From contig NZ_JASNJE010000036.1 in NCBI RefSeq assembly GCF_030164465.1, positions 1-43,567 of the forward strand: a stretch of 43,567 bases of DNA, in the 5' to 3' direction. The notes under the pieces were generated by a model. That model ran no database searches, was not told where the DNA came from, and saw nothing but the letters and a program-made list of their open reading frames with translations. Numbering within the stretch: the first letter of the stretch is position 1; each line of letters begins with the position of its first letter. This document shows, in pieces, positions 1 to 43,567 of the stretch. The DNA comes from Sedimentitalea xiamensis (lineage in GTDB: Bacteria > Pseudomonadota > Alphaproteobacteria > Rhodobacterales > Rhodobacteraceae). Made by a program: the position numbers and the translations under genes.

Positions 1-220
1 AGCGATATTCTCCCTCGAGATGCAGACCAAGCGACCCCATGAGGCTGGAGGGGTGAGCGCGCCCGTTGCATGCGAGATCCAGCACCGGCAGACCGCTGAG
101 TGCGGAATGGAACCAGCCGTTTACCGTGGTCTGGGCTCCGTTTTCGTTTGTATTGATCGCGGCGAGTCTTTGTCCCTGCGGCAATCCCATCCAGTGGAAA
201 GTATCGAACGGTCCCGCCAC
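1..220 (-). pseudogene. DUF917 (S-methyl-thiohydantoin desulfurase-like) fragment, running off the left edge
   Basis: An open minus-strand frame enters from the left edge and can be read back to about position 220; a TAG stop in the same frame at 260-262 closes it upstream. The translated part contains AAINTNENGAQ, GLPVLDLACNGRAHP and a following MGSLGL. This resembles the DUF917 core, in which a GG-N segment is followed by GLPVVDxDxxGRAFPE. The usual N-terminal glycine-rich segment of about 100 residues is missing, and no convincing ribosome binding site precedes the GTG at 218-220. I therefore read it as a 5'-truncated remnant, though the rest lies outside the window. Family assignment is from remembered motif pattern only. 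Positions 221-492 between it and the next gene hold no gene I can support. Confidence 0.4.
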
Positions 221-492
221 TGACCTTCGCCGCGGCTCGGTCCGACATCGGCCTTGCCACTACTCCGCCAGCAATTCGTCGATGAAACTCTCCTGCCGGT
301 CAAGCCTGGATCTTGGAGCGGGACCGCTGGCTGTGGATAATCTGTCATCGCGATGGCCCTGGGCCAACCTAACGGGGATCGGTTGCCGCCAGGGGACCTG
401 GGATTCAGAGACAGAGGCGGGTGGCAGTCAGTTTAAGCGTTCTGCGACCCGATTCTTTGGGGCACCCACGGCAGGTCTCGCCGGCTGGGCGA

Positions 493-1509
493 TTATGCGT
501 CCAGGCTCTCGAGGATCGTCTTCGTCTCCGGCATCCGCTTCAGCGAGTTGCCGATGTGCTCCCGCCAGCGCGGGCCAACTTCCAGCGCAGTGGCATAGGC
601 CTGGGACAGTTCATCGGGACGGTCCTCGGCCATCGCCTCGATCAGGAAGGCCGCCTGCTCGCGATCCTTTGCGGATTTAAGATTGCCTGCCCCGTCTCGT
701 CGCCGATCGGCGATAATCAGTTTGTGGATCGCGTAGCGTTCCGGGCGCGGGACCTGCACGAGAATACCGGACCGGTAAATGGCCGCGGCGTGGATCGGTT
801 CTGCGATCGGAAAGTTGAGGTAGTTGAGCGCCTGCGCGCCGACACCGAGGGCGGGCAAGTCACGGATAGTTTCGTTGCCGAAGGCGGGGGTCAGGAATTC
901 GACAAGCTGGCCACTGCCACCTTGAGCCCATCGCCAGATCCGGCCCTTGTCGAGCCCAGGTACGGGATCGAATTTCAACGTCGTGAAAGTCTCAGCGAGC
1001 CCAGGGGCGACCTGATCCTGCAAGGCGATGCTGAGCTTCTCGAACTGGGCTATGTCGATATCGCCGGTATTGGCTATGCCCCCCAAAGGCAAACGAATAC
1101 CAAGCTCGCCTTCATAGAGCCGGAATGCGTTTGTCCCGACGATGGTGCCGCCCAACCGGAAAGTCCCTGCGGCTGCCATAGCCGAGAGAATGGAGCCGGT
1201 CGCCCGGTCGGTTGGCGTCATGCCTTCTGCGCGCAAGAGCCGAACGAGCCGCGAACGTTCCGCCTGCCGTTCCTTGGCGGTCGCGCGCAGTTCCTCGATC
1301 CGCTCGATGCGCGCGCGCGTCTCGTCGCTATCTTCGCCGATATAGAAAAACCGCATCTCCGTCCCAACACGTCGAGCCGCGTACCAATAAGCCTTGTCAC
1401 CACGTTCTTTCAGCGTTGGTTTGCCTTCCACATCGGACAAGGCGTCATCCTTCAGGAGGCGCACCAGATCGGTATAGGCGCTCATCGCGATGCTACTGAG
1501 TGGAGTCAT
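493..1509 (-). CDS. GSU2403-family nucleotidyltransferase-fold protein
   Basis: Protein of about 338 aa of the NTP_transf_8 (GSU2403) family, a nucleotidyltransferase fold found on bacterial accessory elements with no settled substrate. The middle of the protein has the family's fold core: FRLGGTIVGTNAFRLYEGELG (about 118-138), then TGDIDIA with the acidic pair D150/D152 that would bind metal. The N-terminal part has the family's YWYAARRVGTEMRFFYIGED stretch. I chose the ATG at 1509 because GGAAG lies 8 nt upstream on the minus strand. An upstream in-frame ATG at 1542 would add 11 residues but has a weaker site. A perfect inverted repeat lies just upstream (1546-1570). It is a single gene with no obvious operon partner. 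Some relatives act as antitoxin-like or tRNA-modifying nucleotidyltransferases, but nothing here shows which. Confidence 0.75.
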   Translation of the reverse strand: MTPLSSIAMSAYTDLVRLLKDDALSDVEGKPTLKERGDKAYWYAARRVGTEMRFFYIGEDSDETRARIERIEELRATAKERQAERSRLVRLLRAEGMTPTDRATGSILSAMAAAGTFRLGGTIVGTNAFRLYEGELGIRLPLGGIANTGDIDIAQFEKLSIALQDQVAPGLAETFTTLKFDPVPGLDKGRIWRWAQGGSGQLVEFLTPAFGNETIRDLPALGVGAQALNYLNFPIAEPIHAAAIYRSGILVQVPRPERYAIHKLIIADRRRDGAGNLKSAKDREQAAFLIEAMAEDRPDELSQAYATALEVGPRWREHIGNSLKRMPETKTILESLDA

Positions 1510-1545
1510 GCCAATCACTTCCAAGTTTTGCTTGGCATGCATATA

Positions 1546-1570
1546 CCTATCAAAACTTAAAATTGATAGG
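1546..1570. promoter_or_regulatory. Inverted repeat upstream of the nucleotidyltransferase gene
   Basis: Perfect 8-bp arms, cctatcaa (1546-1553) and ttgatagg (1563-1570), separated by an AT-rich 9-bp spacer. It sits 36 bp upstream of the preferred start at 1509 and 3 bp upstream of the alternative start at 1542. Position and symmetry suit an operator or a 5'-UTR hairpin. There is no evidence for the binding protein. Confidence 0.45.
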
Positions 1571-1641
1571 CAAAACGCTTAAGACACCACCACGCCCATT
1601 TGAAACGACGAAAGGGCCGCCCGAAGGCGACCCTCTCACAC

Positions 1642-2360
1642 TCACCCATCTGCCGGTGTCTTCGCCGGGTCCGCGACCCGCATGACGGTGAGCCCCTTCG
1701 CCTCGGCCTTCTGCCCGAGATTCAGCGCAACGCCGTTGCCGCCGAAGAGCACGACGCCCGTCGCCGCGAACTTGTCGTCCAGCATCTCATCATTGCATTT
1801 GAAGGGGGCGGCACGTCCATGCGCGGACCAGCGCGGATCGAAGCGCGCCTGCGCGACGCCGCGCGCCCGGGCCCAGCGGGCCGCGATCATCTCGGCGCCA
1901 TGCTTGCCGCCCTTGTGGCAGAGGAAGATCTCCTGATTGCGGTTCTGCCGGATACGCTCCCGAACCTTGTCGAGCGTATTGAAGATGACATCGATATCGG
2001 TCCAGTCGGTGGCGCCCGAGACGATCAGGGGGGGCCCTCCACCTTCGACTTCGCGGCCGTCTCCCGGTCATGCTGCTCCAGGAGCTGCCTTGCCTCGAAG
2101 ACCGCCCCGGTCTCCTGTGCGCGAACACTTGCGCGGGAGCCTGCGGCCGGGATGAAGGCGTGGCCGGTCTCGACCTCGTAGCATTCCGCCGCCGCCTCGG
2201 ACATCGTCTCGATGGCGCCGACGATCTCCCGCAGGTGCAGGAAGCGGGCCTGAGCCTCTTCGAGCGCGGTCTCCGCGATCTCTGATCCGTCATGGGATTT
2301 TGCCAATGCACCGATCTTGTCGGCGGTGCGGTCATCCGGAGGATATGCTTCCGCACTCAT
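1642..2360 (-). pseudogene. YspA-type SLOG (DUF2493) protein gene with a 1-nt frameshift in a C7 run
   Basis: The N-terminal half reads from ATG at 2360 (MSAEAYPPDD...) through a helical segment with CYEVETGHAFIPAAGSRAS to ...KSKVEGPP and then a TGA at 2025-2027. The second half is open in another frame and continues immediately as PPLIVSGATDWTDIDVIFNTLD..., FLCHKGGKHGAEMIAARWA and VLFGGNGVALNLGQKAEAKG, ending at 1642. Joined, these give a colinear protein of about 239 aa of the cpYpsA-related SLOG family, a Rossmann-like nucleotide-binding fold common on alphaproteobacterial plasmids. The break falls in a run of seven Cs (GGG then C7 on the minus strand); one more C restores the frame. It could be a real mutation, a phase-variable tract or a sequencing error. 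Usual relatives are near 300 aa, so the N-terminus is also somewhat short. Confidence 0.8.
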
Positions 2361-2447
2361 GTGTGTGTGTTTTGACGGTAGGTTTGCCCGACGCGAGCAG
2401 GCAAAGGGTGCTGCCCGGACGCGGGAGACAGATGGAGCGGCGGGATC

Positions 2448-2468
2448 GTTTTGGCCTTGGGCCAAAAC
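2448..2468. promoter_or_regulatory. Inverted repeat in the 2361-2723 gene-free stretch
   Basis: Perfect 9-bp arms gttttggcc and ggccaaaac around a 3-nt centre ttg. It lies in the 363-bp stretch between the divergent YspA-like gene (start 2360) and the parD-like gene (start 2724). The near-continuous symmetry suits a protein-binding site more than a terminator, because no T-run follows on either strand. A (tg) repeat directly abuts the YspA start at about 2360-2369. I see no further gene in the stretch. Confidence 0.4.
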
Positions 2469-2671
2469 AGACCGGAGCGCAATCTGGCGAAGCGGCCGGG
2501 GAGCAACGTGCTCGCGAGACGGGCAAACCGGGATGCCGGGCGCAACGCCGCGGTGAGGCCGCATGGCCGAATGCGCGATCGGCCAGGGGCCGATATCTCC
2601 CCTGCGACACGCGCAGCCGAGCGGGGGAGGCCGTCAGGCAGGGGGCGCTTCCCTCGGTCGGGCTGACCGGC

Positions 2672-2700
2672 TTGCGAGACATCGCAAAATCCGGTACTCT
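2672..2700 (+). promoter_or_regulatory. Candidate promoter and operator for the parD-parE pair
   Basis: A -35-like TTGCGA (2672-2677) and a -10-like TACTCT (2695-2700) are 17 bp apart. The -35 overlaps a perfect short inverted repeat ttgcga / tcgcaa (2672-2677 and 2682-2687), where an autoregulating ribbon-helix-helix antitoxin could bind. An AAGGAG ribosome binding site follows at about 2711, 8 nt before the ATG at 2724. The match to consensus is moderate and the assignment is inference. Confidence 0.4.
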
Positions 2701-2723
2701 ATTGGAGCACCAAGGAGTCTGCC

Positions 2724-2999
2724 ATGAGCGTTCAAAAGCAATCCGTCAGCTTTACCGATACCGCCTACGCTTTCGCCAGGGAGCTGGTCGAAGCCGGGGA
2801 GTATCCCAATGTGAGCGCGGCGGTTTCGGGGGAGCTGGCAAAGGCCAAGGCAGAACGTGAGCGCGAACGGGCGGTGCTCGAAGCGGAACTCGAGCGGCGC
2901 CTGTCCCTGCCGCTCGATCAATGGGAGCCGGTCGGGGACGCCTGCGATGTCACGGCCGGCGCGCGTGCGCATCTGGTCGCGATGACCCGCAAGACCTGA
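2724..2999 (+). CDS. parD: ParD-like type II antitoxin
   Basis: A 91-aa protein with the ParD/CopG-like layout. An N-terminal ribbon-helix-helix DNA-binding segment (QSVSFTDTAYAFARELVEAGEYPNVSAAVSGELAKAKAE, about 6-45) shows the characteristic 'vsfT...A..lVeaGeYpnvSaaV' pattern. A charged toxin-binding tail follows (ERERERAVLEAELERRLSLP). Its TGA overlaps the ATG of the parE-like toxin by one nucleotide, so the pair is translationally coupled. The antitoxin would neutralise the toxin by direct contact and repress their joint promoter, for which a small palindrome at 2672-2687 is a candidate. An AAGGAG site decides the start. Confidence 0.8.
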   Translation: MSVQKQSVSFTDTAYAFARELVEAGEYPNVSAAVSGELAKAKAERERERAVLEAELERRLSLPLDQWEPVGDACDVTAGARAHLVAMTRKT

Positions 3000-3334
3000 T
3001 GCGGTTCGTCCGGCATCCGTTCTTCGAGCGGGATCTCATCGGCATCATCGACCACATTGTCGAAGTCACCCAAGGCGACACCGGAGCAGCCCTTCAGCGT
3101 CTGGATGAAGTCGATGCCTTGCTGCAATCGATCGCAGACAATCCGACATCCGGTGCCCGTCTTGAGGGAAAGCTCGAAGGCTGGCTCGTGCGCCATGGCG
3201 GGTCCGGCCATCGCCTGACCATCGTTTTCAGACCGGATGCGGAGGTTGGCCAGATCTATCTCGCGCTCGTGGCCTTCGGCGGCCGGGACTGGATGAAACT
3301 GGCTTCCAAACGGCGCACCTTCATGGACTACTAG
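2999..3334 (+). CDS. parE: ParE/RelE-superfamily toxin
   Basis: A 111-aa protein starting MRFVRHPFFERDLIGIIDHIVEVTQGD, the usual beta strand then long helix of ParE-type toxins (target gyrase) in the RelE fold. The C-terminal part keeps the family pattern with an arginine-rich beta core (HRLTIVFRPDAEVGQIYLALVAFGGRDWMKLASKRR). The start ATG overlaps the antitoxin stop (TGATG). Its TAG stop overlaps the stop of the convergent methyltransferase-RadC gene in the palindrome CTAG (3331-3334). The gene pair is likely a plasmid or element stability module. Whether it acts on gyrase or on mRNA cannot be told from sequence alone. Confidence 0.8.
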   Translation: MRFVRHPFFERDLIGIIDHIVEVTQGDTGAALQRLDEVDALLQSIADNPTSGARLEGKLEGWLVRHGGSGHRLTIVFRPDAEVGQIYLALVAFGGRDWMKLASKRRTFMDY

Positions 3335-4902
3335 TCGGACAGCAGGCCCGCCGCCCTCATGCTGAACGCGGTCTTCTCCCGCCCGAAGCCGACGATGATG
3401 TGATCGTGGACAACGATCTCCATCACCTTGCAGGCCGCGACGATCCTGCCGGTCAACTCGATGTCCGCCTGGCTCGGCTCAGGATCGCCCGAGGGGTGGT
3501 TGTGGCACATGATGATGGCAGAGGCGTCGAGAACGAGGGCGGCTCGGAGCACCTCGCTGACATAGACCGAGACGTGATCGATGCTGCCACGGGTCATGAC
3601 CCTGTCGCGGATCAGCCTGTTTTTCCGGTCCAGCAGCAGCACCCGAAACACCTCGACCCGTTCGTGGACGGCGTTCAGAGCCAGGTAGTCGGTCAGCATG
3701 GCCCAGGACTGGAGTGCAACGGTCGACCGGGCATGTTCCTGTGCCCCCGCGATCTCGATCCGCTGCGGACGATAGCGGGCATAGATGTCGGAAACGGGCG
3801 TGTTCTCGCGGGGCGTGTCGAGGCTGGTGAAGGCCAGCGGGATGGCGGCGTGGGTTGTCGGTTTGGCGGAGGAGGTTGCAGCGACCGGGCGCTTGCGCAC
3901 GGCGGAAGAGCCGCTCCGCCGTATGACGGGCCGGTTCTGTGCACTGGCATGGAGCATAGGAGCGCCCGGTCGGGCCGCGGCGATATCATCGATGATTTGC
4001 CGCGCCGCATCCAGATCGCCGACAGCCGCGCGAACGATCTCCACCTCCTCCTGCACCTTGTCGAAAACCATGAGCTGGGTTTCGACGGTGGTGCCGAGCT
4101 TGGCGTAAACACGGCCGGGGATCGTGAGCGCGAGGCGAGGCTTTGCAATAGCTGAGGCCCGCGCCCAATGCGCCGCGTCACGTTCTGGCGAAAATCCCAT
4201 CGGCATGATCGCGACGAGTCGTCCACCCGGCGCGAGGCGTTTGGCGGCACCGATCAGATGTTTCGCCGCGATATGCCTGTCCCGCGACCGGTCAACCGAG
4301 GAGGCGAAGGGCGGATTCATCACGATGACGCCGGGAAGCTCGGGCACCGCCAGCAGGTCGTCGATATGTTCGGCGTCGAAGCCGGTCACCTGCGTGTCAA
4401 AGATCGCCTCAAGAAGTGCTATGCGGAAGGGGTCGATCTCGTTGAGCACTGGCGTGCCGCCGGCGCGGACGGCGAAACCGGCCAGTGCGCCGGTCCCGGC
4501 CGAGGGTTCGAGGACAGTTTCGCCGGGGCGGATGGCAGCGGCACGCGTGACCAGGGCTGCATAGGCCAGCGGGGTGGAAAATTGCTGCAGACGGATCTGC
4601 TGCTCGGAGCGCCGCGTCTCCGTCAGGAGCCGCGTGGCGAGCATTTTGGCGGATGCGATGGCGTCCGGATCGCTGCCCTGCAAAACCTGCATCACGGCTG
4701 CGGCCTGCATCACGTCATAGGCCATGCGCCAGGACCACGCGCCGCCGGCATCGCTGCCACCGAAGGTCTCGCGCATGATCCGCGCCAGCGACGAGCTTCT
4801 GAGGGGCTGGTCTTCGATCTCCCTGGCGATCTGTGACAGGGCCCGCAGAAGCTGTGGTTTCGATGGAATGTTGGAAGCGAGGTCCGGGCAACGGTCGGTC
4901 AT
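3331..4902 (-). CDS. Fusion protein: strawberry-notch-type methyltransferase module joined to a RadC JAB domain
   Basis: 523 aa. Residues about 100-300 are a class I methyltransferase of the type found at the N-terminus of plasmid strawberry-notch helicases: QQFSTPLAYA, motif I VLEPSAGTG (130-138) and catalytic NPPF (196-199). Residues about 368-390 (SDIYARYRPQRIEIAGAQEH) match the linker that normally leads into the Sno helicase. The helicase is absent. From about 397 (LQSWAMLTDYLALNAVHERVEVFRVLLLD) to the end it is the RadC C-terminal JAB/MPN domain, with HNHPSGDPEPSQAD at 467-480 as the zinc-binding motif. RadC's N-terminal helix-hairpin-helix is missing. The junction lies near 3710-3740 and is in frame. 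The ATG at 4902 has AAGGA 8 nt upstream; an earlier in-frame start lacks this. A conserved leader element lies 36 bp upstream (4939-4964). The likely role is DNA modification or element maintenance. Confidence 0.8.
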   Translation of the reverse strand: MTDRCPDLASNIPSKPQLLRALSQIAREIEDQPLRSSSLARIMRETFGGSDAGGAWSWRMAYDVMQAAAVMQVLQGSDPDAIASAKMLATRLLTETRRSEQQIRLQQFSTPLAYAALVTRAAAIRPGETVLEPSAGTGALAGFAVRAGGTPVLNEIDPFRIALLEAIFDTQVTGFDAEHIDDLLAVPELPGVIVMNPPFASSVDRSRDRHIAAKHLIGAAKRLAPGGRLVAIMPMGFSPERDAAHWARASAIAKPRLALTIPGRVYAKLGTTVETQLMVFDKVQEEVEIVRAAVGDLDAARQIIDDIAAARPGAPMLHASAQNRPVIRRSGSSAVRKRPVAATSSAKPTTHAAIPLAFTSLDTPRENTPVSDIYARYRPQRIEIAGAQEHARSTVALQSWAMLTDYLALNAVHERVEVFRVLLLDRKNRLIRDRVMTRGSIDHVSVYVSEVLRAALVLDASAIIMCHNHPSGDPEPSQADIELTGRIVAACKVMEIVVHDHIIVGFGREKTAFSMRAAGLLSD

Positions 4903-4938
4903 GTCATCTGTCCTTTGGGTCTGGGTTTGAGTTCCAAA

Positions 4939-4964
4939 GGACAAGAAGCCCCCTTTCTCCTTTC
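4939..4964 (-). repeat. Leader element copy A (upstream of the methyltransferase-RadC fusion)
   Basis: Read on the minus strand it begins GAAAGGAGAAAG and ends CTTCTTGTCC. It aligns with three other copies (9496-9520, 9992-10016, 11113-11137) that share GAAAGGAAAAGC-GGC and a terminal GTCC/GTCT. It lies 36 nt upstream of the ATG at 4902. This copy is the most divergent, with one extra base. Confidence 0.5.
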
Positions 4965-5038
4965 GGGTGCACGGCTGCGTTCAAAAAGTTGGTGGGGAGG
5001 TTAGAAGACCCGAGCGGCAAAAACTTCGGCGGGACGGA

Positions 5039-5422
5039 TCACCCAGAACCGAGCGAGCGCAGCCAGGCCGCGAAGTCGTCCTCGCTGACCTTATCGGATG
5101 CGAGATCTTCCATCATCCGAACACCGATTGCGGGTTCGGGGCGGATGGCAATGCCATTGAGCCGCAGAAATGTGAATGCGGCCACGAAGGCCATGCGTTT
5201 GTTGCCGTCGACGAACGCATGAGCCTTGGCGACACCGAAGGCGTAGGCTGCGGCAAGCGCATAGGCATCAGGATCGCCATGGCCCGCCTGGTTCAAAGGA
5301 CGGGCTATCGCGCTTTCGAGAAGGGCCGGATTGCGGGTACCGGATGCACCGCCGTGCCGGGCGATCTGGCGATCGTGGATAACATGGAGGGCCGGCAGTG
5401 GCACCCAGACCCATTCGGTCAT
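5039..5422 (-). CDS. doc: Doc-type toxin (Fic/DOC fold) of a type II toxin-antitoxin pair
   Basis: A 127-aa protein with the death-on-curing layout: N-terminal VWVPLPALHVIHDRQIARHGG, central GTRNPALLESAIARPLNQ, and the Fic core HAFVDGNKRM (68-77), matching HxFx(D/E)GNKR. The known Doc toxin phosphorylates EF-Tu with this motif and stalls translation. That activity is inferred here from the intact motif. Its ATG overlaps the stop of the AbrB-type antitoxin gene by 4 nt (ATGA), giving an antitoxin-toxin operon read on the minus strand. The length is normal for the family (about 125 aa). Confidence 0.88.
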   Translation of the reverse strand: MTEWVWVPLPALHVIHDRQIARHGGASGTRNPALLESAIARPLNQAGHGDPDAYALAAAYAFGVAKAHAFVDGNKRMAFVAAFTFLRLNGIAIRPEPAIGVRMMEDLASDKVSEDDFAAWLRSLGSG

Positions 5423-5643
5423 GCAAGCGCCTGGAGCAGGTCGCGGTTCTCGTCCATGACAGCTTCCGCCGCATTCAATGCGGCTTGTAGTTCGGGGTTC
5501 TCTGTCATCAGCTTCAATCCGCCGTCATCCGTGCGCACCGCGTAGAGCGTATCGCCCTCCTTGGCATCAAGCAGGGCAAGCATTTCGGTGCTGAGCGTCA
5601 TAACAGCGGAATTGCCGACTTTGCGGATCTTGGCTTCGATCAT
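5419..5643 (-). CDS. AbrB/MazE-type antitoxin paired with Doc
   Basis: A 74-aa protein with an N-terminal swapped-hairpin AbrB DNA-binding domain (MIEAKIRKVGNSAVMTLSTEMLALLDAKEGDTLYAV, 1-36) and a C-terminal helical tail (ENPELQAALNAAEAVMDENRDLLQALA) that would occlude the toxin. It precedes doc in the same operon with a 4-nt overlap. The AbrB-plus-Doc pairing is a known alternative to Phd-Doc. A short palindrome, tatac-agat-gtata at 5662-5675, lies about 20 bp upstream of the start and is a plausible autoregulation site. Confidence 0.85.
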   Translation of the reverse strand: MIEAKIRKVGNSAVMTLSTEMLALLDAKEGDTLYAVRTDDGGLKLMTENPELQAALNAAEAVMDENRDLLQALA

Positions 5644-5661
5644 GGGAGGCCTCGCTCAGGT

Positions 5662-5675
5662 TATACAGATGTATA
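5662..5675. promoter_or_regulatory. Short palindrome upstream of the AbrB-Doc operon
   Basis: Arms tatac and gtata around agat, 19 bp upstream of the antitoxin ATG at 5643. The AT-rich sequence could also supply a -10 element. It is a candidate antitoxin operator, by position only. Confidence 0.35.
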
Positions 5676-5694
5676 TACGGCAGGGGCCAGAAAG

Positions 5695-5928
5695 TCAAGA
5701 TTTGGGGAGATCGCGCGGGCCGGCAGGTCGGCCGTGAAGATGCTCATCGATACCTTTGTCCAGGAGATTACCCAGTTCTTCGGGCATGTCGGTCACATCA
5801 AGAGCAACCTGCGCCTGTTCCATTGCTCGAGCCTGTGATGTTGCCGGGCGTGGATCATCCAGCGCCTCCTGCACCTTGGCGCGGAACCAGGTGTCATATG
5901 CGTCGGGATCGGGTGTCTTGGCGGGCAC
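5695..5928 (-). CDS. Orphan PaaA2-like antitoxin (stability determinant)
   Basis: A 77-aa protein. Residues 10-30, YDTWFRAKVQEALDDPRPATS, resemble the PaaA2/stability-determinant pattern 'Y..W.RAKV...L.DPRP...', in which helical segments wrap a ParE2-type toxin. The following MEQAQVALD occupies the place of the family's second helix. The C-terminal 40 residues are unlike PaaA2. No ParE-type toxin adjoins it: the next gene on the same strand is the AbrB antitoxin, 51 bp away. It may be an orphan, or it may contribute to the neighbouring pair. The start is GTG with GGAGAG 6 nt upstream. Confidence 0.6.
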   Translation of the reverse strand: MPAKTPDPDAYDTWFRAKVQEALDDPRPATSQARAMEQAQVALDVTDMPEELGNLLDKGIDEHLHGRPAGPRDLPKS

Positions 5929-5954
5929 CGTTTGCTCTCCTTGGATCCAAATAG

Positions 5955-5971
5955 ACGTATCTCATATACGT
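5955..5971. promoter_or_regulatory. Inverted repeat upstream of the PaaA2-like gene
   Basis: Perfect 6-bp arms acgtat (5955-5960) and atacgt (5966-5971) around ctcat, 27 bp upstream of the GTG at 5928. It is a likely operator or promoter region for the small antitoxin gene. It resembles the 5662-5675 palindrome in sharing a gtata core. Confidence 0.4.
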
Positions 5972-6012
5972 TGCGCTTCCAAGTTAGCGGTTGCCTGCAT
6001 GAAAGGCAGGTT

Positions 6013-6669
6013 TCACGATCTCTTCGCGCTGAAGAACTCCGCCAGGACCGGGCTTGCCGCGCCCTTAGCAGAACTCAGGAGTTCCGATCCTGCAAGCGAG
6101 CCCTTGGACAGACGCACGAGGCCGCCGGTTTCCTCGATGCGGTAGCACCGGCGCTTTTGCCCTCCGCGCCAGTAGTGGGTGGCGGTCACGATCTGGCAGG
6201 TGCTGCCATCGGTCAGTGTCACCGGCGCAGCCAGTTTGATCTTGTCACCCTCATCGTAGTCCGGGATCGCCGCCCAATCCCTGCAGCGCTGGCGCCATGC
6301 ATGGGCATGGCTCTCGGGATCCTTCAACTCGGAGAGCAGCGCCAGAAGACTGAGCGGCGCCCGCGACTCCACCGGCCCGGCGCTCTCCTCCATGTTCTTG
6401 TAGCCCCAGCAGCCATCATCGTAACGCGTCAGGAAGACGGCCCCGAAGGCGATCGACCCGTCCGCATCGGTCACATAGGTTTTGTCCTCGACCGGTGTAC
6501 CGTCGATATTCATGACCTTGGCGGCGGCATACCAGGTCGACCCGACCTTGCAGGCCTTGAGCAGCACCGTCTTGCGCGTATCCGTCTCGAAAGTGCAGAG
6601 CCGGGCGATTTCCGCTTTCTCATCCGCGTAGCTCTTCACGCGGCGATCAGTATAGAAGACCCAGCCCAC
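6013..6669 (-). CDS. DUF6927-type conserved hypothetical protein
   Basis: 218 aa. N-terminal MGWVFYTDRR, the segment STWYAAAKV and the central GCWGYKNMEESAGPVESRAP match what I recall of DUF6927 proteins, which are common on rhodobacterial plasmids (typical core 'FGYKDMDE..GP'). No enzymatic motif, signal peptide or membrane segment is visible. The start is GTG at 6669, overlapping the TAG of the upstream gene by one base (TAGTG). The two are therefore translationally coupled and probably act together. The biochemical role is unknown. Confidence 0.65.
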   Translation of the reverse strand: MGWVFYTDRRVKSYADEKAEIARLCTFETDTRKTVLLKACKVGSTWYAAAKVMNIDGTPVEDKTYVTDADGSIAFGAVFLTRYDDGCWGYKNMEESAGPVESRAPLSLLALLSELKDPESHAHAWRQRCRDWAAIPDYDEGDKIKLAAPVTLTDGSTCQIVTATHYWRGGQKRRCYRIEETGGLVRLSKGSLAGSELLSSAKGAASPVLAEFFSAKRS

Positions 6670-7262
6670 TATGCCGCCCTCCGGTCATCGATCTCGATCA
6701 GCGCGTCGAGCGGCACCCGGTAAGACAGCATCTCGTCGAAATCCTCGCAATTCCCTGAGTTCTGTACGATCGCATGGGTATCGCTGGCATCCTTGAGGAT
6801 CACCCGGAAGGTGCCGCCGAGTCCGGAGGGGACATCATAGGTGCCGCCGATCAGGTAGTCGGCGGCGCGGCGCAGGAAGACGCGGATCGTGTGGCCGTCG
6901 GTCGCCAGCCGAATGGTGTCATGACCACGGTCGATGAGCATCTGCACGTCATCGAGAATGTCGATGTAGAACTGGCCGGTCAGATCGCGAAACGCCGCCT
7001 GCCGCGCCGCCATCCAATCCGTATCGCGGAACGGGTTGATGCCCTCGGCGAAAGCGTAGGAGGGATCGGTGTGTTTGGTGGTGACGATCCGCGTGGTCGA
7101 ACCGTCGATGCCATTGGAGCGCAGATGGACGCCATTGCCGACGATCAGGATCAGGGCGGGATTGCCGACCGGCCCGTTCCAGTTGGGCAGGAAGGTGGAA
7201 CAGGCGCGCGCATGCGCGATCTGCGCCGCGACGCTGGTCGCGGTGAAACTGAGAAGGGACAT
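6669..7262 (-). CDS. Conserved-looking hypothetical protein upstream of the DUF6927 gene
   Basis: 197 aa starting MSLLSFTATSVAAQIAHARACSTFLPNWNGPVGNPALILIVGNG. I do not recognise the family. The protein appears globular with alternating hydrophobic and charged segments, a HDTIRLATDGHTIRVFLRRAADYLIGG stretch in the middle, and no signal peptide or transmembrane segment. The ATG at 7262 is preceded by AGGAA at suitable spacing; longer in-frame starts run into the hairpin at 7293-7320. Its position between parB and the DUF6927 gene on the same strand, with one-base coupling to the latter, points to a plasmid or element backbone role. Confidence 0.7.
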   Translation of the reverse strand: MSLLSFTATSVAAQIAHARACSTFLPNWNGPVGNPALILIVGNGVHLRSNGIDGSTTRIVTTKHTDPSYAFAEGINPFRDTDWMAARQAAFRDLTGQFYIDILDDVQMLIDRGHDTIRLATDGHTIRVFLRRAADYLIGGTYDVPSGLGGTFRVILKDASDTHAIVQNSGNCEDFDEMLSYRVPLDALIEIDDRRAA

Positions 7263-7292
7263 GGTGTTTTCCTGTGCGTTTGAGAGAAGTGC

Positions 7293-7320
7293 GCCCCGCA
7301 CCGGCGCTGCGGTGCGGGGC
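7293..7320 (-). terminator. GC-rich hairpin between parB and the downstream gene
   Basis: Arms gccccgcacc (7293-7302) and ggtgcggggc (7311-7320), extendable by one pair, enclose a 6-nt loop. It lies 10 bp past the parB stop (7331) and 30 bp before the ATG at 7262. No T-run follows on the minus strand, so it may attenuate or protect the mRNA rather than terminate fully. Confidence 0.5.
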
Positions 7321-7330
7321 GACTGCTTGA

Positions 7331-9304
7331 TCAGGCCGCTTTGGCGACCCCGGTTTCATCTTCAGCCGTTTTGGCCTCGACGGTTTCGTTGACCTCAATG
7401 CCCGCCGTCTGCATCATCGGCGGGCACCAGGCCGCGACTGCCGCCCGCTGCGCATCCGTCAGCGTGGCGAAAGGCTCGGCGAAGAGCCTGTCGCAGAAGG
7501 CGACGACCTCCTTCTTGGTCGAGGAGGCCAGTGTCACCGCCTCCTGCGCGAGTCCGAGTTCCTCGCCGAGGATCTTCAGGAGCCACGCCTTCTTGAAGCG
7601 GCCCCAGAGCGCCGCGTTCGGCGTCCAGTGCGCCCGGATGTCCGGCATGATCTCGATCTCGAAGTCATGCATCAGGCTGTCGCGCTGCCGGTCCCGTTTG
7701 AGGCAGGATTGCGTGGTCGCCGCCGTGGCATAGGCCACGAGTTTCGCCTTCTCGCCCGCACCGAGCGCCCGGAAAAGCGCGAACTGGTCGGCGGGGGATC
7801 TCGCGTCATCCGCCCAGGACAGATCGAGCGCGTCATGGGCTTCGGCGACCTGCTCGAGCGAGGTTCCGTCGATCTCGTCCATCTTCGCGTGATTACGATA
7901 TTCCTGGCGGGTATCGACCTTGATCGCCTGGGTGACGCCCATGCCGTGACCCAGCACATCGGTGACCAGCTTGAAGAGCGTGAGGTCGAGCGTGGCCTCC
8001 GGATGCATCGCCATGGCCGCACCGAGCGCCATCGCCCGCTCGGTCTTCAGGTCCTCGGTCAGCGAAGCGGGATAGGTGATCTCGTCCGAGGCCGCTGCGC
8101 CACTCTCGCCCGGCGCGGCGGAAGTCTTGCCGGAGCTCTCCGCCTTGTTTTCGGGGCGCACCATTCCGACATGCAGGGAGATCTTGCCGTGCGACCAGGA
8201 GGCGATCACGCCGGATCGGGCAAGATCCTCGGCGCCATAGGCCTCCTGCAGTTCCCGTGCCTCTGCCTCCAACTCGTCCACGCGTTCGTAGAGTTCATTG
8301 TACGCCTCGTCCTCGAGCTCTTCGTTCTCCATCTCGCGCTCGAGTTTCTCAAGCCCGGCGGTGATCTCGTCCAGACGCTTCTGACCCTCCTCATCGGGTT
8401 CGACCGGACCCGGATAGACCCGGCCATAGTCCGCCATTGCGGCGTAATCGTAGCGGATCACCGCATCGGCCCAGGCAAAGCCCATCTCTGCCCGCGCCTC
8501 TTCGGCAGCAGCGGCGAGTTTTTCGAGGAGGATCGTCTCGACCAGTTCGGAATCTTCGAGCACCGAGTGCTCTTCGAGGAGATCGGCCGCGATGGCACCG
8601 CCGCGTGCCTCGTAGTCCTTCCGCACGAAAGCCCCGATATCGTCGCTGACCTGCACACCACGGGTCTTCAATGCCTGTCGGACCGTATAGGCCTGAGGAT
8701 AGCTGTCCTCTTTCGACAGCGCCTCGAAGACCTCGCGCTGCACCTCCTGGCTCGGGTGATCCGCAAAGGCCTTCATCGTGTCGAGCGTGATCGACTTGGC
8801 GCGGGCCGCGGCGCGGATGTCGGGATGGATCAGCCCGTAGCGCAGACGGCCTTTCACGGCGGCGACCGTGGTGCCGAAGATCCTGGCGATGGTCTCGGGG
8901 GTCTGACCGTCGACTTCCATCATCCGCGCGAAGGCCTCGAACTCGTCGATCGCGTTCATCGGGGCCTGGGTGATATTCTCGGCGAGCGACAGCGCGGTGG
9001 TCACATCGCAATCGTCGGGAACCAGGCGGCAGTCGATCTTGGTGCGATTGGTGAACCCCCTGGCCGCCTTGTCCGCGACAAGCTCCAGGAGCGCCGCATG
9101 GCGCCGGCCGCCGGCCAGCACCCCGAACTTGCCATCGATCTTCTGAACGAGCAGCGGCTGAAGAAGACCCAGCACGGCGATGCTGGCCTTCAGATGCGCG
9201 ATGTTCTCGGAGGCGTAGCTCTCCGGCGACCTGCTTCGCACGTTCGCGGGATGGGCGGCGAGATCGCCGATGGCGACGGAGATGGGCTTGAGGGCTTGTG
9301 TCAT
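7331..9304 (-). CDS. parB: ParB/RepB/Spo0J-family partition-like protein, long form
   Basis: 657 aa. Residues about 1-110 form the ParB N-terminal nuclease-like/CTP-binding domain, with the motifs GLLQPLLVQ, GVLAGGRRHAALL and ALSLAENITQAPMNAIDEFEAFARM. A helix-turn-helix follows (QTPETIARIFGTTVAAVKGRLRYG, about 135-160). A long acidic coiled-coil segment (EGQKRLDEITAGLEKLEREMENEELEDEAYNELYERVDELEAEARELQEAYG) and an extended C-terminus complete it. This long form is typical of alphaproteobacterial plasmids and integrative elements, where no ParA partner is adjacent. It may act as a DNA-binding or antirestriction-linked factor rather than a true segregation protein. The ATG at 9304 has AAAAGGA 7 nt upstream. 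A leader-element copy is about 190 bp upstream. Confidence 0.88.
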   Translation of the reverse strand: MTQALKPISVAIGDLAAHPANVRSRSPESYASENIAHLKASIAVLGLLQPLLVQKIDGKFGVLAGGRRHAALLELVADKAARGFTNRTKIDCRLVPDDCDVTTALSLAENITQAPMNAIDEFEAFARMMEVDGQTPETIARIFGTTVAAVKGRLRYGLIHPDIRAAARAKSITLDTMKAFADHPSQEVQREVFEALSKEDSYPQAYTVRQALKTRGVQVSDDIGAFVRKDYEARGGAIAADLLEEHSVLEDSELVETILLEKLAAAAEEARAEMGFAWADAVIRYDYAAMADYGRVYPGPVEPDEEGQKRLDEITAGLEKLEREMENEELEDEAYNELYERVDELEAEARELQEAYGAEDLARSGVIASWSHGKISLHVGMVRPENKAESSGKTSAAPGESGAAASDEITYPASLTEDLKTERAMALGAAMAMHPEATLDLTLFKLVTDVLGHGMGVTQAIKVDTRQEYRNHAKMDEIDGTSLEQVAEAHDALDLSWADDARSPADQFALFRALGAGEKAKLVAYATAATTQSCLKRDRQRDSLMHDFEIEIMPDIRAHWTPNAALWGRFKKAWLLKILGEELGLAQEAVTLASSTKKEVVAFCDRLFAEPFATLTDAQRAAVAAWCPPMMQTAGIEVNETVEAKTAEDETGVAKAA

Positions 9305-9495
9305 GGGATGTCCTTTTCTGGGTTCTGCGCCACCCGGACTTCCCGGGCGGCCTGACCGATCCCCGGATCCGGGAACCGCGAGCGTTTTCGAACCAACCTG
9401 ATCTTGCGCATCGCCGTCGCACCCGAGGCAGCGTTTGCACGGCAAACGCGTTCGGGAGCGAAAGGCGATCCAATCAGCTCGAAAACTGCTCACAA

Positions 9496-9520
9496 GGACA
9501 ACAGGCCCGCTTTTCCTTTC
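9496..9520 (-). repeat. Leader element copy B (upstream of parB)
   Basis: Minus-strand sequence begins GAAAGGAAAAGC and ends CCTGTTGTCC, closely matching copies C and D. It lies 191 bp upstream of the parB ATG and forms part of the hairpin at 9501-9539. Confidence 0.55.
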
Positions 9521-9539
9521 GGAGGGTCAGCGGGCCTGT
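9501..9539 (-). terminator. Hairpin after the DUF3768 gene, overlapping leader copy B
   Basis: Perfect 11-bp arms, acaggcccgct (9501-9511) and agcgggcctgt (9529-9539), enclose a 17-nt loop that carries the GAAAGGAAA part of the leader element. It lies 30 bp past the stop of the DUF3768 gene (9569) and could end that transcript or shape the parB leader. No clear T-run is visible. Confidence 0.45.
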
Positions 9540-9568
9540 CGGTGTTGAAAAGGGAGGTGAGCTTCACC

Positions 9569-9958
9569 CTACCAGTCATGCGCCATCATGATGGTCAGTA
9601 CACGCGTGATGGTCTTGGGGTTGTCGGGCGCCTCGGCACCGTAACGAAAGTCGGAGTCGGCCTCGTAGAGATCCACTTTCCAGAACACGGTTTCGCCGCG
9701 GATCGTGACCGCCCCGAAATCGTGCCAGCCCTCGGGATCATTCTCAGGCTCGAAGGTGTCGAATTCGCCCGTGGCCTTCACCGCCTCGGCCATGAAACCA
9801 TCGCCGGCCTCCATCAATGACCGTGTCACATGCATTCGCCCCTGGATCGGTTGATCGGGCGCAATGCCGAGACAGGCAGACCGGCGGAAGGCGTCGTTCT
9901 GCGCGGCGATGACGGTGGCATTCGGTCGGGGAAATTCTACGGATTCGGCATGGCTCAT
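9569..9958 (-). CDS. DUF3768-family protein
   Basis: 129 aa. The C-terminal half, DFGAVTIRGETVFWKVDLYEADSDFRYGAEAPDNPKTITRVLTIMMAHDW, is the diagnostic DUF3768 core, and the N-terminal NDAFRRSACLG is also typical of the family. These small cytoplasmic proteins are frequent on alphaproteobacterial plasmids next to ParB, ArdC and SLOG genes; their function is unknown. The ATG at 9958 is preceded by AAAGGA, and a leader-element copy lies 33 bp further upstream. A longer reading (from 10021) would translate the leader element and is unlikely. Confidence 0.85.
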   Translation of the reverse strand: MSHAESVEFPRPNATVIAAQNDAFRRSACLGIAPDQPIQGRMHVTRSLMEAGDGFMAEAVKATGEFDTFEPENDPEGWHDFGAVTIRGETVFWKVDLYEADSDFRYGAEAPDNPKTITRVLTIMMAHDW

Positions 9959-9991
9959 GGGTCTGTCCTTTCCAAATGGGTTGAAACCACC

Positions 9992-10016
9992 AGACCCGAA
10001 GCCAGCTTTTCCTTTC
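9992..10016 (-). repeat. Leader element copy C (upstream of the DUF3768 gene)
   Basis: Minus-strand sequence begins GAAAGGAAAAGCTGGC and ends TTCGGGTCT. It differs from copy D at about five of 25 positions. It lies 33 bp upstream of the ATG at 9958, in the gap after ardC. Confidence 0.6.
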
Positions 10017-10048
10017 ACCACGCCCTGCCAGCCGGAACAGCCCCGGCC

Positions 10049-10969
10049 TCAGGCGGCCTGTTCCCCCTGCCCCGCCTTCGACGCGGCGACGAGATAGTCG
10101 CAGGCGCGCTGCGCATCCGCCGCATGCTTGAAGATCGCCCGCTTGTCCGAGCGAAGCGCCCGCACCCAGTTGTCGAGATAGGCCGCGTTCAGCTCCAGCG
10201 TATGCGCGGAGAACCCAAGCTTCTGACCCAGAAACACCGTGCAGAGCTCGGCCACGATCTCTTCCCGTGCGTAGGCGGTGTTGCCGAACCGCGCATCGCC
10301 ATAGCTGCGGTTGAGACGATGCCGGGGTTTCGTCCAGTGACCCAGCTCGTGCCCCCAGACGGCGTAGAAATTGAGTGGGTTCTCGAAGAGCTCGATCGGC
10401 GGCAGGTAGATCTTGTCGAGTGCGGGAACGTAACAAGCTTCCCGGCCCGAAAAACTGACTGTCGCGCCGACCGCCTCCAAGAAGGCCTGCATATGCGGGA
10501 TCGGAGCGCGTTCGGGATATTCCCGCGCGTCCGGAGGCTCGGGATGGAACCGGGCGTCCAAGCCCTCGATCTGTTCCGCATTGAAGACGCGGTAGGACTT
10601 CATGAAGGGGATCGTTTTGGGATCATCCGTGTCCGCTTCGTCTTCGTGGGCGCCGTCCTCGCTGCCCCGTTCGGTGGTGCCGTAGTAGACGACAACCGAC
10701 GATTTTGAGCCCTTGATGATCTTCGCATCAAGCGCGTTCGCCTGCCTCAGCGTCATCCAGTAGGGCGAGGAATATCCGGCCATCATGGTACGGATGGTCA
10801 GCAGGAAGTTGTTGATGCCCTGGTAGGGCTCGCCGTTCTGGCGGAGGGGCACCGAACTGCCACCGACCCGCCAGGGTTTGCGCCAGGGCAGCACCCCCCG
10901 GTCGATGATCTCGATGAGTTCGTTGGTGATCGACGCTGCGGCGTCGAACCTGGGCTTTGATCTGGCCAT
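10049..10969 (-). CDS. ardC: ArdC-like antirestriction protein (ssDNA-binding plus zincin metallopeptidase)
   Basis: 306 aa. The N-terminal ArdC/DUF1738 domain carries ITNELIEIIDRGVLPWRKPW (about 14-33), NGEPYQGINNFLL and WMTLRQANALDAKIIKGSKSSVVVYYG, the family's single-stranded-DNA-binding core. The C-terminal zincin-like domain has HELGHW (H207, E208, H211), a zinc-binding site, followed by EEIVAELCTVFLGQKLGF. ArdC of IncW plasmids protects incoming single-stranded DNA during conjugation, and this protein probably does the same for its element. The ATG at 10969 is preceded by GGAGA. Leader copy D is about 144 bp upstream. The length matches the family (about 300 aa). Confidence 0.9.
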   Translation of the reverse strand: MARSKPRFDAAASITNELIEIIDRGVLPWRKPWRVGGSSVPLRQNGEPYQGINNFLLTIRTMMAGYSSPYWMTLRQANALDAKIIKGSKSSVVVYYGTTERGSEDGAHEDEADTDDPKTIPFMKSYRVFNAEQIEGLDARFHPEPPDAREYPERAPIPHMQAFLEAVGATVSFSGREACYVPALDKIYLPPIELFENPLNFYAVWGHELGHWTKPRHRLNRSYGDARFGNTAYAREEIVAELCTVFLGQKLGFSAHTLELNAAYLDNWVRALRSDKRAIFKHAADAQRACDYLVAASKAGQGEQAA

Positions 10970-11112
10970 GTGTGGTCTCCGATCTCTGGGGAAGCGCACG
11001 GTAGCCGCGCGCGGATCGAAGGACGGTTTGGGAAAGCAATCCCAATTTGGGGAGAGGCAGGATCCCTTCGGAACCCTGCCAGACCCCTTTCCCGCCTTCT
11101 CCGGATCCAACC

Positions 11113-11137
11113 GGACCCAAGGCCAGCTTTCACTTTC
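11113..11137 (-). repeat. Leader element copy D (upstream of ardC)
   Basis: Minus-strand sequence begins GAAAGTGAAAGCTGGC and ends CTTGGGTCC. It is the fourth copy of the element and lies 143 bp upstream of the ardC ATG. The 150-bp leader of this gene is otherwise without visible coding content. Confidence 0.55.
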
Positions 11138-11258
11138 TCGCGGCAGGAAGGCAAAGACCGGAGGGGCTCCTTACCGACAGCAGGTCGGCCCGTTCGGGGG
11201 AGCCGGAAATCAGGCGATCGATTGCCCGGTTTGTCTTGTGGGATCAGATCGGCGCGGC

Positions 11259-11708
11259 TCATACCGATAGCTGAGCGGCCATGGCCTCTTCCCGGTCGAA
11301 CGCTTCGCGCGCCTTGCGGATATCTTCATGGCGTTTGTCGGCCCAGACAATCAGCCCGGCCAGCGGTTCCAACACCGAGCGACCGAGATCCGTCAGGCGA
11401 TAATCGACCATCGGCGGCGTGGTCGGATAGACGGTCCTATCCACCAGGCCATCACGCTGCAGCGATCTCAGCGTCTGGGTCAGCATCCGCTTGGAAATGT
11501 CGCCGACCGCCTTGTTCAGTGCGCTGAACCGCTTCGGCTCCCGCGCAAGCAGCATGAGGATCAGCACCGACCATTTGTCGCCGGTGCGGTCCAGCACGTC
11601 ACGTACCGGGCAGTTCGAGGCGTCGACACCCTCGGCCTGCCAGGCCTCGAAGTGGCGGATGATCCCTTCGGGGACGTCAGGGAGGTTACTTTCCTGTTCC
11701 CTGGTCAT
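11259..11708 (-). CDS. HxlR-family transcriptional regulator
   Basis: 149 aa with the HxlR winged-helix core: CPVRDVLDRTGDKWSVLILMLLAREPKRFSALNKAVGDISKRMLTQTLRSLQRDGLVDRTVYPTTPPMVDYRLTDLGRSVL (about 32-115). Cys33 sits where redox-sensing HxlR/YodB/QorR members have their reactive cysteine. It diverges from a QorB-like quinone oxidoreductase gene. This mirrors the known QorR-type arrangement, in which the regulator represses the oxidoreductase until quinones or thiol-reactive compounds inactivate it. That role is inferred. A strong AAGGAGG site precedes the ATG at 11708. Confidence 0.88.
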   Translation of the reverse strand: MTREQESNLPDVPEGIIRHFEAWQAEGVDASNCPVRDVLDRTGDKWSVLILMLLAREPKRFSALNKAVGDISKRMLTQTLRSLQRDGLVDRTVYPTTPPMVDYRLTDLGRSVLEPLAGLIVWADKRHEDIRKAREAFDREEAMAAQLSV

Positions 11709-11805
11709 CTGAAACTGCCTCCTTACAATTCCTCACGGGAGTGGGTAACTGAAAGAGACCATACCCCATTTCTACACCATGTGCAAAGCGTGAAGGATAC
11801 CAACC

Positions 11806-12693
11806 ATGTCAGACCAGACAGCCAAATACCTCGTCACCGGCGCTTCGGGCCAACTCGGCAGCCTTGTCCTTGCCGATCTGGTGAAGAAGGTGCCGGCAGA
11901 AAACGTTGCCGCGCTGGTCAGACGACCGGAATCCGCAGCTCCCCTTGAGGCATTGAACATCGAGGTGCGCATTGGCGACTACGACGACCCGGTTGCGCTC
12001 GAACTGGCCTTCAAGGGCATCGACCGCCTGCTTCTGATCTCCGCGTCCGAAGTCGGCAAACGTACCGCCCAGCACAAGAACGCCATAGACGCCGCAAAAG
12101 CGGCAGGCGTCGGCTTTCTCGTCTATACGTCCATTCTGAGGGCCGACAGCACCCCGATCGGCCTCGCCGCCGAGCACAAGGCGACGGAAGAGGCGATCAA
12201 GGCTTCTGGCATCCCCCACGCGTTCTTGCGCAACGGTTGGTACACAGAGAACAAGACCGCCTCGATCGCCCCCGCACTGGAACATGGCGCCTATATCGGT
12301 TCGGCAGGAGAAGGACGTTTCTCCAGCGCGGCGCGGCAGGACTACGCCGAAGCCGCCGTTGCCGTTCTGACTGCTGAAACGCCCGAGCATGGCGCCGTCT
12401 ACGAGCTGGCCGGGGATGAAAGCTATTCAATGGCCGAGTTTGCTGCCGAGATTGCCAGCGCTGCCGGCAAGCCCGTCGCCTATGTCGACATGGGCGAGGT
12501 CGAGTTTGCCGGGGCGCTGGAGAGCGCGGGTTTGCCGGGCCCGATCGCGGCCATGCTCGCCGACAGCGATGCCAGTGCGGCGAAGGGGGCGCTTCAGGAC
12601 GACAGCCACACGCTGCAACGCCTGATCGGCCGGCCGACCACGCCCTGGGCCGAAACGGTGCGTGCCGCCGTCAAAGAGCTGACATTCGCCTGA
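11806..12693 (+). CDS. qorB: NAD(P)H:quinone oxidoreductase 2-like SDR (QorB/YtfG, NmrA-like)
   Basis: 295 aa. The N-terminal Rossmann motif YLVTGASGQLGSLVLADL (about 8-25) has the atypical-SDR GxxGxxG pattern. ALVRRPE marks the NADP-binding strand end. LVYTSILRADSTPIGLAAEHKATEEAIKASGIPHAFLRNGWYTEN is the NmrA/QorB substrate region, and there is no classical YxxxK. E. coli QorB reduces quinones with NAD(P)H, and the same role is likely here. It diverges from the HxlR regulator with a 97-bp shared control region. A truncated second quinone reductase follows by 51 bp, so the original operon probably had two reductases. Confidence 0.85.
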   Translation: MSDQTAKYLVTGASGQLGSLVLADLVKKVPAENVAALVRRPESAAPLEALNIEVRIGDYDDPVALELAFKGIDRLLLISASEVGKRTAQHKNAIDAAKAAGVGFLVYTSILRADSTPIGLAAEHKATEEAIKASGIPHAFLRNGWYTENKTASIAPALEHGAYIGSAGEGRFSSAARQDYAEAAVAVLTAETPEHGAVYELAGDESYSMAEFAAEIASAAGKPVAYVDMGEVEFAGALESAGLPGPIAAMLADSDASAAKGALQDDSHTLQRLIGRPTTPWAETVRAAVKELTFA

Positions 12694-12744
12694 AGCCGTA
12701 CCCGACATCGCCCAACCGGATCTCTAGATTCAAAGGAAAACATC

Positions 12745-12882
12745 ATGAAAGCAGTTCAGTTCAGTGAGTATGGCGGGCCTGAGGTCCTGAAAGTCGTCGA
12801 GGCCGAGGAACCGCATGCCGGCCCGGGCCAGGTGCGGATCGCCGTCCGGGCGGCCGGGGTTATCCGTGCCATGCTTGTCTGA
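12745..12882 (+). pseudogene. Zinc-type quinone oxidoreductase (MDR) gene truncated after about 39 codons
   Basis: The reading frame MKAVQFSEYGGPEVLKVVEAEEPHAGPGQVRIAVRAAGV is the classic N-terminus of a medium-chain dehydrogenase/quinone oxidoreductase. In the family RAAGV is followed by NPxDWK. Here it runs straight into six foreign codons (IRAMLV) and a TGA. The sequence from about 12862 belongs to an IS5-type transposase on the other strand. AAAGGA precedes the start. About 280 residues are missing, so the gene is dead. Confidence 0.85.
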
Positions 12883-13142
12883 ACACCAGCCGGAGCCACG
12901 GTGGATCTTCAGCCCCATGCTGTCCACGATCAGCGTGATCGGGCCGCTAGTCCCGCAGCCGTCCTGCACGATTTACAACCCTCCGCTCCGCCGCGATAGG
13001 GTTGAGAAATCCGGCCCCGGCCGCGCCATCGTCAAACCAGACCGTCACATCGCCGCGCTTCGTTATACTCGGCCCAGTTCGTGACACGGAACTTCGCCGC
13101 CGCGAACTTGTCCCGGCGTGCGGAATTGAATTTGTGCGGCAT
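12862..13142 (-). pseudogene. IS5-family transposase remnant (degenerate, internally deleted)
   Basis: From ATG at 13142 the minus strand reads MPHKFNSARRDKF...FRVTNWAEYNEA, the N-terminus of IS5/IS427-type transposases. A small deletion then shifts the frame to RGDVTVWFDDGAAGAG. After a large deletion it resumes as GPITLIVDSMGLKIHRGSGWCSDKHGT, the first catalytic-Asp region ('LIVDSTGLK'). The right part of the transposase is gone and the fragment abuts the truncated quinone oxidoreductase at about 12862. It has no intact ends or inverted repeats that I can find, and is a dead relic that marks a rearrangement point. Confidence 0.8.
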
Positions 13143-13515
13143 CCATGCTCAACCCTACCAATGCAGCACGAACCGGTAGCCGACTCCGGTCGTCCGTGCA
13201 ACAAGGTGGGGAATGTCGGTTAAATACTTGTGTAATATCCGAGTTTCGTTTCCGGCTCACGCGCCTTACCCGCGGACGCCGCATCGCGACCGCCCGAACC
13301 TTGGACCTGCGTGCGGCAAGGCGCGGATAAACCTCAAGTTGAACAAAATTCCTTTGTATCGTTAAGTGTCAGCCGCGGGATCAAAGATCCGGCGCGGTCG
13401 GAAAGCTGCTCGCTGCAGGGTTGATTGGATCTGCGATCGCGGGCAACCTGCACGGCAGATATTTCTCCTATGGGATGGCAGGGTATCGTTCTTTCTAGCC
13501 GCGGAGGACCGACTC
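13143..13515. other. Gene-free stretch upstream of the protease-like gene
   Basis: About 370 bp with no gene I can support. It holds a locally AT-rich patch near 13222-13245 and another near 13335-13365, either of which could contain a promoter. The frame of the downstream protein is open back to a GTG at 13366, but the residues encoded there look non-coding in character and the strong ribosome binding site is at 13503-13507. Confidence 0.4.
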
Positions 13516-16197
13516 TTGACGAGCGACGTATTGACCGCCGAACAACGCAGATTCATCGAGACCTTCATTCTGTCCGTCAAGGATCCCGGCTCTGGAGGCG
13601 AGGACGACGTCGAAACGCAGGAATTGGACGTCTCCCTCTTCGGGGACCTGTTCTCTGGCAAGAAAAGCATTTCGACGCTTGAGGGGGCATCCGCGCCCAG
13701 CGTCAAGGAACTTGTCGCCACTGCCGGCAAGACCGGATCGCAGGAACAGGTGAATGACCTGATCGGCAAGTCCGCCGCTGCGCAAGGCGAAGCGAAGGAG
13801 GCCGCCAAGGCGGCGTTTCTCGCGTTCGATCTCGTGACCGGAGGCGGAGAAATCACCAGCAAGCGGCTGACCGGCGCCGACAGCGACTATCAGAAGGCGC
13901 TGAAGGCCGTCGAAAAAGCCAGGGCTTCGCTGATCAAGGCGAAGAACAAGAAGGCCACGGCCAAGGCGACGGAAGAACTCGAAAAGGCCGAGAAGGACGC
14001 AGCCGAGAAGAAGAAGACGGTCGATGCCCTGGTCGGCACCGTGATGCTGAAAAAAGCCCTGACCGACGGACCGCTTTCGGGGAAAGCTGGACCCAAACTC
14101 CCGGACAAGGCCGTCGCGGCCCTGATCGAAGGGTTTCAGGTCAATCCGAAGCTGACCTGGCAGACCATAGACATTGCGGCAACCGCGATCGACCCGACCG
14201 CTGTCGCGAACGCGATCCCGCTTGTTTCCAAACAGATCGAGAACAATTTCGCCGACAAGGATGGCGCCCCGCCGCCGGACGGTTTGGACGTGTCGGCCTA
14301 TGCGATGCAGGTGCTTGCGATGGGCGGAACCTGCGGGCCGGATTACTTTGCCCGTCTCGATGACTATGTCGCTTCCGGCGGGCTGCGGGCCACCGGCGCC
14401 CTGCCGGACGGGTCCGAAGACAGCCCGTCCGCGCGGGGCCAGAAGCGCAGCGTCGCCGTTGCCGGCGCCTTGCTGGACAACGGACGGTTCAATGCCGACA
14501 CCGACAAGTCCAAACTGGCGATCGGACACATGCTGTTCCATCCCGATGCGATGGCGGCGCCCACCCCCGCGCTCAATGCCCATGTCCTTGAAACGCTGCA
14601 TGTCTTCACCGATGGCGACGATGCGACGGATGCCAACGATGTCCTGGAGGGCGTGGATGCGCCCAGCACGGATGCGGGCAAGCTGCTGGTCGGCAGATCC
14701 GTCGGCACCGAGGGGACGCCGACAAAGACCGAGACCCAGACCGCCATCCTGGCCAGCATGCTGCAATCGGTCGACCAGGGACCGGTCGGGTCGTGTTTTG
14801 CCACGGCACCGCTGCGCAACATGCGCGAATCCGATCCATTGACCACGCTCAAGAAATTCCGCGAGATCACTGAAGACGGCACCTTTACCAGCGGCGACGG
14901 CACCAAGACCCAGGTGGTCACCAACCTGCCGCCGGGCGAAGACCCCTTGATCCGCTGTCTCGAATACAGCATCGCCACCGCCATGGGGCGCAACGATGCG
15001 ATGAGCCTCAAGAAGGATATCGGCAACAAGGCCCAGACGGCGACATATCACCTTCAGGAAGAGCTGAAGAAGACGCTTGATCCGACTCATGTGGGGAATT
15101 CCAGCGTCAGAGCTCTGACGGCGATCAAGACCGGGTTCACGACGACCTATGATCCCATGGTCGAAAACCCTTCGACAGCGTCCGATGGCCACAGTTCCCG
15201 CGGCCGCTATGTGCTGGTGGCCACCGACGGCACCGTCATCGAAAGCCGCGAGAAATACCGCGACAAGGTTCTTGAAATGACCCTGACCGCCTTTGGCGAC
15301 CCGTCCGAGGAGAGCGAGCGCCAGGCGATCGAAAAGGTCGTGGACGATCATTACATGAAGAGCATGGACGACCTGCTGAACACGGACCCGCCCGGCAATC
15401 CGCCCTGGCTGCTGAAATCCGGCGGCAGCTTCGTCGAATCCCTGACCACGATCCACGGCAACACCAACCCGGTCACCGCCCTGGCGAAATCCTCGGAACT
15501 GTCGGACACGCCGGAAAAGATCGGCGCCCGCACCACGGCGGTTCTGGGCGGTCTGATCGACAATCTCGGCGACGCGCCGCCGGACATGCTGCTCGTGCAG
15601 ACACCCGGCGTGCACGGGTTCAACTTGTTGCCGAACCATCCGACGATGAAGGCATTGATGGATGGCGACGGGACCACCGCCGACAAGATCAGGACAAAGC
15701 TTACCGAACCTGGCGCGCGAATCGCGACCACCGCGCTCGATCTGGACGAAACCCTGCGGCAATATGATCGCTGTATCGCGAAAATCGCCGAGGTGTACCA
15801 GGGTCTCGTCGACGATCCCAAACGGGAGGAAGATTCTGTCAAGCGCTACCGGAAACGTCTGTCGCAGTTTCAGAAGGCTGCAAGGAAAATGAGGCCGGAG
15901 GCTGGCATGCGTCCCAAGATGATCGCGGAACTCTGCGAGGGGATTGGGACAGACGGTCTGAACGTGGACTATGTGAAAGGCGCACTGCAGGGGACGCTGG
16001 CCAGCGGTCTTTCCGACCCGCAGGTTGTGTTGGCGGACACCAATTGGGGGAGCGGAGAGGACCACACGTTCTTTGTCGTGGCGCCTGATCCGATCAGTGG
16101 AAAACCCATGCTGTGGCAGCGTACGGATCCACCGGGGTCGATGCGGCTCGCGCCGTCCAAGGACTGGATCGACCGCGAATGGCAAATCATGAAATAG
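13516..16197 (+). CDS. Large uncharacterised protein with papain-like cysteine protease signature
   Basis: 893 aa from a TTG start at 13516, chosen because GGAGG lies 8 nt upstream and MTSDVLTAEQRRFIETFIL then starts a plausible helix. I do not recognise the family. Residues about 121-175 are a Lys/Glu/Ala-rich predicted coiled coil. At 420-430 is DQGPVGSCFAT, very like the papain oxyanion/nucleophile motif DQGxCGSCWA, giving Gln421 and Cys427. Near the C-terminus ADTNWGSGEDHTFFVVAPDP (840-859) supplies a candidate His850 and nearby Asp858 or Asp871. That order (Q...C...H...D/N) is what papain-fold enzymes use. There is no signal peptide or membrane segment. It resembles large effector- or toxin-like proteases in general layout. 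It is followed after 15 bp by a small acidic protein gene, probably co-transcribed. Its flanks (IS5 relic and OLD fragment) mark it as acquired cargo. Confidence 0.65.
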   Translation: MTSDVLTAEQRRFIETFILSVKDPGSGGEDDVETQELDVSLFGDLFSGKKSISTLEGASAPSVKELVATAGKTGSQEQVNDLIGKSAAAQGEAKEAAKAAFLAFDLVTGGGEITSKRLTGADSDYQKALKAVEKARASLIKAKNKKATAKATEELEKAEKDAAEKKKTVDALVGTVMLKKALTDGPLSGKAGPKLPDKAVAALIEGFQVNPKLTWQTIDIAATAIDPTAVANAIPLVSKQIENNFADKDGAPPPDGLDVSAYAMQVLAMGGTCGPDYFARLDDYVASGGLRATGALPDGSEDSPSARGQKRSVAVAGALLDNGRFNADTDKSKLAIGHMLFHPDAMAAPTPALNAHVLETLHVFTDGDDATDANDVLEGVDAPSTDAGKLLVGRSVGTEGTPTKTETQTAILASMLQSVDQGPVGSCFATAPLRNMRESDPLTTLKKFREITEDGTFTSGDGTKTQVVTNLPPGEDPLIRCLEYSIATAMGRNDAMSLKKDIGNKAQTATYHLQEELKKTLDPTHVGNSSVRALTAIKTGFTTTYDPMVENPSTASDGHSSRGRYVLVATDGTVIESREKYRDKVLEMTLTAFGDPSEESERQAIEKVVDDHYMKSMDDLLNTDPPGNPPWLLKSGGSFVESLTTIHGNTNPVTALAKSSELSDTPEKIGARTTAVLGGLIDNLGDAPPDMLLVQTPGVHGFNLLPNHPTMKALMDGDGTTADKIRTKLTEPGARIATTALDLDETLRQYDRCIAKIAEVYQGLVDDPKREEDSVKRYRKRLSQFQKAARKMRPEAGMRPKMIAELCEGIGTDGLNVDYVKGALQGTLASGLSDPQVVLADTNWGSGEDHTFFVVAPDPISGKPMLWQRTDPPGSMRLAPSKDWIDREWQIMK

Positions 16198-16212
16198 GCC
16201 GGGAGACTGACC

Positions 16213-16743
16213 ATGGCAGACAGTATTGCGTATCAACTGGCCGAGACCGGACCAGTCGTCGTCATCAACGACAGCGAGCAAGTATCGACACGGGCGAGCT
16301 TGCAGGCGCGGGCGCCCGATGTTCCGGCCGCCGACTTGGCCGAAGCGCTGATGGTCCTGGAGGACGGATCCTATCGTTTGATCCTCGATCAGAAACGGTT
16401 CGAGGACGATTATCGCAAGCGGCTCGCCTCGGAGGACCCCGACCAGCCCTGGCAGCAGAACGTATTCCGGTTGCGCGATTTCGGCACGCCCGATTTCGAT
16501 ACGATCGCCAGTCCCGCGCGAGAGGGCGATGCGCTTACGTTCCATGTGGCGGATACGGTGACGGGATTGCCCTATCTGGTCACCGTCACACTGGGAACCG
16601 AGACCGACCCGGATTATGAACCGCTGCCCCTGACGCCGGTCTCCGATACCGCGCCGCCCGTGCCGCCAGAGATGTCACGCGCGGCGCTTGGCCCGGTCGG
16701 CGACGAGGATCCGGCGATGGATACGGACGACGGGGAGGAGTAG
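16213..16743 (+). CDS. Small acidic hypothetical protein paired with the protease-like gene
   Basis: 176 aa starting MADSIAYQLAETGPVVVINDSEQVSTRASLQAR; GGGAGA precedes the ATG. No known family is recognised. The body contains PWQQNVFRLRDFGTPDFDTIAS and a beta-rich ALTFHVADTVTGLPYLVTVTLG segment. The last 40 residues are proline-rich, then strongly acidic (DEDPAMDTDDGEE). There is no signal peptide. It lies 15 bp after the large protease-like gene in the same direction, so it is a candidate chaperone, inhibitor, immunity protein or substrate of that protein. That is inference from position and charge only. Confidence 0.6.
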   Translation: MADSIAYQLAETGPVVVINDSEQVSTRASLQARAPDVPAADLAEALMVLEDGSYRLILDQKRFEDDYRKRLASEDPDQPWQQNVFRLRDFGTPDFDTIASPAREGDALTFHVADTVTGLPYLVTVTLGTETDPDYEPLPLTPVSDTAPPVPPEMSRAALGPVGDEDPAMDTDDGEE

Positions 16744-17065
16744 CGGCGTATCTGTCACGGGGGGGCCGGCAGGATCAACGGCGCGCCGCTGCCAAGTCGG
16801 CTCTCGCAGGGATCGCGACCCTCCGCACGATCGGAAAAGACCAGTCCGAAAACTGTCAGTTCGGCGTCGCCAACAAGATCGACTTTGGGGCCGGCCTCGA
16901 TACATAAGGCTATTGTGCGCACGAAGCGGGCACCGCGACCTCATACGCCCAATGATGGCTCAGGTTAATGATCTCACCAGTGGTGTCGTACACGGGGGCC
17001 GAGGCAAAGCAAACGGCGGGTAGTCGCGTCAGCGGCAGCGTCGCGGGTGTCGTCAGTCACGTCTG
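16744..17065. other. Gene-free stretch between the protease cassette and the OLD fragment
   Basis: About 320 bp with no convincing gene on either strand. A run of seven to eight Gs occurs at about 16759-16765. I could not recognise transposase or nuclease remnants in it. It probably represents scrambled junction DNA. Confidence 0.35.
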
Positions 17066-17476
17066 TCACGCCGCACCCTCCCCGCCCTTCAGCTGGCCTG
17101 CGAGCCAAGTCAGGCCAGTGTTGATATAGGGCGGCGCGCGCAGCGTTTTAATGTCCTCAATATAAAGGAGGTCCAGTGCGAAGGCAGCCTTTTCCGGTTT
17201 TTTTGCCAACCGATCAAAGAGCGCTTTGGCGAGGTCTTCAGGGTCCTGAGCCTCAGCGATGAATTCGGCAAAGGCACGGGTCATGCGGCAGGAAAGCTCT
17301 GCCGCTGCGGCGTCCGTCACGGCTTTTGGGTTGGTGAGGACAAGAGCATCCTCGAAGGTGCTGGGCACGATGGTCTGGGTCTGCTCACCCTGCGTCACCT
17401 CTTGCGGGGTCTGATAGGCGACAGCGATTGGGCGGGCGGCATCGGTATGACAGAGTGTATTTGGCGGCGCGGCCAT
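17066..17476 (-). pseudogene. C-terminal fragment of an OLD-family ATP-dependent nuclease
   Basis: About 130 residues. AVAYQTPQEV, TIVPSTFEDALVLTNPKAV, PEDLAKALFDRLAKKPEKAAFALDLLYIEDIKTLRAPPYINTGLTWLAGQL matches the end of OLD-type proteins, in which a TOPRIM domain is followed by 'TFEDA...KAEFALDLL....P.YI..GL.WL'. The ATPase domain and most of the TOPRIM region (over 450 residues) are missing. No good ribosome binding site precedes it, so it is a remnant. OLD nucleases include phage-defence enzymes such as P2 Old and GajA, so a defence gene may once have stood here. It ends about 400 bp from the protease cassette and begins 20 bp beyond the racemase stop. Confidence 0.65.
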
Positions 17477-17495
17477 ACCCCCGGGCGACTGCGGG

Positions 17496-18221
17496 TCAGG
17501 CCACAGCCTGCCCGAAGCCGCCTGCCTTGGCCAGCGGCGCCGCGTAGGCTCCCAGTTTCGAAGTCCGATATCCCATCCCGACCACCGCTTCGGCCAGACG
17601 TACCCCAGCCGTCACCCCGTCAATCACCAGCACCCCGGTCTCGGCGCTGAGCCGGTTGCACAGATCGGTCATCCCGGCACAGCCCAGCACGATGGCCTCG
17701 GCCCCGTCCTCGCGCCTTGCCACGGCAATCTCAGCAGCCAGAAGCCGCACCGTCTGTTCCGGGTTCTCCTCGATCGCCAGCACCGGCATGTCGATGGCGC
17801 GCACCCGGCGGCAGCGCCGCCCGGCGCCATAGGCCTCAACCAGGTCCTCGATGATCGGGATCGACCGCGGCAGCGTGGTCACTACCGAGAACCGACTGCT
17901 GAGCAGCAGCGCCACCTTCACCGAAGCCTCGCAGATTCCGATCACCGGTTTTTCGGCCACCTCGCGTGCAGCGGCGATGCCGGGATCGTCGAAACAGGCG
18001 ATGACATGGGCATCGGCGCCGCGCGCCTCGGCGCCGCGGATCTCTTCCAGCATCAGCGGCACCGAAACCGCCTCGTCGGTATAGCCCTCAATCGAGGCGG
18101 GTGCGGCAGCGGCGCGGGTAACGTCGAGCGTGGTGCCAGGCGAGACATAGCGTGCCGCGACACTGCCGATCTGTTCGGTCATGCCGGCGCTGGAATTCGG
18201 GTTGACGATATGAATGCGCAT
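17496..18221 (-). CDS. hyuE: Hydantoin / Asp-Glu-type racemase
   Basis: 241 aa. N-terminal MRIHIVNPNSSAGMTEQI is typical of the Asp/Glu/hydantoin racemase family. The two catalytic cysteines are visible as ACFDDPG (Cys76) and LGCAGM (Cys181), the spacing known from hydantoin racemases. The enzyme would interconvert enantiomers of 5-substituted hydantoins or a related cyclic amide, feeding stereospecific hydrolases. It is the last gene of the transporter-amidohydrolase operon; its ATG overlaps the stop of the flavin reductase-like gene by one base (TAATG). The exact substrate is not visible; allantoin racemase is an alternative in the same family. Confidence 0.85.
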   Translation of the reverse strand: MRIHIVNPNSSAGMTEQIGSVAARYVSPGTTLDVTRAAAAPASIEGYTDEAVSVPLMLEEIRGAEARGADAHVIACFDDPGIAAAREVAEKPVIGICEASVKVALLLSSRFSVVTTLPRSIPIIEDLVEAYGAGRRCRRVRAIDMPVLAIEENPEQTVRLLAAEIAVARREDGAEAIVLGCAGMTDLCNRLSAETGVLVIDGVTAGVRLAEAVVGMGYRTSKLGAYAAPLAKAGGFGQAVA

Positions 18222-18877
18222 TACCGCTGCTCCATGGCTTTCTGCGGCGCCTGCGCCACTTCGCGGGCCGCCATCGCGGCCGGCTTCTTCAACTCGAACT
18301 GGCGGTCGCTGACGATGTAATTGTCGGCATGGAGCCGGGCGATGGGCTGATAGACCGACGGGTTGACATAGCGCCCACCGGCATCGAGGCAATCGTCGCG
18401 CACATGCATCTCGACCACCTCGCCGATAACGATGGCACGCCCCGGATAATCGATGATCCGTTCGATCCGGCATTCCATCGCGCAGGGTGTGCGGGCGATG
18501 CGCGACGCGTCGATCTGGCGGCAGGGCGCGGCTTCCAGCCCGGCGAAATCAAGCTCGTCGACATCGGCCGCGAAGTTGACTCCACACAGGATCATCTGAT
18601 CGGCCAGTGCCATGTCGACCATGTTCACGCAGAACTGCCCGGTGCGGCGGATATTGCCGATGGTATCCTTCTCGCTGCCATCGGGCCTCGCACTGAAACC
18701 GACGATGACCAGCGGCGGCTCATGCGCGAAGACATTGAAAAAGCTCATCGGTGCGGCATTGTCGTGCCCGGCTTCGGCGCGGGTGGTGATCAGCGCAATG
18801 GGCCGTGGGCCGATGAAATTGGTGAGCAGCCGGTAACGGTCGGCGGGTGGTAGCTCGGTGAAATCGAATTGCATCAT
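18221..18877 (-). CDS. Flavin reductase-like (FMN-binding split-barrel) protein
   Basis: 218 aa starting [32 protein letters not shown], the pattern of the DIM6/NTAB flavin reductase-like family (N-terminal 'R..Y.ll.n.i.PRPIalVsT'). It continues with NAAPMSFFNVFAHEPPLVIVGF and NIRRTGQFCVNMV. These proteins bind FMN and either supply reduced flavin to a monooxygenase or act as oxidoreductases themselves. No monooxygenase gene is present in the operon. The start at 18877 gives the 4-nt ATGA overlap with the upstream ATPase gene; the ATG at 18874 is equally possible. It is co-transcribed with the transporter and the amidohydrolases. Confidence 0.85.
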   Translation of the reverse strand: MMQFDFTELPPADRYRLLTNFIGPRPIALITTRAEAGHDNAAPMSFFNVFAHEPPLVIVGFSARPDGSEKDTIGNIRRTGQFCVNMVDMALADQMILCGVNFAADVDELDFAGLEAAPCRQIDASRIARTPCAMECRIERIIDYPGRAIVIGEVVEMHVRDDCLDAGGRYVNPSVYQPIARLHADNYIVSDRQFELKKPAAMAAREVAQAPQKAMEQR

Positions 18878-19872
18878 ACGGCCTCGCTCACCGAGGTTTC
18901 CTGCGCGCGCCCTTCCTCGACGGCATGGCATCGCACCGTTGCGGCGCCGACCGAGAGAAGCTCGGGCAGGTCACGGCCGCATCTTTCATTGGCCAGCGCG
19001 CAACGCGGGTGAAAGGCACAGCCAAGGGGCGGATCGAGCGGGCTTGGCGGTTCGCCCGATTGCAGCGCCCGGTCGCGGTGCGGTGCGTGGATATCGGGGA
19101 TGGTGCCCAGAAGCAGCCGCGAATAGGGGTGCTGCGGCGCGTTGAAGAGGCTTTCCGCCGGCCCCATCTCGACGATCCGGCCCAGATACATCACCGCAAT
19201 CGTGTCGGACATGTGCCGCACCACGCTCAGGTCGTGGCTGATGAAGAGATAGGTCAGCCCCAGCTCCTGTTGCAGCCGGCGCATCAGGTTGAGGATCTGC
19301 GCCTGCACCGAAACGTCGAGCGCCGATGTCGGCTCGTCGCAGACCAGCAGTTCGGGTTCCGAAGCCAGCGCCCGGGCAATCGAAATGCGCTGGCGCTGGC
19401 CTCCAGAAAACTCATGCGGGTAGTTGCGCGCATCGTCGGCGGCAAGCCCGACCGTGCTCAGCAGCTCCTCCACCCGCTCGCGGGTTTCGGCCTCGCTGGC
19501 GCGCAGCTTCATCTCCCGGATCGGCTCGGCGATGATGTCGCCCACCCGCCAGCGCGGGTTGAGGCTGGAATGCGGGTCCTGGAAGATCATCTGCACCCGC
19601 ACCGGCTCGCCCCCGGACCCAGCACTGAAACGGATATCGCCCGCGGTGGTGGCATAGAGCCCGGTCACCAGCCGCGCGACGGTGGATTTGCCGCAGCCGG
19701 ATTCGCCAACAATGCTGAAGCAACTGCCGCGTGGCACGGTGAAACTCACATCATCCACCGCCTTGACGAAAAGCTTCGGCTTGCGTTCGAGCACACGGTT
19801 CAGCCACGGCGCGGACACGTCGAATTCCTTCGAGGCGTTGCTGACGGTCAGAATTGGCGATTGCGCGGTCAT
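18874..19872 (-). CDS. dppF: Peptide/nickel-type ABC transporter ATP-binding protein (DppF/OppF-like)
   Basis: 332 aa. Walker A is GESGCGKST (about 57-65), the signature is SGGQRQR, Walker B is [12 protein letters not shown], and the His switch lies in [10 protein letters not shown]. The C-terminal oligopeptide-transporter extension has [14 protein letters not shown], the cysteine-containing region known in OppD/F proteins. It is the second ATPase of the importer, overlapping the first by 4 nt (ATGA). With its partner it powers uptake through the two permeases encoded upstream in the same operon. Confidence 0.92.
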
Positions 19873-20912
19873 TCGGTGCCTCCGTCATGCAGGAAACAGG
19901 CGGCCTGGTTGCGGCCCGCCGGGGCCAGCACGGGGTTTTCCCGGCGGCAGCGCGGCCCCGCCATCGGGCAGCGCGGGTTGAAGGCACAGCCCTCGGGCCG
20001 GGCATTGAGCCGGGGCATCGCCCCGTCGATCTGGGTCAGCGTCTCGACCCTCTCATGCAGGCTCGGGATCGCGGCCATCAGGCCCTTGGTATAGGGGTGC
20101 TGTGCATCGTGGATCACATCCTTGACCCTGCCGGTTTCGACCATGCGGCCGGAATACATCACCGCCACCCGATCCGCGGTTTCGGCAATCACGCCCATAT
20201 CGTGCGTGACCAGCATCACCCCGGTGCGGTGATCCTTGCAGAGCCGTCGCAAGAGCGCGGTGATCTGCGCCTGGATCGACACGTCGAGCGCAGTTGTCGG
20301 CTCGTCAGCAATGATCAGCGCCGGTTCGGCGGCGAGGGCCAGCGCGATCACCACGCGCTGCCGCATGCCGCCGGAAAACTGGTGCGGATATTGCGACAGC
20401 CGCTCGCGCGGCGCCGGGATGCCAACCTCGCGCAGGAGTGTCAGTGCCCGGTCGCGCGCCGCCTCCTTCGAGAGGCCGCTATGCAGGCGGATGGTCTCGA
20501 CCAGTTGTACGCCGATGGTGAAGAGCGGGTTGAGCGCGGTCAGCGGGTCTTGAAAGATCGCGCCCATCTCGCGGCCACGCACCTTGGTCAACTCATCTTC
20601 GCTCAACATGTCGATCCGCCGCCCGGCGACGTGGATTTCGCCGCCGGCAATCCGCCCCGGCGCTTCCAGCAGCCCCAGAACCGCCAGCCCGGTGATGGAT
20701 TTCCCGGCCCCGGATTCGCCTACCACGCCGAGGATTTCGCCCGGGGCGATCTGCATCGACACGTTGTCGATTGCGGTCAGAACCCCACGCCTGGTGGGAA
20801 ACTCGACCGTCAGGTTTGACACCTCGAGCACCGCCTCGGCGCCGAGCGCGGCAGCATCCGGGGTGGGATCGGGTGGGGAAACGGCTTGCATCATCATGGC
20901 GGGTTCCTTCAC
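19869..20912 (-). CDS. dppD: Peptide/nickel-type ABC transporter ATP-binding protein (DppD/OppD-like)
   Basis: 347 aa. Walker A is GESGAGKSI, the signature is SGGMRQR, Walker B is LIIADEPTTALD, and the C-terminal extension is CAFNPRCPMAGPRCRRENPVL. The annotated start is GTG at 20912, which gives a 4-nt GTGA overlap with the upstream amidohydrolase stop. An ATG at about 20897 with AAGGA 7 nt ahead is an equally good start and would shorten the protein by five residues. It works with the adjacent DppF-like subunit. Confidence 0.9.
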   Translation of the reverse strand: MKEPAMMMQAVSPPDPTPDAAALGAEAVLEVSNLTVEFPTRRGVLTAIDNVSMQIAPGEILGVVGESGAGKSITGLAVLGLLEAPGRIAGGEIHVAGRRIDMLSEDELTKVRGREMGAIFQDPLTALNPLFTIGVQLVETIRLHSGLSKEAARDRALTLLREVGIPAPRERLSQYPHQFSGGMRQRVVIALALAAEPALIIADEPTTALDVSIQAQITALLRRLCKDHRTGVMLVTHDMGVIAETADRVAVMYSGRMVETGRVKDVIHDAQHPYTKGLMAAIPSLHERVETLTQIDGAMPRLNARPEGCAFNPRCPMAGPRCRRENPVLAPAGRNQAACFLHDGGTE

Positions 20913-22393
20913 GGCTGCATCCCTTCCAGCGGCGGATAAGTTGGCGGGAAAATTTCGGCGATCGGCGGATGGCCGGTGGTGCGGTCGGGGTATTTCGCCA
21001 CCATGCCGTCGAACTGCGCCTGGGCGCGGCGGCGAGCCTCAGCCATGTCGATCCCGGCCACTTCACCATTGCGCATAGAGAGCCGCCCGTCGACGATGGT
21101 GGCGCGCGTTACTCGCCCGCTGCCGCCAAGGATCAGCGTCTGCACCGGGTCGATGGCGGGCGCCATGGCGGCATCGCTCAGATCGAACACGGCGATATCG
21201 GCCTTGGCGCCTGCACGCAGCACGCCGATGTCGCCGCGGCCCAGTGCCCGGGCACCGCCAAGCGTGGCGGCATCGAAGAAATCGGCCGAGGTGCAGGCGG
21301 TGATATCGCCTTCGACCATCCGGCACATCATCATCCCTACAGCCAAGTTTAGCACCATGTCGGGCGGGGCGGTATCGGTGCCCATGGCAATGCCCACGCC
21401 GATATCCTTGAGTTTGCGGAATGACCGCAGCGCGCCGCCGTGGCGGGCGCTGACCAGCGGGCAATGCACGACTGTCACCCCGGCATCGGCATAGCGCTTC
21501 AGATCGTCCTCGGTCGCCACGGTGGCATGTGGCGCCAGCAGGCGCGGCGACAAGAGCCCCATATCGCCAAGCCAGCGCGGCGCCGTCTTGCCATGCAGCG
21601 CCTGCACCGTGGCCAGCTCCATCGCGCCCTGCGCCATGTGCAGCCGCACCGGGCAATCCAGATCGTCGGCCGCCTGCATGGTGCGCCGCAACAGCGCCTC
21701 GGTGCAGGTTTCCACCCGGTCGGGCGCCAGCATCGGGCGGATCAGGTCATGACCCTGCCAACGGCGGGCGAAGGCGATGGCATCGTCAAGCCCGGCTAGC
21801 CCCCGCGCCTCGTCAAACTCGGCGACCATCCGGCCATCGGCTTCCACCACCATGCCGCCGCTACGATAGGCCGGGCCAAGCCAGACCCGCAGACCAAGCT
21901 CCTGCGCAGCCTCAGCCGCCGCATCGAATTCGGCCACCGTCTCTCCCCAGGCGCGGTAGAAAAGCGAGGCGATGGGTGCGGCGCTGGTGATCCCGTTCAG
22001 CAGCAACTGGGCGAAGGCGAAGCGCTTCTGGAAGGCCAGTTCTTCGGGCGAATACATCTCGTAAGGCCCGCGTTCGACATAGGAGCGCGGCCAGACGCGC
22101 CCCTTTTTCTCGGCCGGCCAGTTGTCGAAGGCCAGTAACGTGGTGTCGAGATCGGAAAGTGCGTCCAGATCGACGAAGCCAGGAGAGACCAGTGCCTCGC
22201 CCATGTCATAGCGCGCCGCGACCTCGCCCTTGAAGCGCGGCCCGGCATGGAGCACGGTATTACCTTCGATCACCACCTCGCCATCGCGCAGGAGCCGGCG
22301 ACCGGCAGGGGTATCGACCACGATCCAGCGCGCCGCAAGCGCCCAGCGGCCCGGCGGACGGCTGCCCAGCGTTATGTCGGCAAAGCGATTCAC
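20909..22393 (-). CDS. Amidohydrolase of the chlorohydrolase/deaminase type with DxD in place of HxH
   Basis: 494 aa, amidohydrolase superfamily (TRZ/ATZ-like). The fold markers are GEALVSPGFVDLDALSD (about 66-81), RLHMAQG (His252), LLAPHATVATEDDL (His289), MGTDTAPPDM (Asp340) and the C-terminal beta-sandwich KADIAVFDL. The canonical metal-binding HxH after the PGF(V/I) turn is replaced by Asp75-Leu-Asp77. Other ligands are kept, so metal binding may be altered or limited to one site. The start is GTG at 22393, overlapping the upstream amidohydrolase stop by 4 nt (GTGA). It would hydrolyse or deaminate a C-N bond of the imported compound. It is longer than the partner enzyme, with an extra C-terminal tail. 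Confidence 0.85.
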   Translation of the reverse strand: MNRFADITLGSRPPGRWALAARWIVVDTPAGRRLLRDGEVVIEGNTVLHAGPRFKGEVAARYDMGEALVSPGFVDLDALSDLDTTLLAFDNWPAEKKGRVWPRSYVERGPYEMYSPEELAFQKRFAFAQLLLNGITSAAPIASLFYRAWGETVAEFDAAAEAAQELGLRVWLGPAYRSGGMVVEADGRMVAEFDEARGLAGLDDAIAFARRWQGHDLIRPMLAPDRVETCTEALLRRTMQAADDLDCPVRLHMAQGAMELATVQALHGKTAPRWLGDMGLLSPRLLAPHATVATEDDLKRYADAGVTVVHCPLVSARHGGALRSFRKLKDIGVGIAMGTDTAPPDMVLNLAVGMMMCRMVEGDITACTSADFFDAATLGGARALGRGDIGVLRAGAKADIAVFDLSDAAMAPAIDPVQTLILGGSGRVTRATIVDGRLSMRNGEVAGIDMAEARRRAQAQFDGMVAKYPDRTTGHPPIAEIFPPTYPPLEGMQP

Positions 22394-23586
22394 GGCGCCT
22401 CGACCAGCGTTTGGCCATCGCGCGCGGTGACATGCCCGCCCTTGACCACCAGCTTACGCGGCGCGTGGGTGACAACCGCTTGCACCACGGTTTCGCCTTC
22501 GACTAGGACGACATCGCCCGGTGCGCCCGCTTCCAGCGCCCGGCGCGGCTTGGCCATCGCCTCGGCGCCGCCGCCGGCGCAGATATCGAGCGCGCGTTTC
22601 ACCTCCTCATCCATCCGTAGGTTGTTGCGCAGCCCGACAAACTTGGCCCGCTCCAACATGTCGCCATTGCCGTAGGGGCCCCAGGTATCCTGAATGCCAT
22701 CATTGCCGGCGCCGATCTTTATGCAGTGAGCGTCGAGTTCCTTGACCATCGGCGCGGGCGAGGAGGTGGGCGCGGTGGTCATGATCCGCACATCCAGCGC
22801 CGCCAGCCGTGCGAGCATGGCATCGACCCGCCGAAAATCCGGCATCCCGAGGCAGAAGGCATGGGAAATCGTCACCAGCCCGGTCATCCCCAGCGCCTCG
22901 GCCCGGTCGAGGATCATCTCCATCGAGTAAAGGCCCAGCTCGCCACGTTCGTGCAGGTGAATGTCGATCCCCTTGCCGTGCTTCTCGGCCAACCCGAAGA
23001 TGGTGTCGAGATGGCCTTTCGGGTCGCGGTCGAGCCCGCACGGGTCGAGCCCGCCGACCAGATCGGCGCCCATCGCCATTGCCTGATCCATCAACTCGGC
23101 CGTGCCCTCGCGGATCATCAGGCCGGATTGCGGGAAGGCCACCGTTTCGATCTCGACCACATCGGCCAGCTTCTCGGCGGTTTCCATCACGCCTTCCAGC
23201 GCACGCAGCCCACCTTCGGTGTCGATATCGACATGGCTGCGGATCAGGGTGCCGCCGCGCGCCACGGTCTTCAGCGCGTGGCGCATGGATTGCACATGCG
23301 GGTCGATCCCGAACCGCTTTTTCATCTCGCGCTCGTTCTCGATCATGCGCATAAGGCTGCCGCCGCCGACATCGTTCTTGTACCAAGGCCAGCCGATCAG
23401 CGATTTGTCGAGATGGGTATGGGCATCGACCAGGCCGGGAAGGGCGATCAGCCCGCCGCCATCTTCGGCCGCCATGCCGGGCGCGTCGATGCCCGGTGCG
23501 ATCTCGGCAATGGCACCATCGCGGATCAGGATATCGGCGGCATCTCCATCCATGATGCGGACGTTGCGGATCAGAAGCGAAGTCAT
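22390..23586 (-). CDS. Cytosine deaminase-like amidohydrolase
   Basis: 398 aa with all the metal-site markers of the CodA-like amidohydrolases: ALPGLVDAHTHLDKSL (His56, His58), GIDIHLHERGE (His210/His212), TISHAFCLG (His242) and GAGNDGIQDTW (Asp296). The ending ARDGQTLVEAP belongs to the C-terminal sandwich. Family members deaminate or hydrolyse cyclic ureas, pyrimidines and triazine-type rings. A cyclic nitrogen substrate is inferred, and its identity is not visible. It stands directly downstream of the permeases (13-bp gap) and overlaps the second amidohydrolase. Confidence 0.88.
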   Translation of the reverse strand: MTSLLIRNVRIMDGDAADILIRDGAIAEIAPGIDAPGMAAEDGGGLIALPGLVDAHTHLDKSLIGWPWYKNDVGGGSLMRMIENEREMKKRFGIDPHVQSMRHALKTVARGGTLIRSHVDIDTEGGLRALEGVMETAEKLADVVEIETVAFPQSGLMIREGTAELMDQAMAMGADLVGGLDPCGLDRDPKGHLDTIFGLAEKHGKGIDIHLHERGELGLYSMEMILDRAEALGMTGLVTISHAFCLGMPDFRRVDAMLARLAALDVRIMTTAPTSSPAPMVKELDAHCIKIGAGNDGIQDTWGPYGNGDMLERAKFVGLRNNLRMDEEVKRALDICAGGGAEAMAKPRRALEAGAPGDVVLVEGETVVQAVVTHAPRKLVVKGGHVTARDGQTLVEAP

Positions 23587-23599
23587 GCGATGTAATCCT

Positions 23600-24550
23600 T
23601 TATCGAAGTTTCGGGTTCAGCGCGTCGCGCAGCCAGTCACCCAGCATGTTGACGGCCACCACCAGAATACAGAGCTGGATCGAGGGGAAGAGCACGATCC
23701 ACCACGAGCCCGAGAAGAGATACTGGTTGCCAACCCGGATCAGCGTGCCAAGAGACGGCTGGTTCGGCGGCATCCCGACGCCGAGGAAGGACAGCGTAGC
23801 CTCGATCAGGATGGCGAGGCCGAAATTCAGCGTCGCGGCCACGAACACCGGCGTCAGCGTGTTGGGCAGGATGTGTTTCAGCATCAGCCGCCGCGCCGGT
23901 GTGCCCACCAGCCGCGAAGCCTGCACATATTCCTTGCGCCGTTCCACCATCGTCTGCGCCCGCACCACCCGGGCGTATTGCACCCAGGAATAGAGCGCGA
24001 TGGCCAGCACCAGCACGATGGAAATTCCGGCTTCGCGCAATTCGGGCGGCAACAGGGCCTGCGCCACCGAACTCACCAGAATGGCCACCAGGATGATCGG
24101 GATCGAGAGCAGCACATCGCCCACCCGCATCAGCACGTTATCGACCCAGCCGCCGTAATAACCGGCGGTCAACCCGGCCATCACCCCCACCGCCAGCGAA
24201 ACCACCACCGAGGCCAGCCCGATGAAGATCGAGATCCGTGTGCCATAAAGGATGCCGGAAAGGATATCGCGCCCCTGCACATCGGTGCCGAGGATGAAGG
24301 GCATCTGCCCGCCTTCCATCCAGACCGGCGGAAGTTCGGCGTTCCACAGCTCGAGCGAGGCAAGATCGTAAGGGTTCTGCGGCGAAAGCACCGGCGCGAG
24401 GATCGCGGCCAGGATCACCACGGTCAGCGCAATGGCGGCGCCGATTGCGGGTTTGGAGTTCTTGAAGCTCCACCACAGATCGCTGTCGAAAAACTGCCCG
24501 GTACGGGTTTTCGGCGCCTTGGCCGGTGCGGTTACGGGAATATCGGTCAT
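23600..24550 (-). CDS. dppC: Peptide/nickel-type ABC transporter permease (DppC-like)
   Basis: 316 aa, an inner membrane protein with about six hydrophobic helices. The OppC_N segment FKNSKPAIGAAIALTVVILAAILAPVLSPQNPYDL is followed by the periplasmic PFILGTDVQGRDILSGILYGTRISIFIG motif typical of DppC. The ATPase-contacting EAA-like loop is YVQASRLVGTPARRLMLKHILPN. The ATG at 24550 overlaps the upstream permease stop by 4 nt. It forms the translocation channel with the DppB-like subunit. Confidence 0.92.
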   Translation of the reverse strand: MTDIPVTAPAKAPKTRTGQFFDSDLWWSFKNSKPAIGAAIALTVVILAAILAPVLSPQNPYDLASLELWNAELPPVWMEGGQMPFILGTDVQGRDILSGILYGTRISIFIGLASVVVSLAVGVMAGLTAGYYGGWVDNVLMRVGDVLLSIPIILVAILVSSVAQALLPPELREAGISIVLVLAIALYSWVQYARVVRAQTMVERRKEYVQASRLVGTPARRLMLKHILPNTLTPVFVAATLNFGLAILIEATLSFLGVGMPPNQPSLGTLIRVGNQYLFSGSWWIVLFPSIQLCILVVAVNMLGDWLRDALNPKLR

Positions 24551-25518
24551 TTCTCGGCTCCACGCAGGCGCGGGTCGATCACCGCGTAGGTGATATCGAC
24601 GATGGTGTTCAGCAGCACGAAGATCAGCGCCACGATGCATAGGTAGGCGGCCATGATCGGCACATCGACAAAGGTGACAGCCTGGATGAAGAGCAGCCCC
24701 ATGCCCGGCCACTGGAACACGGTTTCAGTGACCAGCGCGAAGGCGATAAGCCCGCCGATCTGCATCGCCGTCATCGTCACCACCGGCATCAGGCAGTTGC
24801 GCAGCGCGTGGCGGAAATGGATGGCGCGGGCCGGGATACCGCGCGCCCGGGCAAACTTGATGAAATCCGAGCGCAGCACTTCCAGCATCTCGGCCCGCAC
24901 CAGCCGCATCACCAGCGTGATCTGGAAGAGCGAGAGCGACAGCGCCGGCAGCACGATCGACATGCGGCCCGTATGGGTGAGAAGCCCGGTCGACCACCAG
25001 CCGATCTGCACGGTATCGCCGCGCCCGAAGGCCGGGAACCAGCCCAGCCAGACCGAGAAGATCAGGATCAACCCGATGCCGACGACGAAACTGGGCAGCG
25101 ACACCCCGATGATCGAGGTGAACTGCATCGCCTCGGCGTACCATGTCTGGCGTCGGATGGCGGTGATCACCCCCATCGGAATGCCGACCACCAGCGAAAT
25201 GATCGTCGCCACGATCACCAGCTCGAAGGTGGCCGGGAAGCGCTCGGCGATCATGGCCAGAACATCCTGCTGGTTACGGAAGGAGATGCCGAAATCGCCC
25301 TTGGCGGCATTGCCTACGAATGTGCCGAACTGGGCGATAAAGGATTGATCGAGCCCCAGTCGTGTGCGCAGATCGTCGCGCTGCTCCTGCGTGGCCTGCT
25401 CGTTCAGCATCAACTCGACCGGATCGCCGACGAAGCGGAAGATCATGAAGGCGATGAAGCTCACCGACAGCATCACGAAGATCGCATTGGCGAAACGCTT
25501 GATCAGAAAGGCCAGCAT
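24547..25518 (-). CDS. dppB: Peptide/nickel-type ABC transporter permease (DppB-like)
   Basis: 323 aa, an inner membrane protein with an N-terminal membrane helix (MLAFLIKRFANAIFVMLSVSFIAFMIFRFVGDP) and the family's LGLDQSFIAQFGTFVGNAAKGDFGISFRNQQDV segment. The EAA-like loop is FIKFARARGIPARAIHFRHALRNCLMPVV. Six helices are expected. The ATG at 25518 is preceded by a GGGGG stretch. A strong hairpin (25545-25570) separates it from the upstream substrate-binding protein gene. Confidence 0.92.
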   Translation of the reverse strand: MLAFLIKRFANAIFVMLSVSFIAFMIFRFVGDPVELMLNEQATQEQRDDLRTRLGLDQSFIAQFGTFVGNAAKGDFGISFRNQQDVLAMIAERFPATFELVIVATIISLVVGIPMGVITAIRRQTWYAEAMQFTSIIGVSLPSFVVGIGLILIFSVWLGWFPAFGRGDTVQIGWWSTGLLTHTGRMSIVLPALSLSLFQITLVMRLVRAEMLEVLRSDFIKFARARGIPARAIHFRHALRNCLMPVVTMTAMQIGGLIAFALVTETVFQWPGMGLLFIQAVTFVDVPIMAAYLCIVALIFVLLNTIVDITYAVIDPRLRGAEK

Positions 25519-25544
25519 CGGTGCCCCCTTTTGGTGCAGAAGAT

Positions 25545-25570
25545 GCGGGCAGCGCCCAGGCGCTGCCCGC
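25545..25570 (-). terminator. Intercistronic hairpin after the substrate-binding protein gene
   Basis: Arms gcgggcagcgc (25545-25555) and gcgctgcccgc (25560-25570) with a 4-nt loop, just after the stop at 25583 and 27 bp before the next ATG. No T-run follows, so it is better read as an mRNA-stabilising or attenuating hairpin. Such an element would leave more binding protein than permease. Confidence 0.55.
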
Positions 25571-25582
25571 GGTGACATGCGA

Positions 25583-27154
25583 TTACTTGGTGACGTACCA
25601 GAGCCGCGGCTTGTTATCGGGGAATTGCGGGAAATCCGCGAACGCCGCCGATACCGCCCAGGCCATTGGCTGCTGATGCAGCGGCATCATCACGATCTCG
25701 TCGCGCGCGATCTTCAGCGCCTCGGTCTCCATCGCCAGCCGCTTGTCGTGGTCAAGCTCGACCCCGGCGGCATCGGTCAGCCTGTCGATTTCGGGATAGG
25801 ACCAGCCGCCCCAGTTGAACACGCCAGCATTGCCTTCCTTGCTGTGCAGCATCTGGATCAGGATCGAATAGGTATCCAGCATCGGCAGCGTCGCCCAGCC
25901 GATGGTGTAGACATCGGCCTGGCCGTTTGCGCGCTTCGGCGTCTGCTTGGCGGTCGGCCCGATATCGAGGCGCGGCTTCAACCCCACCCGTGACCACATC
26001 GAGGCAATCGCCTGACAGAACTGCTCTTCGTTAACATAGCTTTCATTAGTGCAGACGAAATCGAACTCGAACCCGTCGGGATAACCGGCCTCGGCCAGCA
26101 GAGCCTTGGCCTTTTCGACATCGACCGCGACAACGGTATCGAGATCTGCTGAATAGCCCGGGATCGCCGGCGCCACCAGCAGGCCCGCGTTACGCGACTT
26201 GCCGCGCATCACCTTGTCGTGGATCAGCTCCATATCGACAGCCATCTGCATGGCCTGACGCACGCGCAGGTCATTCATCGGGTTTTTGCCGCCGGCGATC
26301 AGCTCCTCGCGGCGGTTGAAGCCCAGCATGACAGTGCGCAGGTCGGTGCGCTCCAGCACCTTGAGGTTGGACGCCGCAGCCAGGCGCGGCAGATCCTGCA
26401 CCGGGGCGTTGTCGACAAAATCGACCTCGCCCGACAGCAGCGCCGCAACCCGTGTCGCCGCCGACGAGATCGGCTGGAATTCGATACGGGTCAGGTTGTG
26501 CTTGGGCGTGTCCCACCAGCCGGCATTGGCGGTAAGAATGGTCTGCGCCTCAGGCGTGCGCGATTCGAGGATGAACGGCCCGGTGCCGTTGGCGTTGAAC
26601 GTGGCGTAGCCTTCCACCCCGGCGCTCACGTCGGTGGGTTTCACGGCATTGTTCTCGACCAGCCAGTCCTTGTCGAACACATGGATGTTGGTCAGGTCGT
26701 TGAGCAGCAGCGGATACGGCCCCGTCAGCTCGATATCGATGGTGTAATCGTCGACCACCGCGGCGCTCTTGTAGGCCGGCAGGTTGCCTTTCAGTGGCGA
26801 GGTCGGGTCGCTGACCCGTTGCAGCGAGGCAAGGACGTCTTCTGCGGTGAAATCGTTTCCGTTGTGGAACTTGACGCCTTCGCGCAGCTTGAAGCGCCAG
26901 GTCGTCGGCGAGACGATTTCCCATGAAACCGCCAGCGCCGGCTCGATCTGGAGATCGCGGTTATAGCGCACCAGTCCCTCGTAGATGTGGTTGAGGAAGT
27001 TGATCGTGTAGCTGTCGCCGTAGGAATACGGATCGAGCGACACGATATCGCGCGGAGCGCCCCATTTGATGGTTTCTGCGATGGCGCCAGTGCCGATGAG
27101 GGCCGCAACCAGCCCCCCGGCCAGCACGGTTTTGGTTCCGAATGTCTTCAACAT
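25583..27154 (-). CDS. dppA: Peptide/nickel-type ABC transporter substrate-binding protein (SBP family 5)
   Basis: 523 aa. The signal peptide MLKTFGTKTVLAGGLVAALIGTGAIAE ends near residue 26. Family 5 markers follow: SLDPYSYGDSYTINFLNHIYEGLVRYNRDLQIEPALAVSWE, FKLREGVKFHNGNDFTAEDVLASLQRVSDP and NDLRVRQAMQMAVD. It is secreted to the periplasm, where it binds the ligand and delivers it to the DppB/C-like pair. It is the first gene of the operon. The ATG at 27154 has GGAGA upstream. The ligand need not be a peptide: neighbouring amidohydrolases and a racemase point to a cyclic nitrogen compound. Confidence 0.92.
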   Translation of the reverse strand: MLKTFGTKTVLAGGLVAALIGTGAIAETIKWGAPRDIVSLDPYSYGDSYTINFLNHIYEGLVRYNRDLQIEPALAVSWEIVSPTTWRFKLREGVKFHNGNDFTAEDVLASLQRVSDPTSPLKGNLPAYKSAAVVDDYTIDIELTGPYPLLLNDLTNIHVFDKDWLVENNAVKPTDVSAGVEGYATFNANGTGPFILESRTPEAQTILTANAGWWDTPKHNLTRIEFQPISSAATRVAALLSGEVDFVDNAPVQDLPRLAAASNLKVLERTDLRTVMLGFNRREELIAGGKNPMNDLRVRQAMQMAVDMELIHDKVMRGKSRNAGLLVAPAIPGYSADLDTVVAVDVEKAKALLAEAGYPDGFEFDFVCTNESYVNEEQFCQAIASMWSRVGLKPRLDIGPTAKQTPKRANGQADVYTIGWATLPMLDTYSILIQMLHSKEGNAGVFNWGGWSYPEIDRLTDAAGVELDHDKRLAMETEALKIARDEIVMMPLHQQPMAWAVSAAFADFPQFPDNKPRLWYVTK

Positions 27155-27170
27155 GAAAGGGTCTCCCCGG

Positions 27171-27204
27171 TTTGGATACAAAATCACTCGATTTCGCATC
27201 CAAG
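27171..27204. promoter_or_regulatory. Operator-like palindrome between dppA and the GntR regulator, with TTGGAT repeats
   Basis: Arms tttggatacaaaatc (27171-27185) and gatttcgcatccaag (27190-27204) are imperfect inverted repeats (12 of 15 matched), 16 bp upstream of the dppA start. The half-site ttggatacaa recurs at 27331-27340, and a related ttggatt is at 27303-27309. TTGGATACAA is one base from the TTGTATACAA type of site bound by many GntR/FadR-class proteins. It is probably the binding region for the regulator starting at 27432. Confidence 0.55.
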
Positions 27205-27431
27205 TTTTTGGTTTCCCACGCCACCCAAAGCGTTCCGGGCGCGCAGCCTTTTCTCAATCTGTTGTCTCGTTGTGAGATGGTGGAAGCTTAAAATTTTGTA
27301 TTTTGGATTGTCCACAAAAAAGTTTAGTTATTGGATACAATTAAAGTATGCAATACATGAGAAGTGTTACCTGCTACAGTCTCGCAACCATCTGCAGTAA
27401 TGACAAACGGAACCGGACATCTGTCCTCTAA

Positions 27432-28139
27432 ATGATTAAGAACATGTACAAATCCTCCAAGCGCAGCTTCCCCGTCTACGATTCTCTCAGGCAGGCGATC
27501 ATTGAGCAGGCCCTCAAACCAGGGGTCAAACTGCCCGAAGACTCGATTGGTGAAACTTTTGGCGTGAGCCGAACGATTGTGCGAAATGCGCTGGTCCGGC
27601 TGGATGCAGAAGGCCTCGTCGATATCCAGCCGAATCGCGGCGCCTCCGTCGCCGAGCCGACGATCGAGGAGGCCTACGACATCTTCGAGATGCGCCAGTG
27701 CCTCGAACGCGAGGTCATGCAGCGCCTGTGCCGGATGGACCCGAAACCCATCGTCAAGGCACTGAAGGCACATCTCGCCGAAGAACGGAGCGCGCTCGGC
27801 AAGGACAGTACCCGCTCGATCCGGCTGGCCGGAGAGTTCCATATCCTGCTGGCGGAGCTGACCGGCTCGCAAATCCTCGCCAATTACGTCAACGAGATCG
27901 TGTCGCGCTGTTCGCTGATCCTTGCCCGGTTCGCCCAGGCCCATTCAGCCGAGTGCGGTGTCGAGGAACATGCCGAGATCATCTCGGCCATCGCAGAGGG
28001 CGACGCTGAAAAGGCCATCGGGCAGATGCACAGCCACCTGCATGGCGTGCAGGACCGGGCGCTGCTCAACCCCGATGACGACCGTGCCGAGAACGTAGCC
28101 GAAATCCTTTCGCGTTACCGCACGAATGAGACCGACTGA
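27432..28139 (+). CDS. GntR-family transcriptional regulator with FCD ligand domain
   Basis: 235 aa. The N-terminal winged helix-turn-helix (VYDSLRQAIIEQALKPGVKLPEDSIGETFGVSRTIVRNALVRLDAEGLVDIQPNRGASVA, about 15-75) is of the FadR/GntR type. An all-helical FCD domain follows (EEAYDIFEMRQCLEREVMQRL..., EFHILLAELTGSQILANYV, EHAEIISAIAEGDAEKAIGQMHSHLHGV), with His residues suited to a metal site. It diverges from the nine-gene transporter-amidohydrolase operon and probably controls it according to a metabolite. Neither candidate ATG (27432 or 27444) has a good ribosome binding site. Confidence 0.9.
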   Translation: MIKNMYKSSKRSFPVYDSLRQAIIEQALKPGVKLPEDSIGETFGVSRTIVRNALVRLDAEGLVDIQPNRGASVAEPTIEEAYDIFEMRQCLEREVMQRLCRMDPKPIVKALKAHLAEERSALGKDSTRSIRLAGEFHILLAELTGSQILANYVNEIVSRCSLILARFAQAHSAECGVEEHAEIISAIAEGDAEKAIGQMHSHLHGVQDRALLNPDDDRAENVAEILSRYRTNETD

Positions 28140-28199
28140 TCGAGATGGCGCTGGAAGACGAATTTGAACTCGTCTCTACTTGGACGGGATGGCTGCCCG

Positions 28200-28400
28200 T
28201 TATGCCGGAAAGATTCCGCGTCGCTCCGCAAGCGCGGCGGTGCGGTTTTGTTTGAAATGGCAACGTTTCAAAAGGCTGAGGTTCTGGTTGAAGATGGAGG
28301 CGTGAACAGCAACGAGTTTCAGAAGGCTTCGCATCTGCCTGAAGCGCTGCACGGCGCGCTCTCTTCGCCGGAACGCAAGGTGCGAATTGTCACTTAGCAC
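28200..28400 (-). pseudogene. C-terminal remnant of an IS6-type transposase
   Basis: The minus strand reads DNSHLAFRRRERAVQRFRQMRSLLKLVAVHASIFNQNLSLL...FKQNRTAALAERRGIF. This matches the C-terminal end of alphaproteobacterial IS6-family transposases ('AENSHLPFRRRERAMxRFRxMxSLQKFxSVHASVxNHF...FKxxRxAALAEW'). Everything upstream of this (the DDE catalytic core) is missing, cut at about 28400 where the ISL3 element begins. It is a dead fragment. Confidence 0.65.
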
Positions 28401-30074
28401 TTAAATGGGCTCTGCCTCAATCTGTGTGGCGCAGCTATCCTGAACCTGAAACCTTCAGGAGGGATAGTTGTGATTTCAAAGAAGCACTGGTCGCCCGGGC
28501 GCGATGTTTCCGTTCAACGCGTCGAGCGGCGTGAAACCGACGGGTGGCTTGTATCTGGCACCTTGGCACCGAAAGGCATCTGCCCGGATTGTGGATTGCG
28601 ATCGCTGCGACGTCACGGGTGGCGACAACGGCGACTGCAGGATCTACCCGCACATGGCGACAAGGTCACAATCGCACTCTGGGTCTGCAGATGGCGATGT
28701 CCCGCTTCCACGTGCCCGCGGCGGACGTTTTCGGATTACACGTCAACAATTGCACGCCCATTTGCACGTCGAACGTCGCGTGCTGGAGAGATTGTCGGTC
28801 ATTTGGGGCACGCCATGGGTGGGCGTCGGTGTCAGCGATGACACGGTGCTGCGACACCTCAAGCAGCGTGCGGAAATCGCCGCCCCACCACCAAAGGTCA
28901 TTGGCATCGATGATTGGAGCTGGCGCAAGTCGCAGACTTACGGAACAATCATCGTCGATCTCGAGCGGCAGGCCGTGATTGATATCCTCGCGGATCGCAG
29001 CGTTGAAAGCTGTGCGGAATGGTTGCGGCAGCACCCTGAGATTGAAATCGTCAGCCGGGATCGTTGCGGAGTATATGCGAAGGCCGCACGTCAGGGCGCA
29101 CCGCAGGCCCTGCAGGTCGCGGACCGTTTCCATATCGTCCAGAACCTGCGCCAAGCCATTGAAGAGCAGATGAATATGCATGGCCGCGCCACCGGACGGG
29201 CGCTTTTGTCAGATGCCGATAACATCGGCACGGCCAGCCATCTGCTGCGATCGCGGCTTGCGCATCGGCAATCACGTGAGGAGATTTTCCAATCCATCCA
29301 TGCGCTTCGTGATCAAGGGCTGTCTTGTAGCGAAATCGGACGGCGGACCGGCTTCCCGCGTCGTAGTGTGGCGAAGTGGTTGAAATTTGACACGCCACCA
29401 GATCGCCGCCGAGCTGCATTGAAGCCCACGTCGCCGCGGTATTTTGAGGGCATTCTGGCCGATCTTTGGAAACAGGGCATCCGGTCTGGCCAGGAAATGC
29501 TGGTTGAAATTCAACGCCATGGCTATGAGGGTAGCTTGTCCCACCTGCAACGTCTGCTGGCCGGATGGCGAAGGGCTGAACAGATCGTTCCAGCAGGCCC
29601 GACCGACACAGCGCGGCCGCTGCCACCTGTTCGGGACCCGCAAACCGGCCACGCCATTTCGCCGGTTGTCGCAGCGGCGCTCTGTATCAAGCCGCGACGC
29701 AAATTGACCGCGGACCAAGCCCAAAAGGTAGACGCGTTGAAGGCCGGATCACCAAGCTTTGCCACGATGCGGAGCCTCGCCATGCGGTTTCAGGGCGTTT
29801 TGCGCGGCGACCAGGCCGCTCCGCTGGACGCATGGATCGACATCGCCATAGAGACTGGCATCCCGCCAATCATGCGCTTTGCCCGCACGCTGCACCGCGA
29901 CATCGGGGCCGTGCGCAATGCCATCGAACTTCCGTGGAGCAACGGTCAAGCGGAGGGCCAAATCAATCGCCTGAAGACCCTAAAGCGCGCCATGTACGGT
30001 CGTGCCGGACCAGAACTCCTAAGAGCCCGAATGCTGCCTCTCCGCCACACAGATTGAGGCAGAGCCCTTTTAAG
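28400..30074 (+). mobile_element. ISL3-family insertion sequence
   Basis: The ends are inverted repeats. Positions 28407-28431 and 30043-30067 are perfectly complementary over 25 bp, and the match extends with one mismatch to 28400-28431 and 30043-30074 (31 of 32). The single transposase gene between them is of the ISL3 type. ISL3 elements normally leave an 8-bp target duplication, but the 8 bp outside each end here (acttagca and ggcaacgt) do not match, nor do other framings I tried. The element separates an IS6-type relic from an IS110 relic, so the ends were probably brought together by rearrangement. Confidence 0.85.
28470..30057 (+). pseudogene. ISL3-family transposase, broken by an internal deletion/frameshift
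   Basis: Frame 1 from GTG at 28470 gives the zinc-finger N-terminus (CPDCGLRSLRRHGWRQRRLQDLP, RCPASTCPRRTFSD) to ...VGHLGHAMGGR, and then stops at 28841. The frame that is correct from about 28829 onward reads VSDDTVLRHLKQRAEIAAPPPKVIGIDDWSWRKSQTYGTIIVDL, then DRFHIVQNLRQAIEEQM, ending NGQAEGQINRLKTLKRAMYGRAGPELLRARML at 30057. The catalytic DDE region of the ISL3 family is present (IGIDDWSWRK; SRDRCGVYAKA; GQAEGQINRLKTLKR). About 10 residues and the frame are lost near 28822-28829, so it is probably inactive. Confidence 0.85.
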
Positions 30075-30469
30075 GGCAACGTGACACCTGCCGTCGCCTC
30101 ATGACCATTCCCGGCGTTGGTGCCGTGGTCGCGATGACGTTCCGAGCCGCTATCGACGATCCGAAACGATTTCGTTCATCAAAGTCGGTGGGTGCCTGCT
30201 TTGGCCTGACGCCACGACGATACCAATCCGGCGAAACTGATTGGGTCACGTCGATCACCAAAGCTGGCGATGCAAGTGTACGGGCTGCGCTCTATGAAGC
30301 AGCGCATGTGATGCTGGTGAGAACGAACCGGTGGACCCCGCTCAAGGCATGGGCGATGCGCGTTGCCGCTCGACGGGGCGCAAAGCGCGCCAAGATTGCC
30401 CTCGCGAGGAAATTGGCCGTCATCATGCACCGGATGTCGATAGACGGCACAGAGTTCAGAGCCGCCTGA
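30075..30469 (+). pseudogene. IS110-family transposase C-terminal remnant
   Basis: Reads DTCRRLMTIPGVGAVVAMTFRAAIDDPKRFRSSKSVGACFGLTPRRYQSGETDWVTSITKAGDASVRAALYEAAHVML, then LKAWAMRVAARRGAKRAKIALARKLAVIMHRMSIDGTEFRAA, the Transposase_20 domain with its conserved serine region (GACFGLTP...). The N-terminal DEDD RuvC-like domain is absent. The fragment starts immediately at the right end of the ISL3 element, which presumably replaced the rest. Confidence 0.85.
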
Positions 30470-30792
30470 CAGACAAGGAACACCAATCCTTCCGCAAGGA
30501 AGGCGGCCCTGAAGGGACGCGGTGAGGGAAAAGCCGACAGAAATCCTGGCTTGAACTTAAAGCCGCAACGGAGATGGGCGTTCCCGAGCCAAAGCCGACC
30601 GCATCATGTGAGTGCTATACGCAGATCACGGACAGAAGCATGCACCTTCAGTTGCTACATCCTTGCAATAGCGAGCCCGACTACAGAAGGATTTCTGGTT
30701 CATCGAACCTATCATCGCGCAAAGACGAGAGAAAATTTCGGACCACCGAAGGACGCCACTGACGATCCGGCCCGTGCGTGGGGCGGAACCAG
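30470..30792. other. Gene-free stretch: probable 3' end of the IS110 relic
   Basis: About 320 bp without a gene I can support. Its start is likely the untranslated 3' end of the IS110 element. The right half leads up to the stop of the LysR gene and shows no clear hairpin terminator. Confidence 0.35.
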
Positions 30793-31755
30793 CTATCGTT
30801 CGTGTCGGGAAGGAACGAGTTTTTGCACATACGGGGCAAGGCGCTGATCGTGCTCCCTTCGAGCAATTTCGACGATCTTGTTGATCAAGGTGTCGGTTGC
30901 CGAATGGAGGACCCGTCCGCGGCGTTTGGCGACGGCCCATTCGCCATCAATCCCCAAGTCGATCGGGATCTGCTTCAACACGCCAAGCGCCAAGGCATTC
31001 CGGACCGTCCCGGACGTTGTCAGCAGGATCAGATCACTTTCGGCAACCGCATCTCGTACCGCCGCGATATTGTGACTGTCGATCGAAATGACCGGACTGA
31101 GATCGCCGTCTTTACGGCCGAGGAAACGCGCGAATGCGCTTACGATGGAATCGGGGAAATGCGTTCCCGCGAAGCGATAGCGGGCGAGGTCAGCGGCGGT
31201 CGGTTGGCGTAGATTCAGGATCGGATGGCCCACGCGGCAAAAGGCGCCGCCAGGAATCGGGGGCAACGCGGTCATGTCCAGATCATCGACGTCGTACTGG
31301 AGATCTCGCGTGTCCCCTACGATCAGATCCAGATCACCGTCTCGCATCGCTCCGATCATCTCCAGGGTCTCCCCGATAATCAATTCGAGCGTCACGTCAG
31401 GGTGTGCATTGTGCCACTCTGCGAGAATCGGGCCGCCGAGAGAGGTGGAAAAGACCGCGGTCATTCCAGCGCGGATGTGGCCATAGTCGCCGGTGGACAG
31501 GTTTTCGAGCGTTTGATCCAGGTTGTGCGCTTCGCGTAGCGTCGCTTCGACCTGTCTCAGGATCGCTTGTGCTTCTGACGTAAGCCGTATCGGGCGCTCG
31601 GACCGTTCGAACAGCAGGAAGCCGAGGCGCTGCTCGAGGCTTTTGATGGCATTGCTGAGCGCGGGTTGAGTAATATGCGCCAGCTCTGCGGCCCGCGCAA
31701 AGCTTCCCTCCTGTGCGACGAGCCAGAAATAGTGCAACTGCGTCAGATTTTGCAT
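30793..31755 (-). CDS. LysR-family transcriptional regulator
   Basis: 320 aa. The N-terminal helix-turn-helix MQNLTQLHYFWLVAQEGSFARAAELAHITQPALSNAIKSLEQRLGFLLFERSERPIRLT (1-59) is a textbook LysR domain. A substrate-binding domain follows (YGHIRAGMTAVFSTSLGGPILAEWHNAHPDVTLELIIGE, ...). GAGGTGAAAA precedes the ATG at 31755. It diverges from the TRAP-transporter catabolic operon, with LysR-box palindromes in the 202-bp gap, so it probably activates that operon in response to its substrate. Confidence 0.92.
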   Translation of the reverse strand: MQNLTQLHYFWLVAQEGSFARAAELAHITQPALSNAIKSLEQRLGFLLFERSERPIRLTSEAQAILRQVEATLREAHNLDQTLENLSTGDYGHIRAGMTAVFSTSLGGPILAEWHNAHPDVTLELIIGETLEMIGAMRDGDLDLIVGDTRDLQYDVDDLDMTALPPIPGGAFCRVGHPILNLRQPTAADLARYRFAGTHFPDSIVSAFARFLGRKDGDLSPVISIDSHNIAAVRDAVAESDLILLTTSGTVRNALALGVLKQIPIDLGIDGEWAVAKRRGRVLHSATDTLINKIVEIARREHDQRLAPYVQKLVPSRHER

Positions 31756-31854
31756 TTTTCACCTCGGTTCCGGCGTTTCGTGTCCTTGTGACGGCACGTC
31801 GCCAAATTCGTGAGGCGGACACAAGCACCTGTTTTCACGCTAGGATTCCACTTT

Positions 31855-31878
31855 ATTCGAAGCGCGAATGATATCATT
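31855..31878. promoter_or_regulatory. LysR-type operator region in the LysR-dctP gap
   Basis: Two overlapping palindromes: attcg-aagcg-cgaat (31855-31869), which also fits the LysR consensus T-N11-A (31856-31868), and a perfect 12-bp palindrome aatgatatcatt (31867-31878). They lie 80-100 bp upstream of the dctP start, the usual place for LysR activation sites. The assignment is by pattern and position. Confidence 0.6.
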
Positions 31879-31957
31879 AAGAAAGTAAAGTAGACTGAAT
31901 GCAAGCGTCTGTTGATGTTGGGCACAACTGCAGTCTGTTGTGGATAGGAGGAGAAAC

Positions 31958-32962
31958 ATGGCACTCTACAAAACACTTGCGGCCTTTGGACTGATGGCGA
32001 TGACGTTCGTCTCGGGCGCTCAGGCGGAAACGGTTCTCAAGCTAGCAACGGTGGCCCCCGAGAAAACCCCGTGGGGCGCACAGATCAAGCGGCTGGCCGA
32101 GGCGGTTGCCGAAGAAGGCGAAGGGCGCCTCAAGGTCGAGCCCTACTTCAACTCGCAGCTTGGCACCGAGAACGACACCCTGGCGCAGCTGGCACGCGGG
32201 CGCATCGAGATGGGTCTTTTCACCGTGAGTGCCGGCGCGCAGCAAGCCCCGGAAATCGGCCTGATGCAGCTTTACGGCCTCTATGACAGCAACGATCAGC
32301 GCGCCTGCGTGCAGGACAACTACCTGACGGACGAAATCCGCGAGCGCCTCGGCTCGAAAGGCGTGTATTTTGGCTCCTGGGCCGAGGTTGGCAATGGCTG
32401 GTTCACGGCCGATCGCCCGGTGCGTAGCGCGGACGAACTGAAAGGGCTCAAGGTTGGCGTTTCGGTCAACAAGATCAACTCGGCCTACTGGCGCGCGATG
32501 GGCGCCAACCCGGTGCCGGTCTCGCCCGGCGAAGCGGCCTCCGCCCTGTCCACCGGCCTGATCGACATGTACCCGACCGTCTATACCTTCTACATCCCGT
32601 CGGGCCTGAACAAGGTCGCGCCGGTTGTGACCGAGTATAACTATTCCAACGGCCCCGGCATGTGGGCGGTGAGTCAGCGCGTCATGGATCGCATGAGCGA
32701 AGAGGATCAGGCCGCAATGAAACGGGCGCTGGAGCGGTTCACATCCAAGGGGATCATGGACGAAGTGTTCGCCTTCGAGGACGTGCTGCGCCATATGCAC
32801 ATCAAGGGCGGCGGCCAGGTTGTCGAAGTCACCGACGAGGAAATCGCGAGTTTCCGCGACAAGCTGCCTCCGTTCTGGGCGGAAATGACCGCCGAGTACG
32901 GTGCAGACGGTGAACAGATCATGAAGCTGATCGAAGAAGGTAAGGCCAACTGCGCGCCATAA
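31958..32962 (+). CDS. dctP: TRAP transporter substrate-binding protein (DctP family)
   Basis: 334 aa. Signal peptide MALYKTLAAFGLMAMTFVSGAQA (1-23, cleaved before ETVLKLATVAPEKTPWG). DctP markers follow: RLAEAVAEEGEGRLKVEPYFNSQLG, ARGRIEMGLFTVSAGA, and LKGLKVGVSVNKINSAYWRAMGANPVPVSPGEAASALSTGLID with the ligand-region Arg/Asn positions. It captures a carboxylic or amino-acid-like solute in the periplasm and hands it to DctQ/M. A strong AGGAGGAG site precedes the start. A hairpin with a T-run follows, so it is likely expressed more highly than the membrane subunits. Confidence 0.92.
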   Translation: MALYKTLAAFGLMAMTFVSGAQAETVLKLATVAPEKTPWGAQIKRLAEAVAEEGEGRLKVEPYFNSQLGTENDTLAQLARGRIEMGLFTVSAGAQQAPEIGLMQLYGLYDSNDQRACVQDNYLTDEIRERLGSKGVYFGSWAEVGNGWFTADRPVRSADELKGLKVGVSVNKINSAYWRAMGANPVPVSPGEAASALSTGLIDMYPTVYTFYIPSGLNKVAPVVTEYNYSNGPGMWAVSQRVMDRMSEEDQAAMKRALERFTSKGIMDEVFAFEDVLRHMHIKGGGQVVEVTDEEIASFRDKLPPFWAEMTAEYGADGEQIMKLIEEGKANCAP

Positions 32963-32969
32963 CCTTCCC

Positions 32970-33017
32970 CGCAAAGGGCCGGGTCTTCCGATGTGATGCC
33001 CGGCCTTGCGTTTTTTT
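32970..33017 (+). terminator. Intrinsic terminator/attenuator after dctP
   Basis: Stem arms around ggccggg (about 32977-32983) and cccggcc (32999-33005), extended by cgcaa/ttgcg pairs with small bulges, are followed by seven Ts at 33011-33017. The dctQ ATG follows at 33033. It probably ends part of the transcription so that dctP is made in excess. Confidence 0.7.
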
Positions 33018-33032
33018 GACGGGAGCCCCCTC

Positions 33033-33587
33033 ATGACCGGACCCAATTCACCCGCTTATATCACACGCTGCCTGCATGTCTGGCACCTGCTGGAGCGCTG
33101 GATTGCCGTTGTCGCCTTCAGCCTGATTGGTTTCCTGATTTTCGCCGATGTCGCTGGGCGTGAGTTTATCGGCCCGGTTGGACGGGCGCTTGGCCTGGAG
33201 ATGGGAGCCACCGGTGTTTACGGCGCGGGCAAGATGGCGCTTTTCCTGCTGGTCATCGCCGCTTTTGCCGGGCTTGGGGTGAGCGTTGCGACCGGCGCGC
33301 AGATCGTGCCGCGTATCGCGTTCAAATGGATTCCGGCCAGCTGGGGGCCTGTGGCTGACCGTCTTGGCAACCTCGTCAGCGCCGCCGTGTTCTTTGCAAC
33401 CGCCTATTATGGCGCGCTTTTCGTGATTTCATCGCGGTCCATCGGCACGGTGATGCCCGGCCTCGACTGGCCCGTCTGGATCATCCAGACCGCCATCCCC
33501 ATCGGGTTTGCCTCGGCCGGGCTGCGGTATCTGGCCTTTGCGATCTGGCCGCAGAGCGCCCCAGTGCGCGAGGAGTTGCCTGAATGA
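33033..33587 (+). CDS. dctQ: TRAP transporter small permease (DctQ family)
   Basis: 184 aa with four hydrophobic segments (about WIAVVAFSLIGFLIFADVAG, MALFLLVIAAFAGLGV, LVSAAVFFATAYYGALFVIS, IQTAIPIGFASAGLRYLAF), matching the four-helix DctQ. The motif ADVAGREF after helix 1 is family-typical. It binds the large permease DctM in the inner membrane. Its stop overlaps the dctM start by 4 nt (ATGA). Confidence 0.92.
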   Translation: MTGPNSPAYITRCLHVWHLLERWIAVVAFSLIGFLIFADVAGREFIGPVGRALGLEMGATGVYGAGKMALFLLVIAAFAGLGVSVATGAQIVPRIAFKWIPASWGPVADRLGNLVSAAVFFATAYYGALFVISSRSIGTVMPGLDWPVWIIQTAIPIGFASAGLRYLAFAIWPQSAPVREELPE

Positions 33588-34840
33588 GCGCGATCCTTCT
33601 TCTTGGTCTGGTCCTGGCCCTGCTGGTCCTGCGCCAGCCCCTCACCGTTATCCTGCTTGCGGCGATTGCCTATGTGCACATGGTCTGGGGGCATGGCTAT
33701 CTCGATTACATCGTCGAGGACATGTGGACCTCGCTCAACAAGGAGCTGATCCTCTCCGTTCCGCTCTTCCTGCTGTGCGGCGCGATCATGACCGAGGGCA
33801 CCGCGGCGCGGCGGCTGGTGCGTATTGTCAGGGCGATGACCGCACCGACACGTGGCGGGCTGGGGGTAGCGGCGATCATCAGCTGTGCGGTGTTCGCGGC
33901 GATTTCCGGCTCCTCCATCGTCACGATGATCGCGGTGGGCTCGGTGCTTTATCCCGCCATGAAGGAAGCCGGGTATACGAACCGCTTTGCGCTTGGAACG
34001 GTGGTGTCTGGCGGCACGCTCGGGATTATCATTCCGCCCTCGATCCCGCTGATCCTCTATGGCCTGGTGACCGAGACCTCGATCGTCGATCTGTTCCTTG
34101 CCGGGATCATGCCGGGCATGGTGCTGATCGTGTTGATGACCGGCTACGCGATCTGGGCGAACCGCCACCAACCCGCGCAGAAAATGGATTGGGGCGAGTT
34201 GCGCATCGCGTTGCGCGAAGGGATCTGGGCCGCGCTCTTTCCGGTGATCCTGCTGGGCGGCATCTATTCCGGCTACTATTCGCCCACCGAAAGCGCGGCT
34301 GTCGCGCTGGTCTATGCGCTGGTGATCGAATTCTTCGTCCACCGCGAGATGACGCTGAAGAAATACTTCAACGTGGTCACCGAGACGGCGAAACTCGGCG
34401 GCGCGCTATTCCCGCTGATCGCGGTTGCCCTGTCGCTCAACCTCGTGCTGACGGAATATCGCGTTCCGGCCCAGATGGTTGACCTTGTAAGTGCGTGGAT
34501 CGACAATCCGATCGCCTTCCTCGTGGTGATCAACCTGCTGCTTCTGGCGGTCGGCGCCTTCATGACAACGAACGAGGCGATCCTGATCCTCGGCCCGATC
34601 CTGATGCCCGTGGCGCAGGCCTATGGCTTTCACCCGGTTCATTTCGGGATCATCATGATCGTTAACCTCGAAATCGGCTATCTGACACCGCCCGTCGGCA
34701 TGAACCTGATGGTCGCGCTGGTGACGTTCAAACAGAAGTTCAACGAACTGGTGATGTCGGTGCTGCCCTATATCGCGATCCTGGTGCTGGGCCTGATCAT
34801 CATCTCCGCCATCCCCTGGCTTTCGCTGGGATTGCTGTGA
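33584..34840 (+). CDS. dctM: TRAP transporter large permease (DctM family)
   Basis: 418 aa with about 12 predicted membrane helices. Typical DctM features include VPLFLLCGAIMTEG, ISGSSIVTMIAVGSVLYPAMKEAGY, LGIIIPPSIPLILYGLVTETSI, YYSPTESAAVALVYAL, and the final helices from AILVLGLIIISAIPWLSLGLL. It is the Na+ or proton-coupled channel of the transporter. The start ATG lies in the dctQ stop (4-nt overlap). Confidence 0.95.
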   Translation: MSAILLLGLVLALLVLRQPLTVILLAAIAYVHMVWGHGYLDYIVEDMWTSLNKELILSVPLFLLCGAIMTEGTAARRLVRIVRAMTAPTRGGLGVAAIISCAVFAAISGSSIVTMIAVGSVLYPAMKEAGYTNRFALGTVVSGGTLGIIIPPSIPLILYGLVTETSIVDLFLAGIMPGMVLIVLMTGYAIWANRHQPAQKMDWGELRIALREGIWAALFPVILLGGIYSGYYSPTESAAVALVYALVIEFFVHREMTLKKYFNVVTETAKLGGALFPLIAVALSLNLVLTEYRVPAQMVDLVSAWIDNPIAFLVVINLLLLAVGAFMTTNEAILILGPILMPVAQAYGFHPVHFGIIMIVNLEIGYLTPPVGMNLMVALVTFKQKFNELVMSVLPYIAILVLGLIIISAIPWLSLGLL

Positions 34841-34870
34841 ACTGCCGGCTTGCTTGGAAAGGAAATACTC

Positions 34871-36070
34871 ATGCGTACCAACTCCGCCGATAGCACCTAT
34901 CGCCTGCGATCCCAGGTCAGTGTGCCGAAGCTGCTGGAATGCGGCGAGGTTTCACATTGGTGGTGCACCCATATCGCGGAAACCATGCCGACCGCGATCG
35001 TGCCCAGTGCGCAAATCGCCGCCGCGCTCGAACCCGCGCCGATTGCTGGCATCATGGATATCACCGCCGAAACCGAATTCGGCAATCTGCCGCTGCGTGA
35101 TTTCCTGACCCACCCACAGGGTGGAGCGCGTGCGATTGTCGTAGTCAAGAACGGCGAGATCGTCGCCGAAAGCTATCCTGACCTGCGCCCCGAGCAATCC
35201 CATCTCTGGGCCTCCTGTGCCAAACCCATGGCCGGGCTGCTGATCGAGCACCTGATCGAGGCCGGCCAGATCGACGAGACCAATGGAATCGGCACCTACA
35301 TCCCGGCCTTGCGCGATACCGATTGGAGCGATGTCGCCGTGCGCGACGTGATGGACATGACGCCGGGCATGGACTGCGAGGAGAACGATCAGACCCGTGC
35401 CGACCCGTCTTCAAACGCCATCCGTGCGTTTCTGGCCGAGTTCGGTGTGCCGCATAGCGGAAAGGTAGAAACACTGCTCGAGGTGCTTCAATCCAGCAAG
35501 CGCGTGAGCACGGCGGGCGAGAAATTCGAATACGGCTCGCCCTGCACGCAGGTGCTCGTCTACCTTGCCGAAGCCGTCTCGGGGCTGCCCTGGGCCGAGC
35601 TCTTCCGGCAGACTGTCTGGACCCATGTCGCAGCCGAAGGGCCACTTCAGGTGCACCAGTCGCCCGACGGGGTGGCGCTGGCGCATGGGCTTGTGTCGTC
35701 GCGGCTGCGCGATATGGCCCGGTTCGGGATGCTGTTCACCCCGAGCTGGCGCATGATCTCTTCGAAACAGGCGGTCAGCGCGGCCACGCTGGCCCGCATC
35801 CAGTGCGGAACCCGCGACAAGACTTTTTTCCTGAAAGGCTATGACGGCCCTGTTTTCACCGATCGTTTCGGAGACGATAGCATGCTTGGCAATGCCCGGC
35901 AGTGGGATTGCATCTGGCCCGATGGCGACTTCTACAAGGGCGGGTTCATGGATCAGGGCCTCTACGTCTCGCCTGGCCGCGATCTCGTGATCGCGTATTT
36001 TTCCACCACGCCGAACATGCAGATGACCCGCTATCTGCGCCCGATTGCAACCTCGGACCTGCTTGCCTGA
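34871..36070 (+). CDS. Serine hydrolase of the beta-lactamase/class C family
   Basis: 399 aa. The nucleophile motif S-x-x-K is at 115-118 (ASCAKPMAG), typical of beta-lactamase/DD-peptidase/esterase relatives. A tyrosine motif follows at 221-223 (FEYGSPCTQ, Y-G-S in place of Y-x-N). There is no signal peptide, so it is cytoplasmic. AAGGAAA before the ATG at 34871 decides the start. It sits between the TRAP subunits and the oxidoreductases, so it may hydrolyse an ester, amide or lactam of the imported compound, exposing an amino or hydroxy acid for the downstream enzymes. The specific substrate is not visible. Confidence 0.75.
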   Translation: MRTNSADSTYRLRSQVSVPKLLECGEVSHWWCTHIAETMPTAIVPSAQIAAALEPAPIAGIMDITAETEFGNLPLRDFLTHPQGGARAIVVVKNGEIVAESYPDLRPEQSHLWASCAKPMAGLLIEHLIEAGQIDETNGIGTYIPALRDTDWSDVAVRDVMDMTPGMDCEENDQTRADPSSNAIRAFLAEFGVPHSGKVETLLEVLQSSKRVSTAGEKFEYGSPCTQVLVYLAEAVSGLPWAELFRQTVWTHVAAEGPLQVHQSPDGVALAHGLVSSRLRDMARFGMLFTPSWRMISSKQAVSAATLARIQCGTRDKTFFLKGYDGPVFTDRFGDDSMLGNARQWDCIWPDGDFYKGGFMDQGLYVSPGRDLVIAYFSTTPNMQMTRYLRPIATSDLLA

Positions 36071-36092
36071 CACATTGAGACGGAGCTTTCCA

Positions 36093-39000
36093 ATGACCCA
36101 GCACATGCCCACGAAACGCCTTGAGATGACGCTTGAAGACCGCCTGAATCAGGAGGAGGGCTGGGTTTACATGACGGGGATGCAGGCGCTGGTGCGGCTG
36201 CCGTTGCAACAGCGCCAGCGCGATGCGGTGGCGGGGCTGAACACCGGCGGCTATATCTCGGGCTATCGCGGCTCGCCGCTCGGGACCTATGACATGAGTC
36301 TCTGGCAGGCCGAAAAGCAGCTCAAGGAACACAACGTCGTGTTCCAGCCGGGGATCAACGAGGACATGGCGGCCACGGCTGTCTGGGGTTCGCAGCAGGT
36401 GGGGCTTTTCCCCGGTGCGCGCGTCGATGGCGTCTTCTCGATCTGGTATGGCAAGGCGCCGGGGATGGACCGCTCGATGGACCCGATCCGCCATGCCAAC
36501 CTTGCGGGAACCAATGAAAAGGGCGGCGCGCTCTTGCTGGTGGGCGACGATCACGGCGCCAAATCCTCGACGCTGGCGTGCTATTCGGACGGCAATTTTG
36601 TCTCGGCCGGGATGCCGCTGCTGGCGCCGGCCAACGCGCAGGAGGTGCTGGACCTCGGGCTGCACGGCATCGCGCTCAGCCGCTATTCGAGCACGCTTGT
36701 CGGGCTGAAACTGGTGACGGATGTGGTGGAGGGGGGCGGCTCTGTCTATGTTTCGCCCGAGAGCCCGAAGATCAGCCTGCCGGAGAAGAAGGTGCGGCAT
36801 CCGGGCATCACCCATTTCCGCCCCTTCATGGAGCAGGAGCGCCTGCTGTGGGACGTGAAGCTGGGCCTTGCGCTCGACTATGCCCGCGCCAACGGGCTGA
36901 ATAGCATTTCGGGAAGCAAAAGGGCGCGGATCGGGATCGTCTCGTCGGGCAAGGCCTGGCAGGATTTGCAGCAATCTCTGGCGGGGCTCGGCTATCGCGA
37001 CGGCAAGATCGGTGATATGGACGTGCGCTTCCTCAAGGTCGGCATGGTGTGGCCGCTCGACGCTGATATCGTGCGCGAGTTTGCCCAAGGGCTCGACGTG
37101 GTTCTGGTGATCGAGGAGAAGCGCGCGCTGCTGGAAGACCAGATCCGCAGCGTGCTTTACGGCACCGATCATGCGCCGCGCATCGTCGGCAAGAGCTTTC
37201 AGGGCCACGGGCACGGCAGCGAGACGGCGGAATGCGCGATTCCGGCGGTGGGCGAGATTGACCCGGGGCTGATCACCAAGGTGATCGCACGGGTGGCCAA
37301 CGAGACCGACCCGAAATGCGGCATCGCGCTGCCCAACGAGGGCGGCTTGCCGCCGGCGCTGGACGGCGGCGCGACAAGGCCGCCCTCGTTCTGCGCCGGC
37401 TGCCCGCACGGGCGTTCGACCAAGGTGATCGACGGCAGCCGCGCGCTGGCCGGGATCGGCTGTCACGGCATGGCGATGCTGGCCGATCCGATGCGCACCA
37501 ACTCGATGAGCCATATGGGCGGCGAGGGTGTTGGCTGGCTGGGCCAGTTCCCCTTCACCGACGAGGCGCATGTTTTCGCCAACATGGGCGACGGCACTTA
37601 TTTCCACTCCGGGCTGATGGCCATTCGCGCCGCCATCGCCGCAAAGGCGACGATCACCTACAAGCTTCTCCACAACGGCTTCGTCTCGATGACGGGCGGG
37701 CAGCCGCATGACGGCGAAATCTCCCCTCCGATGATGGTCGAGCAACTGAAGGCCGAGGGCGTGGAGCGCATCGCGCTGGTGACGGACGAGCCCGAGAAAT
37801 ACGATGGCCGCGATTTCGGCACGGGCGTGACCGTGCATCCGCGCACCGAAATGGAACTGGCGCAGCAGGACATGCGCGGGCGCAAGGGCGTGACCGTCAT
37901 CATCTATGACCAGCCCTGCGCCACCGAGCGCCGCCGCCTGCGCAAGCGTGGCAAATGGGTGGACCCGGACAAGCGCGTTTTCATCAACCCGGAGGTTTGC
38001 GAGGGGTGCGGCGATTGCTCGACGATTTCGAGCTGCATGGCGATCGAGCCGCTGGAAACGGATCTGGGCCGCAAGCGGATGATCAACCAGAGCGCCTGCA
38101 ACAAGGATTTCTCCTGCGTCGAGGGCTTCTGCCCCTCCTTCGTGACGGTGAGCGGCGCGACGCCGCGCAAGGCCCGCGTGGCCGATGCCACCATCGATGT
38201 GAGCCACCTGCCGCTACCGCCTGAGCGCGCGATCGACGGCTCTTGGTCGATCCTCGTGTCGGGGATCGGTGGTGCGGGGGTGGTGACCGTGGGGCAGACG
38301 CTGGCGGTGGCCGCCCACGCCGACGGCTATTTCAGCTCCAACCTCGATATCACCGGGCTGGCGCAGAAATACGGCGCGGTGCATTCGCATATCAAGCTGG
38401 CGATGAGCCCCGAAGAAATGCGCGCGACGCGAATCGCGGCGGGCGAGGCCGATGCGCTGATCGGCTGCGATCTGGTGGTCGCGGCGGGCGACGAGACGCT
38501 TTCCAAGCTGACGGCGGGCAGATCCGTGGGCGTGACCGATGTGACCGTGGTGCCAACCGCCGAATTTTCGAAAAACCCGGAATGGCAGCTCAATGGCGAC
38601 GAACAGCTCGAACGTCTGAAGCGCGTGCTGGGCGAAGAGGCGCGCGGCATCGAGGCGCAGAAGCTCGCAGAGCGGGTTATGGGTGACCGGGTGTTCGCAA
38701 ACATGCTGCTGACCGGCGCGGCCTGGCAGCAGGGCGGCATCCCGCTTTCGCTCGACGCCATCCATCGCGCCATCGAGCTGAATGGCGTGGCCGTGGAGCG
38801 CAACAAGCGCGCCTTCGATCTTGGCCGGCTAGCCATTGCCGACCCGGAAGCCACCCGCAAGCTGAGCGGCGAAAACGAGCCGGTTTCGCTCGACCATCAT
38901 CGCGAGCCGACACTCAAGGAAATCGTCGACCGGCGCATGGGCGAGCTGACCGCTTACCGCGATGCGGGCTTTGCCAAGCGATACACCGACATGATCGACA

Positions 39001-39548
39001 AGCTCGGCAAGGCCGGGCTGGATGACGCAGCCCAGAAAGCGGCGGCGCGCGGCTATTACAAGCTGATGGCGGTGAAGGACGAGTGGGAGGTGGCGCGGCT
39101 CTATGCCAAGCCCGGTTTCATGAAGGAGCTGAACGAAGCCTTCGAGGGCGACATAGAGCTGACCTTCTATTTCGGTGCATGGCCCTATGGCGGGAAAGAT
39201 CCGAAAACCGGCAAGCCGGTGAAGGGCGCGGTGAAGGGCAAGACGGCGATGCGCTTTTTTGGGCTGATGAACCGGCTGCGATTCCTGCGCGGCAGCATGC
39301 TCGACCCGTTCCGCAACAATGACGAGGCCAAGCTCGCCCGGACACTGCTGGCGGAGTACGAAGCCGATCTCGATTTCGCCATGGCCAATGCTTCGGCAGG
39401 CCGGGCGGCGGAGATCGCCGAGCTGCTCGACCTGCCCGAGCATATCCGCGGCTATGGCCACGTGCGCGTGCGCCATGCCGAGGCCACCGGGAAACGCCGT
39501 GCGGAACTGCGCAACGCAATCCAGAACCCGCAGGAAAAGGCAGCGTGA
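36093..39548 (+). CDS. Fused indolepyruvate ferredoxin oxidoreductase (IorA-IorB type)
   Basis: 1151 aa. The N-terminal part is the IorA-type pyruvate:ferredoxin-like TPP enzyme (YISGYRGSPLGTYDMSLWQAEKQLKEHNVVFQPGINEDMAATAVWGSQQVGLF; FCAGCPHGRSTKVIDGSR; NMGDGTYFHSGLMAIRAAIAAKATITYKLLHNGFVSMTGGQ). Four-Cys clusters follow (CEGCGDCSTISSC and SACNKDFSCVEGFCPSF). The C-terminal part is the IorB/gamma domain (VSGIGGAGVVTVGQTLAVAAHADGYFSSNLDITGLAQKYGAVHSHIKLA). Such proteins oxidatively decarboxylate aryl- or branched 2-oxo acids to acyl-CoA with ferredoxin as acceptor. The length is normal for alphaproteobacterial fused forms. It overlaps the next gene's start (GTGA). Confidence 0.92.
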   Translation: MTQHMPTKRLEMTLEDRLNQEEGWVYMTGMQALVRLPLQQRQRDAVAGLNTGGYISGYRGSPLGTYDMSLWQAEKQLKEHNVVFQPGINEDMAATAVWGSQQVGLFPGARVDGVFSIWYGKAPGMDRSMDPIRHANLAGTNEKGGALLLVGDDHGAKSSTLACYSDGNFVSAGMPLLAPANAQEVLDLGLHGIALSRYSSTLVGLKLVTDVVEGGGSVYVSPESPKISLPEKKVRHPGITHFRPFMEQERLLWDVKLGLALDYARANGLNSISGSKRARIGIVSSGKAWQDLQQSLAGLGYRDGKIGDMDVRFLKVGMVWPLDADIVREFAQGLDVVLVIEEKRALLEDQIRSVLYGTDHAPRIVGKSFQGHGHGSETAECAIPAVGEIDPGLITKVIARVANETDPKCGIALPNEGGLPPALDGGATRPPSFCAGCPHGRSTKVIDGSRALAGIGCHGMAMLADPMRTNSMSHMGGEGVGWLGQFPFTDEAHVFANMGDGTYFHSGLMAIRAAIAAKATITYKLLHNGFVSMTGGQPHDGEISPPMMVEQLKAEGVERIALVTDEPEKYDGRDFGTGVTVHPRTEMELAQQDMRGRKGVTVIIYDQPCATERRRLRKRGKWVDPDKRVFINPEVCEGCGDCSTISSCMAIEPLETDLGRKRMINQSACNKDFSCVEGFCPSFVTVSGATPRKARVADATIDVSHLPLPPERAIDGSWSILVSGIGGAGVVTVGQTLAVAAHADGYFSSNLDITGLAQKYGAVHSHIKLAMSPEEMRATRIAAGEADALIGCDLVVAAGDETLSKLTAGRSVGVTDVTVVPTAEFSKNPEWQLNGDEQLERLKRVLGEEARGIEAQKLAERVMGDRVFANMLLTGAAWQQGGIPLSLDAIHRAIELNGVAVERNKRAFDLGRLAIADPEATRKLSGENEPVSLDHHREPTLKEIVDRRMGELTAYRDAGFAKRYTDMIDKLGKAGLDDAAQKAAARGYYKLMAVKDEWEVARLYAKPGFMKELNEAFEGDIELTFYFGAWPYGGKDPKTGKPVKGAVKGKTAMRFFGLMNRLRFLRGSMLDPFRNNDEAKLARTLLAEYEADLDFAMANASAGRAAEIAELLDLPEHIRGYGHVRVRHAEATGKRRAELRNAIQNPQEKAA

Positions 39549-40576
39549 GCCCGTCTTCTCATAGCGAATACGACAACCACCTTCGCGTCAGTTTCGTGGC
39601 GGACCCGGACAGCGGCCTGCGGGCGATCCACGCCATTCATCGCCCGGTTGACGGCCGCACCGGGGGCGGGATCCGGTTTCGCCCCTATGCCCGCGACGAC
39701 GAGACGCTCACTGATGTGCTGCGCCTGTCCAAGGCGATGAGTCACAAGTTCGCACGGGCGGGCCTACCCGCCGGGGATGCCAAGACGGTGATCATTGGCG
39801 ATCCGGCCAAGTTGAAGACGCCCGAGCTTCTGGCGGCCTACGCCCGTTATGTCGAAAGCCTTGGCGGCCTTCATATCGCCGGACCGGATATTGGCACCAA
39901 CGCCGATGACATGACCGATCTGGCCAAGACCACGCGTTTTATCGCGGGCCGGTCCGATTTGTCGGGCACCACCGCCATCCCCACGGCGCGGGGCTGCTTC
40001 TCGGCGCTGAAGGCCACGATCTGGGCCGCATTTGGCCGCGATGACTTTGCCGGCCTGCGTATCGCCATTCAGGGCGTTGGCGGCGTCGGCGGCGTTCTCG
40101 TTCAGATGCTCGCCGATGCAGGCGCCGATCTGGTGGTGGCCGATATTGATCAAGCGGCGCTTGATGCGGCTGCGGCCCTGGGGGCCAAGGTTGTTTCGCC
40201 CGACAAAATCCTTGCTGCGGATGTCGATCTGTTGTCGCCAAACGCGATGGGCGCGGTACTGTCCAAGACCAGCATTCCCACGATCAATGCCAAGGCGATT
40301 TGCGGCTGCGCCAACAATCAATTGGCGACGCCGGACTGTGCGCAAGCCCTGGTGGATCAGGGCATCCTTTGGGCGCCCGATTACGTGGTCAGCGCGGGCG
40401 GCGCCATCGACGGCAGCAAGGATGCCGGCCTGATCACTGCCCAGGAAAGCGCCGCAAAGATCGACGGCATCGGCGCAGCGCTGGCCGCGATCTTTGACAG
40501 CGCCAAACGCCAAAGCATCACAACCGAGGCCGCAGCGCATGCGCTTGCGGAAGACCTCATCACCCAGTTCGAATAA
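39545..40576 (+). CDS. Leucine/glutamate-dehydrogenase-family amino acid dehydrogenase
   Basis: 343 aa. The catalytic domain has GGGIRFRPYARDDETLTDVLRLSKAMSHKFARAGLPAGDAKTVI, in which the Lys residues of the 'K.A..GLP.GGgK' pattern bind the amino acid carboxylate. The NAD-binding domain has IAIQGVGGVGGVLVQMLADAGADLVVADID. It would oxidatively deaminate an amino acid to the 2-oxo acid and ammonium. The residues GDAK in place of GGGK are a divergence, so the preferred amino acid is uncertain. The start is GTG at 39545, overlapping the Ior stop by 4 nt, so the two are coupled. Confidence 0.85.
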   Translation: MSPSSHSEYDNHLRVSFVADPDSGLRAIHAIHRPVDGRTGGGIRFRPYARDDETLTDVLRLSKAMSHKFARAGLPAGDAKTVIIGDPAKLKTPELLAAYARYVESLGGLHIAGPDIGTNADDMTDLAKTTRFIAGRSDLSGTTAIPTARGCFSALKATIWAAFGRDDFAGLRIAIQGVGGVGGVLVQMLADAGADLVVADIDQAALDAAAALGAKVVSPDKILAADVDLLSPNAMGAVLSKTSIPTINAKAICGCANNQLATPDCAQALVDQGILWAPDYVVSAGGAIDGSKDAGLITAQESAAKIDGIGAALAAIFDSAKRQSITTEAAAHALAEDLITQFE

Positions 40577-40588
40577 GGAGTTACGACC

Positions 40589-42460
40589 ATGGAACTCAGA
40601 TCTGACCGTGTCACCAAGGGTGCGCTGAACACGGGTGTTCGTGCTCTGTGGCGGGCCACGGGCACGCAACCTGAAGAGTTTGGCCGCCCGATCATCGGCA
40701 TCGCCAATTCGTTCACCGAAATGGTGCCGGGCCATGTTCACCTGCAAGCACTCGGGCGCTTGGTGGCCAAGGAAATCCGCGCTGCCGGGGGCGTCCCGAA
40801 AGAGTTCAACACCATCGCGGTGGATGATGGTATCGCGATGAGCCACGAAGGCATGATGTATTCGCTGCCCTCGCGCGACCTAATCGCGGATGCCTGCGAA
40901 TACATGGCCAACGCCCATGCCATCGACGCGATGATCTGCCTTTCGAATTGTGACAAGATCACCCCGGCCATGCTGATGGCCGCGAACCGGCTGAACATCC
41001 CGACGATCTTTGTCTCGGGCGGGCCGATGGAATCGGGCAAGTTCGACTATCGCGGCCAGACCCGGCGGATCGACGCCATCGACACGATCTATGTCTCCAG
41101 CGCCCCGGATGCCACCCAGGCCGAGATGGACGCCGTGGAAGAGGCCGCCTGCCCGACCTGCGGGTCCTGCGCCCTGATGGGAACGGCCAACTCGATGAAC
41201 TGCCTGACCGAAGCACTGGGCATGGCCCTGCCCGGCAACGGCACCATCGTCGCCACTCATACCGACCGCGAGGACCTGTTCAAGAAGGCGGCGCACCGGA
41301 TCGTCGAGATGGCCAAGGCCTATTACCGCGACGGCGACGAAAGCCTTCTGCCGCGCTCGATCTGTTCGCGGGAGGGACTGGAGAACGCCGTCCGCATGAC
41401 CATGGCGATCGGTGGCTCGACCAACACGATCCTCCACCTGCTGGCCGTCGCCCGCGAGGCCAGGGCGGATTTCAGCATCGACGATTTCGACCGGATCAGC
41501 CGTGACACCCCCTGCCTGTGCAAGGTCTCGCCCTCGGCGCACGAAGTTTTCATCGAAGACATGCACCGCGCGGGCGGCGTTATGTCGGTGGCGCACGAAT
41601 TGCTGAAGGCGGGCAAGTATAACGGTAATGTGCCGACCGTTCTGGGTCAGCCCGTGACCGAATATTGCGCCGATTGGGACATCACAAACCCGGACAATGA
41701 GGAGGCGCGCGCGCTCTTTTCGGCCGGTCCGGGCGGCATTCGGTCGATCCGCGCGTTTTCGCAATCGAGCCGGTTCAAGGAACTGGATACCGACCGCGAA
41801 AACGGCGTGGTCCGCTGCGCCGAGCACGCCTTTACCACCGATGGCGGCCTTGCCGTTCTGCGCGGCAATCTGGCGCCCGATAGCTGCGTGGTGAAATCGG
41901 CGGGTGTGCCCGACAACCTCTGGCAGTTCCGCGGCACCGCCATTGTCAGCGAAAGCATGGAAGAGGCGTTGGAGAAAATCCAGAATGGCACCGTGCAGGC
42001 GGGCCACGTCGTGGTGATCCGATACGAGGGGCCGCGCGGCGGGCCGGGCATGCGCGAAATGCTTACGCCCACCGGCGTGATGAAGGCGATGGGGCTGGGC
42101 GACAAGGCCGGTCTGATCACCGATGGGCGTTTTTCCGGTGCCACGTCGGGCCTGTCGGTCGGGCACGTCTCGCCCGAGGCGGCCTCGGGCGGCGTGATCG
42201 CATTGGTTCAGGATGGCGATGTGATCGAGTTTGACATCCCCAACCGTCGCGTGCATCTCGACGTGCCCGATGACGAGCTTGCCCGCCGCCGCGACGAGAT
42301 GAACGCGCGCGGTGACAAGGCCTGGAAACCGGCCACCCGTCAACGGCAGGTCTCGACCGCGCTGCGGGTCTTCGGGCTGATGGCCGGATCGGCCGACAAG
42401 GGCGGCGCGCGCGATACCGAGCGCCTGGCCCGGCTCGAGCAACTCTCGGCAGAAGGGTAA
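40589..42460 (+). CDS. ilvD: IlvD/Edd-family dehydratase (dihydroxy-acid dehydratase-like)
   Basis: 623 aa, start MELRSDRVTKGALNTGVRALWRATG. Family markers are IANSFTEMVPGHVHLQALG, IAVDDGIAMSHEGMMYSLPSRDLIAD, LSNCDKITPAMLMAANRLNIPTIFVSGGPM and CPTCGSCALMGTANSMNCL (Fe-S cysteines), and GLITDGRFSGATSGLSVGHVSPEAASGG near the C-terminus. The whole length matches DHAD. It removes water from 2,3-dihydroxy acids to give 2-oxo acids. In a catabolic operon it may act on a sugar acid or branched dihydroxy acid rather than in valine synthesis. An AAGGAG site lies ahead of the ATG. Confidence 0.9.
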   Translation: MELRSDRVTKGALNTGVRALWRATGTQPEEFGRPIIGIANSFTEMVPGHVHLQALGRLVAKEIRAAGGVPKEFNTIAVDDGIAMSHEGMMYSLPSRDLIADACEYMANAHAIDAMICLSNCDKITPAMLMAANRLNIPTIFVSGGPMESGKFDYRGQTRRIDAIDTIYVSSAPDATQAEMDAVEEAACPTCGSCALMGTANSMNCLTEALGMALPGNGTIVATHTDREDLFKKAAHRIVEMAKAYYRDGDESLLPRSICSREGLENAVRMTMAIGGSTNTILHLLAVAREARADFSIDDFDRISRDTPCLCKVSPSAHEVFIEDMHRAGGVMSVAHELLKAGKYNGNVPTVLGQPVTEYCADWDITNPDNEEARALFSAGPGGIRSIRAFSQSSRFKELDTDRENGVVRCAEHAFTTDGGLAVLRGNLAPDSCVVKSAGVPDNLWQFRGTAIVSESMEEALEKIQNGTVQAGHVVVIRYEGPRGGPGMREMLTPTGVMKAMGLGDKAGLITDGRFSGATSGLSVGHVSPEAASGGVIALVQDGDVIEFDIPNRRVHLDVPDDELARRRDEMNARGDKAWKPATRQRQVSTALRVFGLMAGSADKGGARDTERLARLEQLSAEG

Positions 42461-42466
42461 TGCAAC

Positions 42467-43408
42467 ATGACCAAGATTGTCACCCTGTCACGCCCCATGC
42501 CCCTGCCTCAAATAGAGGCGGGCGGCGAGGCTGTGGAATTTGTCCCGGTGTCCTCCGCCGCCGATATCCCGGCCGTGGCGCTCGCGCATATCTCGACCGC
42601 GATTGATCCGGTCGATGGCGATTTCATCGCGGGCATGCCAGAAGGCCAGCGCCTGATCGCGAATTTCGGCGTGGGTGTCGACAATATCGACCTGGCCGCA
42701 GCGGCGGTGCGCGGGATTGTGGTTTCGAATACTCCGGTAGTGACCGAAGACACCGCCGACCTTGCCTTCACGCTAATCCTTGGCGCGGCGCGGCGCGTGG
42801 GGAAGGGTGAACGCTATCTGCGGGCTGGGAAATGGTCAGCCGGAGAGGCCCCGCCCGCGCTTGGCATCCGCGTGCATGGCCAGGCCCTCGGGCTGGTGGG
42901 CTTCGGCCCCATCGCGCAGGCCGTTGGGCGGAGGGCCAAGGGCTTCGGGATGGAAGTGCTCTACTGGAACCGCACCCGCCGCGAGGACGCGGAAACGGCT
43001 CTTGGTGCAACTTTCGTGCCCGACCTCGCAGAACTGCTGGGCCAAAGCGATATTATCTCGGTGCATACTGCGCTCGTCCCGGCTACGCGCAATTTGATCA
43101 ATGCCGAACGGATTGGGCAGATGCGCAAGGGCGCCGTGCTGGTCAACACCGCGCGCGGTGGCATCGTGGATGAAGAGGCCCTCTGCGACGCGCTGGAGGC
43201 CGGCCATCTCGGGGCTGCGGGGCTCGATGTTTTTGACGGGGAGCCACAGGTGCTTCCCGCCCTCATGGAGCGGCAAGACGTGCTGCTGACCCCCCATATC
43301 GGCAGCGCAACATCAGCCTGCCGGATGGATATGACGCAATGTGTGCTCGGGAATGTCGTTTCGTTTCTTGAAAGCGGTAGCGTCCAAACCCCGGTGAAAA
43401 CCGGCTGA
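42467..43408 (+). CDS. D-2-hydroxyacid dehydrogenase
   Basis: 313 aa. The NAD(P)-binding motif is LGLVGFGPIAQAVGRRAKGFGM (about 141-162), and the catalytic triad appears as Arg230 (VNTARGGIVDEEAL), Glu259 (DVFDGEPQ) and His277 (TPHIGSAT). The residues NRTRRE after beta-2 (WNRTRR) suggest an NADP preference. The enzyme interconverts D-2-hydroxy acids and 2-oxo acids. It is the last recognisable gene of the TRAP operon, 6 bp after ilvD. Confidence 0.92.
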   Translation: MTKIVTLSRPMPLPQIEAGGEAVEFVPVSSAADIPAVALAHISTAIDPVDGDFIAGMPEGQRLIANFGVGVDNIDLAAAAVRGIVVSNTPVVTEDTADLAFTLILGAARRVGKGERYLRAGKWSAGEAPPALGIRVHGQALGLVGFGPIAQAVGRRAKGFGMEVLYWNRTRREDAETALGATFVPDLAELLGQSDIISVHTALVPATRNLINAERIGQMRKGAVLVNTARGGIVDEEALCDALEAGHLGAAGLDVFDGEPQVLPALMERQDVLLTPHIGSATSACRMDMTQCVLGNVVSFLESGSVQTPVKTG

Positions 43409-43438
43409 CCCGTTGGCACGAATTCTGTAGGAGCCCCC

Positions 43439-43504
43439 ATGCCCACTGTCGCGTTGCCCTTTAATCTGAGACGGGACGCGTTTGGCGGCAATTTTTGCCC
43501 TTAA
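43439..43504 (+). other. Possible 21-residue leader or micro-ORF at the right edge
   Basis: ATG at 43439 is preceded by TAGGAG 6 nt upstream and reads MPTVALPFNLRRDAFGGNFCP before a stop. It is too short to judge. It may be a real small peptide, the start of a broken gene, or chance. The remaining bases to the right edge show no further gene. Confidence 0.2.
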
Positions 43505-43567
43505 TTGTGAGATGAGGCTGTCATGGGGCCGGCGCTTTTCGCGCGCCTTTGCGCGATGTGATCAATC

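Follow-up and report, generated by a model that had tools for sequence, protein, structure and literature searches.

A predicted papain-like cysteine protease and its small acidic partner in Sedimentitalea xiamensis as possible T6SS cargo

The two adjacent genes at positions 13516 to 16743 of the window (the whole 43,567-nucleotide stretch of DNA analyzed here) raise the question of what a large protein with a protease-like cysteine motif does together with a small acidic neighbor. The frames given in the initial annotation are borne out, with the large gene running on the plus strand from TTG 13516 to 16197 and encoding 893 amino acids, and the small gene (plus strand, 16213..16743, 176 amino acids) following after a gap of 15 bp. 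The large-gene frame stays open up to GTG 13366, an alternative start giving 943 amino acids. This longer start was set aside and TTG 13516 is the better candidate, because a Shine-Dalgarno-like GGAGG, read from the sequence, lies 8 nucleotides 5' of it (13503..13507, plus strand) and because several homologues, judged by eye, begin a few residues ahead of an LTxxQ..F-like motif near the start. Neither open reading frame has a match in Pfam, NCBIfam, or PADLOC, and the earlier statement that the pair belongs to no recognized family holds for these libraries, but relatives of the large protein are common, occurring in Rhodobacteraceae, one Pelomonas, one Chthoniobacter, and many Chlamydiota.

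The AlphaFold model of the 893-amino acid protein (pLDDT 88.0, pTM 0.85) has a helical N-terminal part in which long helices at residues 115-141 and 145-183 (13858..14064, plus strand) fit the coiled coil proposed near residues 121-175, and the rows of the fold search (VIA) across residues 115-183 are chiefly coiled coils and helical chains. The predicted active site lies further along. Alignment of 33 homologues and 17 chlamydial relatives shows Gln-421, Cys-427, His-700, Asn-843, and Trp-844 to be invariant in all 50 sequences; the chlamydial sequences were picked by the Gln-Cys motif, and the His, Asn, and Trp were not selected for. A separate alignment of 39 cores gives identical invariant residues. 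Gln-421 and Cys-427 bound the motif QGPVGSC (14776..14796, plus strand, Cys-427 codon 14794-14796), and Cys-427 is placed in the model at the N terminus of helix 427-439. His-700 (codon 15613..15615, plus strand) is the invariant histidine of HGFN and opens strand 700-704, although in four chlamydial rows (L073, L075, L084, and L085) an HxF[NSTG]-like pattern is missing where expected and the aligned histidine is less sure. The D841-T-N843-W844 segment (16036..16047, plus strand) sits near the end of strand 837-845, with Asp-841 itself conserved in 33/33 homologues and 12/17 chlamydial relatives. In the sequence, the order of Cys-427, His-700, and Asn-843 is the papain order, and the homologues conserve the ordered Gln, Cys, His, and Asn of clan CA. 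Cys-427 would serve as the nucleophile, Gln-421 would contribute to the oxyanion site, His-700 would act as the general base, and Asn-843 would be the third catalytic residue.

This assignment departs from the initial annotation, which had completed a Gln-Cys-His signature with His-850. Both DQGPVGSCFAT with Cys-427 and TNWGSGEDHTFFVV with His-850 are present, but His-850 (codon 16063..16065, plus strand) is a histidine in only 24/33 homologues and 0/17 chlamydial relatives, and it is ruled out as a catalytic residue. Homologues lacking either Cys-427 or His-850 had been named as evidence against the proposal, and for this pair they are found.

The likeness to papain-like proteases (papain C1 and calpain C2) consists of the Q-x5-C spacing (Q19/C25 in papain numbering), a histidine on a later strand, an asparagine beside Trp-Gly, and, in the model, a cysteine at a helix N terminus. 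There are also substantial differences, with 273 residues separating the cysteine from the histidine and 143 the histidine from the asparagine, most of these modeled as helices, and with Asn and Trp adjacent (N-W-G) in place of the N-S-W-G of papain. No profile or fold match is significant: a PDB profile search with the large protein returned nothing relevant, Foldseek with its model matched no solved fold (best E 0.33, the coiled coil filling the fold search), and hhalign against papain aligned only the Cys motif, setting it on that of papain (probability 5%, P 0.007). The proposal that a protease of papain type is paired with a small protein is supported by the invariant residues and the neighboring gene; it is corrected at His-850, and none of these searches bore out the papain fold. 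The best reading is that the large protein is a predicted papain-like cysteine protease, whose activity we infer.

The small protein is modeled as a folded α+β domain to about residue 140 with a less certain tail (AlphaFold pLDDT 89.9). It is acidic as described, with partner pI values of 4.05-5.66 (median 4.09 over 30 partners) and partner lengths of 144-206 amino acids. Homologous gene pairs recur in other genomes, a partner gene lying directly downstream of the large gene at all 34 loci with readable downstream DNA, and such adjacency of a cognate small gene is also a mark of toxin-immunity pairs. Pairwise identities of the large and small proteins co-vary across 29 loci (Mantel r 0.79, 0/5000 permutations), the median being 36% for the small protein versus 31% for the protease core. 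Both genes occur in the identical 11 of 390 genomes of the order, two loci of each being present in G000 and G423, and no orphan small gene is found in the 379 genomes of the order without the large gene. In G376, counted among the 11 carriers, the matches are limited to weak fragments separated by 35 kb. A larger conserved operon was rejected on inspection of the best 40 neighbor clusters, which beyond the partner showed antisense frames of the same genes, ABC transporters, flanks common to close relatives, and, in a few loci, a coiled-coil gene.

The genomes carrying the cassette also encode a T6SS. The sheath gene tssC occurs in 112 of the 390 genomes and in 11/11 carriers (P 7.6e-7), or by genus in 9/9 carrier genera versus 57/140 (P 2e-4), and at least two TssC-like matches are present in 11/11 carriers versus 51/390 genomes (P 9e-5 within T6SS-positive genomes), these P values being optimistic because the carriers are related. 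The second TssC-like protein of the source genome is a TssB-TssC fusion. TssC is present too in the Pelomonas and Chthoniobacter carriers, and its presence in G002, G003, G004, G489, and G490 adds to the 11 carriers of the order. At the cassettes themselves, none of 30 loci contains a T6SS gene in a search with 11 own-genome T6SS proteins (TssE, TssJ, TssK, and PAAR lying outside it), and blastp with the own-genome Hcp and VgrG likewise finds neither adjoining the cassette at 0/30 loci. Many known T6SS effectors are encoded away from hcp, vgrG, and PAAR.

The N-terminal parts of sister proteins carry a further T6SS association. Of the 30 large homologues, 15 begin with a module of ~115 amino acids, whose profile was built without 9 of these proteins. 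A protein with this module is encoded divergent from tssA in 12/15 Rhodobacteraceae clusters with two TssC-like genes and 0/4 clusters with one. The tssA-side gene encodes the module nearly alone. The three two-TssC clusters without it (G278, G335, and G362) all belong to carriers. T6SS marker-domain effectors (MIX and others) place one N-terminal module before varied C-terminal domains, and the sister proteins share this arrangement of a single module with differing C-terminal domains. They differ in that no Pfam match covers the module in proteins bearing it and in that it is also encoded nearly alone. Six plasmid records contain the module. Leisingera plasmid proteins of 1844-1848 amino acids are headed by it and have another C terminus (HEVGH) and another neighbor (CpXC), an arrangement typical of modular effectors. 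One plasmid copy, in Qingshengfaniella, adjoins type I secretion genes.

The 893-amino acid protein itself differs from its sisters in that the T6SS-linked module is not detected in it. By eye, its segment LTAEQRRFIETFI (13531..13569, plus strand) resembles the start of the "type B" module of other homologues, but membership was rejected: an E value of 1.9e-14 came from a profile containing the protein, and a profile rebuilt without the protein fails to recover it even at E 10, nor does any module profile then match its N terminus. This outcome makes the cargo explanation set out below slightly less likely and an undelivered protease slightly more so. In the same tests L017, never in the profile, passes at 2e-20 and a separate frame of L039 at 4.6e-13, and the L011 match is weak (0.0012). 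The type B module is absent from the 20 T6SS stretches and the own-genome T6SS cluster searched. Residues 1-70 have an AlphaFold pLDDT of 35-51.

Chlamydiota relatives occur in 108/151 genomes. These proteins, related to L044, have a homologous core, matched by profile A2, and the same invariant residues; they differ in that TssC is absent from the 10/10 genomes tested and neither N-terminal module is detected in the loci searched. The association with a T6SS, complete among the 11 carriers of the order, does not extend to these 10 genomes. A partner-like gene is present at 8/15 fetched chlamydial loci, and none is near the ~985-amino acid type at three loci.

The cassette lies among mobile-element remnants. 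The IS5 relic reported upstream is confirmed as two pieces of an IS5-family transposase (12865-12948 and 13021-13144, within 12865..13144, no strand assigned) 70-79% identical to plasmid copies. Downstream, a 136-amino acid remnant on the minus strand (17066..17476) matches AAA-family ATPase genes from three Rhodobacterales plasmids at 76-79%; the fragment reported there exists and is AAA-ATPase-like, but the name OLD nuclease is not backed by a Pfam match. ArdC-like and ParB-like genes lie to the left. This setting would suit an anti-phage or other conflict system of an island, with an infection-activated protease and an inhibitory partner, but such a role is very improbable: it was rejected as a defense system for lack of a PADLOC match, the large protein has no relatives in phage, plasmid, or viral-contig collections, by which phage or plasmid cargo was rejected as well, and the T6SS association would be left unexplained.

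The two genes look as though they encode an injected enzyme not yet described, together with a protein that keeps it in check. The explanation tentatively preferred, and short of an even chance, is that the cassette encodes a T6SS cargo effector, the papain-like protease, with a dedicated chaperone/inhibitor. Weighing against it are the cassette loci free of the T6SS genes searched, the 893-amino acid protein without the T6SS-linked module, the module copy beside type I secretion genes, the Chlamydiota genomes without TssC, and the failure to match a papain-like enzyme by sequence or fold. Inside the producing cell, the small acidic protein would bind its large neighbor, which would stay soluble and inactive until firing. 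The variable N-terminal helical part would link the large protein to the T6SS, headed in many sister proteins by the module also encoded in T6SS clusters; for the 893-amino acid protein itself, we infer the delivery route. The targets, instead of being rival bacteria alone, may be eukaryotic (protist grazers or hosts), because the partner acts like an obligate subunit, which an immunity gene that spreads would not, and because the same pair is retained in Chlamydiota lacking a T6SS. A broader version, rather doubtful, would make the ancient protease-partner pair an interchangeable injected unit, fired in free-living bacteria by T6SSs with a second TssC-like protein, often through the new N-terminal docking module, and in Chlamydiota presumably by their own secretion route.

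The partner might instead be an immunity protein, the large protein harming competitors by proteolysis while the small one protects the producer. Papain-like T6SS/CDI toxins with adjoining immunity genes are known (Cpe1-Cpi1, EvpQ, and TsaP; PMC12136450), and the cassette shares with Cpe1-Cpi1 a cysteine protease gene followed by a small partner gene, an acidic product in the present case, and the association with T6SS. As described in that paper, Cpe1-type toxins begin with PAAR, VgrG, Rhs, or CdiA regions, and their toxin domain is closest to the transporter peptidases ComA and LahT; by these descriptions the present proteins stand apart, since their N-terminal parts are of other kinds and their core spans ~500 residues. 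The immunity proteins described there diverge considerably, whereas here the small protein matches the protease core in its degree of conservation; moreover, the small gene is never alone among the 390 genomes, and a partner-like gene also lies beside Chlamydiota relatives. An antibacterial toxin is doubtful. Still less probable is a house-keeping or regulatory cytoplasmic protease complex that is not delivered, with the small protein as subunit or inhibitor and the T6SS link a by-product of genome type. It would account for cassettes with no searched T6SS gene nearby, for Chlamydiota relatives without a T6SS and in some cases without a nearby partner gene, and for the lack of a recognized delivery module in the 893-amino acid protein, but it sits poorly with the co-occurrence in all 11 carriers of a T6SS and two TssC-like genes, with a patchy spread in differing neighborhoods, and with the N-terminal module that sister proteins have in common with the tssA-side protein.

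If the cargo effector explanation is right, a family present in 108/151 Chlamydiota genomes and here and there among Rhodobacteraceae, with no Pfam or NCBIfam match for the members tested, would gain a testable function: that of a papain-like enzyme whose catalytic residues can be named and which depends on an obligate partner. The explanation would also link proteins of free-living bacteria with Chlamydiota relatives and, because a gene beside tssA encodes, nearly alone, the module that many homologues carry, would give a way into the question of how large coiled-coil cargo is loaded by one kind of T6SS. Were the pair indeed an interchangeable injected unit, a single case would define three novelties: an effector family, a chaperone/inhibitor family, and a cargo module of the T6SS.

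Reading of the sequence bears out the two frames of the cassette, the large gene of 893 amino acids (13516..16197, plus strand) and the small acidic partner gene of 176 amino acids (16213..16743, plus strand), with GGAGG placed 8 nt upstream of the TTG at 13516 that starts the large gene. Both proteins fall below the Pfam and NCBIfam cut-offs, in agreement with the initial annotation, which had assigned them to no recognised family, and a PADLOC search with them returned no match. Q421, C427, H700, D841, N843, and W844 are invariant in an alignment of 33 homologues of the large protein (loci L040 and L044, the latter a Chlamydiia relative, being set aside), and the same residues are invariant in a second alignment of 39 cores. 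H850, proposed in the initial annotation as the catalytic histidine of a Q-C-H signature with C427, has to give way to the invariant H700, as it is a histidine in 24 of the 33 homologues and in 0 of 17 chlamydial proteins. The chlamydial rows (17 of 18 proteins) were picked and anchored by a Q..G.CF motif, which fixes their Gln and Cys in advance; the pattern excludes the protein of locus L080, which reads HRQGNSADCFA at the Cys motif. H700, N843, and W844 are found in 17/17 of these rows and D841 in 12/17, with the aligned His less sure in the few rows that show no HxF pattern.

The AlphaFold model of the large protein (35 sequences, pLDDT 88.0, pTM 0.85) has a helix (residues 427-439) beginning with Cys427, a strand (700-704) beginning with H700, and N843 near the end of a further strand (837-845). 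The predicted protease residues of sequence and model are in papain order with large helical insertions; the papain fold is a candidate. Foldseek with the model gave a best E of 0.33, the rows of the VIA fold search were taken up by the coiled coil of the large protein, a PDB profile search with this protein gave zero relevant matches, and hhalign against papain aligned the Cys motif alone (probability 5%, P 0.007).

The window is contig C29 of a 4.75-Mb genome that holds a second large gene, 33% identical and with its own partner gene, on contig C26. Large-gene relatives occur in 5/121 near genomes and 11/390 order genomes, this genome included in both, and a genome_contigs search located 29 loci, mostly in Rhodobacteraceae; the others are one Pelomonas, one Chthoniobacter with the large gene split into two frames, and one Chlamydiia locus truncated at the contig end. 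The phage, plasmid, and viral-contig collections searched hold zero relatives of the large protein, and the Chthoniobacter phylum (194 genomes) and Pelomonas order (200) gave no matches beyond the query genomes themselves. The Chlamydiia protein as query matched 108/151 Chlamydiota genomes, many weakly. Among 15 fetched Chlamydiota loci (L069-L083, L069 stopping at the contig end), eight have a gene, directly downstream of the protease relative or one gene further, that the partner profile picks up with E values from 3.5e-28 to 2.3e-9. The ~985-aa relatives in loci L084-L086 carry QNVGSCFA and DTNW, and there is no partner-like gene within these fetched stretches. Weak matches resembling this type fill many rows of the 151-genome search, and a threonyl-tRNA-synthetase-like gene, recognised by eye, adjoins the relative in L085 and L086. 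Nine chlamydial proteins gave no Pfam or NCBIfam match at cut-off.

TssC (PF05943) is present in 112/390 order genomes, including 11/11 carriers (hypergeometric P 7.6e-7; P 2.8e-6 for the ten carriers without G376, which has weak fragments only), and in 9/9 carrier genera versus 57/140 (P 2e-4), all P values being optimistic because the carriers are akin to one another. At least two TssC-like matches occur in 11/11 carriers and in 51/390 order genomes, the second lying in frames of 1198-1781 aa in at least 8/11 carriers. In the Sedimentitalea genome this second gene (L117:13110-16688, minus strand, contig C17) encodes 1192 aa, in which a long, acidic, repeat-like part (..DDFDLDDLLSEP..) separates an N-terminal TssB (VipA) domain from a TssC (VipB) domain close to the C terminus. 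TssC is also present in genomes G002, G003, and G004, in the Pelomonas and Chthoniobacter carriers, and in the same-genus non-carrier G001, and is absent from 10/10 Chlamydiota genomes tested. With 11 query proteins, no T6SS genes were found inside the cassette loci.

A module of ~115 aa opens 15/30 large homologues, nine of them outside the profile-building set, and heads stand-alone proteins adjoining the cassettes in loci L018, L019, and L039. It also heads a 457-aa Sedimentitalea protein divergent from tssA (L110:9002-10375, plus strand), with equivalents in L119-L124, L126, and L129-L132; Pfam gave no match to such proteins of T6SS clusters. In a survey of this genome and 20 further T6SS stretches, the module adjoins tssA in 12/15 Rhodobacteraceae clusters with two TssC-like genes (exceptions G278, G335, and G362) and in 0/4 with one, and was not found in the Pelomonas or Chthoniobacter stretches. 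The tssA-side versions of 114-132 aa in G188 and G423 are little more than the module, and that of G030 has 144 aa. Two Leisingera plasmid proteins of 1844-1848 aa (L107:395-6681 and L108:7974-14235) combine the module at the N terminus with a C-terminal HEVGH zincin-like motif and lie upstream of a CpXC gene, with which they may form another effector-partner pair. In a Qingshengfaniella plasmid locus (L106:1246-17239), a 429-aa module protein lies directly behind type I secretion genes, followed by two large uncharacterised proteins (939 and 1022 aa). A different, 75-aa module opens 11/30 large homologues and is a separate upstream frame in two more; neither module was found in the searched Chlamydiota loci. 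The window protein resembles the 75-aa module only by eye, at LTAEQRRFIETFI; an earlier profile match arose by construction, and none is obtained once this protein is left out. We therefore infer its own delivery from sister proteins and co-occurrence alone.

Around the cassette, an ArdC-type anti-restriction protein with a zincin domain (10049-11110, minus strand; PF08401, PF18818) and nearby ParB-like and DUF3768 genes are mobile-element surroundings. A zinc-type alcohol dehydrogenase-like gene, recognised by eye, is represented by its first part (12745-12880, plus strand), up to where the IS5 relic interrupts it. An AAA-ATPase remnant lies at 17066-17476 (minus strand), and in two plasmid relatives of it the annotation places a UvrD-helicase gene in the matched stretch as well; Gabija-like defence systems have this gene order.

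Closest to the cassette in function are the T6SS toxins of papain-like type that come with immunity genes (PMC12136450). In the portions consulted, the classification of papain-like proteins in PMC10318531 shows no comparable family from chlamydiae or Rhodobacter, and the terms Chlamyd-, Rhodobacter, and Roseobacter do not appear in the main text of a survey of bacterial calpains (PMC4631099). The reading that fits best is a T6SS-linked protease effector, with activity and delivery predicted, and a dedicated chaperone or inhibitor. Since no orphan partners were found among the 390 order genomes, the two genes are equally conserved, and chlamydial relatives exist, we lean toward an obligate partner rather than a classic immunity gene, with targets that may perhaps be eukaryotic.
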